Shown here: positions 1-57,898 of the stretch, one piece after another | How positions within the stretch are numbered: position 1 is the first letter of the stretch | Layout: every line of letters begins with the position of its first letter | NCBI GenBank assembly: GCA_013153635.1 | Contig: JAADDZ010000019.1 | Coordinates: 1-57,898 of the forward strand | Source: Aquificota bacterium | GTDB lineage: Bacteria > Aquificota > Aquificia > Aquificales > Hydrogenothermaceae | Direction of reading: 5' to 3' | Length of the DNA: 57,898 nt | Notes under the pieces: generated by a model | The model's input: the letters and a program-made list of their open reading frames with translations, nothing else | The model's database searches: none | Told to the model about the DNA's origin: nothing | Translations under genes and position numbers: made by a program

Positions 1-91
1 ACCAGTCGCTATAGAAGAACAGATGAGATTCGCTATTAGAGAAGGTGGTAGAACTGTTGGTGCTGGCGTTGTTACTAAAATTATCGAGTAA
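1..91 (+). CDS. tuf: Elongation factor Tu, C-terminal end (partial)
   Basis: Only the last 29 codons are present. The frame begins at base 2 and ends at the TAA at 89-91. The peptide PVAIEEQMRFAIREGG followed by a GAGVVTKIIE end is the conserved tail of EF-Tu domain III. EF-Tu delivers aminoacyl-tRNA to the ribosome. It lies 13 bases upstream of rpsJ, which is the normal str/S10 junction in bacteria. The start lies outside the window. Confidence 0.97.
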   Translation, partial: PVAIEEQMRFAIREGGRTVGAGVVTKIIE

Positions 92-104
92 GAGGGTTTA
101 AAAG

Positions 105-416
105 ATGGAAAACGAAAAAATCAGAATAAAATTAAAAGCATTCGACCATAAAGTACTAGACCAATCTGTAAAACAGATTATAGACACAGTAAAAAGAAGT
201 GGAGGGGTCATAAAAGGACCTATTCCACTTCCTACCCAAAGGAAAATATGGTGTGTACTTAGGTCTCCTCACAAATTTGAACAATCAAGAGAACACTTTG
301 AAATGAGAGTACACAAAAGACTCATAGACATAGAAAATGCCACACCCCAAACTATAGAAGCCCTTATGGACATCAGCCTTCCGGCTGGTGTAGACGTTGA
401 AATAAAACTAAGCTAA
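105..416 (+). CDS. rpsJ: 30S ribosomal protein S10
   Basis: 103 residues, the usual S10 length. It is a protein of the 30S head and, as NusE, a partner of NusB/NusG in transcription antitermination. Family hallmarks are GPIPLPTQR near residues 38-46 and the VDVEIKLS end. It is the first gene of the S10 operon. An AGAGGG ribosome-binding site overlaps the tuf stop, so translation may be coupled to tuf. There is no room for a separate promoter between the two genes. Confidence 0.98.
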
Positions 417-432
417 CAAAGGAGAAGAAAAA

Positions 433-1119
433 ATGCCTAAAGGCATACTAGGAAAAAAAGTTGGAATGACTAGAGTCTTTATCAACGATAGAGAAATTCC
501 TGTTACAGTGATTCAGATAGAGCCTAACTATGTAGTAAGACTAAAAACAAAAGAAAAAGACGGATACAACGCAGTTGTTCTAGGAATGGGAAAACGAAAG
601 AAAAAAAGAACTCCAAAACCTTTATTAGCAATCTTTGAGAAAGCAGGACTAGAACCCCTAAAATACCTAAAAGAATTCGATACAAAAGAAGAAGAACAAC
701 TACAGGTAGGACAAGAAATCAAAGTAGAAGAAGTCTTTCAAAAAGGAGACTTAATAGATATTACAGGAAAAACAAAAGGAAGAGGTTTTGCATCAGCAAT
801 GAGAAGATGGGACTTTAGCGGATTCCCAAAATCCCATGGAGCAAGATACCATAGAGCGGTAGGTTCTATAGGAGCATGTGCAGACCCGGGAAGAGTGTGG
901 AAAACAAAAAGAATGGCTGGGCACTACGGAAACGAAACAGTAACAGTTCTAGGCATGGAAATAGTAGATATAATTCCTGAAAAAAATCTAATTCTAGTTA
1001 AAGGTTCAGTACCCGGAGCTCCAAAATCAGTATTAGAACTTAGAGACAGTGTAATCAAAAACAGAAGAAAAGGAAAAAGAAAATTAGAAAGAATAAAACA
1101 ACTATATGCATCTCAATAA
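433..1119 (+). CDS. rplC: 50S ribosomal protein L3
   Basis: 228 residues, slightly longer than the E. coli protein. L3 is an early-assembly 50S protein whose long loop reaches towards the peptidyl-transferase centre. The N-terminal GILGKKVGMTRVF and the central SHGARYHRAVGSIG segment are L3 signatures. The C-terminus carries an extra basic tail (NRRKGKRKLERIK), a common thermophile feature. The AAAGGAGAAG ribosome-binding site supports the ATG at 433. It lies 16 bases after rpsJ in the S10 operon. Confidence 0.98.
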   Translation: MPKGILGKKVGMTRVFINDREIPVTVIQIEPNYVVRLKTKEKDGYNAVVLGMGKRKKKRTPKPLLAIFEKAGLEPLKYLKEFDTKEEEQLQVGQEIKVEEVFQKGDLIDITGKTKGRGFASAMRRWDFSGFPKSHGARYHRAVGSIGACADPGRVWKTKRMAGHYGNETVTVLGMEIVDIIPEKNLILVKGSVPGAPKSVLELRDSVIKNRRKGKRKLERIKQLYASQ

Positions 1120-1138
1120 AAAATGAGGTAAAAACAAA

Positions 1139-1765
1139 ATGGAAGTAACTATAACCAACCCAAAAAATGAAAAAGTAGGAACAATTAATATAGAAGACTC
1201 TATTCTAAACACCCAAGTAAACAAAGGGAGCATCTGGGAAGTAGTAAAATGGCAACTCTCTGCTAGAAGAGCAGGAACAGCCTCCACCAAAACAAGAGCA
1301 GAAGTAAGAGGTTCACGAAGGAAAATATTACCTCAAAAAGGAACAGGAAACGCAAGACACGGAGACAAAAAAGCAAATATCTTTGTAGGAGGAGGAATAG
1401 TACACGGTCCTAGACCTAGAGATTTTTACTATCCTATCCCAAAAAAACTTAGAAAAAAAGTACTAAAAGGCGTACTAACAATTAGATACAAAGATGGAGA
1501 CATAAAATTCATAGAAGACTTCACATTTGAAAAACCAAAAACAAAAACAGCTATAGAATTTTTGAAAGATTATAATATCCTAGACAAAAAAGTACTAATA
1601 GTAATCCCTCAAAAAGATGAAAACATAACAAAATCCTTTAGGAACCTTCCAAAAATAAAAATACTACTAGCAGAAGGATTAAACACATACGACATCTTAA
1701 ACGCAGATATTATTCTCATAACAAAAACAGCCGCAGAAAAGATAAATGAGAGGTTAGCACAATGA
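1139..1765 (+). CDS. rplD: 50S ribosomal protein L4
   Basis: 208 residues, full length. The extended basic loop near residues 45-80 (TKTRAEVRGSRRK, PQKGTGNARHG) is the L4 loop that lines the nascent-peptide exit tunnel. In E. coli L4 also represses its own operon through a leader. No comparable leader is visible here, because rpsJ follows tuf directly. The stop overlaps the rplW start by four bases (ATGA). Confidence 0.98.
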   Translation: MEVTITNPKNEKVGTINIEDSILNTQVNKGSIWEVVKWQLSARRAGTASTKTRAEVRGSRRKILPQKGTGNARHGDKKANIFVGGGIVHGPRPRDFYYPIPKKLRKKVLKGVLTIRYKDGDIKFIEDFTFEKPKTKTAIEFLKDYNILDKKVLIVIPQKDENITKSFRNLPKIKILLAEGLNTYDILNADIILITKTAAEKINERLAQ

Positions 1766-2055
1766 AAACACCATACGATATACTCATAAGACCTGTACTA
1801 ACAGAAAAAGCAGTAAATATGAACGAAAAAGAAAACAAACTAACATTTGAAGTGAGTTTAGATGCAACAAAGCCAGAAATCAAACAGGCAGTAGAGCAAA
1901 TACTTGGAGTTAAAGTAAAATCCGTAAGAACAGTTATCATAAAACCAAAACCAAAAAGAGTAGGGTTTAGAAACCCGGGTTTCACAAAAAAATGGAAAAA
2001 AGCGATAGTTAAACTAGATTCAGACAAACCAATAAATATAGCAGAGTTAATATAA
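1762..2055 (+). CDS. rplW: 50S ribosomal protein L23
   Basis: 97 residues. L23 sits at the tunnel exit and docks trigger factor and SRP. The start PYDILIRPVLTEKA and the central VKSVRTVIIKPKPKR are typical of bacterial L23. The start codon lies in the ATGA overlap with rplD, implying translational coupling. rplB follows after 15 bases. Confidence 0.98.
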   Translation: MKTPYDILIRPVLTEKAVNMNEKENKLTFEVSLDATKPEIKQAVEQILGVKVKSVRTVIIKPKPKRVGFRNPGFTKKWKKAIVKLDSDKPINIAELI

Positions 2056-2070
2056 AGAGGTGAATAAAAA

Positions 2071-2895
2071 ATGGGTGTAAGAAAACTAAAACCAGTTACA
2101 AACGGAACAAGACATGCAATCTTATATGACTTTAAAGAGATAACCAAAACAAAGCCAGAGAAATCCCTCCTAGTACCAAAAAAACAGAAAGCTGGAAGAA
2201 ACAACCAAGGAAGGATAACTGTCAGACACAGAGGTGGAGGACACAAAAGAAGATACAGAATTATAGACTTCAAAAGAGATAAATGGAACGTACCAGCAAA
2301 AGTAGCTTCCATAGAATATGACCCTAACAGGTCAGCAAGGATAGCCCTACTTCATTACGCTGACGGAGAAAAAAGATATATCATTTGGCCTGAAGGTCTA
2401 AACGTTGGAGATACAGTCATCGCTGGAACCGATGTAGAAATAAAAGTAGGAAACGCACTACCACTAGAAAATATACCCGTAGGAACATTTGTTCACAATA
2501 TAGAACTCACTCCCGGAAAAGGAGGACAGCTAGCCCGTTCAGCTGGAATGTCAGCACAGATACTTGGAAGGCAAGAAGACTACATTCAACTTAGACTACC
2601 CTCTGGAGAAATAAGATTAGTACACAGAAGATGCATGGCTACTGTAGGAACAGTAGGCTTAGCAGAACACGAACTCATCAAACTAGGAAAAGCTGGAAGA
2701 AAAAGATGGTTAGGAATAAGACCAACTGTTAGAGGAACAGCTATGAACCCTGTAGACCACCCTCATGGAGGTGGTGAAGGGAAGACCTTTGGAAAACACC
2801 CTGTTTCTCCATGGGGATTGCCTACCAAAGGATACAAAACAAGACGAGGAAAAAAATATTCAGACAAATTTATCATAAAGCGTAGAGGTAAATAA
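2071..2895 (+). CDS. rplB: 50S ribosomal protein L2
   Basis: 274 residues, the canonical length. The invariant [14 protein letters not shown] segment, holding the histidine close to the peptidyl-transferase centre, lies at residues 225-238. The [15 protein letters not shown] and [12 protein letters not shown] motifs are also intact. An AAGAGGTGA ribosome-binding site precedes the ATG. rpsS begins one base after the stop. Confidence 0.98.
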
Positions 2896-2896
2896 C

Positions 2897-3196
2897 ATGG
2901 GATTCAAAGGAAAATGGAATGAAAGATTCAAAAACCCATACGTAAACCAAAAGATTCTAAAAAAAATTAGAAAAATGAACGAGACAGGAGAAAGAAAAAT
3001 AATAAAAGTATGGGATAGAGCATGCACCATAACAGAAGAAATGGTAGGACATACCATAGCAGTATACAACGGACAAAAATTTATACCAGTTTACATAAGA
3101 CCAGAAATGGTAGGACATAAACTTGGTGAATTTTCCTTAACAAGAACATTTAGAGGACACCCAGATAAATCTGCAAAAGCAGTAAAGAAAAAATAA
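2897..3196 (+). CDS. rpsS: 30S ribosomal protein S19
   Basis: 99 residues. S19 forms part of the 30S head next to S13 and contacts the A-site tRNA region. [23 protein letters not shown] and [15 protein letters not shown] are S19 signatures in shortened form here ([25 protein letters not shown]). The RBS (GAGGTAA) lies inside the end of rplB, so the two genes are translationally coupled. Confidence 0.97.
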
Positions 3197-3211
3197 AAGA
3201 GGTAGAGGAAA

Positions 3212-3562
3212 ATGGCAACCGCTGAAGTTAAAGAAGCAAAAGCAGTTCACAAATATGCAAGAATATCACCTACAAAAGTAAGACAAGTTATAAACCTCAT
3301 AAGAGGCAAAGATGTAGGAGTAGCCCTTGCAATACTCCAAGAGACAAACAAAAGAGCATCTAAGATAGTAGAGACCTTACTAAAAAGTGCAATAGCAAAT
3401 GCTGAAAACAAAGACATGGACATAGACAACCTATACATAAAAGAAATTCGAGCAGAAGACGGACCAATACTCAAAAGATACATGCCTAGGGCATACGGTA
3501 GAGCAACAATGATAAGAAGAAGATACTCTCATATCTACATAATATTAGCTGAAAGGCAATAA
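3212..3562 (+). CDS. rplV: 50S ribosomal protein L22
   Basis: 116 residues. L22 contacts all 23S domains, and its beta-hairpin lines the exit tunnel. The hallmark hairpin is [16 protein letters not shown] near residues 85-100, followed by [30 protein letters not shown] at residues 17-34 is also typical. An AGAGGTAGAGG ribosome-binding site supports the ATG. Confidence 0.98.
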
Positions 3563-3576
3563 AGGAGGAAATAGAC

Positions 3577-4260
3577 GTGGGGCAAAAAGTAAATCCCATA
3601 AGTTTAAGACTAGGAGTAACAAAAGATTGGAAATCTAAATGGTACGCTGACAAAAAAAGATACAGCCAGATACTCCATGAAGACCTAAAAATAAGACAAT
3701 TCATAGAACAAAGATATAAACCAGCAGGAATCGCAGATGTAGTCATAGAAAGACTTGGAGATAAACTAAGAGTAAAAATATTCGCCTCCAAACCGGGAAT
3801 AGTTATAGGAAGAAAAGGAGCAGAAGTCGAAGAACTAAACAAAGTACTAAAAGCTCTATCAAACGCAAAAGATATAACTGTCAACGTAGACGAAATAAAA
3901 AGACCAGAACTAAATGCTAAACTAGTAGCAGAAGATATAGCCCTACAACTAGAAAGAAGAGTATCCCACAGAAGAGCCATGAAAAGAGCCATAGACAATG
4001 CAATGAAAGCAGGAGCAAAAGGGATAAAAGTACAAGTAGGAGGACGTATCGGAGGTGTAGACCTAGCAAGGAAAGAATGGTTCATGGCAGGAAGAATGCC
4101 CCTACAAACAATCAGAGCAGATATAGACTATGGAACAGCTAGAGCTTCTACAAAATATGGAATCCTCGGCATAAAAGTATGGATATACAAAGGAGACAAA
4201 ATAGAAGCCAAAAAAGAAGAAGTTCTCAAAAAAATAGAAGAAGAACTTCAATCAGTTTAA
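3577..4260 (+). CDS. rpsC: 30S ribosomal protein S3 (GTG start)
   Basis: 227 residues. S3 surrounds the mRNA entry channel and contains a KH domain, seen here as [15 protein letters not shown] at about residues 71-85. The C-terminal domain has [15 protein letters not shown] and the [18 protein letters not shown] block. The start is GTG, supported by the strong AAAGGAGGAAA site 8 bases upstream and by the universal [13 protein letters not shown]-terminus immediately after it. It is a regular member of the S10 operon. Confidence 0.98.
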
Positions 4261-4274
4261 GGAGGAGCTAGAAA

Positions 4275-4691
4275 ATGCTTTTACAACCTAAAAAGCTAAA
4301 ATGGAGAAAACAACAAAGAGGAAGAATGAAGGGCAAAGCAACCCGTAGAAATAGAGTAAACTTTGGAGAGTACGGTTTACAAGCACTACAACCTTGCTGG
4401 ATGACATCTAGACAGATAGAAGCTGCAAGGGTAGCCATAGTAAGGGAAGCCAAAAAAGGAGCAAAAGTTTGGATTAGAGTATTTCCTCACAAACCAGTTA
4501 CAAAAAAACCAGCCGAAACAAGAATGGGAAAAGGAAAAGGTGACCTAGACCACTTCGTAGCAGTAGTAAAACCCGGACATATCCTATTCGAAATAGCAGG
4601 AGTTCCTCAAGAAGTAGCAGAAGAAGCCTTTAGAAAAGCAAGCTATAAACTACCTATCAAAACAAGACTAGTAAAAGCAGAAGGAGTATAA
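4275..4691 (+). CDS. rplP: 50S ribosomal protein L16
   Basis: 138 residues. L16 organises the A-site finger and tRNA accommodation region of the 50S. Visible signatures are the N-terminal [46 protein letters not shown] and [14 protein letters not shown]. An AGGAGGAG ribosome-binding site precedes the ATG. The stop is one base from the rpmC start. Confidence 0.98.
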
Positions 4692-4692
4692 A

Positions 4693-4902
4693 ATGAAAGC
4701 ACCAGAACTTAGAAAACTATCAACAGAAGAACTAAAAGACAAACTCCTAGAACTAAAGAAAAAACTAATGCATCTTAGATTTCAAAACGAAATCGGGGCT
4801 TTAGGGAAACCTAGTGAAATAAGAGAAACCAAAAGAGATATAGCTAGAATACTGACTATCCTAAGAGAAAGAGAACTTTCAAACACCGGAGGTAAACAAT
4901 GA
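4693..4902 (+). CDS. rpmC: 50S ribosomal protein L29
   Basis: 69 residues forming two helices. [21 protein letters not shown] followed by LRFQ and [15 protein letters not shown] is the L29 pattern (shown in pieces). It sits at the tunnel exit beside L23. Its end overlaps the rpsQ start by four bases, and its RBS is inside rplP. Confidence 0.96.
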
Positions 4903-5159
4903 CACAAGAAGCCAAAACCAGAAAAAAAGAATACATAGGAAGAGTAGTTAGCGACAAAATGGATAAAACAGTAGTTGTCCTAGTAGAAAGGCAATTTAGA
5001 CACCCCTTATATGAAAAAAGAATCAAAAGAAGCAAAAAATTCTACGCCCACGACGAAAAAAACGAATGCAAAACAGGAGACATCGTCAAAATTATAGAAA
5101 CAAGACCTATATCAAAAACCAAAAGATGGGTAGTTGTAGAAAAATTACCACAAAAATAG
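4899..5159 (+). CDS. rpsQ: 30S ribosomal protein S17
   Basis: 86 residues with the OB-fold signatures [32 protein letters not shown] and [19 protein letters not shown]17 is a primary 16S-binding protein. It is the last gene of the S10 operon part. The next gene is separated by a 76-base gap that carries a promoter. Confidence 0.98.
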
Positions 5160-5165
5160 CCTATA

Positions 5166-5194
5166 TTGAAAACGAACTCCAATTGTAATATAAT
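5166..5194 (+). promoter_or_regulatory. Sigma-70-type promoter of the spc operon
   Basis: TTGAAA at 5166-5171 and TATAAT at 5189-5194 are separated by exactly 17 bases. This gives a perfect -10 and a 5 of 6 -35 match. Transcription would begin near 5201, about 35 bases before rplN. It lies in the only substantial gap between rpsJ and rplQ. No hairpin terminator is visible after rpsQ, so S10-operon transcripts may also read through. Confidence 0.8.
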
Positions 5195-5235
5195 ATTACT
5201 TTGCTTTCACAAATTAGACTCAAAAGGGGTTAAAA

Positions 5236-5604
5236 ATGATACAAAGAGGAACATACTTAGTTGCGGCTGATAATTCAGGAGCAAAAAAAGTACAATGTAT
5301 AGGAATTCCCGGTGGCGCAAAAAAAAGATATGCTACCTTAGGAGATGTTATAACAGTAACCGTAAAATCAGCATTACCCAACGCACCAGCTAAAAAAGGG
5401 AAAATATACAAAGCAGTAGTAGTGAGAACAAAAAAAGAAGTAAAAAGACCAGATGGTAGTTACATAAAAGCTGACGACAACGCAGTCGTTTTACTTAACA
5501 ACAACCTAGAACCTATAGGAACACGTATTTTAAGTCCAGTAGCAAGAGAAATCAGGTCAAAAGGATTCTACAGAATAGTTTCCTTAGCTCCGGAGGTAAT
5601 CTAA
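5236..5604 (+). CDS. rplN: 50S ribosomal protein L14
   Basis: 122 residues, the universal L14 length. The start [21 protein letters not shown] and the [19 protein letters not shown] block are highly conserved (given here as identifying regions at residues 1-21 and 73-91). L14 forms an intersubunit bridge with 16S h14. An AAGGGG ribosome-binding site precedes the ATG. First gene behind the 5166-5194 promoter. Confidence 0.98.
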
Positions 5605-5606
5605 CA

Positions 5607-5981
5607 ATGATAAAAACGAGAATAAAAAAAGGTGATACAGTTATAGTCATTGCAGGAAAGGAAAAAGGAAAGATAGGTAAAGTAAAACAGATTCTAAGAG
5701 ACTCAGAAAATACAAGAGTAGTAGTAGAAAACATAAACATCGGGAAAAAACATCTTAAACATATAGAAGGCGTCCAAGAAGGAGGAATAGTAAACATAGA
5801 AAGACCTATACATATATCCAATGTAGCATACTACGACGAAAAAACTGGCAAAAGAGTAAAAATAGGATTTAGATACAAAGAAGAAGGAGAAAAAGTAATA
5901 AAAGAGAGATTCAACAAAAAAACAGGAGAAACAATAGATATTGTATGGGAAAAACCAAAAAAAGCTAGAGGTAGCAAATAA
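5607..5981 (+). CDS. rplX: 50S ribosomal protein L24
   Basis: 124 residues, somewhat longer than the ~104 of E. coli. The KOW motif region [20 protein letters not shown] is at residues 7-26. The second half has [16 protein letters not shown], typical of L24, then an extended basic tail. L24 is an assembly-initiator protein near the tunnel exit. The stop overlaps the rplE start by one base (TAATG). Confidence 0.97.
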
Positions 5982-6544
5982 TGGCAACCGCTGAAAAATA
6001 TAAACCTAGATTAGAAAAAAAATACAAAGAAGAAGTAATGCAAAAACTTATGGAAAGATTTGGATACAAATCCCCAATGGAAGTTCCTAAAATTCAAAAA
6101 ATAGTTGTCAACATGGGAATAGGAGAGGCAGTTCAAGATATAAAACAACTAGATAGAGCCGTAGAGGACCTAATGTTAATAACAGGACAAAAACCAGCAA
6201 TAACAAGAGCCAAAAAATCAGAAGCAGGCTTCAAATTAAGAAAAGAGAATCCAATAGGAGCAAAAGTTACCCTAAGAAAAGAGAGAATGTGGGATTTTTT
6301 AGATAAACTCATATCCGTAGCCCTCCCCAGAGTTAGAGACTTTCGAGGATTAAACCCAAGGTCTTTTGACGGAAGAGGAAACTATGCTTTTGGCGTACCA
6401 GAACAGATTATATTCCCAGAAATCGATTATGATAAAGTAGACAGAATTCGCGGAATGGACATAATAATCCAAACAACTGCAGAAACAGACGAAGAAGCAA
6501 AATGGTTGTTAGCCCTATTAGGACTACCTATAAGAGCCCAGTAA
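5981..6544 (+). CDS. rplE: 50S ribosomal protein L5
   Basis: 187 residues. L5 binds 5S rRNA and contacts the P-site tRNA and S13. Family signatures include [56 protein letters not shown] and the C-terminal [18 protein letters not shown]. It is coupled to rplX by a one-base overlap. Confidence 0.98.
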
Positions 6545-6554
6545 GGAGGAAATA

Positions 6555-6740
6555 ATGGCACGAAAAGCCCTATTTGTAAAAGCCTTTAGAGAGCCAAAAT
6601 TCAAAACAAGAAAACACGCAAGATGTCCCATATGTGGAAGACCAAGAGGATTTTTAAGACAGTTCAATATGTGTAGAATCTGTTTTAGAGAAAGAGCATC
6701 AAGAGGAGAAATTCCCGGAATCAAGAAAGCAAGTTGGTAA
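6555..6740 (+). CDS. rpsN: 30S ribosomal protein S14, zinc-binding type
   Basis: 61 residues, the short S14 type. Four cysteines at C24, C27, C40 and C43 form two CxxC knuckles for zinc, and the C-terminus [11 protein letters not shown] is invariant in this class. S14 is a 30S head protein. An AAGGAGGAAA ribosome-binding site supports the ATG. No zinc-free paralogue is seen in the window. Confidence 0.98.
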
Positions 6741-6752
6741 AAGGAGGAAGAA

Positions 6753-7163
6753 ATGATTACAGACCCAATAGCTGATATGCTTGCAAGAATCAACAATGCG
6801 ATAAAAGCAAGAAAAGGAGAAGTATATATCCCAAATTCAACGATGAAAGAAAAAATCGCCCAAATTCTAAAAAAAGAAGGATACATAGAAGATTACATAG
6901 TTTCAGAAGAAAGAAAAAAAGGCACCCAAAAAACACTTATCCTAAAACTAAAATATCTAGGTCCTAGAAATACAAAACCTGCAATCTCTGGATTAAAAAG
7001 AGTATCAAAACCGGGACTAAGAAAATACGCATCTGTAGAAGAGATACCTTATGTCAGAAAAGGACTGGGAGTCGCAATAATCTCTACAAACAAAGGAATT
7101 TTGACAGATGCAGAAGCAAGGAAAAAAAGAGTCGGTGGCGAAGTCATAGCATATATCTGGTAA
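6753..7163 (+). CDS. rpsH: 30S ribosomal protein S8
   Basis: 136 residues. S8 binds the 16S central domain and in E. coli represses the spc operon. The start [16 protein letters not shown] and the C-terminal [20 protein letters not shown] and GGEVIAYIW are typical. An AAAGGAGGAAG site lies 7 bases before the ATG. Any S8 translational operator would sit near rplE. I could not verify one. Confidence 0.98.
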
Positions 7164-7182
7164 TAACCAAGGAGGAATTCTA

Positions 7183-7728
7183 ATGTCAAGAATTGGAAAG
7201 AAGCCTGTTCCCATTCCACAGGGAGTAGAAGTTAACATAAGCCCAGACAACCATGTATCTATTAAAGGTCCACTAGGCACTCTAGAATATAAATTTCACC
7301 CAGCAATGAAAATAACAATAGAAGAAAACCAAATCAAAGTAGAAAGACCCTCTGATGAACCATTTATGAGAGCATTACACGGAACAACTAGAGCCTTAAT
7401 TGCAAACATGGTAGAAGGTGTAACAAAAGGATTTACTATAGAATTAGAATTAGTAGGTATAGGTTACAGAGGACAAGTCAAAGGAGACGTTTTAGAACTC
7501 CAACTAGGTTACTCCCACCCAGTACTGTACCCAATTCCAAAAGACGTAAAAATAACCATGGAAGGAAACACAGTTATAAAAGTAAGCGGAATAGACAAGC
7601 AGAGAGTTGGTCAAGTAGCCGCAGAAATTAGAGCATTAAGAAAACCTGACCCTTACAAAGGTAAAGGGGTTAGATACAAAGGAGAACAACTAAAGCTTAA
7701 ACCGGGTAAATCAGTAGGTAAAAAATAA
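7183..7728 (+). CDS. rplF: 50S ribosomal protein L6
   Basis: 181 residues in two homologous halves. Conserved features are [16 protein letters not shown] at the start, [18 protein letters not shown] in the middle and [16 protein letters not shown] near the end. L6 lies near the sarcin-ricin loop. An AAGGAGGAATTCT site precedes the ATG. Confidence 0.98.
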
Positions 7729-7741
7729 GTGAGGAGATAAA

Positions 7742-8113
7742 ATGGCAGTAAAAACAAGAAGAGAAAAAAGATTAATAAGACACAAAAGAGTAAGAAAAAA
7801 GATATTTGGGACATCACAAAAACCTAGAATGGCATTCTACAGAAGCCTAAATAACCTATACGTACAAATTATAGATGACGAAAAAGGCATAACCATTGTG
7901 AGTGCCTCAACTATAGACAAAGACTATGTAGAAAAATATAGAAAGAGAGGCGGAAAATCCATAGAAGACGCCCAAAAATTAGGAGAATTTATAGCAGAAA
8001 AAGCTTTATCAAAAGGAATAAACAAAGTAGTGTTTGATAGAGGAGGATTTAAATATCACGGTAAAGTAAAAGCCTTTGCAGATGCAGTTAGAGAAAAAGG
8101 ATTACAGTTTTAA
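7742..8113 (+). CDS. rplR: 50S ribosomal protein L18
   Basis: 123 residues. L18 binds 5S rRNA with L5. Signatures: RLIRHKRVRKKIFGT, RMAFYRSLNNLYVQIIDD, and the C-terminal KVVFDRGGFKYHGKVKAFAD. It has a GAGGAGATAA ribosome-binding site and lies between rplF and rpsE as in most bacteria. Confidence 0.98.
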   Translation: MAVKTRREKRLIRHKRVRKKIFGTSQKPRMAFYRSLNNLYVQIIDDEKGITIVSASTIDKDYVEKYRKRGGKSIEDAQKLGEFIAEKALSKGINKVVFDRGGFKYHGKVKAFADAVREKGLQF

Positions 8114-8126
8114 AGGAGAATAGATA

Positions 8127-8711
8127 ATGGGACATAAAAAAATAGAGAGATTGATAGAACTAAGACAAAGACAAAATCCAGTAGATACCTCTTCCTTAAC
8201 TTTAGAAGAAAGAGTTGTAGAAATCAGAAGAACCACTAGAGTTATGGAAGGTGGTAGAAGATTCTCATTTAGTACTCTTGCAGTAGTTGGAGACAGAAAT
8301 GGACACGTTGGGTTTGGACACGGAAAAGCAAAAGAAGTCCCACCTTCTATAGCCAAAGCTATAGCAGACGCCAAAAAACATATAATAAAAGTATCCCTAA
8401 TAGAAGGAACTATCCCCCATGATGTTATAGGAGAATACGAATCAGCAGTAGTCCTATTAAAACCAGCTCGTAGAGGTACAGGGGTTGTCGCCGGCGGAGC
8501 AGTTAGACCAGTTTTAGAACTACTTGGCGTTACAGACATTCTTACAAAAATCATAGGAAGAACCACAAACCCTCACAATACTGTAAAAGCTGTTTTTGAT
8601 GCCCTTTTAAAGATAAAATCTCCAGAAGAAGTCGCAAAGATTAGAGGAATAGATGAAGAGGAACTAAAGAAAAACTACAGAATCTACGCTGGAGGTACTG
8701 CATCATTATGA
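8127..8711 (+). CDS. rpsE: 30S ribosomal protein S5
   Basis: 194 residues, longer at both ends than the E. coli protein. The dsRNA-binding-like half has RVMEGGRRFSFSTLAVVGD and HVGFGHGKAKEVP. The C-terminal half has RRGTGVVAGGAVRPVLELLG. S5 contributes to decoding accuracy and mRNA helicase activity at the entry channel. The stop overlaps the rpmD start by four bases. Confidence 0.98.
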   Translation: MGHKKIERLIELRQRQNPVDTSSLTLEERVVEIRRTTRVMEGGRRFSFSTLAVVGDRNGHVGFGHGKAKEVPPSIAKAIADAKKHIIKVSLIEGTIPHDVIGEYESAVVLLKPARRGTGVVAGGAVRPVLELLGVTDILTKIIGRTTNPHNTVKAVFDALLKIKSPEEVAKIRGIDEEELKKNYRIYAGGTASL

Positions 8712-8890
8712 AAATCAAAGTAAAACTCACTAGAGGCTTAGCAGGAAAAAGAAAATCCCAAATACAAGCAGTAAAATCATTAGGTCTAAAGAAAGTTGGT
8801 GACGAAAAAATCCTACAGAAAAACCCCATGGTTTTAGGAAATATAGAAAAGGTAAGACACCTTATAAAAGTGGAGGAAATACAAGAATGA
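8708..8890 (+). CDS. rpmD: 50S ribosomal protein L30
   Basis: 60 residues. The L30 pattern is seen in [21 protein letters not shown] and [11 protein letters not shown], ending with [19 protein letters not shown] (residues 6-26, 25-36 and 40-58). It overlaps its neighbours by four bases on each side, so it is translated only within the operon. Confidence 0.95.
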
Positions 8891-9336
8891 GACTACATGA
8901 ATTATCCCCAAATATAGGGTCTACAAAAAATAAAAAAAGAATAGGTAGAGGTCTAGGTTCAGGGAAAGGAAGAACTGCTGGAAGAGGACAAAAAGGTCAA
9001 AAATCAAGGTCTGGAGATAGAAATCTACCACCATTCTTTGAAGGTGGACAAACACCATTTTTAATGAGAATACCAAAAAGAGGATTTAAAAATCCAAACA
9101 AAAAAGAATACGAAATAGTAAATATAGAGATTCTTGAAAAATACTTTGAAGCAAACGAAGAAATCACACCTCAAATCTTAAAAGAAAAAGGGATTATCCA
9201 TTGTACCCTTGCCGTAAAAATATTAGGGAATGGAGAGATTACAAAACCATTAAAAGTCAAAGCTCATAAATTTTCAAAATCTGCACAAGAAAAAATACAA
9301 TCTGCAGGTGGTTCTGTAGAAATAATAGAACAATAG
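8887..9336 (+). CDS. rplO: 50S ribosomal protein L15
   Basis: 149 residues. The glycine/arginine-rich N-terminus ([19 protein letters not shown], residues 21-39) and [17 protein letters not shown] are L15 hallmarks. L15 is a late-assembly 50S protein. It overlaps rpmD by four bases. secY follows after 10 bases. Confidence 0.98.
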
Positions 9337-9346
9337 AGGATAATCC

Positions 9347-11268
<1,922 letters not shown>

Positions 11269-11274
11269 TTTGTT

Positions 11275-12027
11275 ATGATAGAGCTTAAAACCAAAGAAGA
11301 GATTGAAAAATTAAGATACTGCAACCAGATAGTAGCAGAAATTTTACAGTATTTAAAAGAACAAATAAAGCCCGGAATTACAGGAGTAGATTTGGATAAA
11401 ATGGCTAGAGAGGAATGCGAAAAAAGAGGAGTTAAACCTGCTTTTTTAGGTTTGTACGGCTTTCCTGCGGCTTTATGTGTATCAGTTAATGAAGAAGTAG
11501 TCCACGGAATACCAAAAAAAGACAAAATATTCAAAGAAGGAGACCTTGTTAGTATAGATTTTGGAGTCGTTGTAGACGGTTGGTATGGAGATGCGGCAAT
11601 AACAGTACCAGTAGGTAAAATCAGTGAAAGGAAAAAAAGATTACTTAAAGGAGTAGAAGAAGCCCTAGAAAATGCGATAGCCCAATGCTATCCCGGGAAC
11701 AACCTTCTCAATGTATCAAAGGCTATAGAAGATACCTTAAAAAGATATAAATTGTCCCCTATCTGTGAATATGGAGGACATGGGATTGGAAGAAAACCCC
11801 ATGAAGAGCCTTTTATTTCTAACTGTGTATTTAATGCAGAAAGTAGAGAACTAAAACCGGGTATGGTTCTAGCGATAGAACCAATGGCAACTTTAGGAAA
11901 AAATGAGGTAAGAAAACTAAAAGACAACTGGACAGTTGTCTCAAAAGACAAAAGTTACGCGGCACATTTTGAACACTCTATAGCAGTCACAAATGATGGT
12001 GCTATAGTTTTATCAAAATTAGATTGA
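11275..12027 (+). CDS. map: Methionine aminopeptidase, type I
   Basis: 250 residues. It removes the initiator methionine from nascent chains. The five metal ligands fit D95, D106, H169, E202 and E233, in the contexts [35 protein letters not shown] and FEHSIAVT. No N-terminal zinc finger or SH3 extension is present. It lies in the usual adk-map-infA order of Gram-positives and deep-branching bacteria. The start codon is ATG at 11275, 6 bases after adk. Confidence 0.98.
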
Positions 12028-12034
12028 GGTAAAA

Positions 12035-12271
12035 ATGGCAAAGAAAAAACAAAAGCAAGAAAAAGAAAAAGGTATAGTAGTAGAAGGAACTGTAGAAGAA
12101 GCATTACCAAATGCGATGTTTAGGGTAAAGTTAGATACAGGACATGAAGTATTAGCTCATGTGTCTGGAAAGATGAGAATGCATTTTATAAAGATACTAC
12201 CCGGAGATAAAGTTAAAGTAGAACTTTCTCCTTATGACCTAACTAGAGGAAGAATAATATATAGAATGTGA
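12035..12271 (+). CDS. infA: Translation initiation factor IF-1
   Basis: 78 residues, with a short lysine-rich N-terminal extension before the OB fold ([19 protein letters not shown], residues 15-33). [19 protein letters not shown] and the LTRGRIIYR end are IF-1 signatures. It binds the 30S A site during initiation. It lies 7 bases after map and 10 bases before rpmJ. Confidence 0.97.
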
Positions 12272-12281
12272 GGTGAAAAAA

Positions 12282-12395
12282 ATGAAAGTAAGAGCTTCTG
12301 TTAAGAAAAGATGTGAAAAATGCAGAATAATAAGAAGAAAAGGAAAGGTTATGGTTATATGTGAAAATCCAAGACACAAACAAAGACAAGGTTAA
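12282..12395 (+). CDS. rpmJ: 50S ribosomal protein L36
   Basis: 37 residues beginning [20 protein letters not shown]. The zinc ligands C11, C14, C27 and H32 are present, so this is the zinc-binding form. An AGGTGA ribosome-binding site precedes the ATG at 12282. The TAA is at 12393-12395. The gene is easily missed because of its size. Its position between infA and rpsM is the usual one. Confidence 0.97.
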
Positions 12396-12406
12396 GGAGG
12401 TTACCT

Positions 12407-12754
12407 ATGGCACGTATCGCTGGAGTAGATTTACCAGATAAAAAAAGATTGGAAATCGCACTAACTTATATATTTGGGATAGGTAAAACTAGAGCCAAAG
12501 AGATATTACAAGCTACAGGAATAGATGGTATGAAAAGAGTTGGAGAGCTTACTCCTGACGAACTAAATACTATCAGAAAATATATAGAGCAGAATTATAA
12601 AGTAGAAGGTGATTTGAGAAGAGAAATAGCAATGAACATAAAAAAATTGATAGATATAGGTTGCTATAGAGGTATCAGACACAGAATAGGTCTTCCTGTT
12701 AGAGGACAAAGAACCCAGACTAATGCTAAAACTAGAAAGAAAAGAAGAAGATAA
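12407..12754 (+). CDS. rpsM: 30S ribosomal protein S13
   Basis: 115 residues. Signatures: [20 protein letters not shown], the helix-hairpin-helix [11 protein letters not shown], and the C-terminal [20 protein letters not shown] followed by a basic tail. S13 forms intersubunit bridges B1a/B1b and contacts P-site tRNA. The AAGGAGGTTACC site 5 bases upstream is a near-perfect anti-Shine-Dalgarno complement. Confidence 0.98.
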
Positions 12755-12766
12755 CAAGGAGGAAAC

Positions 12767-13156
12767 ATGGCAAAGAAAAGAAAATCCAAAAAGAAAGTCA
12801 AAAGAACGGTTCCTTACGGAATTGCTCATATTCAAGCAACTTTTAATAATACTATTATTACAATTACAGATAAAGAAGGTAATGTACTAACATGGGCATC
12901 AGGAGGAACAGAAGGTTTTAAAGGAACAAGAAAAAGTACTCCTTATGCGGCACAATTGGCGGCTCAAAAAGCGGCAAAAAGAGCTTTGGACGAATTTGGT
13001 ATGAAGGATATAGAAATCTGGGTAAAAGGTCCCGGAGCAGGAAGAGAACCTGCAATAAGAGCTATACAAGCTGTAGGACTAAATGTAAAAGTTATAAAAG
13101 ACGTCACTCCAATACCTCACAATGGTTGTCGTCCACCAAGCAGAAGGAGGGTGTAA
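12767..13156 (+). CDS. rpsK: 30S ribosomal protein S11
   Basis: 129 residues. Conserved blocks are [50 protein letters not shown] and the ending [18 protein letters not shown]11 forms the 30S platform at the mRNA exit. It is 3 bases from rpsD and belongs to the alpha operon. Confidence 0.98.
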
Positions 13157-13159
13157 TCT

Positions 13160-13774
13160 ATGGGAAGATATTTAGGTCCTTTAACAAAAGTAAGTAGAAG
13201 ACTTGGAACATACGTAGGTGGTAGCTTAAAATCTTTCCAAAGGAGAAATTTTCCTCCGGGTCAGCATGGAAGAACCCAAGGAAGAAAAAAGCTCTCTGAC
13301 TACGGACTTCGTCTTCAAGAAAAACAAAAACTTAGATACCTATATGGTGGAATAAGAGAAAATCAGTTTAAAAGATACTTTGAGGAAGCCGCAAAAGCTC
13401 ACGGAAATACAGGAACAGTACTATTACAACTGTTAGAAAGAAGATTAGATAACGTTGTTTATAGGCTAGGTTTTGCAAAAACAAGGAGACAGGCAAGACA
13501 GCTGGTAAGACATGGTCACTTCTTTGTTAACGGTAGAAAGGTAAACATACCTTCTTATAGAGTTGATGTTGGAGATATTATTGAAGTAAAAGAAAAGAGC
13601 AAAAAATCTCCCCTGTTTAAAGAGAACTTGGAGAGTATAGACCCTAGGTCTATTCCAACTTGGCTTGAGTTGGATAGAGACAACTTTAGAGGAAAGGTAG
13701 TTGAAATTCCAGAAGAAATAGAACTAGAAATCCCTGTAAACGTTCAGCATATTATTGAGTTCTACTCAATGTAA
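13160..13774 (+). CDS. rpsD: 30S ribosomal protein S4
   Basis: 204 residues. S4 is a primary 16S-binding protein and, in E. coli, the alpha-operon repressor. The S4 RNA-binding domain is seen as LDNVVYRLGFAKTRRQARQL followed by VRHGHFFVNGRKVNIPSYRV (residues 95-135). The N-terminus has no zinc cysteines. No alpha-operon pseudoknot leader was looked for exhaustively. The gene follows rpsK by 3 bases. Confidence 0.98.
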   Translation: MGRYLGPLTKVSRRLGTYVGGSLKSFQRRNFPPGQHGRTQGRKKLSDYGLRLQEKQKLRYLYGGIRENQFKRYFEEAAKAHGNTGTVLLQLLERRLDNVVYRLGFAKTRRQARQLVRHGHFFVNGRKVNIPSYRVDVGDIIEVKEKSKKSPLFKENLESIDPRSIPTWLELDRDNFRGKVVEIPEEIELEIPVNVQHIIEFYSM

Positions 13775-13794
13775 TTTAGGAGGTAAGAAAACAG

Positions 13795-14766
13795 ATGCCT
13801 TTTTTAGAATTTGTTATGCCACAGAAGATATATTGGGACGAAAATACCAAAACATCTACCTTTGGAAGATTGTATGCAGAGCCTTTAGAGAGAGGTTACG
13901 GTACTACAATAGGTAATGCTTTGAGGAGAGTTTTACTTTCTTCTTTAGAAAGTGGAGCAATCACTGCTGTTAAAATCTTAGGTGTGAGTCATGAGTTTTC
14001 TACTATAGAAGGTGTGATAGAAGATGTTTCTGAAATTATCATTAATCTAAAACAGTTAAAATTTAAAATGGAAGAAGGTTTAGACAAAGATTTTGCCATT
14101 TTGGAGTTTCAAGGTCCTGGAAAGATATACGCAAAAGATATTAAGCTTCCAGCGGGAATAGAGGTAGTTAACCCTGATGCGTATATAGCCACTGTTGATG
14201 GAAATGTCAAAATTCAGATGGAACTTAGAATCGAAAAAGGTAAAGGTTTCGTTACTGCAGAAGAGATGGATAAACCTACAGAGATAGGTTGGATACCTGT
14301 TGATGCTAACTTCTCTCCAGTAAAGAAATGTACTTTTATTATTGAACCAACGAGACTTGGAGAAAAAACAAATTTTGAAAAGTTGATTCTTGAAATACAT
14401 ACAGATGGAACGTTAACTCCTGATGAAGCTTTAACAAAAGCTGTAAACATTCTTGTGGAACATCTAAATCTTTTCTTAAATCCTGAAGTCGTTAAAGTTC
14501 AAACAATTAAAAAAGCTGAAGAAGTACCTGTAGAATCTATTCTAGAGGAAGATAAACTCTCTCTTCCAATTGATGAGCTTGAAATATCTTCTAGAGCTAC
14601 TAACTCTCTCAAAAAATTAGGTATAACAACTATTGGAGACCTTATAAAAATGACAGAAAAAGACCTACAAGAAGCTAAAAGTATAGGTAAAAAAGCGATA
14701 AAAGAAATCAAAGAGGCTCTTGCTAATTTAGGTCTTGAGCTTGCAAAATCTCCAACTGAAAAATAA
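13795..14766 (+). CDS. rpoA: RNA polymerase alpha subunit
   Basis: 323 residues. The N-terminal dimerisation domain has [19 protein letters not shown] (residues 33-51) and [15 protein letters not shown]. The C-terminal domain (about 248-315) has [13 protein letters not shown]-type helices, [16 protein letters not shown] and [14 protein letters not shown], the UP-element and activator contact surface. An AGGAGGTAAGAAAACAG site precedes the ATG. Confidence 0.98.
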
Positions 14767-14783
14767 AAAAGAGGTGGACAAAG

Positions 14784-15158
14784 ATGCGACATAGAGTAAA
14801 AACAAAGAGTTTTCATAGACCTAAAGAACAACGAGAAGCTTTATTTATCAATTTAGCTATATCACTGATTGAACATGAAAAAATAGAGACAACTTTACCT
14901 AAAGCAAAAGTTTTAAGACCTTTTATAGAAAAACTCGTATCTCTTGCGAAAAAGGACACTGTCCATGCAAGGAGATTAGCCCTTTCTAGACTTAGGAATA
15001 ATAAAAAAGCTATGAATAAATTGTTTAAAGAAATCGCTCCCTTATATAAAGACAGAGAAGGTGGTTATATAAGGATATATAAGCTCCCTAAGAAAAGGAT
15101 AGGGGATAGCGCAGAACTTGCAATAATAGAGTTTGTACATCTTGAATCTAAAGAGTGA
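14784..15158 (+). CDS. rplQ: 50S ribosomal protein L17
   Basis: 124 residues. The start [19 protein letters not shown] and the blocks [21 protein letters not shown] (residues 31-51) and [19 protein letters not shown] identify L17. It closes the alpha operon. The stop TGA overlaps the start of the following membrane-protein gene. Confidence 0.98.
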
Positions 15159-15457
15159 TGTTTATATTAGCTAATCTGTTAGAAGCGGTAGCCAAGATTT
15201 TGGATACCGCTCTTTTTTTATATATGTGGGTTGTTATCATATCTGCTCTAATTTCATGGGTCAATCCAGACCCTTATAACCCAATAGTTAGGTTTTTGAG
15301 AAATGTTACTGAACCTGTGTATAGGCTCATAAGAAGATATATACCTACCGTTTTTGGAGGTATAGATTTAGCTCCTCTTATTGTTATTTTTATAATAATG
15401 TTCCTAAGATATTTTGTAGTACAATCCTTGTACGAGCTTGCACACAAGTTATCGTAG
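15158..15457 (+). CDS. YggT-family membrane protein
   Basis: About 99 residues with two hydrophobic segments (roughly residues 15-37 and 65-88) around ISWVNPDPYNPIVRFLRNVTE, the YggT hallmark. E. coli YggT has been tied to osmotic tolerance and its homologues to cell-division regions, but the molecular role is not established. I chose the ATG at 15158, which shares one base with the rplQ stop (TGATG). A GTG at 15155 is also possible. The end overlaps the convergent phosphodiesterase gene by nine bases, with no terminator between them. Confidence 0.85.
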   Translation: MFILANLLEAVAKILDTALFLYMWVVIISALISWVNPDPYNPIVRFLRNVTEPVYRLIRRYIPTVFGGIDLAPLIVIFIIMFLRYFVVQSLYELAHKLS

Positions 15458-16225
15458 GTGACTTTCTGTAAGTCTCAATCTTTTAATTTCTTTTTTTTGT
15501 AAGTCTACAAAGAAAGCTTGGAATAAAAGTTCTCCTGTTGCTACTTCATATTTCTTAGGCAGACCTGTAAGGAATTTTTCAATAGGCTCTTCTATCTTCA
15601 TTCCTATAACTGAATGTAATGCCCCTGTTAATCCTATATCTGTAATATAAGCTGTACCTTTTGGTAAAAATATTTCATCTGCAGTTTGTACATGGGAATG
15701 TGTACCAAAGACTATACTAGCTCTTCCATCTACATAATAACCGAAGGCTGTTTTTTCTGAAGTAGCTTCAGCATGAAAATCGACTATGATGTAGTCGACT
15801 TTGTCTTTTATCTGATTGTATATCTCATCAAATTTCCTAAATGGGCAATCTAGAGGAATACCCATAAAAACTCTTCCCATAAGGTTTATCACTGCTATTT
15901 TTTTATTTTCTTTTTCTACAACTGTATATCCTCTACCATTGGCTAAAGGAGGATAGTTAGCTGGTCTTAAAAGATTTTCTTCTGTATCTAAAAGCTCATA
16001 TACTTCCTTTTTATCAAAAATGTGGTTACCTGATGTAAAAACATCTATAGAATACTGTTTTAAGGAGTTTAGTACTTTTTTTGTTACTCCAAACCCTCCT
16101 GCTATGTTTTCTACATTTAGGGTTATAAAGTCTGGTTTGTACTGTTTTATAACAAACGGCAGAAATTGGCTTAATGCCTTTCTGCCAGTTTTCCCTATGG
16201 TATCTCCTATAGATAAAATTTTCAT
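15449..16225 (-). CDS. ymdB: YmdB-family metallophosphoesterase (2',3'-cyclic-nucleotide phosphodiesterase)
   Basis: 258 residues, the normal YmdB length. Metal ligands of the calcineurin-like fold are visible: D8 in SIGDTIG, E39-N40 in LNVENIAGG, the N in SGNHIFDKKEV, the H in DFHAEATSEK and the pair in GTHSHVQTADE. Bacillus YmdB hydrolyses 2',3'-cAMP and interacts genetically with RNase Y. It begins directly after the rny stop, repeating the rny-ymdB pairing seen in Firmicutes, so a linked RNA-turnover role is likely. Confidence 0.9.
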   Translation of the reverse strand: MKILSIGDTIGKTGRKALSQFLPFVIKQYKPDFITLNVENIAGGFGVTKKVLNSLKQYSIDVFTSGNHIFDKKEVYELLDTEENLLRPANYPPLANGRGYTVVEKENKKIAVINLMGRVFMGIPLDCPFRKFDEIYNQIKDKVDYIIVDFHAEATSEKTAFGYYVDGRASIVFGTHSHVQTADEIFLPKGTAYITDIGLTGALHSVIGMKIEEPIEKFLTGLPKKYEVATGELLFQAFFVDLQKKEIKRLRLTESHLR

Positions 16226-17887
16226 CTATTTTGCAACCTCTACGAATCTAGATTCTCTTATTGTGGTTACCTTTATCTGTCCCGGAAAGTCTACTTCCTT
16301 TTCTATTCTTCCAGCTATCTCTTTTGTGAGCAGATATGCTTCCTCGTCTGATACTTTTTGGGCATTTACTATTATTCTCACTTCTCTTCCTGCCTGAATT
16401 GCAAAAGATTTTTCCACATTATCAAATGAGTTAACTATAGCTTCAATCTTTTCAAGCCTGTTTATATACGACTGGAGGGCTTCTCTACGGGCTCCGGGTC
16501 TTGCGGCTGAAAGGGCATCTGCCGCCGCAACTAGGACTGCTTCTGGATACCTTGCTGGCTCATCGTTGTGGTGGTATAAAATAGCATTGATGACAACATC
16601 TGGCTCTCCGTATCTTTTAGCAAGCTCTGCTCCAACTTTTGAGTGTGCGCCTCCTACTTCATGTGATATGGATTTTCCTATATCGTGCATTAATCCTCCT
16701 CTTTTTGCGGCTTTTTCATCAAGTCCTAATTCTGCCGCCATCATTCCTGCTAGATATGCCACTTCTTTTGTGTGAAGTAGTACATTTTGGGTGTAAGATG
16801 TTCTATAGTAGAGTTTACCTATGTAATAGAAAAGTTCAGAATGAACATCAGTAAAACCTAATTCGATGCATGTTTCTTCCCCAATTTTCCTTACATGTTC
16901 GTCCATCTCTTCTTTCACTTTTTCTACTACTTCTTCTATTCTTCCCGGGTGGATTCTTCCGTCTGATATAAGTCTCTCTAAAGATATTTTGGCGATTTCT
17001 CTTCTTAATGGGTCAAAAGAAGATATTGTAACAACATCTGGGGTGTCGTCTATTATTAGGTCGACTCCTGTTGCATATTCAAACGCTCTTATATTTCTAC
17101 CTTCTCTTCCTATTATCCTTCCTTTTATGTCGTTGCTTGGTAGGTCTACTGTAGATACAGTGTAAGAGGTGGTTATTTCAGGAGCTAGTCTCTGTATTGA
17201 TGTAACTAGATTCCATTTTGCTTTTCCTTCTGCTTCTTTCTTTGCTTCTTCTTCTATGTCTTTCATAAGTTTTGCCGCTTCTAGTCTTGCTTCTTCTTCT
17301 ACTTTTTTCATTAGCTCGTTTTTAGCTTCTTCTTTTGTCATGCTTGCTATTCTTTGGAGTTCTAACATATATTGCTCTTCTGCAGTCTTTAGTTTCTGCT
17401 CTTTTTCTAGCAACTCTTTTTCTAATGTTCTTATCTCTTCTTCTAGCTGTTTTATCTCTTTTTCTCTTTTTTCTATTTCTTCTTCTTTATGTTCTATTCT
17501 TGCTATTCTCTTTTCTAGCTGGGCTTCTTTGGTAAGAAGTACTTTTTCTAAGTCTTGGAGTTCTTTTCTTTGTTCTTTGAATTCTTCTTCTATCTCTTTT
17601 CTTCTTTTTAGAATTTCTTTTTCTATTATTATTTCTTGCTGTTTTTTTAGGTCTTCTGCGGCTTTTTCTATCTCTTTGGCTTTTTCTTTTGCCTGCTTTT
17701 CAGCTTCTCTTATTATTTCTTGAGCTTTTCTTTTTGCTTCTTCTTCTATTTTCTCTTTCTGCTGGATTATCCTTAGGGCTTCTTGCTCTTTTTCTTGTAG
17801 TTTTTTACCATAGGTTGCCTTGCACCCTATAAATCCAGCTATTCCTCCTATTGCTAAGGTTGAAATTCCGATAATTATTTCTATCAT
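16226..17887 (-). CDS. rny: Ribonuclease Y
   Basis: 553 residues. An N-terminal membrane helix (residues 1-22) is followed by a long glutamate/lysine coiled coil (about 30-220). A KH domain (IKGRIIGREGRNIRAFE, about 243-260) and an HD domain with GGLMHDIGKSISHEVG come next. RNase Y is a membrane-bound endoribonuclease initiating mRNA decay. The start overlaps the fau stop (ATGA). The coiled-coil region produces a very T-rich plus strand with several spurious reverse reading frames. Confidence 0.97.
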   Translation of the reverse strand: MIEIIIGISTLAIGGIAGFIGCKATYGKKLQEKEQEALRIIQQKEKIEEEAKRKAQEIIREAEKQAKEKAKEIEKAAEDLKKQQEIIIEKEILKRRKEIEEEFKEQRKELQDLEKVLLTKEAQLEKRIARIEHKEEEIEKREKEIKQLEEEIRTLEKELLEKEQKLKTAEEQYMLELQRIASMTKEEAKNELMKKVEEEARLEAAKLMKDIEEEAKKEAEGKAKWNLVTSIQRLAPEITTSYTVSTVDLPSNDIKGRIIGREGRNIRAFEYATGVDLIIDDTPDVVTISSFDPLRREIAKISLERLISDGRIHPGRIEEVVEKVKEEMDEHVRKIGEETCIELGFTDVHSELFYYIGKLYYRTSYTQNVLLHTKEVAYLAGMMAAELGLDEKAAKRGGLMHDIGKSISHEVGGAHSKVGAELAKRYGEPDVVINAILYHHNDEPARYPEAVLVAAADALSAARPGARREALQSYINRLEKIEAIVNSFDNVEKSFAIQAGREVRIIVNAQKVSDEEAYLLTKEIAGRIEKEVDFPGQIKVTTIRESRFVEVAK

Positions 17888-18450
17888 GCCATTTTTCCTC
17901 CTTTTTCGAATTTTGGTTTGATAATACGTGTAGGCGTAACTATTACGTCTACAGGTACATCGTGTCTATCATGGGGAAGTTGTTTTTGAATTTGGAAGTC
18001 ATAGGCTACGCCTATTTTTAGGATTTTTTTATCTTTTAGGAATCTGTCATAAAAACCACTTCCATAACCAAGTCTGTACCCGTATATGTCGAATGCTACC
18101 GCTGGAATTATTGCTACGTCTATAATTTTTGATGAGACCGGTAGTCCTTGGGGTTCTTTTATACCTGCGAACCCTTTTTTTAATTGGGAGATGTTTGATA
18201 TTTTTATGATTTTTAATGTTTTTTCCTCTACTTTTGGAAGAAGGACAGATTTTCTGTTCTGTTTAAGAAGGTAGTTTATTAAGAATCTAAGGTCTACTTC
18301 ATTCTTATGTGGGTAGTAGAGGAGTACAGCTTTTGCTTTTCTAAATTCTGGTAAAAGCAGTATTTTCCTTACTATTTTTATAGAATCTATTATTTTGTTT
18401 TTGTATCTTTCTCTTATTTTTAATAAACGCTTCCTAATCGTATCTTTCAT
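17884..18450 (-). CDS. fau: 5-formyltetrahydrofolate cyclo-ligase
   Basis: 188 residues, close to the ~180-200 of the family. It converts 5-formyl-THF to 5,10-methenyl-THF using ATP. Seen: KAVLLYYPHKNEVDLRFLI, GIKEPQ, PAVAFDIYGYRLGYGSGFYDR (the conserved GyGgGyYDR motif) and the end HDVPVDVIVTPTRII. I chose the ATG at 18450 because GGGAGGT lies 5 bases upstream. An upstream in-frame extension to 18516 runs through the structured RNA and is not credible. Neighbours: a 6S RNA candidate upstream, rny downstream. Confidence 0.93.
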   Translation of the reverse strand: MKDTIRKRLLKIRERYKNKIIDSIKIVRKILLLPEFRKAKAVLLYYPHKNEVDLRFLINYLLKQNRKSVLLPKVEEKTLKIIKISNISQLKKGFAGIKEPQGLPVSSKIIDVAIIPAVAFDIYGYRLGYGSGFYDRFLKDKKILKIGVAYDFQIQKQLPHDRHDVPVDVIVTPTRIIKPKFEKGGKMA

Positions 18451-18452
18451 CT

Positions 18453-18477
18453 GACCTCCCATATAACATGGAAGGTC
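18453..18477 (-). promoter_or_regulatory. Hairpin sequestering the fau ribosome-binding site
   Basis: On the minus strand GACCTTCCAT and ATGGGAGGTC form a 10-pair stem with one G-U pair and a 5-base loop. The GGGAGG of the fau ribosome-binding site is wholly inside the 3' arm, ending 2 bases before the ATG. Such a stem would block initiation until melted or unwound, like an RNA thermometer or a processing-dependent leader. The structure is seen. The function is inference. Confidence 0.55.
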
Positions 18478-18489
18478 ACGCGGATAAAA

Positions 18490-18664
18490 ACTCCGCGAGA
18501 GCCGACGGGATACCATCGGTTTCTGGGTTCAAATAAAAACGTGGGTGCTTTCACTGATACCTCCTTGAGCCAGTTTTGGCTACTAGAGGTAATCAGATGT
18601 TAAGCTCCCTTTTACCCAGTTATAGCCCAGAATAACACGGTACCCCTATCGTACTCCGCAGAGC
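18490..18664 (-). ncRNA. ssrS: 6S RNA candidate
   Basis: The minus strand of the pheT-fau gap folds into one long rod, the 6S RNA architecture. The closing stem pairs 18656-18664 with 18490-18498. The next stem pairs 18639-18646 with 18507-18514, then 18626-18632 with 18521-18527. A central bubble of 16 bases (18610-18625) faces 15 bases (18528-18542). Upper stems pair 18602-18609 with 18543-18550 and 18586-18596 with 18554-18563. The apical AGCC/GGCT hairpin has a 6-base loop. The open bubble mimics melted promoter DNA and would bind sigma-70 RNA polymerase holoenzyme. A run of Ts follows the 3' stem. Placement directly upstream of fau matches ssrS-ygfA of proteobacteria. The length, about 175-185 bases, is right. 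tmRNA and RNase P motifs are absent. Confidence 0.82.
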
Positions 18665-18737
18665 ATATTCAGTTTTGCTAATTTCGTTTAAACTTAATTT
18701 ATCAAATATCATTTTTTCCGCGTTAAACCTTCCAGTT

Positions 18738-21149
18738 TTAAACTCTTAATGTTAATCCTTTAAAACTTTTTTGCAACTGCTTAATAATGTTTTCTACTTC
18801 TTGGTTAACTTCTTCATCAGATAAGCTTCTATCCGATGCTCTAAATTCTACCGAGAATGCTATGCTTTTTTTACCATTTTCTACAAAGTACACATCAAAC
18901 AGTTCTACTTTGTCTATAAGTTTGCTACTTTCTTTTAAAGCTTTTATTAATTTATCCAGTTCTAGATTTTCATCAACAAGAAATGCCAAATCTCTTTTTA
19001 CGCTAGGATATTTTGGGAGTTCTTTAAATATTACAGTATCCTTTTGTTTGTAAAGGGTGTATAGGTATCCTTTTTTTAGTGGTTCTTCTTTTAAGTCTCT
19101 TGGAATGTATCTAAGTTTTAGTTCAGCTACGTATGTATTTTCTGGGATTTCTAGTTTTTGTGCTTTTTCTGGGTGTATCTTTCCTATATATCCTATGTTC
19201 TGGTTTTGTATATCTATCTGTGCTGAATGGAATGGGTGAAGGTAAGGAATGTTAGTTTTTTTGTAAAGTATATCAAAGATTCCTAAACTGTGGATATAGC
19301 TTTCTATTAGTCCTTTTAACTTTAGGAAATCCCATGTTACTGATGTGCTAAACTGATTTTCTCCTTGTGTATATTTGTATCCTTTTATAATATTACCGTG
19401 GACGAGAATACCGATTCTTATCTCTTCGTGTTTTGGGAAAAAAGCTGAAGAAATTTCAAATATTGATATATCTTTGTTTTGGTATTTTATATTTTCTTGG
19501 AACGTCTGGATAAGACTGACAGCAAGGTTGTCTCTCATTATGCTTTGACTTTTTAGTAAATAGTTGACTATCCTTATTTTTGGTGGCTCTATACCTAAAG
19601 TTTTGTATATTTGTTCTCCTACAAAGGTGTAGTTAACAACTTCTGTTAGTCCATTTGCTCTAAGGAAGTCTCTTGCTTGAACTTCAAATTTGAACTCTTC
19701 GCTTTTTTTAAAACCTTCTAGAGAGAGTTTTGGGTATGAAGGTGCAAAGTTGTCAAAGCCTTTTAGTCTTCCTACTTCTTCTACTAGGTCTATCTCTCTC
19801 TCTAGGTCAAACTTCCTAAAAGCTGGTATTGTTGAAACTGTACCTTCATCTGTTATCTCTGTAGGAATCTCCAATCTTTCAAGGATTTCTTTTGATTCTT
19901 CTTTGAGAATTACCTCACCTAGCACTTTTAGAACTGTTTTTTCTCTTAGATGAATTAGTTTTGGGGTGTATGGTTTTGGATATATATCTTTCTCTCCTAC
20001 CGCTTTTCCTTGGGTAGTCTTTAGTATAAGTTCTACAGCTTTGTCTTGGGCATTTGGAAGATTTTCTATGTCTACCCCTCTTTCAAACCTATAGGAGGAT
20101 TCTGTGGATACTGCTAATCTTTTTGCTGTTTTTCGTATAGAGATGCTATCAAATACTGCCGCCTCTAATAGAATGTTCTTTGTGTTTTGGTCTACTTTTG
20201 TATTTTCTCCTCCTATTATTCCTGCTATAGCGATTGGTTTTTCTTCATCTGCGATAACTATATCTGTCTTTTTTAGTTTTCTCTCTTCTCTGTCTAGGGT
20301 AGTTATCGTTTCTCCATCTTTTGCTTGTCTCACTATTATCTGACCTTGTATTTTATCTAAGTCAAAAGCGTGTAAAGGTTGTCCTTCTTGTAGAAGTATG
20401 TAGTTAGTTGCATCTACTATGTTGTTTATCGGTTTTTGTCCAGCTTTTATGAGCCTTAGTCTTATATTTAGAGGAGATTGGGTTACTTCTATATTTTTGA
20501 TTATCACTCCTCTGTATCTATATGTTTTTTCTGTTTTTAACTGTATTTGTGGGATTATTTCTTGCATAATAGATACGATGGGATATTTTTCTTTTCTTTT
20601 TATGTCAAAAATCGCTCCTATCTCTCTTGCTAAACCTTTTACACTTAAGACGTCTGCTCTATTTGGGGTTATCTCTATCTCTATAATATCTTCTTCGCCA
20701 AGTCCTAGAAGTTTTGATGCGTCTATCCCTATTGGTGTATCTTCATCTAATACAAAAATCCCTTCTGAAGATTCTTCTATACCTAACTCTTGTAATGATA
20801 CAAACATTCCTTGTGATTGAATATTTCCAAATGTTACAGGTTTTATCTCTCTGTTTGGGAGTTTCGCTCCTGTTTTTGCAAGAATTACTACTTGTCCTTC
20901 TTTTATGTTCTGGTCTGCTGTTATAACTTGGTATTCTTTTTTTCCATCAGTAACTTTTGTTATTAGTAGTCTTTCTTTTTCTGGGTGCTTCTTTACAGAA
21001 AGTACCTTTACTGTGGTTAGACCGGGAATATACTGTCCAAATTTGTAACTGACAGCTTCTATCCCTGTAGTGTTTAGTTTTTCTGCAACTTTATCAGCTG
21101 GTATTTCTATATCTAAAAACTCTTTTATCCATGAGTATGGTACTTTCAT
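18738..21149 (-). CDS. pheT: Phenylalanyl-tRNA synthetase beta subunit
   Basis: 803 residues, full bacterial length. Domains in order: N-terminal catalytic-like start (KVPYSWIKEFLDIEIPA), tRNA-binding OB domain (about 40-150), B3/B4 editing domain (about 215-385), B5 domain, and a C-terminal anticodon-binding FDX-ACB fold ending SLSDEEVNQEVENIIKQL. It charges tRNA-Phe as an alpha2-beta2 complex and edits Tyr-tRNA-Phe. The start overlaps the pheS stop (ATGA). Confidence 0.98.
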   Translation of the reverse strand: MKVPYSWIKEFLDIEIPADKVAEKLNTTGIEAVSYKFGQYIPGLTTVKVLSVKKHPEKERLLITKVTDGKKEYQVITADQNIKEGQVVILAKTGAKLPNREIKPVTFGNIQSQGMFVSLQELGIEESSEGIFVLDEDTPIGIDASKLLGLGEEDIIEIEITPNRADVLSVKGLAREIGAIFDIKRKEKYPIVSIMQEIIPQIQLKTEKTYRYRGVIIKNIEVTQSPLNIRLRLIKAGQKPINNIVDATNYILLQEGQPLHAFDLDKIQGQIIVRQAKDGETITTLDREERKLKKTDIVIADEEKPIAIAGIIGGENTKVDQNTKNILLEAAVFDSISIRKTAKRLAVSTESSYRFERGVDIENLPNAQDKAVELILKTTQGKAVGEKDIYPKPYTPKLIHLREKTVLKVLGEVILKEESKEILERLEIPTEITDEGTVSTIPAFRKFDLEREIDLVEEVGRLKGFDNFAPSYPKLSLEGFKKSEEFKFEVQARDFLRANGLTEVVNYTFVGEQIYKTLGIEPPKIRIVNYLLKSQSIMRDNLAVSLIQTFQENIKYQNKDISIFEISSAFFPKHEEIRIGILVHGNIIKGYKYTQGENQFSTSVTWDFLKLKGLIESYIHSLGIFDILYKKTNIPYLHPFHSAQIDIQNQNIGYIGKIHPEKAQKLEIPENTYVAELKLRYIPRDLKEEPLKKGYLYTLYKQKDTVIFKELPKYPSVKRDLAFLVDENLELDKLIKALKESSKLIDKVELFDVYFVENGKKSIAFSVEFRASDRSLSDEEVNQEVENIIKQLQKSFKGLTLRV

Positions 21150-22180
21150 CTTAGCCCCTTGAACTGGTTGTTAAAGTTCATATTGTTCTCGAAAAGAATC
21201 CTAATGTCTCCTATCTGATATTTAAGCATCGTTATTCTCTCTATTCCTAGTCCGAAGGCAAACCCTGTGTATTCTTCTGGGTCTATATCTACCGCTTTAA
21301 ATACATTTGGGTCTACCATTCCACAACCTAATATTTCAAGCCAGCCTGTACCTTTACATACTCTACAACCCTTTCCTTTGCACACGGTACAACCTATGTC
21401 CACTTCTGCCGAAGGCTCTGTAAATGGAAAGTAGCTAGGTCTAAACCTTATAGGTATGTCTTTACCAAAAACATTCTCTAAGAATATCTTTAGGATACCT
21501 TTTAGGTCTTTGAATGTTATGTCTTTGTCTATCATAAGCCCTTCTATCTGGTGAAACATCGGTGAGTGAGTTGGGTCTGCGTCTTTTCTATAAACTCTTC
21601 CCGGTGCTATCATAGCTATTGGAGGGTTTCTCTTTAGCATGGTTCTTATCTGTACTGGAGAAGTATGGGTTCTAAGGAGCATTCCGTTGTTTAGAAAAAA
21701 TGTGTCCTGCATGTCTCTAGCTGGGTGGTCTTTTGGTATGTTAAGCATATCAAAATTGTACTCTTCAAACTCTATCTCTGGACCTTCCTCAATACTAAAG
21801 CCCATTGATAAAAATATTTCACTAATTTCTACTAATGTAGAGATTACCGGGTGGGAAGCTCCAATATCTAACCAAAAGGAAGGTAAGGTTATATCTACTT
21901 TCTCTTTTTGGAGTTTTTCTTGGAGTAGGAGATTTTTTAATATGTTCTCTTTTTCTTTTATCTGTTGCTCTATGTATTCTTTTATGGAGTTTGCAAGTTT
22001 TCCTATCTCCTTTCTCTCTTCTGGGGACAGTTTCCCTAAGGTCTTAAGTATATGTTTTAGCCTTCCTTTCTTACCTAAGAATTGGGTTCTTACTTCTTCT
22101 AAGGTTTGGATATTGGAAGCTTTCTCTAAATTTTTGGTTATTTCTTCTTTTAAAGTCAAAAGCTCTTCTTTTAGACCCAT
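21146..22180 (-). CDS. pheS: Phenylalanyl-tRNA synthetase alpha subunit
   Basis: 344 residues. It has an N-terminal coiled coil (about 1-95) and a class II catalytic core with motif 2 (LLRTHTSPVQIRTM), HQIEGLMIDK and motif 3 (AFGLGIERITML). Four cysteines in CTVCKGKGCRVCKGTGW (about residues 264-281) may form a zinc knuckle within the phenylalanine-binding region, as in several thermophile PheS proteins. It lies two bases downstream of rplT. Confidence 0.98.
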   Translation of the reverse strand: MGLKEELLTLKEEITKNLEKASNIQTLEEVRTQFLGKKGRLKHILKTLGKLSPEERKEIGKLANSIKEYIEQQIKEKENILKNLLLQEKLQKEKVDITLPSFWLDIGASHPVISTLVEISEIFLSMGFSIEEGPEIEFEEYNFDMLNIPKDHPARDMQDTFFLNNGMLLRTHTSPVQIRTMLKRNPPIAMIAPGRVYRKDADPTHSPMFHQIEGLMIDKDITFKDLKGILKIFLENVFGKDIPIRFRPSYFPFTEPSAEVDIGCTVCKGKGCRVCKGTGWLEILGCGMVDPNVFKAVDIDPEEYTGFAFGLGIERITMLKYQIGDIRILFENNMNFNNQFKGLR

Positions 22181-22182
22181 CT

Positions 22183-22536
22183 TTATGCGGTAAGCGCCTC
22201 CTTAGCTTTTTCTACAAGTTGGGAGAAGGCTTGTGGGTCATTTACCGCTAAATCAGCTAACACTTTTCTATCTAGTTCTATTCCTGCTTTGTTCAGTCCA
22301 TTTATAAACTGGCTGTACGATAAGCCGTTGGCTCTCGATGCGGCGTTTATTCTCACTATCCATAGTCTCCTAAATTCTCTTTTTCTTAATCTTCTGTCTC
22401 TGTATTCATACTGAAGAGACCTAACTACCTGTTCTTTTGCTCTTTTATAAGAACGGTGTTTTGCTCCATAGTACCCTTTTGCCATTTTTAATATTTTCTT
22501 TTTTTTCTTTCTAGATGATGGTCCTTTTACTCTCAT
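22183..22536 (-). CDS. rplT: 50S ribosomal protein L20
   Basis: 117 residues. L20 is an early 50S assembly protein. [39 protein letters not shown] and the basic start identify it. In E. coli L20 represses rpmI-rplT by binding the leader mRNA. The leader here is only about 40 bases, too short for that exact pseudoknot. An AAGGAGGAAAATC site precedes the ATG. Confidence 0.98.
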
Positions 22537-22550
22537 GATTTTCCTCCTTA

Positions 22551-22757
22551 TTAAAATTCGTACGGAATAAGTACTTCGATTTTATGTTTTATCTCTTCTG
22601 GAACATATTTAGGCTTTCTTCCTTGTCTTTTTCTTTTACTGGTTTTTTTTGTATTGTAGTGAGATACACCTCCTTTCCAATATTTTATTTTTCCTTTTGC
22701 AGTTACTCTAAATCTTTTTGCCGCTGTTCTGTTTGTTTTCATTTTTACTTTAGCCAT
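22551..22757 (-). CDS. rpmI: 50S ribosomal protein L35
   Basis: 68 residues. [20 protein letters not shown] is the L35 N-terminal signature, and the rest is strongly basic. infC, which usually precedes rpmI, is absent: the gene is first in its operon, behind the 22804-22832 promoter. The ribosome-binding site is TAGGAGGTTTT. Confidence 0.97.
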
Positions 22758-22803
22758 AATAAAACCTCCTAAATTTTGTGAAAAGTTGAGGAACAGACTT
22801 TAT

Positions 22804-22832
22804 AGTATAAAAATTTTTAAAAAAATAATCAA
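22804..22832 (-). promoter_or_regulatory. Promoter of rpmI-rplT-pheS-pheT
   Basis: On the minus strand TTGATT (22827-22832) and TATACT (22804-22809) are 17 bases apart. Transcription would start near 22797, leaving a leader of about 40 bases. It overlaps the opposing dapD promoter candidate, so the two may compete for polymerase. Confidence 0.7.
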
Positions 22833-22844
22833 ATTCCTTATAAT
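22816..22844 (+). promoter_or_regulatory. Candidate dapD promoter
   Basis: TTTAAA (22816-22821) and a perfect TATAAT (22839-22844) are 17 bases apart. The -35 is weaker (4 of 6). The start would be near 22851, about 43 bases before the dapD ATG. The region is so AT-rich that chance matches are possible. Confidence 0.5.
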
Positions 22845-22893
22845 AAGTTATTTGATACAATTTATTGTTATGATTAACTGATAGGAGGTTTAT

Positions 22894-23709
22894 ATGGAAC
22901 AGTTAAAAAAACTCATTTTGGAAGCTTGGGAAAACAGAGACCTGCTGAAAGAAAAACGCTACCAAGAGGCAGTAAGAGAAGTTATAGACCTTTTAGATAA
23001 AGGTAAGATAAGAGTTGCCTATAAAGAAGGTGACGATTGGGTTGTTAATGAATGGGTAAAACAAGCTATATTACTTTACTTTCCTATTCAAGAGATGCAG
23101 GTGATAGAGGTAGGTCCCTTTGAGTATTACGATAAGATTCCTCTGAAGAAAAACTGGAAAGAGGCTGGTGTTAGAGTAGTACCTCCAGCTACAGCTAGAT
23201 ACGGTTCTTTTATAGAGTCTGGAGCTATTCTTATGCCCTCTTACGTAAATATTGGTGCTTATGTGGGAAGTGGGACATTAGTGGATACATGGGCTACTGT
23301 TGGGTCTTGCGCCCAAATAGGAAAAAATGTTCATCTTTCTGGGGGTGTAGGTATAGGCGGTGTATTAGAGCCTCCTTCTGCAAAGCCTGTAATTGTAGAA
23401 GATAACTGCTTTATTGGCTCAAGATGTATAATAGTAGAAGGTGCTGTAGTAGAACAGGAGGCAGTTTTAGGTGCAGGTGTTGTTATTACAGGCTCTACAA
23501 GGATTATAGATGTCTCTGGAGAAAAGCCAGTAGAATATAGAGGTAGAATCCCTGCTAGAAGTGTGGTGATTCCGGGTACTATAGAAAAAGATTTTCCTGC
23601 AGGTAGATATGGAGTTCCTGTTGCTTTGATAATAGGAAAGAGAAAAGAATCCACAGACAAAAAAGTCTCTTTAAATGATGCACTTAGAGAATTTAACATC
23701 TCAACTTAA
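22894..23709 (+). CDS. dapD: Tetrahydrodipicolinate N-succinyltransferase
   Basis: 271 residues. It succinylates 2,3,4,5-tetrahydrodipicolinate in the succinylase branch of lysine and diaminopimelate synthesis. The left-handed beta-helix hexapeptide repeats run from about residue 105 to 200. Conserved blocks include MPSYVNIGAYVGSGTLVDTW and NCFIGSRCIIVEGAVVEQEA. A TAGGAGGTTTAT site precedes the ATG. The gene is expressed divergently from rpmI and is 10 bases from the DsbC-like gene. Confidence 0.96.
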   Translation: MEQLKKLILEAWENRDLLKEKRYQEAVREVIDLLDKGKIRVAYKEGDDWVVNEWVKQAILLYFPIQEMQVIEVGPFEYYDKIPLKKNWKEAGVRVVPPATARYGSFIESGAILMPSYVNIGAYVGSGTLVDTWATVGSCAQIGKNVHLSGGVGIGGVLEPPSAKPVIVEDNCFIGSRCIIVEGAVVEQEAVLGAGVVITGSTRIIDVSGEKPVEYRGRIPARSVVIPGTIEKDFPAGRYGVPVALIIGKRKESTDKKVSLNDALREFNIST

Positions 23710-23719
23710 GGAGGGAAGT

Positions 23720-24652
23720 ATGAAAAATTTAATAATTTCTATGGTTGCAACGGTTTTTTTAATATCTTTTTCTTTTGCTGAAGGAGAAAGTTGTCTGTCT
23801 ACTACAGATGTAAGTGTAGAGGAAGCCCAACAAAGACTCTCTTCGGTATTAGGTCAAGCAAAAGTAGTTTCTGTATCTGAAGCCCCTATAGAAGGTTTTT
23901 ACGAAATAATCGTAGAACTTAGAGGAAGAAAGATACCTATATATGTAGACTGTGATTTTAACTATCTTATCACTGGAGAGATAATAGACATCAAAAAAAG
24001 AGAAAGTCTTACAAGAAAAAAGATATTAGAGCTGTCCAAAGAAGCGGTAGAAGATAAGATAAAGAAACTAGAAAAAATCATAGGAAAAGAAAAAGCTCAA
24101 AAGCTAAAAGAAAAAGTAGGAACAGCCTTTCTAGAAAAGGCTAAAATTGTAGATATTACAGGTATGCCAAAGGAAAACCTTGTCTTAGGAAATCCAAATG
24201 CAAAAATTAAAATCTATATAATCGAAGACCCAGAATGTCCTGCCTGTGCAATATACCACGAAAGTATCGAAGAAGTTCTAAAAGACAGAAAAGATATAGC
24301 TTTTGGTATAATACTTTTCCCTCTACCATTCCATAAACATGCAAAAGGGGTATCCTACAATATTATCTGTCAAAAAGATATGAACAAAAAACAAGAGATT
24401 TTGAAAAAAAGTTTTGAGCATGTTAAAAACAAGAAAAGCGAAGCTCTAAAAGACCTTCAAAGAAAAGCTAGTGGAGACTGTAAGAAGGCAGAAGAAATTA
24501 TCAATACTAATATGGAGTTTTTTGGTAAAAAAGTACCAATAGGTGGAACTCCTACCACTGTATTTCCTCTAAAAAATGGTAAAGGAATAATGATTTCTGG
24601 AGTTCTGGATAAAGAAACGATAGAAGAGATAGTAGATATTCTGTATAAATAA
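23720..24652 (+). CDS. Periplasmic thiol:disulfide interchange protein, DsbC-like
   Basis: 310 residues from the ATG at 23720, preceded by AAGGAGGGAAGT. An upstream in-frame start inside dapD is not credible. Residues 1-20 form a signal peptide ending SFA. The thioredoxin fold has the active site C173-P-A-C176 in EDPECPACAIYH and the cis-proline in GGTPTTVFP. The N-terminal half may be the dimerisation domain plus a long lysine-rich linker (about 95-145). The likely job is disulfide isomerisation or reduction in the periplasm. A DsbD or CcdA partner is not in the window. Confidence 0.85.
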   Translation: MKNLIISMVATVFLISFSFAEGESCLSTTDVSVEEAQQRLSSVLGQAKVVSVSEAPIEGFYEIIVELRGRKIPIYVDCDFNYLITGEIIDIKKRESLTRKKILELSKEAVEDKIKKLEKIIGKEKAQKLKEKVGTAFLEKAKIVDITGMPKENLVLGNPNAKIKIYIIEDPECPACAIYHESIEEVLKDRKDIAFGIILFPLPFHKHAKGVSYNIICQKDMNKKQEILKKSFEHVKNKKSEALKDLQRKASGDCKKAEEIINTNMEFFGKKVPIGGTPTTVFPLKNGKGIMISGVLDKETIEEIVDILYK

Positions 24653-25449
24653 TGGAGCCTGTTTTAAAGGTAGAAAATTTAAAAGTAAGTTTTACCCTTG
24701 AGGAGCAAACGATTCAAGCCCTCAAGGGCATCTCTTTTCATGTAAACTCTGGAGAAATTGTAGCATTAGTAGGAGAATCTGGGTCTGGAAAAAGTGTAAC
24801 TTGCTATTCTATTTTGAAACTCCTACCTAAATATGCTCACATAGAAGGGAAGATACTTTTTCGTTTAGAGAACTCTTACGTTGATTTACTTTCTTTTAAA
24901 AAGATGCAGAAGATAAGAGGTAATTATATATCTATGGTTTTCCAAGAACCTTCTGCGGTTCTAAACCCTCTATTAAGGATAGGAGAACAGATAGTTGAAA
25001 CTATTCTTGCTCACAAAGATATATCTCTTGAAAAGGCAAAAAAAATCGCTGTAGAAGTTATGAAAAAAGTAAAAATTCCTGAACCAGAAAGAAGGTTTTA
25101 CCAGTATCCTCATGAACTTTCTGGAGGATTAAAACAGAGAGTAGCTATAGCTATAGCTATCGTTAATAATCCTAAAGTACTGTTAGCAGATGAACCTACC
25201 ACCGCACTAGATGTAACAGTATCTACCCAGATTTTAAACCTTTTTTTAGAGCTGAAAAGAGATTTGAATATTGGTATACTCCTAATAACCCATGACCTTG
25301 GTATAGTAGCAGAAGTAGCAGATAGAGTTATAGTACTGTACAAAGGTGAAATTGTAGAAGAAGCAGATGTCTTTCAAATCTTTGATAATCCTTCTCACCC
25401 TTACACAAAAAAACTCCTCTCTTCGCGTCCTGTATTAAAACTTGATTAA
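24652..25449 (+). CDS. ABC transporter ATP-binding protein, oligopeptide/dipeptide type
   Basis: 265 residues. The nucleotide-binding motifs are intact: Walker A GESGSGKS (about 42-49), signature LSGGLKQR, Walker B VLLADEPT and the H-loop in THDLG. The C-terminal NPSHPYTKKLLSSRP is the oligo_HPY element of DppD/OppD-type ATPases, but shortened. No permease, binding protein or second ATPase is adjacent, so its partners must be elsewhere. The ATG overlaps the preceding stop by one base. Confidence 0.88.
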   Translation: MEPVLKVENLKVSFTLEEQTIQALKGISFHVNSGEIVALVGESGSGKSVTCYSILKLLPKYAHIEGKILFRLENSYVDLLSFKKMQKIRGNYISMVFQEPSAVLNPLLRIGEQIVETILAHKDISLEKAKKIAVEVMKKVKIPEPERRFYQYPHELSGGLKQRVAIAIAIVNNPKVLLADEPTTALDVTVSTQILNLFLELKRDLNIGILLITHDLGIVAEVADRVIVLYKGEIVEEADVFQIFDNPSHPYTKKLLSSRPVLKLD

Positions 25450-25516
25450 GTTCATTTTTTTTCTTATGTAGAAATCTTTAAAATTTTTTAATTTAGATTC
25501 TAAGGAGGTTTAAACT

Positions 25517-26755
25517 ATGAGTACATTGTATAAACATAGACCTGAAATATTAGCCCCTGTTGGTCACTATGAGGGACTATCTGCTGTTATAAAAGCTGGA
25601 GCTGATGCTATATACATGGGAGTTGGCAAACTAAATCAAAGAGCTTTAAAAAGTAGTTTTACTATAGAAGATGTAAAAGAAATCAGAAAGATAACAGAGG
25701 ATTCTGGAGTTAGACAGTACATAGTTATGAATTCAATTGTTTTTGAACAAGACTTACCGTGGATAAATGAGACTTTACATCAGTTAAAAGAAATCGGTGT
25801 AGATGCTGTTATTGGCTGGGATATGGCTGTTTTATCTAAATCTATAGAACTAGGTATAGAAACCCACTTATCTACAATGGCTTCTGTCTCAAATACACAA
25901 GCCGCAAAATTTTATGAAAAGTTAGGTGTTAAAAGAATAGTCCCTGCAAGAGAGGTAAAGCTCGATGGACTTATAGAGTTAAAAGAGAAAACGAATCTAG
26001 AGATAGAGATATTCATACACGGAGCTATGTGCATGGCTGTATCTGGAAGATGTTTTCTATCTCATGATGTATTCGAAACTTCTGGCAATAGAGGAGAGTG
26101 TTACCAAGTTTGCAGACACGAATTCGATGTCAAAATCGTATCCAAAAATACAGGTACAGAATTTTCTCTAGGCTCTGATTATGTTCTATCTGCCAGAGAC
26201 CTTGTAACTATAAATTTTGTGGATAAGCTTATGTGGGCTGACAGTTGGAAGATAGAAGGGAGAAATAAAAACCCTGATTATGCATATCTTGTGACAAAAT
26301 CCTATAGAGAAGCCCAAGAGAGAATATTAAATGGAGAATGGCACACAAAAGGTTGGAAAGATTTATTTGATTTATTAGAGAGAGTTTACCATAGAGAGTG
26401 GGACAGCGGTTTTTATTTTGGAGAGGGTCTTTTTGGACTTAATAAGTCTGTAGCAAAAGAAAAAAAATTATATGTTGGAGAGGTTGTTCATTTCTATCCA
26501 AAAATAAATGTAGCAGAAGTAAAGATAATCAATAATCCATTAAAGCTAGGAGATACGATACATATAATAGGCAAAAAAACAGGAGTAGTTAGACAAGAGG
26601 TTCAATCAATGCAGATTGATAGAAAAAACATAGAAATCGCCCAAAAAGGGGAAGTCGTAGGATTAAAAACTGTAGAAAAAGTGAGAAAAGGAGACAAGGT
26701 TTATATCATGAAGCAGATAGATTCTGAACAGATTTTAGAATCTACAAAAGCTTAA
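25517..26755 (+). CDS. Peptidase U32-family protein (TrhP/YegQ-like)
   Basis: 412 residues. It starts with RPEILAPVGHYEGLSAVIKAGADAIYMG (in the first 35 residues), the U32 TIM-barrel start. It carries the family signature EIEIFIHGAMCMAVSGRCF with cysteines, followed by GNRGECYQVCRHEF. U32 proteins were once called collagenases. Characterised YegQ/TrhP homologues take part in tRNA U34 hydroxylation. The size fits the TrhP branch better than RlhA. An AAGGAGGTTTAAACT site supports the ATG. Confidence 0.85.
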   Translation: MSTLYKHRPEILAPVGHYEGLSAVIKAGADAIYMGVGKLNQRALKSSFTIEDVKEIRKITEDSGVRQYIVMNSIVFEQDLPWINETLHQLKEIGVDAVIGWDMAVLSKSIELGIETHLSTMASVSNTQAAKFYEKLGVKRIVPAREVKLDGLIELKEKTNLEIEIFIHGAMCMAVSGRCFLSHDVFETSGNRGECYQVCRHEFDVKIVSKNTGTEFSLGSDYVLSARDLVTINFVDKLMWADSWKIEGRNKNPDYAYLVTKSYREAQERILNGEWHTKGWKDLFDLLERVYHREWDSGFYFGEGLFGLNKSVAKEKKLYVGEVVHFYPKINVAEVKIINNPLKLGDTIHIIGKKTGVVRQEVQSMQIDRKNIEIAQKGEVVGLKTVEKVRKGDKVYIMKQIDSEQILESTKA

Positions 26756-26827
26756 ATTTTTATTGAATATTCTAGATTAAAACATATTTTTATTACCTGC
26801 ATAATTATAAATTTGTGGAGGGTGGTT

Positions 26828-27262
26828 ATGAATTTTGAGAAGTATGTAGCTACGGGGAATGCTTTTGTAAAAGAAGTTGCAAAGGAATTAGGCAACCCTG
26901 AAGACAAAAATAGAGCTATGAGGGTTACAAGAGCAGTGATTCACGCTCTTAGAAACAGATTAACTCCTGAAGAGTTTTTAGATTTTATTTCACAGTTACC
27001 TATGTGTATCAAGGCTATAGCTATAGATGGCTGGAAAATTGATAGAGTCCCTGAAAAAATCAAACATGTCGATGAATTTGTTGAAGAGGTATTAAAAGAA
27101 GATGGAAGAACCGCTCCTAGAGATTTTGGAGACAAAGATGAAGCCATAGAAGCTATAAAAGCTGTATTTAGAGTTATCAAAAGACATGTAACTCAAGGAG
27201 AGATAGAAGATATTGCGGCAGAACTTCCTAAAGAGTTAAAACAGTTCTTTTTGGAAGCATAA
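26828..27262 (+). CDS. DUF2267 protein
   Basis: 144 residues made of two similar helical repeats (about 5-65 and 78-140), each with an LP-K/I end (SQLPMCIKAI, AELPKELKQFF), the DUF2267 pattern. The function of the family is unknown. I chose the ATG at 26828 because GGAGG lies 6 bases upstream. An in-frame TTG further up falls inside the ribosome-binding site. It is a single-gene unit that converges with the lipid A acyltransferase gene. Confidence 0.8.
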   Translation: MNFEKYVATGNAFVKEVAKELGNPEDKNRAMRVTRAVIHALRNRLTPEEFLDFISQLPMCIKAIAIDGWKIDRVPEKIKHVDEFVEEVLKEDGRTAPRDFGDKDEAIEAIKAVFRVIKRHVTQGEIEDIAAELPKELKQFFLEA

Positions 27263-27274
27263 GATTTTTGCCCC

Positions 27275-28155
27275 TTAGTATATAGGGGGCTCTCCTTTTG
27301 GTCTTGTTCTCCATCTCTTGTGAGTCCAAAGGTACTGGTCTGGATATTTTTTTACTACTTCTTCTATCTTTTTTGTGTAAGCTTTGGTTATTTCACATAT
27401 CAACTTTTTTTCATCGTCTATTTGTTTATACTCTATCTCTGAAAGAAAACAGTTATAAGTTTTCGTATCTTCGTCAAATACTGTATATGCAAAGATTATC
27501 GGTTTTTTATGTTTTACTGCAAGTTTTGCTGGAAATGTTACTGTCATTGCAGGGATTCCAAAAAAATCTACAAAGATTCCTCTTTTTCTAATAGTGTTTT
27601 GGTCCACTAAAAAAGCCAGAATTTTGTGAGATTTTATAGCTTTTACAAAATTTCTTGTAGGGTCATTATGATGAATGATTTCTATTCCTGACGCATTTCT
27701 TATATTTTTCAATATCTGGTTTATCTTTTTGTTTTCTTGTTTATAAGCTAAAGCAACTAACTTTTGGAAATGCCTTTGGAGTCCAGCTCCTAACATTTCC
27801 CAGTTTCCTATATGTCCAGTAACCAAGATAAAACCTTCTTCTAGATATTTTTCTCCTATTTCCCTACCTGATGCTATTTTGAAGATATGGTCTATCTCTC
27901 CTGTTTTTACATAATCAGGTATCCTAGGGAATTCTACAAGAACTCTAGCTATATTGATGATACTTTTTTTGGCTATATTTTCTTTCCATATCTTGTCTTT
28001 TTTGGGAAAGGCGATTTCTAGATTTTTAAATATAACTGACTTTCTATAACCTGCTTTCCATATAAGAGTACCTATCTGCTCACTTCTTTTTAGGGCTGTA
28101 TCCCTATCTAGTTTCCTACAGTAGCTAAAAAAAAATCTATAAAAAGATGAAGCAT
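27275..28155 (-). CDS. Lipid A biosynthesis acyltransferase (LpxL/HtrB family), split by a T9 run
   Basis: The conserved acyltransferase core is in one frame: KNLEIAFP, the catalytic HxxxxE motif in TGHIGNWE, and a C-terminal WTHKRWRTRP. That frame is open up to 28162 but has no ATG, GTG or TTG until codon 1 of a 183-residue fragment, which would lose about 110 residues. An ATG at 28155, adjoining the NUDIX stop (TAGATG) with AGGTGAG 7 bases upstream, reads MLHLFIDFF and then meets a run of nine Ts (28127-28135). One added T joins it to the long frame, giving about 293 residues, normal for LpxL. The gene would attach a secondary acyl chain to lipid A at the inner membrane. The T9 run may be a sequencing error, a true frameshift, or transcriptional slippage. 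Confidence 0.85.
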
Positions 28156-28581
28156 CTAAATCTCACCTAGCTCTTTTAATTTTTTTATAGCTCTTTGGAG
28201 TATTTTTTTGTCGTTATCATAGGTGAGCAGATTTTCAGCTTCTTCTAATGGTACAAACTTCGCTTCATCTATCTCTTCTTTTTGAGGGGTAATATCTCCT
28301 CCTGTATACTTCATAAGATAGTAATACACGAATTTGTGTATTTTGTACCCGTGTAAACTATACCAGTATTCAATCTCTCCAAGAAAATCTACAACTTGAG
28401 CATCTACGCCTGTTTCTTCTTTTACTTCTCTTAATGCGGCTTTTTCTCTAGGTTCTTCTCTTTCTATGTTTCCCTTTGGGAAACTCCAGCGGTTTTTAAC
28501 TCTGATTAGAAGAACATAAACTTTTCCATCTTCTTTTTTGTAAACAACTCCTCCAGCAGAAAATTCCCATTTTAACTCCAT
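28156..28581 (-). CDS. NUDIX hydrolase
   Basis: 141 residues. The full Nudix box GNIEREEPREKAAL followed by REVKEETGV is at residues 37-59, with the RExxEExG core. The start ELKWEFSAGGVVYK resembles diadenosine-tetraphosphate hydrolase-type proteins that clean up Ap4A or other nucleoside diphosphate derivatives. Substrate cannot be read from sequence. It lies 3 bases after the transporter gene's neighbour and directly before the acyltransferase ATG. Confidence 0.9.
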   Translation of the reverse strand: MELKWEFSAGGVVYKKEDGKVYVLLIRVKNRWSFPKGNIEREEPREKAALREVKEETGVDAQVVDFLGEIEYWYSLHGYKIHKFVYYYLMKYTGGDITPQKEEIDEAKFVPLEEAENLLTYDNDKKILQRAIKKLKELGEI

Positions 28582-28584
28582 ACG

Positions 28585-30042
28585 TCACCTCATATAAATT
28601 ATTATGTATGTCAGTATAACAATAGACCCTATTATATTTAACACAAATCCAGTTTTTGCCATTTTAGTAATTTTGATTAAATTGCTACCATAAATTATAG
28701 CATTAGGCGGGGTAGCGATAGGTAGCATAAATGCAAAGCTTGCAGAAACCACCACCGCGATAATAGGATAAAATATATCAATATTCATCTGCTTCAAAAT
28801 CCCTATTATAATAGGAACAAAGGTAACCGTTGTTGCTGTATTCGAGCTTATCTCTGTCATAAATATCATACTTATGATAAGCACAAATAAAAAACCTACT
28901 AAAAACTCTGGGGAAACGACAGAGGATATTTTTTTTCCTATATACTGGGCTAATCCTGTATTTATTATAAGTTTCCCCAATGCAATACCACCACCAAACA
29001 GTAATATAGTATCCCAATCTAATTTTTTTAGGTCTTCGATGTCCAAAGTTCCTCTGTACTTTTTTATATCTATCGGCAATAAAAAAAGCAAAATCCCACA
29101 AATAAGAGCAACTATACTCTCTGGCAAATGTGTTTTTAAGAATCTATATGCTACCTCATTTCCTACTAAATTTGCAATACCCGGAAGCACCCACAGTGTT
29201 GCGGCAGTAACAAATACTACCAATGTATTTATCTCTCCTACAGAGAGTTTCGGTAAATGGCGCTTTTCTTTTAGGAATATCGTTTTTACCTGTTTTTTAT
29301 CAAATCTGAATTTTCTTATTTTAAACTTTATGTAAAGCATCAAAATGAAAAACATCGTAACAGATATAGGTGCAACGATTATTATCCACTGTAAGAAATC
29401 TATTTCGTAACCTTCCTCTTTTAAAAAACCAGCTCCTATCAAATTGGTAGGTGTTCCTATTAATGTTGTAGTTCCTCCAATCGATGCAGAGTACGCTACA
29501 GCCAATAAAAGGTATACCGCAAATGTTTTTACTCCTTTTATATTATTTTTTTTAAAAGTTTCTACTATGCCAAGTATAAGCGGAAGGAGCATAGCTGTAG
29601 TAGCTGTGTTACTTATCCACATAGATAGTAGAAAAGAGATAAGAGAGAATCCTACAATTAATCTTAACGGACTTTTTAAAAATGTATCTCTAGTAAGGAG
29701 TAAAAGGGCAAATCTCCTATCTAATCCATGTCTTGTCATAGCTTGAGCTATAAGAAAACTACCTATAAATAGTATTAATACAGGATTCCCAAGAGATAAA
29801 AACGCATTTTTAACATCTACTATCCCAAAAACAACTGCAAGGGTCACTCCTAAAAGAGCTGTTATTGATAGAGGAGTTACTTCTGTGAGCCAAAATATCA
29901 GGCAAAAAACCATTATCGATAAAACTATATGTGCATCTGGATTTAAGTCCAAGGGAAGTATATAAACAATTACGGATAGTATAGGGGCGAGTAATATCCC
30001 AATATATTTTCTAATCTCTATCTCGTTTTTAGATTTCATCAT
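28585..30042 (-). CDS. Divalent anion:sodium symporter (DASS/SLC13 family)
   Basis: 485 residues, about 11 membrane helices. Both SNT sodium/substrate motifs are present: WISNTATTAMLLP in the first half and EISSNTATTVTFVPI in the second. These place it with bacterial dicarboxylate or sulfate/phosphate symporters. The exact anion is not predictable. The start codons (ATGATG) overlap the hom stop. It is cotranscribed with homoserine dehydrogenase. Confidence 0.9.
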   Translation of the reverse strand: MMKSKNEIEIRKYIGILLAPILSVIVYILPLDLNPDAHIVLSIMVFCLIFWLTEVTPLSITALLGVTLAVVFGIVDVKNAFLSLGNPVLILFIGSFLIAQAMTRHGLDRRFALLLLTRDTFLKSPLRLIVGFSLISFLLSMWISNTATTAMLLPLILGIVETFKKNNIKGVKTFAVYLLLAVAYSASIGGTTTLIGTPTNLIGAGFLKEEGYEIDFLQWIIIVAPISVTMFFILMLYIKFKIRKFRFDKKQVKTIFLKEKRHLPKLSVGEINTLVVFVTAATLWVLPGIANLVGNEVAYRFLKTHLPESIVALICGILLFLLPIDIKKYRGTLDIEDLKKLDWDTILLFGGGIALGKLIINTGLAQYIGKKISSVVSPEFLVGFLFVLIISMIFMTEISSNTATTVTFVPIIIGILKQMNIDIFYPIIAVVVSASFAFMLPIATPPNAIIYGSNLIKITKMAKTGFVLNIIGSIVILTYIIIYMR

Positions 30043-31367
30043 TCTTCAGGGTCTTCTACTCTTATGATTACAGTCCTTGATTTGGTTATTTTCTGACTTT
30101 CTATGTCTTTTATCGCTTTTTGAATGTTGTTCTCGGAAGCTGTATGGGTAAGTATTACTAAAGGAACGGTTTTTTCTGTATTTTTGGTATACAGTTCTAC
30201 AACTTTTTCTTTTTGGATAACTGCGGCTATGCTTATTTTATATCTTGCAAAGATTGCGGCTATTTTGGATAAAACCCCTATAATATCTGGAACAGTGAAT
30301 CTTATATAGTATCTGGTATAAAAATCTTCTACTTTCTTTAGGTTTAGGTCTTTGTGCCGCCAGTTCATAGATGTAACTTCTATCTCTCTACCTACACCTA
30401 ATACTAAACTTTTACCTATATCTACAATATCACTCACAACCGCACTAGCGGTAGGTTCTCCTCCTGCTCCTTTCCCATAGAACATGGTTTCACCTACATA
30501 GTTCCCTTCTATCAAAATTGCATTAAAGACTCCATTTACAGAAGAAAGAGGATTAGTCTGTGGTAGGAAAGTAGGGTGAACTCTGATTTCTACCTGTTCA
30601 TTGTGAGCTTTTGATATAGCAAGTAACTTTAGTATGTAACCTAACTCTTTACCAAGCTCTATATCTAATTTTTCTATATTTTCTATTCCCTCTACATAGA
30701 TATTAGAAAAATCTAAAAAACCTCCATAAGCTAGTGATGCGAGTATAGCTATCTTGTGAGCCGCATCTGTTCCATTTATGTCTAAGGTTGGGTCTGCTTC
30801 TGCATAACCTTTTTCTTGAGCTTCTTTTAGAATTTCATGAAAATTTTTGTTTTCAGCATACATCTTTGTGAGGATAAAGTTGGTAGTTCCATTTAAAATA
30901 CCGTAGATATTTTTTATTTTGTTTGCTACTAAACCTTCTCTTAAAGCTCTGATTACCGGGATTCCTCCTGCTACAGATGCTTCAAAACCTATCCTCACAT
31001 TTTTCTCTTCTGCTAATTGAAAGATTTCTTTTCCTTTTTCTGCAAGCAACGCTTTATTTGCAGTGACGATATGTTTTTGTTTTTTTATACATTCTCTAAA
31101 TAGATACAAAGGAAATTCTATGCCTCCTGTTAACTCTACAACTATGTCTATAGACGGATTGTTTAATATCTCGTCCAAAGAAGAAGCTTTTTGGGTATCT
31201 TTTAAGGGAAACTGGAAATCTTTATCCCAATTTCTTGTATAGACTTTTTGAAGATTTATTAAAAAACCAGATTTTTGAGCTAAAAGCTCTTTTTCTTTTT
31301 CTAGTATCTGTGCTACTGCGTTACCTACTGTACCATAACCAACTATAGCTATATTTATCTGTTGCAA
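30039..31367 (-). CDS. hom: Homoserine dehydrogenase (TTG start)
   Basis: 442 residues. It reduces aspartate semialdehyde to homoserine (threonine/methionine pathway). The NAD(P)-binding GYGTVGNAV is at residues 10-18, the catalytic region has IVTANKALLAEKG and GILNGTTNFILTKM. The C-terminal ACT domain (about 355-430) suggests threonine feedback. The start is TTG at 31367, with AAGGAGGTAG 5 bases before it. Confidence 0.97.
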   Translation of the reverse strand: MQQINIAIVGYGTVGNAVAQILEKEKELLAQKSGFLINLQKVYTRNWDKDFQFPLKDTQKASSLDEILNNPSIDIVVELTGGIEFPLYLFRECIKKQKHIVTANKALLAEKGKEIFQLAEEKNVRIGFEASVAGGIPVIRALREGLVANKIKNIYGILNGTTNFILTKMYAENKNFHEILKEAQEKGYAEADPTLDINGTDAAHKIAILASLAYGGFLDFSNIYVEGIENIEKLDIELGKELGYILKLLAISKAHNEQVEIRVHPTFLPQTNPLSSVNGVFNAILIEGNYVGETMFYGKGAGGEPTASAVVSDIVDIGKSLVLGVGREIEVTSMNWRHKDLNLKKVEDFYTRYYIRFTVPDIIGVLSKIAAIFARYKISIAAVIQKEKVVELYTKNTEKTVPLVILTHTASENNIQKAIKDIESQKITKSRTVIIRVEDPEE

Positions 31368-31384
31368 AACTACCTCCTTTTGGT

Positions 31385-31858
31385 TTATTTTACTTCGTGC
31401 AAAACCAACTGGGCTATCTTTTCTTCCTTAAAAAGTCTTATAGGCATCTGTCCAGCATTGTAAAGACAAAGGGTGATAAAACCTTCAAAACCTGCTCCAA
31501 GCCACCCTTTATTTATAAGAACAAGCCCAAACTTATCTAACCTAAATTTACTGTCAAGAAAAGGGTTTATGTATTCTGGGATAGATATATACTCTAAACT
31601 CTCTGCTAAGATAAACTTTTTAGGCTCTAGTACAAACCCACTTTCGGATATGTACTCTTTTTCTAAGATATTTAGATAAGGATTTTTAATATCTAGCATA
31701 CTTAACTGCGGCTCTAGCTCTAAAGGATATGTATACAGATTAGGAGAAAGTCTAATAGCTATAGAACTGTCTTCTAAGTGTAGCTCTAAATCTAGAGGGT
31801 CTATCTCGATTGTTCCAATTTCGATTAAATCTTTGATTTTTTCTTTAGACAGTATCAT
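31385..31858 (-). CDS. dCTP deaminase-like protein without the catalytic residues
   Basis: 157 residues from the ATG at 31858 (GGAG 7 bases upstream). A further ATG at 31870 would add MEKK. The fold is recognisable from MILSKEKIKDLI, EYISIPEYINPFLDSKF and GFITLCLYNAGQMPIRLF. In true Dcd proteins the SSxxR block, the aspartate of IDPG and the glutamate of LEFYN/LELYN are conserved. Here they read SKFRLDKFG, LGAG and LCLYN, so the serine/arginine pair, the aspartate and the catalytic glutamate are all changed. It may be a non-catalytic nucleotide-binding relative. It is close behind hom, with no promoter clear. Confidence 0.75.
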   Translation of the reverse strand: MILSKEKIKDLIEIGTIEIDPLDLELHLEDSSIAIRLSPNLYTYPLELEPQLSMLDIKNPYLNILEKEYISESGFVLEPKKFILAESLEYISIPEYINPFLDSKFRLDKFGLVLINKGWLGAGFEGFITLCLYNAGQMPIRLFKEEKIAQLVLHEVK

Positions 31859-31871
31859 TTTTTTCTCCATT

Positions 31872-31900
31872 TTGGTTATAGTTTAATCTCATTCTATAAT
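31872..31900 (+). promoter_or_regulatory. Candidate promoter of the bamA-like gene
   Basis: TTGGTT at 31872-31877 and TATAAT at 31895-31900 are 17 bases apart, with the start expected near 31907, about 36 bases before the ATG at 31943. Confidence 0.65.
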
Positions 31901-31942
31901 ATTATTTTAAAACTTTGTGAGGTATTAAATCTTTATTAAATA

Positions 31943-34474
31943 ATGAGAATAATTTTACTAATTTTTCTTATCTTCGTTTTTTTTTCAGATGGGTATAGTC
32001 TAAATATAGTATCAAACTACCCTCTCCCCAAAAATAATATAAAACAGGTATACGAAGAAATAAAAGATAAAAACCTCCTAATCACTCTTCTAAAGAAAAC
32101 AAATGATTTTGAAAAGATAGACTTTAAAGACGAGACCTTAATCTTATGGAAAAAGCCTGTAATAAAACAGATAAATGTGATAGGGAACAAATCTTTTTGG
32201 AAAAGTGAGATTATCGGCGTTGCAGGAATAATAGAAAAACACCCCTTGGATATAAACAGTTTTAAAAACATACCTATGAGGCTAAAACAGTTTTATATAG
32301 ATAACGGCTTTTTAGAGGCAAAAATAAATCTAGAAACAAATATAAATCTAGATGGTTTTGCAGTAATAAAACTACACATAAAAGAAGGGAAAATATTCAA
32401 GCTAAACAAAATCCTGTTCTTGTCTGAAAGAAAGATACCTGAAAAAAAGAAAAAAAAATATAAAAGAGTTCTAAAGTTAAATAAAAAAACTATACTAAAG
32501 TATCAGTACATATTAGAAAGACTAGAAGTCTTAAGCCAATACCTAAAAAAAGAAGGTTTTTTTGAAAATATAGTTACTCTACAAGACATAAGAAAAATAT
32601 CAAAAAGTAGAGCAGATTTATACATAAATATCAGTTTTGGTACCAAATATCAGGTAATTTTCAAAGGTATAAAAAATTTTGAAGAAAAAGAGTTAAAAAA
32701 ATTCTTAACTTTTGTAGATACAGGAGTGAGCGTTTTTCAACTAAACAAAACAAAAGAAAATATAGAAAAATTCTATATAGATAACGGTTTTTTAGATGCT
32801 AAGGTCAAAATAAAACTTCACACAATAGATGACTTTAATACACAGATAATCATTTATATAGATGAAGGGAAAAGATATATCCTTCAAAAGATAGAAGGTA
32901 ACTTTAAAAGTAAAAGTTTGGCTAAATTTGTAGGGAAACCTTATAAAAAACTAACTATCAAAAAGATACTAGACAGCTACATACAATCTCTAATAGATAA
33001 AGGCTTTCTAAGGGCTAGTTATCACATAGAGGAAAAAATAAACCGTGAAACTACAGAGGTAACTCTCTTTATAGATTTGATAAAAGGCAAAAAATTTATT
33101 TTAGAAAAAATTGAGATTAAAAATTACAAAATAAAAAAGCTACCAAAACTTCCAACCGCATATAACGGAAAACTACTCCTAGAGCTACAAGAAAAATTTG
33201 CAAAACTACTCAAAGATAACGGTTATTTTGATGCAGATGTACTGTTAGATGTAAAAATACTGGAAAAAGAAGAGTACTTCTCTGTTATTGGTATATTCAA
33301 TTTTAAAACAGGGGAGCGATACAGAAATGGAACTGTTCTCATATACGGAACATACCATCTATTTCCACAGATAATAAAACTAAATTTAGATGACAGCAGA
33401 TATTTTTCAAAAGAAAAAATAGACCTAGACCTGATAAACCTATACTCTACCTATCTATTTGATTATATAAATCCGTATACTTTTATAGAAAAAAATAACA
33501 AACGAGTAGATAGAGTTCTATCCCTACATGAAGACAAAAGAGGATTCTTCCAAGGTTCTATAGGTTACAATACAGACAGACAGTTCAGATTACAAGCATC
33601 TCTTATTCTAAAGAATCTATTTAATTACGGATTTGAAAGCTTTATATATACCGAATTTACAAATCTAGGTTCATCTATATACAAATACTCAATAGGAAAT
33701 AGGTTAATACCAAAGAGAATCTCTGGATTTTTATCTATATACAAATCTCTAGAGATACATCGTATATACGACCTTGACACAAGTGGTCTTGAGTTTGCTC
33801 TATCTAAACTTTTTACTAGAAGGATAAAAGGAAACCTTACCTTTAGAAGTACAACCAACAACATAAAAAATGAGACTGTACCTATAACTGTAGAAAGTTA
33901 CAAAGCAAATAAAGTAATAGGTCTTCTAAATTTAGACTATAGAGTACCTAAATATGATCCAATGAAAGGTTACATAAACATCTCAAAATTAGAGAAAAAT
34001 TTTAAAGACATAACTTTTTGGAAAGCAGAAAATCTATTTAGATATTTCTATCCAGTTAAAAAGTTTGTCTTCTCCCAAAGATATGGATTAGGGTACATTT
34101 TCGAAAATGTAGAAAATGTACCCCTTTCAGAGAGGTTCTTCTTAGGTGGGCTTGCAACTGTTAGAGGATTTGGGTATGAGGAGATAAAAGGAAAAAATGG
34201 AGATGGAGGAATAGCATACGCATTTTTAAATAATGACCTAAAATATCCTCTGTATAAACCTTTTAATATCTATCTACTCTTATTCTTAGACTTAGGAAAT
34301 GTTTTTGTAGATAACCAAGACATACAAAAATTTTACCTAAGAAAAAGTACAGGAATAGGATTATTGATACCTACTCCTGTAGGCTCTATAGTTTTCGATG
34401 TAGCAAGAAAATTAGATAAAAAAGATGGTGAATCTCTTTATAGATTTGAACTTAGTATAGGAATAACTTTTTAG
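31943..34474 (+). CDS. bamA: Outer-membrane assembly protein, BamA/Omp85 family
   Basis: 843 residues. A signal peptide (1-19) is followed by about five POTRA-like repeats (20-470). Some are recognisable by repeated FYIDNGFLDAKVKI / FYIDNGFLEAKINL segments. The C-terminal barrel (about 520-843) contains the GGLATVRGFGYEEI block with the VRGF motif and ends in an aromatic residue (SIGITF). It inserts beta-barrel proteins into the outer membrane. A TamA/translocase role is the main alternative. It confirms a diderm envelope. Confidence 0.9.
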   Translation: MRIILLIFLIFVFFSDGYSLNIVSNYPLPKNNIKQVYEEIKDKNLLITLLKKTNDFEKIDFKDETLILWKKPVIKQINVIGNKSFWKSEIIGVAGIIEKHPLDINSFKNIPMRLKQFYIDNGFLEAKINLETNINLDGFAVIKLHIKEGKIFKLNKILFLSERKIPEKKKKKYKRVLKLNKKTILKYQYILERLEVLSQYLKKEGFFENIVTLQDIRKISKSRADLYINISFGTKYQVIFKGIKNFEEKELKKFLTFVDTGVSVFQLNKTKENIEKFYIDNGFLDAKVKIKLHTIDDFNTQIIIYIDEGKRYILQKIEGNFKSKSLAKFVGKPYKKLTIKKILDSYIQSLIDKGFLRASYHIEEKINRETTEVTLFIDLIKGKKFILEKIEIKNYKIKKLPKLPTAYNGKLLLELQEKFAKLLKDNGYFDADVLLDVKILEKEEYFSVIGIFNFKTGERYRNGTVLIYGTYHLFPQIIKLNLDDSRYFSKEKIDLDLINLYSTYLFDYINPYTFIEKNNKRVDRVLSLHEDKRGFFQGSIGYNTDRQFRLQASLILKNLFNYGFESFIYTEFTNLGSSIYKYSIGNRLIPKRISGFLSIYKSLEIHRIYDLDTSGLEFALSKLFTRRIKGNLTFRSTTNNIKNETVPITVESYKANKVIGLLNLDYRVPKYDPMKGYINISKLEKNFKDITFWKAENLFRYFYPVKKFVFSQRYGLGYIFENVENVPLSERFFLGGLATVRGFGYEEIKGKNGDGGIAYAFLNNDLKYPLYKPFNIYLLLFLDLGNVFVDNQDIQKFYLRKSTGIGLLIPTPVGSIVFDVARKLDKKDGESLYRFELSIGITF

Positions 34475-34515
34475 ATGTATAATTTTGTTAACCTTTATGT
34501 GAACAGGAGTCAAAA

Positions 34516-34848
34516 ATGTTTGGAATAGGTTTTCAGGAACTTATAGTTATTATGATAGTTGCACTTATCGTACTTGGACCCCAAAGACTACCAGAAGCGG
34601 CTAAAACCATAGCAAAATTTATAAGAGAGATAAAAGGTGCTGTAGACGAAGTTAAAAGCTCTGTAGTAGACGATATATCCTCTGTAAAAGACCTAACCCA
34701 GATAGACTTAGATATAACCCAAGAGTCTGAAAAAAAAGAAAAACAGAACACTGAAGAAAATTTCGAAAAAGAATTCAAAAAGGAGATAAAAAGAGAAAAA
34801 ATATCCTTTAAAAAGGAAGAGGATACTATAGATGACAAAAAATCCTGA
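34516..34848 (+). CDS. tatB: Twin-arginine translocase subunit TatB (TatA/B family)
   Basis: 110 residues. The N-terminal helix with E8 and the hinge LGPQRLPEAAKTIAKF is the TatA/TatB signature. The glutamate at position 8 and the GPxRLP hinge favour TatB. An amphipathic helix and an acidic-basic charged tail follow. The end overlaps tatC by 17 bases. Minimal systems use one TatA/B protein for both roles, so the name is an assignment by likeness. Confidence 0.88.
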   Translation: MFGIGFQELIVIMIVALIVLGPQRLPEAAKTIAKFIREIKGAVDEVKSSVVDDISSVKDLTQIDLDITQESEKKEKQNTEENFEKEFKKEIKREKISFKKEEDTIDDKKS

Positions 34849-35590
34849 AGAGTTCGAAGCACCTATAACAGAACATCTAACAGAACTTAGAACTAGACTG
34901 ATAAGAAGTCTTATTGCCATTTTTATCTTTACAGTTATCGCTTTTACACAAGTGAACTTCTTCTTTGACCTATTCCAAGAACCACTAAAAAAAGTCTTTC
35001 CAGACCTAAAACTAGTAGCATTAACCCCTACAGAATCTTTCTTTACAGCACTAAAAATATCTGTTTTGATAGGTTTCGTATTAGCTTCACCTTTCGTTTT
35101 TTATCAGATATGGAAATTTATAGAACCAGCTCTATACGAAAACGAAAAAAAGCTCCTTGTACCATTTGTACTTTTTACCTCTATATTTTTTGTAGCAGGA
35201 GTACTTTTTGCATTTTATATAGTACTGCCTCTGGCTATAAGGTTTTTAATTACTTTTGGATATGAACAACTTAGCGTAGAAGCGATGTTCTCTGTCAGCT
35301 CATACATCTCATTTGTTATAAGACTTTTGTTAGCTTTTGGTATTACCTTTGAAATGCCAGTAATACTATCTCTACTAGCTCGTCTTGGAATAGTATCTCC
35401 TACCACCCTTGTAAAGATAAGACCCTACTTTATAGTAGGGATATTTGTACTAGCCGCAGTTTTAACCCCTCCAGACATCGTTAGCCAGATATTCTTAGCT
35501 TTTCCATTAATCATTTTTTATGAACTATCTATAGTACTAGCAAAAATCCTTTATCCTAGAAGTATAAGAGGACAAGAGGCTACAAAATGA
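34832..35590 (+). CDS. tatC: Twin-arginine translocase subunit TatC
   Basis: 252 residues, six membrane helices. The conserved start EHLTELRTRLIRSL, the SFFTALKISVLIGFVLASPFV-type second helix (about 65-85) and AVLTPPDIVSQIFLAFPL near the end identify it. It recognises RR signal peptides together with TatB. It overlaps both the tatB and the following gene (ATGA). Confidence 0.96.
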   Translation: MTKNPEEFEAPITEHLTELRTRLIRSLIAIFIFTVIAFTQVNFFFDLFQEPLKKVFPDLKLVALTPTESFFTALKISVLIGFVLASPFVFYQIWKFIEPALYENEKKLLVPFVLFTSIFFVAGVLFAFYIVLPLAIRFLITFGYEQLSVEAMFSVSSYISFVIRLLLAFGITFEMPVILSLLARLGIVSPTTLVKIRPYFIVGIFVLAAVLTPPDIVSQIFLAFPLIIFYELSIVLAKILYPRSIRGQEATK

Positions 35591-36021
35591 TAGAAGCCTT
35601 AGCAAACGTTCTTCATGTTCTTGGAGTTCTTATCTGGATAGGAGGTATGTTTTACACTCTGTTTGTGTTTAGGCCTTCACTACAGATACTAAAACCAGAA
35701 GAAAGGCTTAACCTTGTCCTACAAGCTATGGGCAGATTTTTTAGATATGTTTGGATAGCGATACTTTTATTATTTCTAACAGGAGCTTACAGAGTACACT
35801 TACATATCCATTCTTATCTATTTGAGATAAAACTTATAATTTACTTTCTAATGGTAGCTGTATTTTCCTACATATACTTTTTTCTGTACAAAAAACTCCC
35901 TAAAATACCAAACCTAGAAAAACCTAACCTAATAAACAAAATCATAGTTTTAATTAAACTCAATTTCGGGTTAGGATTATTAGTAATCCTACTCATAGAA
36001 CTATACAAAAAAGGAGTATAG
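35587..36021 (+). CDS. CopD-like integral membrane protein
   Basis: 144 residues, four membrane helices. The start LHVLGVLIWIGGMFYTLFVF with a following RPSL resembles the CopD/DUF420 family, and the conserved histidine (H11) may bind haem or copper. The function is unproved. It is translationally coupled to tatC, and the next gene starts immediately after its stop. Confidence 0.7.
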   Translation: MIEALANVLHVLGVLIWIGGMFYTLFVFRPSLQILKPEERLNLVLQAMGRFFRYVWIAILLLFLTGAYRVHLHIHSYLFEIKLIIYFLMVAVFSYIYFFLYKKLPKIPNLEKPNLINKIIVLIKLNFGLGLLVILLIELYKKGV

Positions 36022-36699
36022 ATGTTAGAAAAATACCAGATAAACGAACTAAGAAAAGAAGAAGCATGGAGGCTATTTAGAATAATTGGGGACTTTGTAG
36101 ATGGTTTTGATGTTATGCCCCAGTATGTTCCTGCAGTAACTATATTCGGTTCAGCACGAGTAAAAGAAGGAGACAAATATTACGAAGATGCAAGGAAACT
36201 AGCGTATAAACTAGCAAAAAAAGGTTTTTCTATAGTTACTGGAGGCGGTCCCGGAATAATGGAAGCTGGAAACAGAGGAGCATACGAAGCTGGAGGAAAC
36301 TCTATAGGACTAAATATAGACATTCCACTAGAACAGATAGCAAACAAATATGCAAAAGTCCAACTAAACTTTAGATATTTCTTTACAAGAAAAGTGATGT
36401 TAGTAAAGTACGCAACGGCTTATGTCTTATTTCCCGGAGGATACGGAACTTTAGACGAACTTACAGAAACCCTTGTACTAATACAGACCAAAAAATTAAG
36501 ACCTTTTCCAGTTATACTGTACGGAAGTGAGTACTGGAACGGACTTTATAAATGGCTAAAAGAACAAGTACTAGCTCGAGGATACATAGACAAAGAAGAT
36601 ATAAACCTATTTCAGATATGCGACGACATAGATGAGATAATAACAATAATAACAGACTTCTACGCCCAAAATGAAGAAGACATCATACCGGAGCTTTAA
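36022..36699 (+). CDS. LOG-family protein (cytokinin riboside 5'-monophosphate phosphoribohydrolase-like)
   Basis: 225 residues. The LOG signature is complete: VTGGGPGIMEAGNRGAYEAG and PGGYGTLDELTETL with its catalytic glutamate. The family cleaves nucleoside 5'-monophosphates to base and ribose 5-phosphate. It was formerly called lysine decarboxylase. It has a longer N-terminal helix than YvdD. It is in an operon with tat genes and a flavin reductase. Confidence 0.88.
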   Translation: MLEKYQINELRKEEAWRLFRIIGDFVDGFDVMPQYVPAVTIFGSARVKEGDKYYEDARKLAYKLAKKGFSIVTGGGPGIMEAGNRGAYEAGGNSIGLNIDIPLEQIANKYAKVQLNFRYFFTRKVMLVKYATAYVLFPGGYGTLDELTETLVLIQTKKLRPFPVILYGSEYWNGLYKWLKEQVLARGYIDKEDINLFQICDDIDEIITIITDFYAQNEEDIIPEL

Positions 36700-36700
36700 A

Positions 36701-37309
36701 ATGGAAATAGAAGTAAAAAATCTAGAACCTTCACAGATTTATAAACTGATGATAAGCGTTATTGTACCAAGACCTATAGCTTGGGTCTCAACAATAAGCA
36801 AAAAAGGTATATACAATCTCGCTCCTTTTAGCTATTTTGCAGGAGTATCTAGTGAACCCCCACTAATAGCTATATCCATAGGACGAAAAGAATCAAAAGC
36901 AAAAAAAGATACATGGAAAAACATAGAAGAAACCGGCGAATTTGTTATAAATATGGTAACAAAAGAGATAGTAGAAAAGATGAATATCACCGCATATCCC
37001 TTTGATGAAGATACAGATGAATTCTTAGAAGCTAACCTAACACCAATACCGTCATCTACAGTAAAAGCTCCTAGAGTCAAAGAATCTCCTATAAATATAG
37101 AATGCAAAAAATTTGAGATTATAGAAATTGGAAAAATGGGGCTTATATTAGGAGAAATATTAAAAATACATATACAAGACCATCTTTTAAATGAGAAAGG
37201 ATATGTAGATACAACAAAATTAGAGATAGTAGGAAGATTGGGAGGGTCTGATTACTGCCTAGTAACGAAAGAAAATACCTTCAGTCTAAAGAGGCAAAAC
37301 AAAAAATGA
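36701..37309 (+). CDS. Flavin reductase-like FMN-binding protein
   Basis: 202 residues from the ATG at 36701, one base after the LOG stop. A longer in-frame version within the LOG gene is not credible. The FMN-binding split barrel is seen in VPRPIAWVSTISKKGIYNLA, PFSYFAGVSSEPPLIAISIG (two consecutive blocks) and GEFVINMVTKEI. Physiological electron partner unknown. Neighbouring fur suggests an iron or oxidative-stress link. Confidence 0.85.
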   Translation: MEIEVKNLEPSQIYKLMISVIVPRPIAWVSTISKKGIYNLAPFSYFAGVSSEPPLIAISIGRKESKAKKDTWKNIEETGEFVINMVTKEIVEKMNITAYPFDEDTDEFLEANLTPIPSSTVKAPRVKESPINIECKKFEIIEIGKMGLILGEILKIHIQDHLLNEKGYVDTTKLEIVGRLGGSDYCLVTKENTFSLKRQNKK

Positions 37310-37773
37310 AAAGGAGCAAAAATAAAACCCAAAAAAGACTGTTAGAAGAGTTTAAAAGAGCCGTAAAAAATAAAGGCTTAAGATATACCCCCCAAAGGGA
37401 ACAGATATTCAAAGAGATAATCACAACAAAAGGTCATTTTGAGATAGAACAGATGGTTCATAAAATAAGAGAAAAAAATATACCTGTATCTAGAGCAACC
37501 GTTTACAGAACACTCAACATAATGAAAGAGCTAGGCTTTGTAGAAGAAGTGATAAAAATTAAAAATAAGACCATATACGAAATCTCAATAAAAGAACACC
37601 ACGACCATCTAATATGTACTTCATGTGGAAAAATCATAGAGTTCCAATCCCAAGACATAGAAAAACTACAAGATAAGATATGCTCCCAGTATAAATTTTT
37701 ACCAAAATTTCATAGACTTGAAATCTTTGGACTTTGCGATACATGTCAAAACACTAACCACCAACAATCCTAA
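37306..37773 (+). CDS. Fur-family transcriptional regulator
   Basis: 155 residues. The winged helix has TPQREQIFKEI and PVSRATVYRTLNIMKELG. The metal-binding region has EHHDHLICTSCGKIIEF (regulatory histidines plus the first CxxC) and FGLCDTCQ (second CxxC), so a structural zinc site is expected. It could be Fur, PerR or Zur. The residues do not settle which. It overlaps the flavin reductase by four bases and the convergent radical SAM gene by 20. Confidence 0.9.
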   Translation: MKRSKNKTQKRLLEEFKRAVKNKGLRYTPQREQIFKEIITTKGHFEIEQMVHKIREKNIPVSRATVYRTLNIMKELGFVEEVIKIKNKTIYEISIKEHHDHLICTSCGKIIEFQSQDIEKLQDKICSQYKFLPKFHRLEIFGLCDTCQNTNHQQS

Positions 37774-38692
37774 GACCTAAATCCTTAGCAAAAGATACTG
37801 CTTCTTCGTATTCTTTATAATTTGTTCTCCTATTTATCAGGGGATACTTATAAGCCTTATAGGTCGGAAAATACTGATTCATAATATTCACCGCCATGTT
37901 CGGAGAAACCTCCCTTAAAAACCTAATAGTCTCCTTAGTTGTAGATATATCGTTAGGCAATACCAAATGTCTTACAAGCAAACCTTTTCTCGCTATACCC
38001 TTCTCATCTGTAACCAAATCTCCAACCTGTCTGTACATCTCCCTAATAGCGATTTTTGCTGTTTTTGAGTAATTATCTACCATTGAAAACTCCTTCCCAT
38101 ACTTATCGTTTAGATACTTTACATCTGGAAGATAAATATCAATAACACCGTCTAAAAGTTTCAAAGATTCTAAACTATCAAAAGAAGATGTATTATAGAC
38201 TAATGGTATTTTTAAACCCTTCTCTACTGCCGTATATACAGCCTCCAAAATCTGGGGTACCACATGAGAAGGAGAAACAAAATTTATGTTATGACAGCCT
38301 GCTTTTTGGAGAGACAGCATTATATCAGCTAGCTCTTTTGAAGTAACTTCTTCTCCTTCACCCAACTGACTCACCTCAAAGTTTTGGCAGTATACACACC
38401 TCATATTACAGTAAGAAAAGAATATAGTACCACTTCCTCTATAACCCCTTATAGGAAACTCCTCTCCTCTATGAGGAAAATAAGAAGCTACTCGTACATA
38501 TCTCCCTACCTTACAAAAAGCCCTATTATCATTAAGCCTGTTTATACCACAGTTGTTAGGACAAACGCTACAATCTTCAAGCATAGAAACAGCTTTTTCT
38601 ACTCTATCTTTTAACTGTCCAGTTTCATAAAGAGCTAAATAAGAAGGATAGTTACTCATAGCCCAAAAAATATAGGAAAAGACCAAAAACAT
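37754..38692 (-). CDS. Radical SAM protein, AmmeMemoRadiSam/PflA-like
   Basis: 312 residues from the first ATG, or about 301 from the ATG at 38659 (MSNYPSYLAL), which I think is more likely though neither has a good ribosome-binding site. The [4Fe-4S] motif CNMRCVYC is in the SYCNMRCVYCQNF block. An extra N-terminal cluster CSVCPNNCGINR is typical of the AmrS/PflA-like proteins. Other AmmeMemoRadiSam partners are not in the window. Biological substrate unknown. Confidence 0.82.
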   Translation of the reverse strand: MFLVFSYIFWAMSNYPSYLALYETGQLKDRVEKAVSMLEDCSVCPNNCGINRLNDNRAFCKVGRYVRVASYFPHRGEEFPIRGYRGSGTIFFSYCNMRCVYCQNFEVSQLGEGEEVTSKELADIMLSLQKAGCHNINFVSPSHVVPQILEAVYTAVEKGLKIPLVYNTSSFDSLESLKLLDGVIDIYLPDVKYLNDKYGKEFSMVDNYSKTAKIAIREMYRQVGDLVTDEKGIARKGLLVRHLVLPNDISTTKETIRFLREVSPNMAVNIMNQYFPTYKAYKYPLINRRTNYKEYEEAVSFAKDLGLRIVGG

Positions 38693-38719
38693 TTCAACTA
38701 AATTTTTTTAAAACAGCGT

Positions 38720-38749
38720 TTGATTTTTTTCTTATGTGTAAATTATAAT
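38720..38749 (+). promoter_or_regulatory. Promoter of acnA
   Basis: TTGATT at 38720-38725 and a perfect TATAAT at 38744-38749 are 18 bases apart, with the start about 38756 and a leader of about 30 bases. Confidence 0.7.
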
Positions 38750-38784
38750 ATCTAGATAACAAACTACTTTTGAGAGGAGAGACT

Positions 38785-41529
38785 ATGGACAAAAATTTGT
38801 TCAAACAAACATTTGAAGCAAATGGAACCAATTATACCTACTACAATATCAAAAAATTACAAGAAGAAGGTATAGGAAACATAGAAAGACTCCCGTTTTC
38901 TATAAGAATACTCGTAGAAAACCTACTTAGAAACTTTGACGGAGTCGTTGTTACAGAAGAACATATCAAAAATATAACCAACTGGCAAACAAGGTATGAC
39001 TCTCCTGTAGAGATACCTCATCACCCTGCAAGAGTTATCATGCAGGATTTTACAGGAGTTCCCGGAGTAGTAGACTTAGCCGCAATGAGAGATGCCGCAA
39101 AAGATTTGGGAATAAATCCACAAGAAGTAAACCCTCTTGTCCCTGTAGACCTAATAATAGACCACTCTGTACAGATTGATTTCTTTGGTACAGAAGACGC
39201 TTATAAGAAAAATCTTGAAATGGAATACAAAAGAAACAAAGAGAGATACCAGCTTCTAAAATGGGCTCAAAACGCTTTTGATACATTGAGAATATTCCCT
39301 CCGGGAGCAGGTATAATCCACCAAGTTAACCTTGAGTACATCGCCCAAGTCGTAATGACCGCCAAACAAAATGGAGAAACAGTAGCCTTTCCTGATTCTC
39401 TCGTAGGTACAGACTCCCACACCACAATGATTAACGGTCTTGGTGTTATGGGGTGGGGAGTAGGTGGTATTGAAGCAGAAGCAGTGATGTTAGGACAACC
39501 TTATTACATGAAAATACCAGAAGTGGTAGGAGTGAAACTCACTGGAGAACTACCTGAAGGTGCTACTACCACTGACCTTGTTCTAACAATAACCCAAAAA
39601 TTAAGAGAACTAGGAGTAGTTGAAAAATTCGTAGAATTCATAGGAGAAGGTGTTAAAAAACTATCCCTACCTGATAGAGCAACTATCGCAAACATGGCTC
39701 CTGAATACGGTGCTACTATGGGATTCTTCCCAGTAGACGAAGAAACTATAAACTTTTTAAAATTAACAAATAGAAATCAAGCGGCAGAGCTTGCTGAAAA
39801 ATACACAAAAGAAAATGCACTATTCTACACAGGAACAGAGCAACCAGAATATTCAGATTTTGTAGAGATAGACATGTCCCAGATAGAACCATCTTTGGCT
39901 GGACCTTCTAGACCTCAAGACAGAGTACCTCTAAAAGAGATGAAAAAAACCTTTGTAGACCTCCTTAACTGTAACTACAATAGGGAAATAGATATAAAAG
40001 AACTAACAGCTTTCGAAGACGAAGCTGGTACAGATATGGAAATCGGAGAATGTAGGATACACAAAGGTAAAAAAATAACAAAAATTGAGCTAGATGGAGA
40101 AGAGGTAATCATTGGAGACGGTTCTGTTGTCATCGCATCTATAACATCATGTACAAACACTTCCAACCCTTCAGTCCTAATTGGAGCAGGATTGCTTGCA
40201 AAAAAAGCAGTAGAAAAAGGATTAAATGTAAAACCATACATAAAAACATCTTTAGCTCCCGGGTCTCGTGTTGTCGAAGGCTATCTCAAAAAGGCAGGTC
40301 TTCTTCCATACCTTGAAGCTCTAAGATTCCATATCGTTGGATTTGGGTGTACTACTTGTATTGGAAACAGTGGACCCCTCCATCAGAATATAGAAAAAGC
40401 TATAAAAGAAAACGACTTGATAGTGTCTGCTGTTTTATCTGGAAATAGAAACTTTGAAGCAAGAATCCACCCAGATGTAAAAGCTAACTGGTTAGCTTCT
40501 CCTATATTAGTAGTAGCATACGCTATAGCAGGAAGAACAGATATAGACTTAACTACAGAACCAGTAGGAAAAGACCCTAACGGTAATCCCGTTTATCTAA
40601 AAGATATATGGCCTTCTCAAGAAGAGATAAATGAAATCATGAATCAAGTTTTAACCCCAGAAGTGTTCAAAGAAAAATACGAAGGGGTATTAGAAGGTGA
40701 TGAATACTGGCAGTCATTAGAAGCCCCAGTAGGCGAAACATTCGAATGGGACCCTAATTCTACATACATAAGAAAACCTCCTTACTTTGAAGGATTCACA
40801 CTAGAGGTACAACCTCCGACAGACGTCAAAAAAGCAAGAGTTTTAGAACTTCTTGGGGACTCTGTAACTACAGACCATATATCTCCTGCAGGAAAAATAC
40901 CTGTAGACTATCCAGCAGGACAGTATCTAATAGCTCATGGAGTAAAACCTGAAGAGTTTAACTCATATGGAGCAAGGAGAGGAAACCACGAAGTAATGGT
41001 AAGAGGTACTTTTGCCAATGTAAGAATCAAAAACAAATTAGTTGCTCCAAAAGAAGGTGGATACACACTAAAATTCCCAGAAAGAGAAGAGATGTTTGTT
41101 TATGACGCGGCTGTAAAATATGCCCAAGAAGGAACACCTCTCGTTGTTCTTGGAGGTACTGAATACGGAACAGGTTCTTCTAGGGACTGGGCGGCAAAAG
41201 GAACGAAACTGTTAGGGGTACAAGCAGTCATAGTAAAATCTTTTGAGAGAATCCACAGGTCTAACCTGGTTGGAATGGGAGTGCTTCCACTTGTATTCAA
41301 AGAGGGAGAAGGCTGGGAAGAACTTGGTTTAGATGGTTCTGAAGTTTATGAAATCATTGGAATTGAAAATATGCAACCGGGGAAAGAGCTTACAGTAAGA
41401 GCAACCAAAGAAAACGGAGAAGTTGTAGAATTTAAAGTAATTTCAAGATTAGATACAGTAGTAGATGTAGAGTATTTCAATAACGGTGGTATACTTCCAC
41501 TAGTCCTTAGAAAAATCGCATCTTCATAG
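38785..41529 (+). CDS. acnA: Aconitate hydratase A
   Basis: 914 residues from the ATG at 38785, preceded by GAGGAGAGACT. An in-frame TTG at 38770 lies inside that site. The cluster cysteines are in ITSCTNTSNP and GCTTCIGNSGP, and the swivel domain has GTEYGTGSSRDWAAKG. It interconverts citrate and isocitrate. In Aquificota this serves the oxidative or reductive TCA cycle. It is a monocistronic unit with its own promoter and terminator. Confidence 0.97.
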   Translation: MDKNLFKQTFEANGTNYTYYNIKKLQEEGIGNIERLPFSIRILVENLLRNFDGVVVTEEHIKNITNWQTRYDSPVEIPHHPARVIMQDFTGVPGVVDLAAMRDAAKDLGINPQEVNPLVPVDLIIDHSVQIDFFGTEDAYKKNLEMEYKRNKERYQLLKWAQNAFDTLRIFPPGAGIIHQVNLEYIAQVVMTAKQNGETVAFPDSLVGTDSHTTMINGLGVMGWGVGGIEAEAVMLGQPYYMKIPEVVGVKLTGELPEGATTTDLVLTITQKLRELGVVEKFVEFIGEGVKKLSLPDRATIANMAPEYGATMGFFPVDEETINFLKLTNRNQAAELAEKYTKENALFYTGTEQPEYSDFVEIDMSQIEPSLAGPSRPQDRVPLKEMKKTFVDLLNCNYNREIDIKELTAFEDEAGTDMEIGECRIHKGKKITKIELDGEEVIIGDGSVVIASITSCTNTSNPSVLIGAGLLAKKAVEKGLNVKPYIKTSLAPGSRVVEGYLKKAGLLPYLEALRFHIVGFGCTTCIGNSGPLHQNIEKAIKENDLIVSAVLSGNRNFEARIHPDVKANWLASPILVVAYAIAGRTDIDLTTEPVGKDPNGNPVYLKDIWPSQEEINEIMNQVLTPEVFKEKYEGVLEGDEYWQSLEAPVGETFEWDPNSTYIRKPPYFEGFTLEVQPPTDVKKARVLELLGDSVTTDHISPAGKIPVDYPAGQYLIAHGVKPEEFNSYGARRGNHEVMVRGTFANVRIKNKLVAPKEGGYTLKFPEREEMFVYDAAVKYAQEGTPLVVLGGTEYGTGSSRDWAAKGTKLLGVQAVIVKSFERIHRSNLVGMGVLPLVFKEGEGWEELGLDGSEVYEIIGIENMQPGKELTVRATKENGEVVEFKVISRLDTVVDVEYFNNGGILPLVLRKIASS

Positions 41530-41535
41530 AGATTC

Positions 41536-41556
41536 AGGGGCTTTTCGCCCCTTTTC
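41536..41556 (+). terminator. Intrinsic terminator of acnA
   Basis: AGGGGC (41536-41541) pairs with GCCCCT (41547-41552) around a 5-base loop and is followed by a short T run. It lies 7 bases after the acnA stop. It is the clearest GC-rich hairpin in this AT-rich window. Confidence 0.85.
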
Positions 41557-41625
41557 ATAAAATTTTGTTCAATTTTAGAGTAAAATATTATCTTGTGATT
41601 TAATCAATTTAATTTGAGGTTTACA

Positions 41626-42144
41626 TTGGAAAAAATAAAAGGCGTATTTCTGATTTTTGTGTTTTTATTTCTTTACTCTCCTTCTTTTTCTGAAATAAAC
41701 TTTTGGGAAAAAGTGTCTCCAGAAGAGGAAACAGAAGAAAATGTAGATTTATTTGAAGCGGTTGGTTTTAAAATCGAAGACGACTCATGGATGGACAAAT
41801 ACTTCCTCGTTCCCAGAATAAACCTACTACCAGTACTAAAAGCCCATGCTTCTGAAATAGGTATAACCTTAGAACAGATAGAAGAGATAAGAAGCTTTTA
41901 CGAAGAGTTTTATCCAGAGATGGAAAAAAAAGCAAAAGAGGTTGAAACATTACAAAAAGAGCTAAAACAGTTAGTCTTAGGCAAAGGCTCTCCTCAAAAA
42001 ATAAAGGAACTAGTTATAAACATTGCAAGACTAAAGGCAGAACTTACGGTCTACGATATAAAATTAGTAAAAGTCATAAAAGACGCTCTCACTGAAGAAC
42101 AGTTTAAAAAGCTATTAACTTACTATGAAAAAAGTATTATCTAA
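41626..42144 (+). CDS. Periplasmic Spy/CpxP-like helical protein (TTG start)
   Basis: 172 residues from the TTG at 41626 (GAGGT 6 bases upstream). A signal peptide (1-20, ending PSFS) is followed by a charged helical protein with two LTxxQ-like elements: ITLEQIEEIRSFY and the C-terminal LTEEQFKKLLTYY. These resemble Spy/CpxP periplasmic chaperones, but similarity is weak. It sits upstream of the PpiD-like foldase, which supports an envelope-folding role. Confidence 0.6.
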   Translation: MEKIKGVFLIFVFLFLYSPSFSEINFWEKVSPEEETEENVDLFEAVGFKIEDDSWMDKYFLVPRINLLPVLKAHASEIGITLEQIEEIRSFYEEFYPEMEKKAKEVETLQKELKQLVLGKGSPQKIKELVINIARLKAELTVYDIKLVKVIKDALTEEQFKKLLTYYEKSII

Positions 42145-42153
42145 GGAGTTTTT

Positions 42154-43548
42154 ATGTTTGATAAAATAGCAAAATCTAAAACATTAAAATTTGTCCTTTT
42201 TATCACAGCCTTCGCTTTTGTAGGAACTGGATTAGTCGCTCTTATCGTTTATCAAATAGCAGGAGGAGCGATAACAGGAGCGGCTATAGTAAACGATAGA
42301 GAAATTTCCTTCCAAGAGCTTCAAAGAGAGTACAATAATCTAGCAAAAAATTTAGAATCTCAAGGGATAGATACGACTCCTATGAGAAAGATGCTGTACA
42401 GTCAAGCTCTAGAAAACCTTATAGCTAAAGAACTCTTGTATCAAGAAGCAGAAAAAGAGGGAATAGTAGCAACTCAAGAAGAGATAAAAATGGCTATTCT
42501 TAGCTATGAAGCCTTTTATGAGAACGGAAAATTTAGTAAAGAAAAATACCTATCTATTTTAAAATCTGCCGGTTTAAACCCAGCAATGTTTGAACAGATG
42601 ATAAAAAAAGATTTAACTACAAAACATATTATAACTCTGTTAAAATCCTCCTTTTATATCACAGATGAAGAGATAGACAGCTTTTCTATAAAACAACTTA
42701 CAAAAATTTCTGGTAAAGTTTACATATTCCCTGTATCCACAGAGATAACAGAAGAAGAGATAAAAAAATACTACGAAGAAAACAAAGATAAATTCACAGG
42801 AAAAAAAGGGAAAAAAATCGTTATATACAAAATAGACATAGACAAATTAGGTAAAGAAAAAGCTCAAAACTTAGCAAGAGAGCTGTATCAAAATATAAAA
42901 CAAAACAAACAGATTCCACAAAAAGAAGGGATACAAAAATTATTCGATAATGTGATTTTTCTAGATAAAGAGGAAAATCTAGATAAAAAATTCATAAAAG
43001 AGGTAAAAAAACTATCAAAAGAAAAAAATATCTCACTTTTAAAAGAGAAAGATGCCTTTTATCTTATAAAATACGAGGGAGAACACTCTAAACCACTTCC
43101 TCTAGAAAAAGTAAAAGACAAGATAATAGCACAGCTAAGTACAGAAAAAAGAGAAAAAGCCTCAAAAGAGCTTTTGAACAAAATAAAAGAAGAGCTAAAA
43201 AAAGAAAAATTTGAAAACATAGTACAAAAGTACAAACCAAAAACAGAAGATTTCCAAAAGCAGACCTTACAGATACTATCAGCAAAATATGGACTCTCCA
43301 ACGAAGCTATCAAGTCTATATTCAAATTACCTCCTAAATCGGTTTCTGAACCCTTCTTATCTAGGGCAGGGGTAATAATAATAGAGATAACAGAAAAAGA
43401 ACTACCTTCAAAAGAAGAGATAGAGAAAGCTAGAAAATCTTTAATAAAATTTGTAGAAAACGAAAAATTCAATACATACATACAGATGTACATAGACAGA
43501 TTAAAAAAAGAAAGTGATATTCGCATCAATCCTAGAGTACTAAATTGA
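42154..43548 (+). CDS. PpiD/SurA-like membrane-anchored periplasmic foldase
   Basis: 464 residues. An N-terminal membrane anchor (about 12-35) precedes a SurA_N-like chaperone region (about 40-180, AIVNDREISFQELQREYNNL and LIAKELLYQEAEKEGI). A parvulin-like domain lies around 195-320 and lacks clear catalytic residues. An AAGGAG site precedes the ATG. It would assist secreted-protein folding at the inner membrane. Confidence 0.8.
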   Translation: MFDKIAKSKTLKFVLFITAFAFVGTGLVALIVYQIAGGAITGAAIVNDREISFQELQREYNNLAKNLESQGIDTTPMRKMLYSQALENLIAKELLYQEAEKEGIVATQEEIKMAILSYEAFYENGKFSKEKYLSILKSAGLNPAMFEQMIKKDLTTKHIITLLKSSFYITDEEIDSFSIKQLTKISGKVYIFPVSTEITEEEIKKYYEENKDKFTGKKGKKIVIYKIDIDKLGKEKAQNLARELYQNIKQNKQIPQKEGIQKLFDNVIFLDKEENLDKKFIKEVKKLSKEKNISLLKEKDAFYLIKYEGEHSKPLPLEKVKDKIIAQLSTEKREKASKELLNKIKEELKKEKFENIVQKYKPKTEDFQKQTLQILSAKYGLSNEAIKSIFKLPPKSVSEPFLSRAGVIIIEITEKELPSKEEIEKARKSLIKFVENEKFNTYIQMYIDRLKKESDIRINPRVLN

Positions 43549-44021
43549 TAGACAAGACTCCATACGCATATGAGTTTTTGTGGAAACAGTTAGAGCTAGG
43601 ATACCAAAATATAAAAAAAGAAAAATACAAAAAACTCGTTAGTGAATTTTTATTTAATCAAGAGATAAGAGAGAAATTAGAGACCCTAAAAGACTACAAA
43701 GGTAGAAATTACAAAGGAGGTATCTTAGAGAGAACCGCTTCTGTTATGTCTTTAGCCCTTTGTATCTATGATAACTATCCAGAAATAGACATAGATTTGT
43801 TGCTTACAGCTATAATTTTATCTGGACTATGTTCAGCTTTTTCAAAAAAAGAGTGTTACCAAAAACTAAAAGATTTTCCCCAGATTATACCTTTTTTGTA
43901 CAAAAAAAAGAGAAAAAAACCCTCTGTAGAAATATACATCTACGACCAGTTGTTTAAAATAGACAACGGAATATTTTTAAAATTAAGAAAAAACCTTACA
44001 AAGAAAAAAAATGACATCTGA
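43545..44021 (+). CDS. Degenerate HD-domain-like protein
   Basis: 158 residues. The block YKGGILERTASVMSLALCIY then DNYPEIDIDLLLTAIILS has the spacing of the YhaM-type HD domain, whose usual text is GG-L-LEHT ... DLLLAGALLHDIGK. Here the metal-ligand H is R (LERT) and the HD pair is SG (ILSG). No metal could be bound in the normal way. I infer a pseudoenzyme or scaffold. It overlaps the foldase and rsmH genes, so it belongs to the division cluster. Confidence 0.55.
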   Translation: MIDKTPYAYEFLWKQLELGYQNIKKEKYKKLVSEFLFNQEIREKLETLKDYKGRNYKGGILERTASVMSLALCIYDNYPEIDIDLLLTAIILSGLCSAFSKKECYQKLKDFPQIIPFLYKKKRKKPSVEIYIYDQLFKIDNGIFLKLRKNLTKKKNDI

Positions 44022-44901
44022 AGTTGAGCATTATCCAGTATTACACAGAGAAATCGTAGACACCTTTAAAGACATAGATGGGAACATCATTGTTGATGCT
44101 ACTGTAGGTGGTGCAGGACATTCATACCTTCTACTAAAAAACTTTCCAGAAAAAAAAATCATAGGTATAGACAAAGATGAATATGCTCTAAAAAGAGCAA
44201 AAGAAAGACTAAAAGATTTTGAAGGCAGGTATACCCTAGTAAAATCTTCATACAAAGATATAGATGAAATTTTAGACAAATTAGGATTTGATAAAGCTCA
44301 CGGATTCTTATTTGACCTTGGGGTCTCTATGTTTCAGTTAAAAAACCAAAGAGGCTTTAGCTTCCAAAGAGATGACTTTTTAGATATGAGAATGGACAAA
44401 GACCAAAAATTAACAGCCTACGATGTAGTTAATACCTATCCAGAACATATGCTAGAGAACATCATAAAAAAATACGGAGAAGAAAGATTCTCCAAAAGAA
44501 TAGCAAAATCTATAGTAGAGCATAGAAAAAAAAGACCTATCCAAACTACAAAGGATTTAGAAAACATAATTTTTCATGCGTATCCAAGAAAAGCAAGATA
44601 CGGAAGAATCCACCCTGCAACCCGAACATTCCAAGCTATAAGGATAGAAGTCAATAATGAACTAGAAGAGTTAGAACTGGCGCTAAAGAAAGCGATAGAA
44701 AGACTTGACAAAGGTGGTAGAATAGCAGTAATATCATTTCATTCCTTAGAAGATAGAATAGCGAAAAATTTATTTAAAGAATACGGAAAGTTAAAGAAAA
44801 TCAAAAACTTAACGAAAAAACCTATTGTACCAAAGGAGGACGAAATAAAAGAAAATCCTCCTTCAAGAAGTGCAAAATTAAGAATAGCAGAGAGGATTTA
44901 G
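44011..44901 (+). CDS. rsmH: 16S rRNA (cytosine1402-N4)-methyltransferase
   Basis: 296 residues. The start HYPVLHREIVDTF, the SAM-binding DATVGGAGHSYLLL, GFLFDLGVSMFQL, and the C-terminal AVISFHSLEDRIAKNLF are all RsmH (MraW) hallmarks. It heads the usual rsmH-ftsL-ftsI division cluster but without mraZ. Confidence 0.97.
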   Translation: MTSEVEHYPVLHREIVDTFKDIDGNIIVDATVGGAGHSYLLLKNFPEKKIIGIDKDEYALKRAKERLKDFEGRYTLVKSSYKDIDEILDKLGFDKAHGFLFDLGVSMFQLKNQRGFSFQRDDFLDMRMDKDQKLTAYDVVNTYPEHMLENIIKKYGEERFSKRIAKSIVEHRKKRPIQTTKDLENIIFHAYPRKARYGRIHPATRTFQAIRIEVNNELEELELALKKAIERLDKGGRIAVISFHSLEDRIAKNLFKEYGKLKKIKNLTKKPIVPKEDEIKENPPSRSAKLRIAERI

Positions 44902-44903
44902 TT

Positions 44904-45239
44904 ATGAGGGATTACAAAGTGAGAAATCACCAAAGGGTGGGAGCATTAACAGAGGTTAAAAAAGACTTAAATATAGCAAAAAAATATCTACTTTATTTTT
45001 CACTGATAGCCTTAGTTATTTCTATGCTAATTTACTACAACACTCTATACATAAAAAAAGAAAAAGTTATAGTTCAGTTAAATCAACAGAAAAATCTACT
45101 AAAAGTAGAAAACCTAAAACTAGAAAGAGACATAACCGTTTTGTCAGCTCCCTCTAGAATAGAAAAAATAGCAAAAGAAAAACTAAAGATGATTCCTGTA
45201 ACATACGATTCTATAAGCTTTATTCCTCTAGATGAATGA
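44904..45239 (+). CDS. ftsL: FtsL-like cell-division protein
   Basis: 111 residues with one membrane helix (about 28-48), a following leucine-heptad coiled coil (QLNQQKNLLKVENLKLERDI, residues about 60-79), and the C-terminal IEKIAKEKLKMIPVTYDSI. FtsL sequences diverge widely. The call rests on topology and position between rsmH and ftsI. It starts 2 bases after rsmH and overlaps ftsI by eight bases. Confidence 0.78.
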   Translation: MRDYKVRNHQRVGALTEVKKDLNIAKKYLLYFSLIALVISMLIYYNTLYIKKEKVIVQLNQQKNLLKVENLKLERDITVLSAPSRIEKIAKEKLKMIPVTYDSISFIPLDE

Positions 45240-46941
45240 AAAAAAGACCAAAATAATAATCTTACTGTTTATATTTATATCCGGGGCGATAGTCGCTAGA
45301 TTACTCTACTTTCAAGTTTTTGCTAGAGACCAGTACATCAGTTACATACAAAGACAATACTTTAAAAAAGAAAAGATAGTACTTCCAAGAGGAATCATTT
45401 ACGATTCAAATAAAAAAGTACTATCTGTAAGCGTAAATACACTAAAACTGTATGCAATCCCAAAATACCTTTCCCAAAAGCAAAAACAAGATTTGGCACA
45501 AAACCTATCAAAAATAATAAATGTCTCAAAGTACCAACTTCTGGCAAAACTACAGTCCAAAAAGGGTTACGTTGTTTTAGCTGACAATGTAGACATAAAT
45601 CTCAAAAGTAGACTTTTACTACTTAGAAAACAGCTAAAAGCTTGGAATTTCGGTATTATAGAAACAAGTAAGAGATTTTATCCATACCAGTCCTTAGCTG
45701 GTAGTACTATAGGTTTTGTAAGAAAAGATACTGGAAAAGGTGCCGCCGCTACAGAATATTTACTAAACGATACTCTCGGAGGAGGGACTGCCGAAATATC
45801 TGTCTTAAAAGACGGTAAAGGAAACCCAATAAGTACCCAAATTTTAAAGAAAGCGAAACCAAACTATCATGCAGTACTTACTATAGACTCAAATGTTCAA
45901 TACATAGTTGAGACAGCTCTAAAAAAACTCGTTAGAATAAGAAAGCCAAAAGAAGCGGCTATCCTAATTATGGACTCTTTTACAGGAGACATAATAGCTA
46001 CAGCTACATACCCAAATTACAACCCTAACAAGTATTGGAAGTACAAAAGTCACAAGAACATAATATTCCATAATGCGTATGAGGTAGGCTCTTTGGCAAA
46101 ACCTTTTATTCTAGCTCAAGCTATAGATGAAAATAAACTGTCAAAATTCAAAAAGGTCTTCTGTGAAAAAGGGAAAATCATCATAGACGGAGTAAGAATA
46201 AAAGACCACAAAAGATTCACCTACCTAACCCCAGAAGAGGTTATAATCAAATCATCAAATATAGGAACTATTAAAATAGCTTTAGACCTTGATTACAAAC
46301 AGATTTACAAAAGACTTAGGAGTTTAGGATTTGGAACTTCTACCAAAACTTTCCCGGGAGAAGCCTTTGGATTACTAAAGGAAGATTTAAGACCTGTGAA
46401 TGTTGCCTATACATCTATAGGACAATCTTGGACAGCCACTATACTCCAAATAGCAGTTGCCTACTCTGCTATAGCAAATGGAGGTTTTCTAGTAAAACCT
46501 CGTCTAATAAAAGAGATAGTAGATTCTGATGGAAATGTTATTGAAAAAACTAGAATAAAGATAAAAGGAAAAGTACTAAGCGACAAAAGTGTAAGCTGGC
46601 TTCAAAAGACCCTTAAACTAGTAGTAGAAAAAGGTACAGCAAAAACAGGCAAATCAAAATATTTTTCAATAGCAGGAAAAACTGGAACAGCTCAAAAATA
46701 TGACCCTAGAATAAAAGCGTTATCCACTGAAAAATTTTATACATGGTTTGCAGGTTACTTCCCAGCAAATAATCCAAAATTCACAATCGTGGTCTTTGTA
46801 AATGAACCAAAAAAGATAAAAAAATGGGAATTTATAGGAGGAGGGACTGTTTCAGCCCCTATCCTAAAAGATATAGTTGATAGAATTATGTACTACTACA
46901 AAGAAAAACCTGACAAATATATTGCCAAAACTATCTTCTAA
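45232..46941 (+). CDS. ftsI: Penicillin-binding transpeptidase (FtsI/PBP class B)
   Basis: 569 residues. An N-terminal membrane anchor (about 9-29) and the PBP dimerisation domain are followed by the catalytic motifs SLAK (in YEVGSLAKPFIL), SSN (in IIKSSNIGTIKI) and KTG (in AGKTGTAQKY). It cross-links septal peptidoglycan. There is no PASTA domain. Its tail overlaps the convergent anchor-D protein gene by eleven bases. Confidence 0.95.
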   Translation: MNEKKTKIIILLFIFISGAIVARLLYFQVFARDQYISYIQRQYFKKEKIVLPRGIIYDSNKKVLSVSVNTLKLYAIPKYLSQKQKQDLAQNLSKIINVSKYQLLAKLQSKKGYVVLADNVDINLKSRLLLLRKQLKAWNFGIIETSKRFYPYQSLAGSTIGFVRKDTGKGAAATEYLLNDTLGGGTAEISVLKDGKGNPISTQILKKAKPNYHAVLTIDSNVQYIVETALKKLVRIRKPKEAAILIMDSFTGDIIATATYPNYNPNKYWKYKSHKNIIFHNAYEVGSLAKPFILAQAIDENKLSKFKKVFCEKGKIIIDGVRIKDHKRFTYLTPEEVIIKSSNIGTIKIALDLDYKQIYKRLRSLGFGTSTKTFPGEAFGLLKEDLRPVNVAYTSIGQSWTATILQIAVAYSAIANGGFLVKPRLIKEIVDSDGNVIEKTRIKIKGKVLSDKSVSWLQKTLKLVVEKGTAKTGKSKYFSIAGKTGTAQKYDPRIKALSTEKFYTWFAGYFPANNPKFTIVVFVNEPKKIKKWEFIGGGTVSAPILKDIVDRIMYYYKEKPDKYIAKTIF

Positions 46942-47815
46942 ATCTTCTAAACATAATTAAAAAAGGTACGATTAGATATATAGGAAGATAACCTACCGCA
47001 CCAAAACTACACCCTCCAAAAAATCCATCATCTCCGTCATCTTTTTCATCAACATCTCCATAGAACACAACACCAGTTACAGGAGAATCATCTTCGTCTG
47101 TCTCAAAAAGTAATGCCGCTAATTTGTAACCGTCATCTTCAGGTCTAAAAGTAACTTCTATTGTGCAGTATTCTCCCGGGTCAAGAGTAGGCTCCATAGT
47201 ACCACAAGGCTTTATTCCACCATCTTCGTCTATTTCAAACTCATCTTCATCTGTAGAAACGATGCTCCCCACTTTTAGCACTTTGAAATCATAATCCACT
47301 ATTTTTAACCTATCTGTACCTTTATTACTAAGCACAACTACAACTGTTTCTTCATCATCAACTTCCATATTCTCAAACTCATAGCTATCAGGTTTTACAT
47401 CTAAGTCTGTACCTTCTGTAGCAAAACCAGCCAAGAAAACAAAATTCTCATTAAAGTTTAAATCAAGCCCCCCACTATAAGTAGCTGACTCAAACTTTAA
47501 TATAGACAGTTTAACCCCCTTACTTTCTGGTTCAAATCTAACCTCTATAGTACACTCCTCATTCTGGCTTAATATCTCTCCTTCACAGTCTTCATCTGTA
47601 ATCCTAAACTCATCACTATCTCCACCTACAATACTAACATCTCCAATTAATACCTTATTATCGTCCTCATTTTTAACCACAACTTCTTCTTTATCAGACT
47701 CATCACCTACCGGTGTAGGGTCAAAAACTACTATTTTTGGGCTTAAGATTAGTTCTCCATAAGAAAAACTAAAAATCCCTAACGAAAGGATAGGTAAAAG
47801 AAATTTTTTTAACAT
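46931..47815 (-). CDS. Secreted choice-of-anchor-D protein with C-terminal GGCS sorting tail
   Basis: 294 residues. Signal peptide 1-20 (ends FSYG). Two Ig-like repeats of about 110 residues each (about 28-135 and 138-255) show the ECTIEVRFEPESKG / YCTIEVTFRPEDDG motif typical of choice-of-anchor D and abnormal-spindle-like domains. The body is very acidic. The end is a tripartite tail: GGCS at about 266-269, a hydrophobic helix and RRFRR. This resembles the MYXO-, Synerg- and JDVT-CTERM families processed by dedicated sortase-like enzymes. Probably surface-exposed. Function unknown. Confidence 0.72.
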   Translation of the reverse strand: MLKKFLLPILSLGIFSFSYGELILSPKIVVFDPTPVGDESDKEEVVVKNEDDNKVLIGDVSIVGGDSDEFRITDEDCEGEILSQNEECTIEVRFEPESKGVKLSILKFESATYSGGLDLNFNENFVFLAGFATEGTDLDVKPDSYEFENMEVDDEETVVVVLSNKGTDRLKIVDYDFKVLKVGSIVSTDEDEFEIDEDGGIKPCGTMEPTLDPGEYCTIEVTFRPEDDGYKLAALLFETDEDDSPVTGVVFYGDVDEKDDGDDGFFGGCSFGAVGYLPIYLIVPFLIMFRRFRR

Positions 47816-47875
47816 GAGAGCACCCCTTTGTTTTACTTTGTATAAAATAAATTATGGAGAAAAAATCTAAATGGT

Positions 47876-47895
47876 AGTAGCCCAAAAGGGCTACT
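47876..47895 (-). terminator. Terminator hairpin after the DUF5335 gene
   Basis: AGTAGCCC and GGGCTACT form a perfect 8-pair stem with a 4-base loop, 7 bases beyond the DUF5335 stop. On the minus strand it is followed after about ten bases by a T run. It separates that gene from the anchor-D protein gene. Confidence 0.7.
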
Positions 47896-47902
47896 GATAG
47901 GC

Positions 47903-48238
47903 TTATTCTTCTGGAAGAGCAGGAGGAGTTCTAAGTCTTATAATATGTTTCGTACCGTCTTCTTGAATAACTTCCACTAATTTTATACCATCTATATCTT
48001 CTTCCACATAAATCTCAACTGGTTTAGGTATTAGATGGTCGTGCTTTTCTCCTGCGACCTCAAATTCGTCATCTTTTGGGTCGTAAGCAAGACCTATAAT
48101 AGGTTGCCATTGGGTTTCTACTTGGTCTCCTAGTTCAGAGCTTACAATCTCGATTTGTACCTCTTTTGCTCCAAGCTTTTTTGAAACTTGATTAAAATAG
48201 TCTTCCCACTCTGACTTCTCTAGCTTCCTTACTGGCAT
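47903..48238 (-). CDS. DUF5335 protein
   Basis: 111 residues from the ATG at 48238, with AAAGGAGGG 9 bases upstream. The GTG nine bases earlier would leave no room for it. An N-terminal LEKSEWEDYFNQVSKKL helix, the central QWQPIIGLAYDPKDDEFEV and a strand-rich end DGTKHIIRLRTPP match the DUF5335 family, whose function is unknown. The gene stands alone, divergent from mutL. Confidence 0.7.
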   Translation of the reverse strand: MPVRKLEKSEWEDYFNQVSKKLGAKEVQIEIVSSELGDQVETQWQPIIGLAYDPKDDEFEVAGEKHDHLIPKPVEIYVEEDIDGIKLVEVIQEDGTKHIIRLRTPPALPEE

Positions 48239-48329
48239 CTGACGCACCCTCCTTTAGATTTTTTTTATAAATTTCTTAAATTTTAGGTATAAAATAACAC
48301 GATGGTACAAATCTAACAAGAGGTAAAAG

Positions 48330-49901
48330 TTGAAAATAAAAAAACTTCCAGAAGAGGTTATTAACAAGATTGCCGCAGGAGAAATCGTAGAAAGACCTGC
48401 GAATGTTCTAAAAGAGCTTGTAGAAAACTCTCTTGATGCAAATGCAAACTCTATAGAGATTTTCGTAGAAAAGGGAGGAAAGAGACTAATATCGGTAAAA
48501 GATAACGGTGAAGGAATATCAGGAGACGATATTGTAAATGCTGTAAATCGATTTGCAACAAGCAAAATTCACTCTGAAGAAGATTTATTTTACATAACCA
48601 CCTATGGCTTTAGAGGGGAAGCTCTATCAAGTATATGTGCAGTATCCAAGTTTAGAATGTTAAGTAGAACTATAGACGAACCAATAGGTCATGAGCTTTT
48701 GATAGAAGGTGGTAAGATAAAATCCTTAACAGAAAAAGGAAGTCCAATAGGAACTTTAGTAGAAGTAAAGGACTTATTCTACAATGTACCTGCTAGAGAA
48801 AAATTTCTAAAATCAGAAAAAACAGAACTTATTCATATCCTTGATGTTTTTACAAGATATGTACTAAAACACCCTGAAAAGCAATTTAAGATTTTTGTAG
48901 ACGGAAAGGAGCTTTACAACCTATACCCAACTACCTTAGAAAAAAGACTAGAATCTCTACTTTCAGATAAAATAACAAAGAATCTCACCCATATAGAGTA
49001 CGAAAACAGCTTAGGAAAAGTAAAAGGTTTTATATCTATAGGTATAGAATCTAAAAAAAGTTATCTTTATATAAATGGACGTCCTATTAGAAATGCTCTA
49101 ATTCAAAGCCAAATAAAAAAACTTATAGGGAGTAGTTTTTACATTCTGTTTCTAGAACTGCCTCCTTATTTCGTTGATTATAATGTTCACCCTGCAAAGC
49201 TAGAGGTAAAATTCAGAAAAGAATCTCAAGTTATAAACCTTATAAAAGGTGCTATAACCGAAAATCTAAATCCTTTCAAAAGAGAATCAGTATCTTATGA
49301 TAATATCTTAAAACAAGAAACCGCTATCTATAATGCTAATAAAGAAGAAAAATTTCAGATAATAGGTCAAGTAGAAGACACTTTTCTTATTGTTTATTAC
49401 AATGGAGAGCTGTACATAATAGACCAGCATGTAGCTCATGAAAGGGTTTTGTATGAACTGCTGATTAACGATTATATGGAAAAAGGATATATCCCCTCCC
49501 AAAAACTAATCGTACCTATACCTTTAAAGTTTACCCCTGACCAAATCGCTAAATTGGTATCTTTAAAAGAAGTTCTTGAAAAAGCCGGATACAGATTCAA
49601 AATTCAGCAACCTCTAGTTTTTATTGAAGCTGTTCCAGCTGATATAACTACCTCTGCCGCTGAAGAAGCACTCAAAGAAATCATAGAAACAGGAGACCTT
49701 TACCTTCCTATGGAAGAAGTTTTTAGTACTATGGCTTGTAAACAGTCGATTACCGCTGGTGATAGATTAAACAAAGAGAAAGCCCAAAATCTCTTAAAAA
49801 TGTGGCTGAAAACTAATAATCCAAACTTGTGTCCTCATGGAAGACCTATATATTATAAAATTTCTTTAGATGAAATTAAGAAAGCTGTCGGGAGAAAGTA
49901 A
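48330..49901 (+). CDS. mutL: DNA mismatch repair protein MutL (TTG start)
   Basis: 523 residues. GHKL ATPase motifs: KELVENSLDANANSIEI, DNGEGI, FATSKI and TYGFRGEALSSI. The C-terminal domain has DQHVAHERVLYE (endonuclease motif with V in place of A), ACKQSITAGDRL and CPHGRPI, indicating the nicking type used where Dam/MutH are absent. The start is TTG at 48330, with AAGAGG 9 bases before it. It overlaps glnD by one base. Confidence 0.95.
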   Translation: MKIKKLPEEVINKIAAGEIVERPANVLKELVENSLDANANSIEIFVEKGGKRLISVKDNGEGISGDDIVNAVNRFATSKIHSEEDLFYITTYGFRGEALSSICAVSKFRMLSRTIDEPIGHELLIEGGKIKSLTEKGSPIGTLVEVKDLFYNVPAREKFLKSEKTELIHILDVFTRYVLKHPEKQFKIFVDGKELYNLYPTTLEKRLESLLSDKITKNLTHIEYENSLGKVKGFISIGIESKKSYLYINGRPIRNALIQSQIKKLIGSSFYILFLELPPYFVDYNVHPAKLEVKFRKESQVINLIKGAITENLNPFKRESVSYDNILKQETAIYNANKEEKFQIIGQVEDTFLIVYYNGELYIIDQHVAHERVLYELLINDYMEKGYIPSQKLIVPIPLKFTPDQIAKLVSLKEVLEKAGYRFKIQQPLVFIEAVPADITTSAAEEALKEIIETGDLYLPMEEVFSTMACKQSITAGDRLNKEKAQNLLKMWLKTNNPNLCPHGRPIYYKISLDEIKKAVGRK

Positions 49902-52492
49902 TGGAACTAGTCCACATCGATGACAAACAAAAGATTCTTCAAAACTATTTTGATAAAAAAAAGGAGCTTATAGAGGAGCATTACTCTAGCAATAGCGGAC
50001 TGGAGATTGTTAGAAAACATTCTGACCTTACTGATGAAACAATAAAAAAACTTGCAAAACTCTCTTTTCCAAAAGAAAAAGATATAGCTATTGTAGTACT
50101 TGGAGGTTATGGAAGGCAAGAGCTTAGTTTTAAGTCAGACATTGATATATCTTTGGTTTTTAAGGATAGTGATTTTGAGGCATTAAAAGCTGGAATAGAG
50201 AGTTTTTATTACTCATTACTTGATTTGAAACTGGATATAGGTTTTTCTCCAAGAGATATAAAAACCTTTATAGACCTTTCAAAAGAAGACCTTACCGTAG
50301 CTACTTCTTTACTTCAAGGAAGATTTTTATTTGGTAACAGAGATATTTATGTAGACCTGTTTGAAAAGTTTAAAAAGCTTATAAGGTCTAAAAGAAGGTC
50401 TTATATAGAAGCTACCTTAAAAGCGAGGAAGATAAGATACCAAGCAACGGGAAGCAGTATATACATGATGGAACCTCACATAAAAGAAGGAGAGGGAGGT
50501 CTTAGAGATTTTCATGAAGTTTTCTGGATAGCAAAAGTCTTAGATGACGTGGAGGACTACAAATATTTCGTGGATAAAAATATCATCATAGATGAAGAGT
50601 ATGATGAGCTTATGAGGGCTTATGATTTTATCTTGAGGATAAGGAATCAGATGCATCTTGTATGTAATAAAAAGTGTGATGTTTTAGTCTTCCCTCTACA
50701 AGAAGAGGTAGCAAAAAAATTAGGCTTTGTACAAGACCCTGATGATGAAGAAGAATTAAGAGAAAGTGTAGAAAGTATGATGAAGCTTTACTATCTCAAC
50801 GCAAAATCCATAAACACCATAACAAAAAGAATACTAAAAGCTTTGACTCATGAACACGACTTTGAGATAGCAGAGCCGATAGACGATGTTTTTATAAAAA
50901 CAACCACCGAGCTTACTGTGTACAACGAAAAAAAGTTCGAACAAAATCCTATAAATATCCTAAAAGCATTTAAGTATTATAAACAGTATGCTTTGGACTT
51001 TTCTTCAGAGCTAGAATACCTGATAAGAAAAAATGAAAAAAAACTAAAAGCATATATTGAAGACCCAGAACTTCAAAGAATCGTTAGATACATATTTGAA
51101 TCTCCAGAGTGTCTCCCTAGAACTCTTAGGAAGATGCAGGAATTCTATGTTATAGAAGAACTTATACCAGAATTTGGGTATCAAAGATGCCATTTTCAGT
51201 ACGACGGTTATCACAAATACACTACTGATGCTCATGCTATAAAAGCTGTAGAAGAACTAGAAAACCTAAAAAAACAAGACGACCCAAAAAGAAAAGCTAT
51301 GTATGAGTTATACAAAGATATAGAACGAAAAGACCTTCTCGTATGGGCGGTATTCCTTCACGATATAGGAAAAGGACATAAAACAGACCATAGCGTTTTA
51401 GGAGCGCAGATGTCAAAAGATATTCTAAACAGATTTGGTTATTCTAAAAGAGACCAAGAAATTGTGAGCTTTTTAGTCTTGTACCATCTAGAAATGGCAA
51501 AAATTTCCCAAAGGAGAAATATAAATGACCCAAAAGTGATACAAAATTTTGTAAAACTTATCAAAAATAAAGAACTCCTAAAGATGCTGACTGTCCTTAC
51601 TTTCTGTGATGCAAACGCTGTAGGACCAAATGTGTGGAATGAGTGGAAAGATTCTCTACTTTGGGAACTGTACTATAAAACCTTAGAGGTCTTAGAACAA
51701 GGCATCTCTGTGGAGGAACTACACCAAAAGAAATTAAAAGAAAAAAAACAAAAACTGATGATAGCTCTAAAAGAAGAATTTGGCTCACAGAGAGCTGATT
51801 TTCACCTATCTAGAATTAGTGACTACTACCTTTTAGTCACCCCTGTAGAGGATATGCTAAAACATCTAAAACTAGAGGAGGAATTATTAAGAACTGGAGA
51901 CATACAGGTCTCTTTTGAAAAGACAGCAGGTTCAGGGTTTTCAGAAATAGTTATAGCTGTGGACAGTTTTGAAAATCCTTTGCTTACTATAACTGGTGTT
52001 ATCAGCGCTATGAACGTAAATATTCTTTCTGTGTACTCATATACTAGAAAAGATGGAGTAGTACTGATAGACCTTCAAGTGTCAAAACCTTCTTTGGAGC
52101 CTATAGACGACATAAAGTATAACGAATTTATAAATCTACTTACAGAAGTTATCGCAGGAAGAATCACTCTTGAAGATTTAGAAAGGAGAAAAGAAAAAGG
52201 ATTTAGACCATCAACTATTCCTCCTCCTTCATTTGTAAAAATAGATAACGAAATGTCAGATAGCTACACGATTTTTGATATATCTGCAGAAGATAGGATA
52301 GGACTACTATACGAGATTATAAAGGTGTTTGACAGATTTGACTTGTATGTACATATAGCAAAAGTTTCAACTCAAGGAATAAGGGCAAGAGACGCTTTTT
52401 ATGTAAGAACAAAAGATAAAGCAAAGATACAAGATGAAGAACTACTAAGAAAAGTTAAAAAGGAGCTTCTTTATGTTATAAAAGAGGTCTAA
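49901..52492 (+). CDS. glnD: PII uridylyltransferase / uridylyl-removing enzyme
   Basis: 863 residues. N-terminal nucleotidyltransferase (GGYGRQELSFKSDIDISLV, about 67-85), the ACP-like helical linker, the HD domain (VFLHDIGKGHKTDHSVLG, about 484-501) and two C-terminal ACT domains (about 690-770 and 785-863) that sense glutamine. It modifies PII (GlnB) to control nitrogen metabolism. Its stop overlaps the convergent cas6 stop by four bases, so there is no terminator between them. Confidence 0.96.
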   Translation: MELVHIDDKQKILQNYFDKKKELIEEHYSSNSGLEIVRKHSDLTDETIKKLAKLSFPKEKDIAIVVLGGYGRQELSFKSDIDISLVFKDSDFEALKAGIESFYYSLLDLKLDIGFSPRDIKTFIDLSKEDLTVATSLLQGRFLFGNRDIYVDLFEKFKKLIRSKRRSYIEATLKARKIRYQATGSSIYMMEPHIKEGEGGLRDFHEVFWIAKVLDDVEDYKYFVDKNIIIDEEYDELMRAYDFILRIRNQMHLVCNKKCDVLVFPLQEEVAKKLGFVQDPDDEEELRESVESMMKLYYLNAKSINTITKRILKALTHEHDFEIAEPIDDVFIKTTTELTVYNEKKFEQNPINILKAFKYYKQYALDFSSELEYLIRKNEKKLKAYIEDPELQRIVRYIFESPECLPRTLRKMQEFYVIEELIPEFGYQRCHFQYDGYHKYTTDAHAIKAVEELENLKKQDDPKRKAMYELYKDIERKDLLVWAVFLHDIGKGHKTDHSVLGAQMSKDILNRFGYSKRDQEIVSFLVLYHLEMAKISQRRNINDPKVIQNFVKLIKNKELLKMLTVLTFCDANAVGPNVWNEWKDSLLWELYYKTLEVLEQGISVEELHQKKLKEKKQKLMIALKEEFGSQRADFHLSRISDYYLLVTPVEDMLKHLKLEEELLRTGDIQVSFEKTAGSGFSEIVIAVDSFENPLLTITGVISAMNVNILSVYSYTRKDGVVLIDLQVSKPSLEPIDDIKYNEFINLLTEVIAGRITLEDLERRKEKGFRPSTIPPPSFVKIDNEMSDSYTIFDISAEDRIGLLYEIIKVFDRFDLYVHIAKVSTQGIRARDAFYVRTKDKAKIQDEELLRKVKKELLYVIKEV

Positions 52493-53355
52493 AGGAGTTT
52501 CAACTTCCCTAGACCAAAACTAACAGATTTACCAATGTTTATAAGCTCTACCATCTTCAGATAGGGATATATACTAGACAAATCACCTTTTATCTGAATC
52601 TCTCCTTCAAATGCTGGTATCGTCATTAGGGTTTTCTTTCGGTTTGACCATCTTTTTAAAGGAGAAGGTCTAAGCTCTTTCTTTGTTATCTCGAAAGAGT
52701 CCTTATCTATAAAGATTTTTCCTGCTTTTTCTCCATAGGTATAAGCCACCTTTGATACTCTAGAAATTACAGCTTTTAGAAAAAGCTCTTTGTTAAAGTC
52801 TGAAAACTTTAAAAAATTTTTTTGTATTTTTATAGATGTAGGAAACAGTCTTATGTTTATAGTATCTCCGTTTGGATTTTCCTTGAGAAAATCTTTTGCT
52901 TCAAATTTTGGGATAAAGCCTTTAATTGGATAGTACTTTTTCTCAAAAGGGTGGTAAAAATACACATCTTTAAGCTTTAGATACCTTTCTTTACCTATAT
53001 TTAGAACACTAGAAAATGATGCAGTTATAAATTCCCAGTAGTTAGTTGTTTCTCCAAGAAGTGTTATTTCTAACTCTAGATTATCCTTTTCCTTTAGATT
53101 TCTTTTTTCAAAAGGGGGTCTCATAACATACCTTGATGGTTGATTTAAGATAGTTTCTGTTTCAAATATAACTGTATATGGACAGGTCTTTTTAAATTCA
53201 CAGCTTAAGCAGTTTTCAAAGGGTTTTATACATACTGTTTTTTTTAGTCTTTTACCTAATATCCCTCTAAACGCAGAGCCTAGGAAATAAGGTGTTTCAA
53301 AATCGTTAAGAGCTTCAAATTTATATTTTATTGTAGAAAATTCAAAATTAACCAT
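52489..53355 (-). CDS. cas6: Cas6-family CRISPR RNA endoribonuclease
   Basis: 288 residues. RAMP-fold features are a first motif GSAFRGILGKRLKK (26-39), a four-cysteine block at C42, C49, C52 and C58 followed by PYTVIFE, and a C-terminal glycine-rich loop GKSVSFGLGKLKLL. This is the PF10040 Cas6 type often found with type III systems. It would process pre-crRNA at repeats. It is the last gene of the operon, with AGAG before the ATG. A catalytic histidine cannot be assigned from sequence alone. Confidence 0.82.
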   Translation of the reverse strand: MVNFEFSTIKYKFEALNDFETPYFLGSAFRGILGKRLKKTVCIKPFENCLSCEFKKTCPYTVIFETETILNQPSRYVMRPPFEKRNLKEKDNLELEITLLGETTNYWEFITASFSSVLNIGKERYLKLKDVYFYHPFEKKYYPIKGFIPKFEAKDFLKENPNGDTINIRLFPTSIKIQKNFLKFSDFNKELFLKAVISRVSKVAYTYGEKAGKIFIDKDSFEITKKELRPSPLKRWSNRKKTLMTIPAFEGEIQIKGDLSSIYPYLKMVELINIGKSVSFGLGKLKLL

Positions 53356-53357
53356 AA

Positions 53358-54143
53358 CTACTCTCCATATGGAACAGGTCTTATATCAAAAGATTTTACC
53401 TTTAGGTCTGAAGTAGAGACGTATTCAAACTCTCTATCATGAGTAAAGGTCTGGATAGCTCCTATTATACTTACAAGTTTCTGTCCCCCGGTTATATCTA
53501 TGATAATGTCTTTGTCTCTTGCTTTGTATTTACTTTTTATTAGTTTGTATGTTTCTTCAAGAATTTTGCCTAAATTTTCCATTTTTTCGAAATCTATATT
53601 TTGGTCTAACCCAATAGGAACTATATTTAGGTTGGCATCTGGAAATATAGTCTTTACAAAATTTTCAAACTCTTTAAAATCTTTTTTGCTTTCGTTTGAC
53701 AGTATCACAAAAACATTTTTTAGCTTTGGTAAGTGGTATTTTATTGCTTCTATCGGCATTTGCCAGTTTGGTTTAATTTCTACTACGTCTTTATAACTTT
53801 TTATATTTGATATATCTTTGTTTTTTGGACTAAGGAACAGTATAAGGTTTTCTCTTTTTTCTGGGGATTTTTCGTATATCTCTACTTTTGAGAGAGACTG
53901 TCTTGTATAAAAATACCCTAAAATAAATAAAATAGTTAATATAAATATCCCTCCAAATAGCTGTACTAAATATAACTGCTCTTTGTTTAATTTTAAAGAT
54001 AGTAAATTTACAATACCGTCTGGTATCCATGATATAGCTACAGCAAACAATATTAAAATAACAAAAGATATAGGGTTTATAAAATTACCTAAAACATTTA
54101 AAAATGCATACTGGGTGTATCTGTAAAATTTTGTTTTTTTCAT
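53358..54143 (-). CDS. Membrane-anchored CARF-domain protein
   Basis: 261 residues. Two hydrophobic segments (about 24-42 and 57-79) anchor it. Residues about 98-261 form a Rossmann-like CARF domain with the motif D216-I-T-G-G-Q-K-222 in IIIDITGGQKLVSIIGAI, matching the D-x-T-G-G-[TQ]-K loop that contacts cyclic oligoadenylate. No nuclease, protease or other effector domain follows. It could sense cA4, or cleave it as a ring nuclease. It overlaps the protease gene by one base (TGATG), and cas6 begins 2 bases after its stop. Confidence 0.75.
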   Translation of the reverse strand: MKKTKFYRYTQYAFLNVLGNFINPISFVILILFAVAISWIPDGIVNLLSLKLNKEQLYLVQLFGGIFILTILFILGYFYTRQSLSKVEIYEKSPEKRENLILFLSPKNKDISNIKSYKDVVEIKPNWQMPIEAIKYHLPKLKNVFVILSNESKKDFKEFENFVKTIFPDANLNIVPIGLDQNIDFEKMENLGKILEETYKLIKSKYKARDKDIIIDITGGQKLVSIIGAIQTFTHDREFEYVSTSDLKVKSFDIRPVPYGE

Positions 54144-55741
54144 CAGAAAAAGCTTCTTAGCCTTTTATCTTCTAGTTTAAAAACAGGATAGTATTTTGTG
54201 TCTGATGTTTTTGCTCCAAAGTTATAATTATAAATAACTCCTTTCCAAAAATGTCCAACAGCCATTCCAAGTCCAAAAGCTATAACAACTGGAACACTTA
54301 AAAATATGTGATAGTTCTGTACTCCTTTATTATTTTTGAGTATATTTAGCAGAGAATAAATCTCTGATATGTATCTAACCCAATAATCTTTGCTTATATC
54401 TTCAAAATCATCTGGAAGAGGAATGTCTCCTTGAAAATCTTTTGATTCTATTTTTAAAAGGTCAAACTCCTTTTTTGTCTGCTTTAGATAGTTTTCAACA
54501 TCAAAATGGGGGTTGTGGCTTGCTAGCCATATAGATACAGCAATATCTTTTGTATTTGAAAATGTGTCTTCTAAGAAAAATTCTATATTTTCTAGATTTT
54601 CTTTTAGATTTTTCCTTATGTATTTTATCTTTCTAAGATTCTTGTAGTCTGACAGCTCTATAACTGGAAAATATTCATCTGATTGGTAGTGATATAAAAT
54701 AATCGGTTTTTTTGCTCCTAGTTTTATCCCGAGAGCCATTGCCAAAGATGAAGGTACTCCTCCTAGTGCAAAGTGTAATACTCTCTTCTTGTATTCAAAT
54801 TTTGAATATATATATTTTAGTTTCTGTTCAAAAGTTTTAACTTGATTGCTCCAGAGATTATCTGTGTCTAATTCATCTGTGTCTAAAACTGGAAGGAAGT
54901 TTTCAAAGTTTACTATTAAGTCTTCTTGAACAAATCCAAACAGGTTACATAATTTTTCTATAGAGAAAAATGGTACTTTTTCCTTTATTTTTGATTCTAA
55001 TTTTTTTAGTGAGAGTTTTGCTTCATTTGGAGGTCTTTTTATAAAAAATACGAATGGTATATCAACTTTTTCATCTCCTAGATAGTAGATAAGCTCTTCT
55101 ACAGTGTCTAAATGGTCTGGGGTTATCAATATAAGACCGTTTTCTTTTGAGATTTCTTCTTTGAAAGAGATATATCCTACAGGAAAAATCTCTCCTTCTT
55201 CATTTAAGACTCCGGTAAACGCAAACTTTTTCAAACTCTCTTGAGGTAGAGTAAGACCTGCCAAAATAGATAACATGAATGATTTTCCGTCAAAATTTTT
55301 ATCAAAAATAACAAAAAAATCTTTTATAGGGATATTTTTGGTTTTTAACAATGATTTTATGGTCTTTATACCTTCACGAATTTCTCTATTTGATGAAAAG
55401 GTATTACTTTGGATAGGTTTTTCCAAAGGTATTATGTAGGCAGTTGCTATGTCTTTGTCTTTTTCTAGAGCGATAGGGAATTTCGCTTTTATAGGAGCTG
55501 ATTTAAATATTTTCTTCACAACGATAGGGGGTAAATTTAGGGTTTTTGATAGTTTATCAATATGAAAAAGGTCTTTATTTTCTTTTATCTGCTGATATAC
55601 CAAAAATTTTATATCATCTGGTATAGATTCTTCATTTAGAAGGCTGTATAAGTCGTCTATTTCTCCTACGGGGATATTACCGCTTTTTAGATATTCTTTG
55701 AGTTTTTCTCTTTGCCCTTTGAACTGCTGGATAAAACTCAA
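54143..55741 (-). CDS. calpL: SAVED-Lon protease, CalpL-like (TTG start)
   Basis: 532 residues. An N-terminal helical region (1-90) is followed by a Lon-type protease domain (about 95-240). The candidate dyad is S154 in DGKSFMLSIL and K194 in VGYISFKEE, 40 residues apart, and AFTGVLNEEGEIFPVGYI is Lon-like. A C-terminal SAVED domain (about 315-532) has two similar halves: HFALGGVPSSLAMALGI at 323-339 and HIFLSVPVVIAFGLGMAVG at 478-496, the latter followed by YYPVFKL. SAVED binds cyclic oligonucleotides. In the described system cA4 makes CalpL oligomerise and cleave CalpT. The TTG start overlaps the CalpT stop, with GAGGTAGAAGA before it. Confidence 0.9.
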   Translation of the reverse strand: MSFIQQFKGQREKLKEYLKSGNIPVGEIDDLYSLLNEESIPDDIKFLVYQQIKENKDLFHIDKLSKTLNLPPIVVKKIFKSAPIKAKFPIALEKDKDIATAYIIPLEKPIQSNTFSSNREIREGIKTIKSLLKTKNIPIKDFFVIFDKNFDGKSFMLSILAGLTLPQESLKKFAFTGVLNEEGEIFPVGYISFKEEISKENGLILITPDHLDTVEELIYYLGDEKVDIPFVFFIKRPPNEAKLSLKKLESKIKEKVPFFSIEKLCNLFGFVQEDLIVNFENFLPVLDTDELDTDNLWSNQVKTFEQKLKYIYSKFEYKKRVLHFALGGVPSSLAMALGIKLGAKKPIILYHYQSDEYFPVIELSDYKNLRKIKYIRKNLKENLENIEFFLEDTFSNTKDIAVSIWLASHNPHFDVENYLKQTKKEFDLLKIESKDFQGDIPLPDDFEDISKDYWVRYISEIYSLLNILKNNKGVQNYHIFLSVPVVIAFGLGMAVGHFWKGVIYNYNFGAKTSDTKYYPVFKLEDKRLRSFF

Positions 55742-56583
55742 TCTTCTACCTCTATTTTTATATTTTTTCCTATGTAATTGAGATTTATTTGGTCTATGTT
55801 ATCTGGTAATTTCAAAAGTATCTCATCTGGTAAAGAAGGAGTTTCATACTCTTCATCAAAGATTTTTAAAATAGCTGGTTTGCCTACCAAATCTTTTGAA
55901 GGCTCAAGGTTTATAATTTTATGATTTTTATCTAAGAAAAGTACAAATCTATCTGCAGTGTAAACTGTATTTTCCTTTCCTGCGGATAAAGGCTGTTTTT
56001 CTAGTTTTGTAGGGGCTAGATAGATAATATTATCTGCCTCTTCTATAAGGTCAAATACTCTCAATGATAAATCTTTGACCAATAGAGCTTCATCTCTATG
56101 AAATTTATTCTGATAAAAGTTATAATCTCCCTCTGGAACTGTTAATCCTCTTTTATCAGGGGGAAGGGTTTTTATTTTTCTTGATAGAAAGTCTTTCAAT
56201 ATTTGGGTATCATCGTCTGGCAAGCTTCCTATATATACAGAATTTTTATACTGGTTGGTATCTATATAAAAACTGTTCCAAGTTTCTACTGCCCATTTTT
56301 CTCCATCTACTTTTGTTAACATATCATTCTGATTTGCAAGTCTCCAAAAATCAGAAACTTTTAAAACTTTGTAGAAATCTCCTTCTTTTTCTAAAAAAAG
56401 ATAATATATAGGAATACCTTTATGATAAAAAAAGAATATATCTCCAAATTTTGGTTGCTTTTTGTTCTCGTAATTCTTATTATAGGTTAATCCAAATTTT
56501 TCTGCTAATTCTATCATTTCTTCCTCTTCGTTTTTAATGGTTTCCTTATAAAGCTGGTAAAGTTCTTCAAAATAACTTCCCAT
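55738..56583 (-). CDS. calpT: CalpT-like protease substrate and sigma-factor inhibitor (MazF-like domain)
   Basis: 281 residues, about 33 kDa, the size I recall for CalpT. An N-terminal helix (1-30) precedes a MazF/PemK-like barrel (about 44-135) starting PKFGDIFFFYHKGIPIYY. A linker and C-terminal region (about 150-281) contain acidic stretches. No match to a known enzyme is obvious. In the described system CalpL cuts CalpT when activated and this frees the partner sigma factor CalpS. Identification rests on length, position and partial fold. It has AGGAG before its ATG and lies 23 bases behind the sigma-like gene. Confidence 0.75.
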   Translation of the reverse strand: MGSYFEELYQLYKETIKNEEEEMIELAEKFGLTYNKNYENKKQPKFGDIFFFYHKGIPIYYLFLEKEGDFYKVLKVSDFWRLANQNDMLTKVDGEKWAVETWNSFYIDTNQYKNSVYIGSLPDDDTQILKDFLSRKIKTLPPDKRGLTVPEGDYNFYQNKFHRDEALLVKDLSLRVFDLIEEADNIIYLAPTKLEKQPLSAGKENTVYTADRFVLFLDKNHKIINLEPSKDLVGKPAILKIFDEEYETPSLPDEILLKLPDNIDQINLNYIGKNIKIEVED

Positions 56584-56606
56584 TTTTTTCTCCTAAATTC
56601 TCATAT

Positions 56607-57245
56607 CTAAGAACATATTTTTTTACAGATTTCTGACATAAGGAACTTATCTTTGAATAGCTCAAAACCTTCATATGTTACTTTATACTCTAAAACAAAC
56701 ATTTTTAACTTTTTTTTGAGTCTTTCAGCTCTTTTATATATAGCATCTTGAGAGAGATTTTCTAAGCAGTATTTTTTGTGAAATTTATCTTTGAAAAAAA
56801 GATAGCACAAGGTTTTTTGTTCTTCCTCTGTGAAAAATTTTAGTATATTCTCTAGTATCTCTTTTGCTTCTATATACGAGATGATTTTCTGGTCGATAGT
56901 AACAGGCATATTATCCAAATCTATGTCTAATTTGGTACTAAAATTAGATTTTCTTTTGTCTCGTTCATCTTTTAGAAAACTGATTATCATTTTTCTTATA
57001 TAAGAAATGATACCGTATGGATTTTTTTCAAACCGGTCTTTTAGTATATCTCTTTTGGATATAATCTTCTTTTCATAAAAGCTATAGAACAAGTCTTGAG
57101 ATGAATCGGAAAACTCTCTCAAGAGACTAAAAGTTTGGGAATTAAGCTGTTTCATAAATATATTTTTTACAATTTGCTCTCCTTCAGGGTCGTAGCTCAT
57201 GACATATCTATAAACTACTTGATGAATATCCTTATTATCTTCCAT
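56607..57245 (-). CDS. calpS: Sigma-factor-like protein, CalpS-like
   Basis: 212 residues from the ATG at 57245 (GAGG 8 bases upstream). A TTG in-frame start is inside that site. A helical region (about 50-100, ISYIRKMIISFLKDERDKRK) resembles sigma-70 region 2, and residues about 124-184 resemble region 4 with the helix-turn-helix NLSQDAIYKRAERLKKKLK. In the CalpL-CalpT-CalpS system this is the factor released to change transcription. Its promoter targets are unknown. The start overlaps the upstream MazF-like gene. Confidence 0.75.
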   Translation of the reverse strand: MEDNKDIHQVVYRYVMSYDPEGEQIVKNIFMKQLNSQTFSLLREFSDSSQDLFYSFYEKKIISKRDILKDRFEKNPYGIISYIRKMIISFLKDERDKRKSNFSTKLDIDLDNMPVTIDQKIISYIEAKEILENILKFFTEEEQKTLCYLFFKDKFHKKYCLENLSQDAIYKRAERLKKKLKMFVLEYKVTYEGFELFKDKFLMSEICKKICS

Positions 57246-57732
57246 ATAAGTCCTCAAAATATTTATCTATATTTATCTTTTCTTGTTCTATAAACTTCTC
57301 ATCACAATTACCACAGTATTTCACGAGTCCCTCATCTTCTAACTCTTTTAAAAGATGGATATTTATCGTGAAAGTATATCTTAATTTTTTGGTTTTAGTT
57401 TTTTTTGCAAAAACCAAAGAATATTGAGTTCTTTTTAAGTCCAAATTAAAACACTCTTGAGCTTTTTTAGATATACGACATCTACTTATATAAAATCGTG
57501 GTCTTATGTCTTCATAATCAAAATTTTTAGACAGAGCAAAGAAGGTTACCTGTTCATTATGACTTTCTATGATAACTATTGGACGGGCTTTTTTCGGTGA
57601 TGTGTTTTTGCATTTTTTATTTAAGAGGAATTTTGTTTTTTCATAAAACTTTAGGATTTTTACAACTAAGACATCTCCTTTTTTATAGAGTGAAACAATC
57701 ATAGGATATGCATCTCTTAATGTAAAACTCAT
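57235..57732 (-). CDS. MazF/PemK-like protein with a CxxC knuckle
   Basis: 165 residues. The core KKGDVLVVKILKFYEKTK, then ARPIVIIESHNEQVTFFALS resembles the start of a PemK/MazF endoribonuclease barrel, and the C-terminal C140-G-N-C143 suggests a half zinc knuckle. The catalytic arginine/threonine pattern of MazF is not clear. It is the first gene of the operon and overlaps the CalpS gene by 11 bases, so the two are translated together. It could be a toxin, a second regulator of CalpS, or a degenerate relative. Confidence 0.55.
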   Translation of the reverse strand: MSFTLRDAYPMIVSLYKKGDVLVVKILKFYEKTKFLLNKKCKNTSPKKARPIVIIESHNEQVTFFALSKNFDYEDIRPRFYISRCRISKKAQECFNLDLKRTQYSLVFAKKTKTKKLRYTFTINIHLLKELEDEGLVKYCGNCDEKFIEQEKINIDKYFEDLYGR

Positions 57733-57763
57733 TTTGATTTTCTCTCACGATTTTTACTAATCC

Positions 57764-57793
57764 ATTCTAATTTATTTTTACAAAACTCTGCAA
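57764..57793 (-). promoter_or_regulatory. Candidate promoter of the CalpL operon
   Basis: On the minus strand TTGCAG (57788-57793) and TAGAAT (57764-57769) are 18 bases apart. The -10 matches 5 of 6 and the -35 only 3 of 6. Transcription would start near 57757, about 25 bases before the MazF-like gene. Whether CalpS itself uses it is unknown. Confidence 0.4.
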
Positions 57794-57800
57794 CTAATTT

Positions 57801-57898
57801 TTATTTTACCCTTTCCCAAACTAGCTCTTTGATACTCTTTTGCTCCTTGTCAATGACTATACCAACGAGATAGACCTCTTTGTAATTTAGATACTTTT
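57801..57898 (-). CDS. C-terminal end of an unknown gene (partial)
   Basis: The minus strand is open from the right edge to a TAA at 57801-57803. The last residues read EVYLVGIVIDKEQKSIKEL and end WERVK. This resembles the end of AAA-ATPase/PD-(D/E)XK nuclease proteins of the DUF1703 type (usual form: YxIGIxFDxExRNI), or possibly of Card1/Can2 nucleases. Too little is present to decide. Confidence 0.4.
   Translation of the reverse strand, partial: KYLNYKEVYLVGIVIDKEQKSIKELVWERVK

Follow-up and report, generated by a model that had tools for sequence, protein, structure and literature searches.

The stretch of DNA analysed here (the window) comprises positions 1-57,898 of the forward strand of contig JAADDZ010000019.1 from an Aquificota bacterium of the Hydrogenothermaceae (GCA_013153635.1). 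The genes considered in this work lie on its minus strand: pheT, encoding the phenylalanyl-tRNA synthetase beta chain with five Pfam domains (18738..21149), is located upstream of the 6S RNA gene ssrS (18486..18667), which is followed by fau for the 5-formyltetrahydrofolate cyclo-ligase of the ygfA family (17884..18450; PF01812, 134 bits, 7.5e-39), by rny for RNase Y (16226..17887; PF12072, KH and HD domains) and by a gene for a YmdB-like phosphodiesterase (15449..16225; PF13277, 3e-99). The start of fau, assigned from its Shine-Dalgarno (SD) sequence and from conservation in the family, is the ATG at 18450, ahead of which GGAGG is found. The longest open reading frame (17884-18516) begins at another ATG, which was rejected as the start, since 18516 falls within the 6S RNA; automatic annotation may set the start of fau 66 bases too far upstream for this reason.

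Identity and fold of the 6S RNA

6S RNA restrains the housekeeping RNA polymerase: it binds the enzyme as a mimic of an open promoter and is freed by synthesis of a pRNA. A sequence-only reading of this region had drawn a 6S rod at 18490-18664 and proposed a covariance search. The Rfam family RF00013 matches 18486-18667 on the minus strand over its full length (model positions 1-187 of 187) with 54.5 bits and E 4e-8 (cmscan), above the gathering score of 46.4 bits; its ends differ from those drawn by 3-4 bases each. There is no other match to the Rfam 6S model in the genome. The fold reaches -80.3 kcal/mol (RNAfold), with a z-score of -7.65 against dinucleotide shuffles, none of which (0 of 200) was equally stable. 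Its centroid structure is a rod with a closing stem, a central bubble whose two strands have exactly 16 and 15 bases and an apical stem-loop, in agreement with the nearly symmetric bubble that had been drawn by hand. The stems also covary among relatives, a property whose absence that reading had named as a refutation: in an alignment of 21 relatives from the family of the window, where the length of the RNA ranges from 167 to 192 nt, 22 of the 36 consensus pairs are retained via two-sided changes. At two loci of genus g8 (L046 and L047) the lower 5' strand of the RNA contains an extra small hairpin (GGUGGCUUUAUACCAC).

6S RNA has been reported across the Aquificales, following the earlier experimental identification of the Aquifex aeolicus gene, with the candidates from Thermovibrio and Desulfurobacterium called doubtful (PMC4227106). 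We find the A. aeolicus 6S RNA at 1219725-1219886 (locus L051), compared to the published 1219679-1219903 (PMC4227106), and this match of coordinates confirms the identity of the locus. The RNA of the window resembles it in the rod, the central bubble, the single copy, the location upstream of fau and the whole pheT-6S-fau context. Taken together, the covariance score, the fold and the positional orthology leave it nearly certain that this is a true 6S RNA gene. The score exceeds the cut-off just moderately, which would suit some other rod-like or RNA-polymerase-binding RNA, but such an identity is hardly credible for a full-length, single-copy match that is the positional orthologue of an experimentally identified 6S RNA. 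A match to mir-277 on the plus strand at 18313 (20.5 bits against a threshold of 43) is due to chance.

The 5' strand of the central bubble, as defined by the fold, comprises residues C43-A58 of the RNA (18610..18625), and its edge, UUCUGGGCUAU, is invariant in the 21 relatives. By analogy with U44 of the Escherichia coli 6S RNA, synthesis of the pRNA probably starts on U44 (18624) with an A, rather than a G, giving the predicted product 5'-AGCCCAGAAU.... A start with A has been proposed for Hydrogenothermaceae (PMC4227106).

Gene order in Aquificota and beyond

The Rfam model detects 6S RNA in 66 of the 136 genomes of the phylum, and further genomes of the family of the window carry the same RNA as judged by motif. 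Among the families compared, we take f1, which includes the window, to be Hydrogenothermaceae, f2 to be Aquificaceae (with A. aeolicus among its members) and f5 to be Desulfurobacteriaceae. At all 40 loci examined in f1 and f2, pheT, 6S and fau follow one another in the same orientation, and rny comes next at every locus whose contig is long enough to show it. In f3 the order is 6S-fau-rny without pheT, in f4 only fau-rny is found, and in f5 (L109-L128) the order is pheT-zapA-fau-rny, so that zapA (PF05164) occupies the place of 6S in the other families; RF00013 has no match in any f5 genome, and zapA none in the phylum outside f5. At the other 6S-bearing Aquificota loci examined fau follows 6S, in favour of the sequence-only reading, which had proposed a look at the fau neighbours. 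The order pheT-fau-rny was also seen at L152 (RFFP01000021.1), titled 'Acidobacteria bacterium', which appears to be an Aquificota genome.

In Desulfobacterota and CSSED10-310, outside the phylum, rny is preceded by 6S, at less than about 400 bases and with no fau in between at L155, L158, L161, L185, L191, L196, L206 and L218, and some loci have zapA before 6S. A metagenome-assembled genome of Elusimicrobia exhibits the order zapA-6S-...-fau-rny-ymdB. According to the literature, ygfA (fau) adjoins 6S in alpha-, gamma-, some beta- and delta-proteobacteria and in Firmicutes (PMC9130861), which bears out the likeness to alpha- and gamma-proteobacteria that had been pointed out from the sequence, and ZapB-ZapA-SsrS-(FAU1)-EVE units have been described (PMC7641849). 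The occurrence of 6S near zapA, rny or fau in Desulfobacterota, CSSED10-310 and the Elusimicrobia genome, together with the reported 6S-fau adjacency, makes the suggested very old linkage plausible. These gene orders support an old zapA-6S-fau-rny neighbourhood, with horizontal transfer as a possible alternative source.

A 6S gene of this kind and its adjacency to fau are therefore already known, the report from Aquificales having been missing from the sequence-only reading. What is new is the fixation of pheT-6S-fau-rny in both main Aquificota families, a hairpin over the fau SD, and a long-range stem, incompatible with this hairpin, that brackets the 6S RNA. Neither the hairpin nor the flanking complementary arms figured in that reading, and no description of them was found in the openly accessible literature searched.

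Two exclusive helices around the 6S RNA

The hairpin, UGACCUUCCAU-GUUAU-AUGGGAGGUCA (18452..18478), contains the fau SD sequence GGGAGGU (18454-18460) and is kept in all members of the family. In the window the probability that this SD is unpaired is 0.001, the lowest among the 47 genes of the window, for which the median is 0.46. The hairpin is conserved in both f1 and f2, and none was seen by eye in f3, whose 6S-fau pair lacks pheT in front of it. The region has no Rfam riboswitch match and no further conserved fold was seen that could serve as an aptamer.

The 5' arm of the hairpin with its preceding bases (UCCGCGUGACCUUCC) is complementary to GGAAGGUUUAACGCGGA just past the pheT stop codon, on the other side of the 6S RNA. 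In the window the 5' arm of this bracket stem, GGAAGGUUUAACGCGGAAAAAAUG (18710..18733, core 18717-18733), lies directly 3' of the pheT stop and forms a duplex of -27.5 kcal/mol with the 3' arm, AGUUUUUAUCCGCGUGACCUUCCA (18469..18492, core 18470-18484). The CCUUCC segment is common to the 3' arm and the fau hairpin and, because the same bases serve both, the two helices are mutually exclusive.

Both arms are present in 36 of 36 f1 genomes from nine genera, and the inner helix differs fully by genus: ACGCGGA/UCCGCGU, AGCGGUA/UACCGC, AGCACUGA/UCAGUGCU or GUCAGG..GCUGAA/UUCAGC..CUGAC. The mean duplex energy is -28.0 kcal/mol for matched arms and -19.2 kcal/mol for arms of different genera. None of 20,000 permutations of genera was as good as the true pairing, and the same result was obtained with the common GGAAGG/CCUUCC left out. 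In genus g8 (L046, L047) A+T-rich insertions have moved the arms about 100 nt further from the 6S RNA, yet they still match. Pairing was computed in restricted segments, since RNAduplex run without limits on long flanks joins separate pieces into chains and tells little. As f1 pheT has no frozen codons, we claim no promoter in that gene, and the 6S RNA of f1 is likely transcribed from a promoter in the A+T-rich spacer between the 5' arm and the 6S RNA (18668..18709). Two further candidates were rejected: a small open reading frame from the AUG right after the 5' arm, the protein of which shows no conservation between genera on visual inspection, and bracket-like pairing round 6S at ten loci of other groups (mainly Desulfobacterota), which is weak and driven by composition (323 of 10,000 permutations).

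In f2 the upstream arm is GGGGAAGGCAAG, located inside pheT, where it encodes GEGK. The same four codons are used in 45 of 45 genomes, compared to the next two codons, at which the commonest codon is used in just about 60%, and the exact complement of the arm is found ahead of fau in 45 of 47 genomes. Genus g14 of this family has changed both arms together, with duplex energies of -24.6 for matched and -8.6 for mismatched arms. At one f2 locus (L087, genome G006) the 6S RNA, the fau hairpin and the arm have been lost together, and fau almost directly follows pheT. In f5 the arms are located at the pheT stop codon/zapA SD and before fau, so that the stem encloses zapA (18 of 20 genomes); only 38 of 20,000 permutations equalled the pairing. 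Folding predicts that the f5 zapA SD is free with a probability of 0.12 with the stem and 0.64 without its 3' arm. As DNA, the arms form an inverted repeat and might be protein-binding sites or insertion ends rather than an RNA helix, but complementarity kept despite complete sequence turnover, and the placement of one f2 arm within conserved coding sequence, render this very improbable.

The competition between the helices is evident in folding. Without the upstream arm the probability of an unpaired fau SD is 0.00 in 36 of 36 f1 genomes, and with the arm it rises to a mean of 0.51; the corresponding values without and with the arm are 0.01 and 0.31 in f2, and 0.15 and 0.47 in f5, all subject to the uncertainty of folding energies for a loop of at least 220 nt. 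At 70 C the SD of the window is accessible with a probability of 0.75 with the arm and 0.01 without it, and the 6S rod remains intact inside the bracket; at 37 C with the arm the hidden state is predicted to predominate (0.07). Thus, a ribosome-binding site resides in a local helix and a conserved, exclusive alternative helix would free it, except in g14, where bracket and hairpin barely overlap and no release of the SD is predicted. It could be argued that the hairpin, conserved in two families of thermophiles, is an RNA thermometer or a mere weak-translation element that the upstream complementarity only tunes. We regard this as improbable, as the hairpin without the arm stays closed in silico at 70 C and a thermometer would render the covarying upstream arm superfluous.

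Translation of fau and processing of the 6S RNA

Computation establishes the 6S RNA, the gene order, the two helices, their mutual exclusion and the covariation of the bracket, so that the structure of the flanking elements is well supported. We infer how they affect translation and what purpose they serve in the cell, as well as the place of the f1 promoter. The overlap of the bracket with the fau hairpin recurs in three families with unrelated arms, which speaks for selection acting on the exclusion as such, and hence for a switch in fau translation. We propose, with the chances about even, that the 6S RNA is part of a composite fau leader, in which translation of fau is set by the history of the transcript. 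A local hairpin using ACCUUCC between 6S and fau would hide the SD, and a stem of 14-20 bp, in which ACCUUCC pairs with GGAAGGU...ACGCGGA upstream, would enclose the intact 6S rod and leave the SD free. Transcripts that read in from pheT and still possess the upstream arm would then make Fau. The hairpin would close, and no Fau would be made, when transcription begins at a promoter close to 6S or when 6S has been excised from the RNA. The outcome would be plentiful 6S RNA without overproduction of Fau. It is also conceivable, though we hold this somewhat less firmly, that the entire RNA in between (6S, or zapA in f5) forms the loop of a switch acting over a long range, by which fau translation senses whether the region upstream of 6S is still present on the transcript and the production or maturation of 6S is coupled in cis to folate metabolism.

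The main alternative is that the bracket is a processing stem, cut by a nuclease specific for double strands, such as RNase III, to free the pre-6S RNA as in the maturation of rRNA. The bases shared with the fau hairpin would then be a coincidence, or their sole use would be the removal of the fau mRNA end. The enclosure of a stable RNA and the case of g14 do argue for a role in processing. The length of the stem and its placement round such an RNA are as expected, and g14 retains the stem without release of the SD, which implies that some other reason accounts for the bracket in that genus. In f2, moreover, the 6S RNA overlaps the pheT stop codon and a promoter-like element is located about 200 nt upstream, which would necessitate processing of the 5' end. 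This element, TGGACA-N16-TAAATT, is codon-frozen and lies in pheT 73-79 nt upstream of GGGGAAGGCAAG at L051 and most other f2 loci, g14 excluded; it is likely the promoter of 6S-fau in Aquificaceae. As the element precedes the 5' arm, every f2 6S transcript would initially include that arm and could lose it by processing alone. Ribosomes translating pheT would, in addition, disturb the f2 arm, which counts against a switch, as does the mostly hidden SD predicted for the window at 37 C. Nonetheless, the f5 stem encloses zapA and not 6S, and processing does not explain why, in three families whose arms are unrelated in sequence, the stem repeatedly overlaps the ribosome-binding site of fau. We therefore consider processing as the sole function rather unlikely. 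The two roles can be combined in one device, in which the uncut transcript started upstream would expose the SD, and one that starts at 6S or has lost its 6S would hide it.

The proposed switch has partial counterparts. The E. coli ssrS-ygfA dicistron, which undergoes processing as well as Rho-dependent termination (cited in PMC7641849), resembles it in the co-transcription of 6S and fau, the excision of 6S from a precursor and the link of fau expression to read-through, but in the window control appears to be exerted at the fau SD via alternative pairing, and we found no such hairpin reported for ygfA. SD-sequestering riboswitches and long-range anti-anti-SD controls likewise employ two exclusive helices, one of which masks the ribosome-binding site; here, however, we see no ligand domain, and the partner arm is separated from the hairpin by an entire functional RNA (or zapA). 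A long-range helix round a stable RNA is also found in pre-rRNA processing stems, but in our case the outer strand doubles as the anti-SD of the next gene. The 6S RNA of the window differs from published descriptions in its location within a covarying stem, of which the 6S literature examined makes no mention.

The association of ssrS with fau is among the most persistent pairings of an RNA gene with a protein gene in bacteria. If our proposal is correct, a covarying switch in cis would provide a concrete and testable reason for this linkage, and a regulatory RNA that acts in trans would also serve as the spacer of one that acts in cis.
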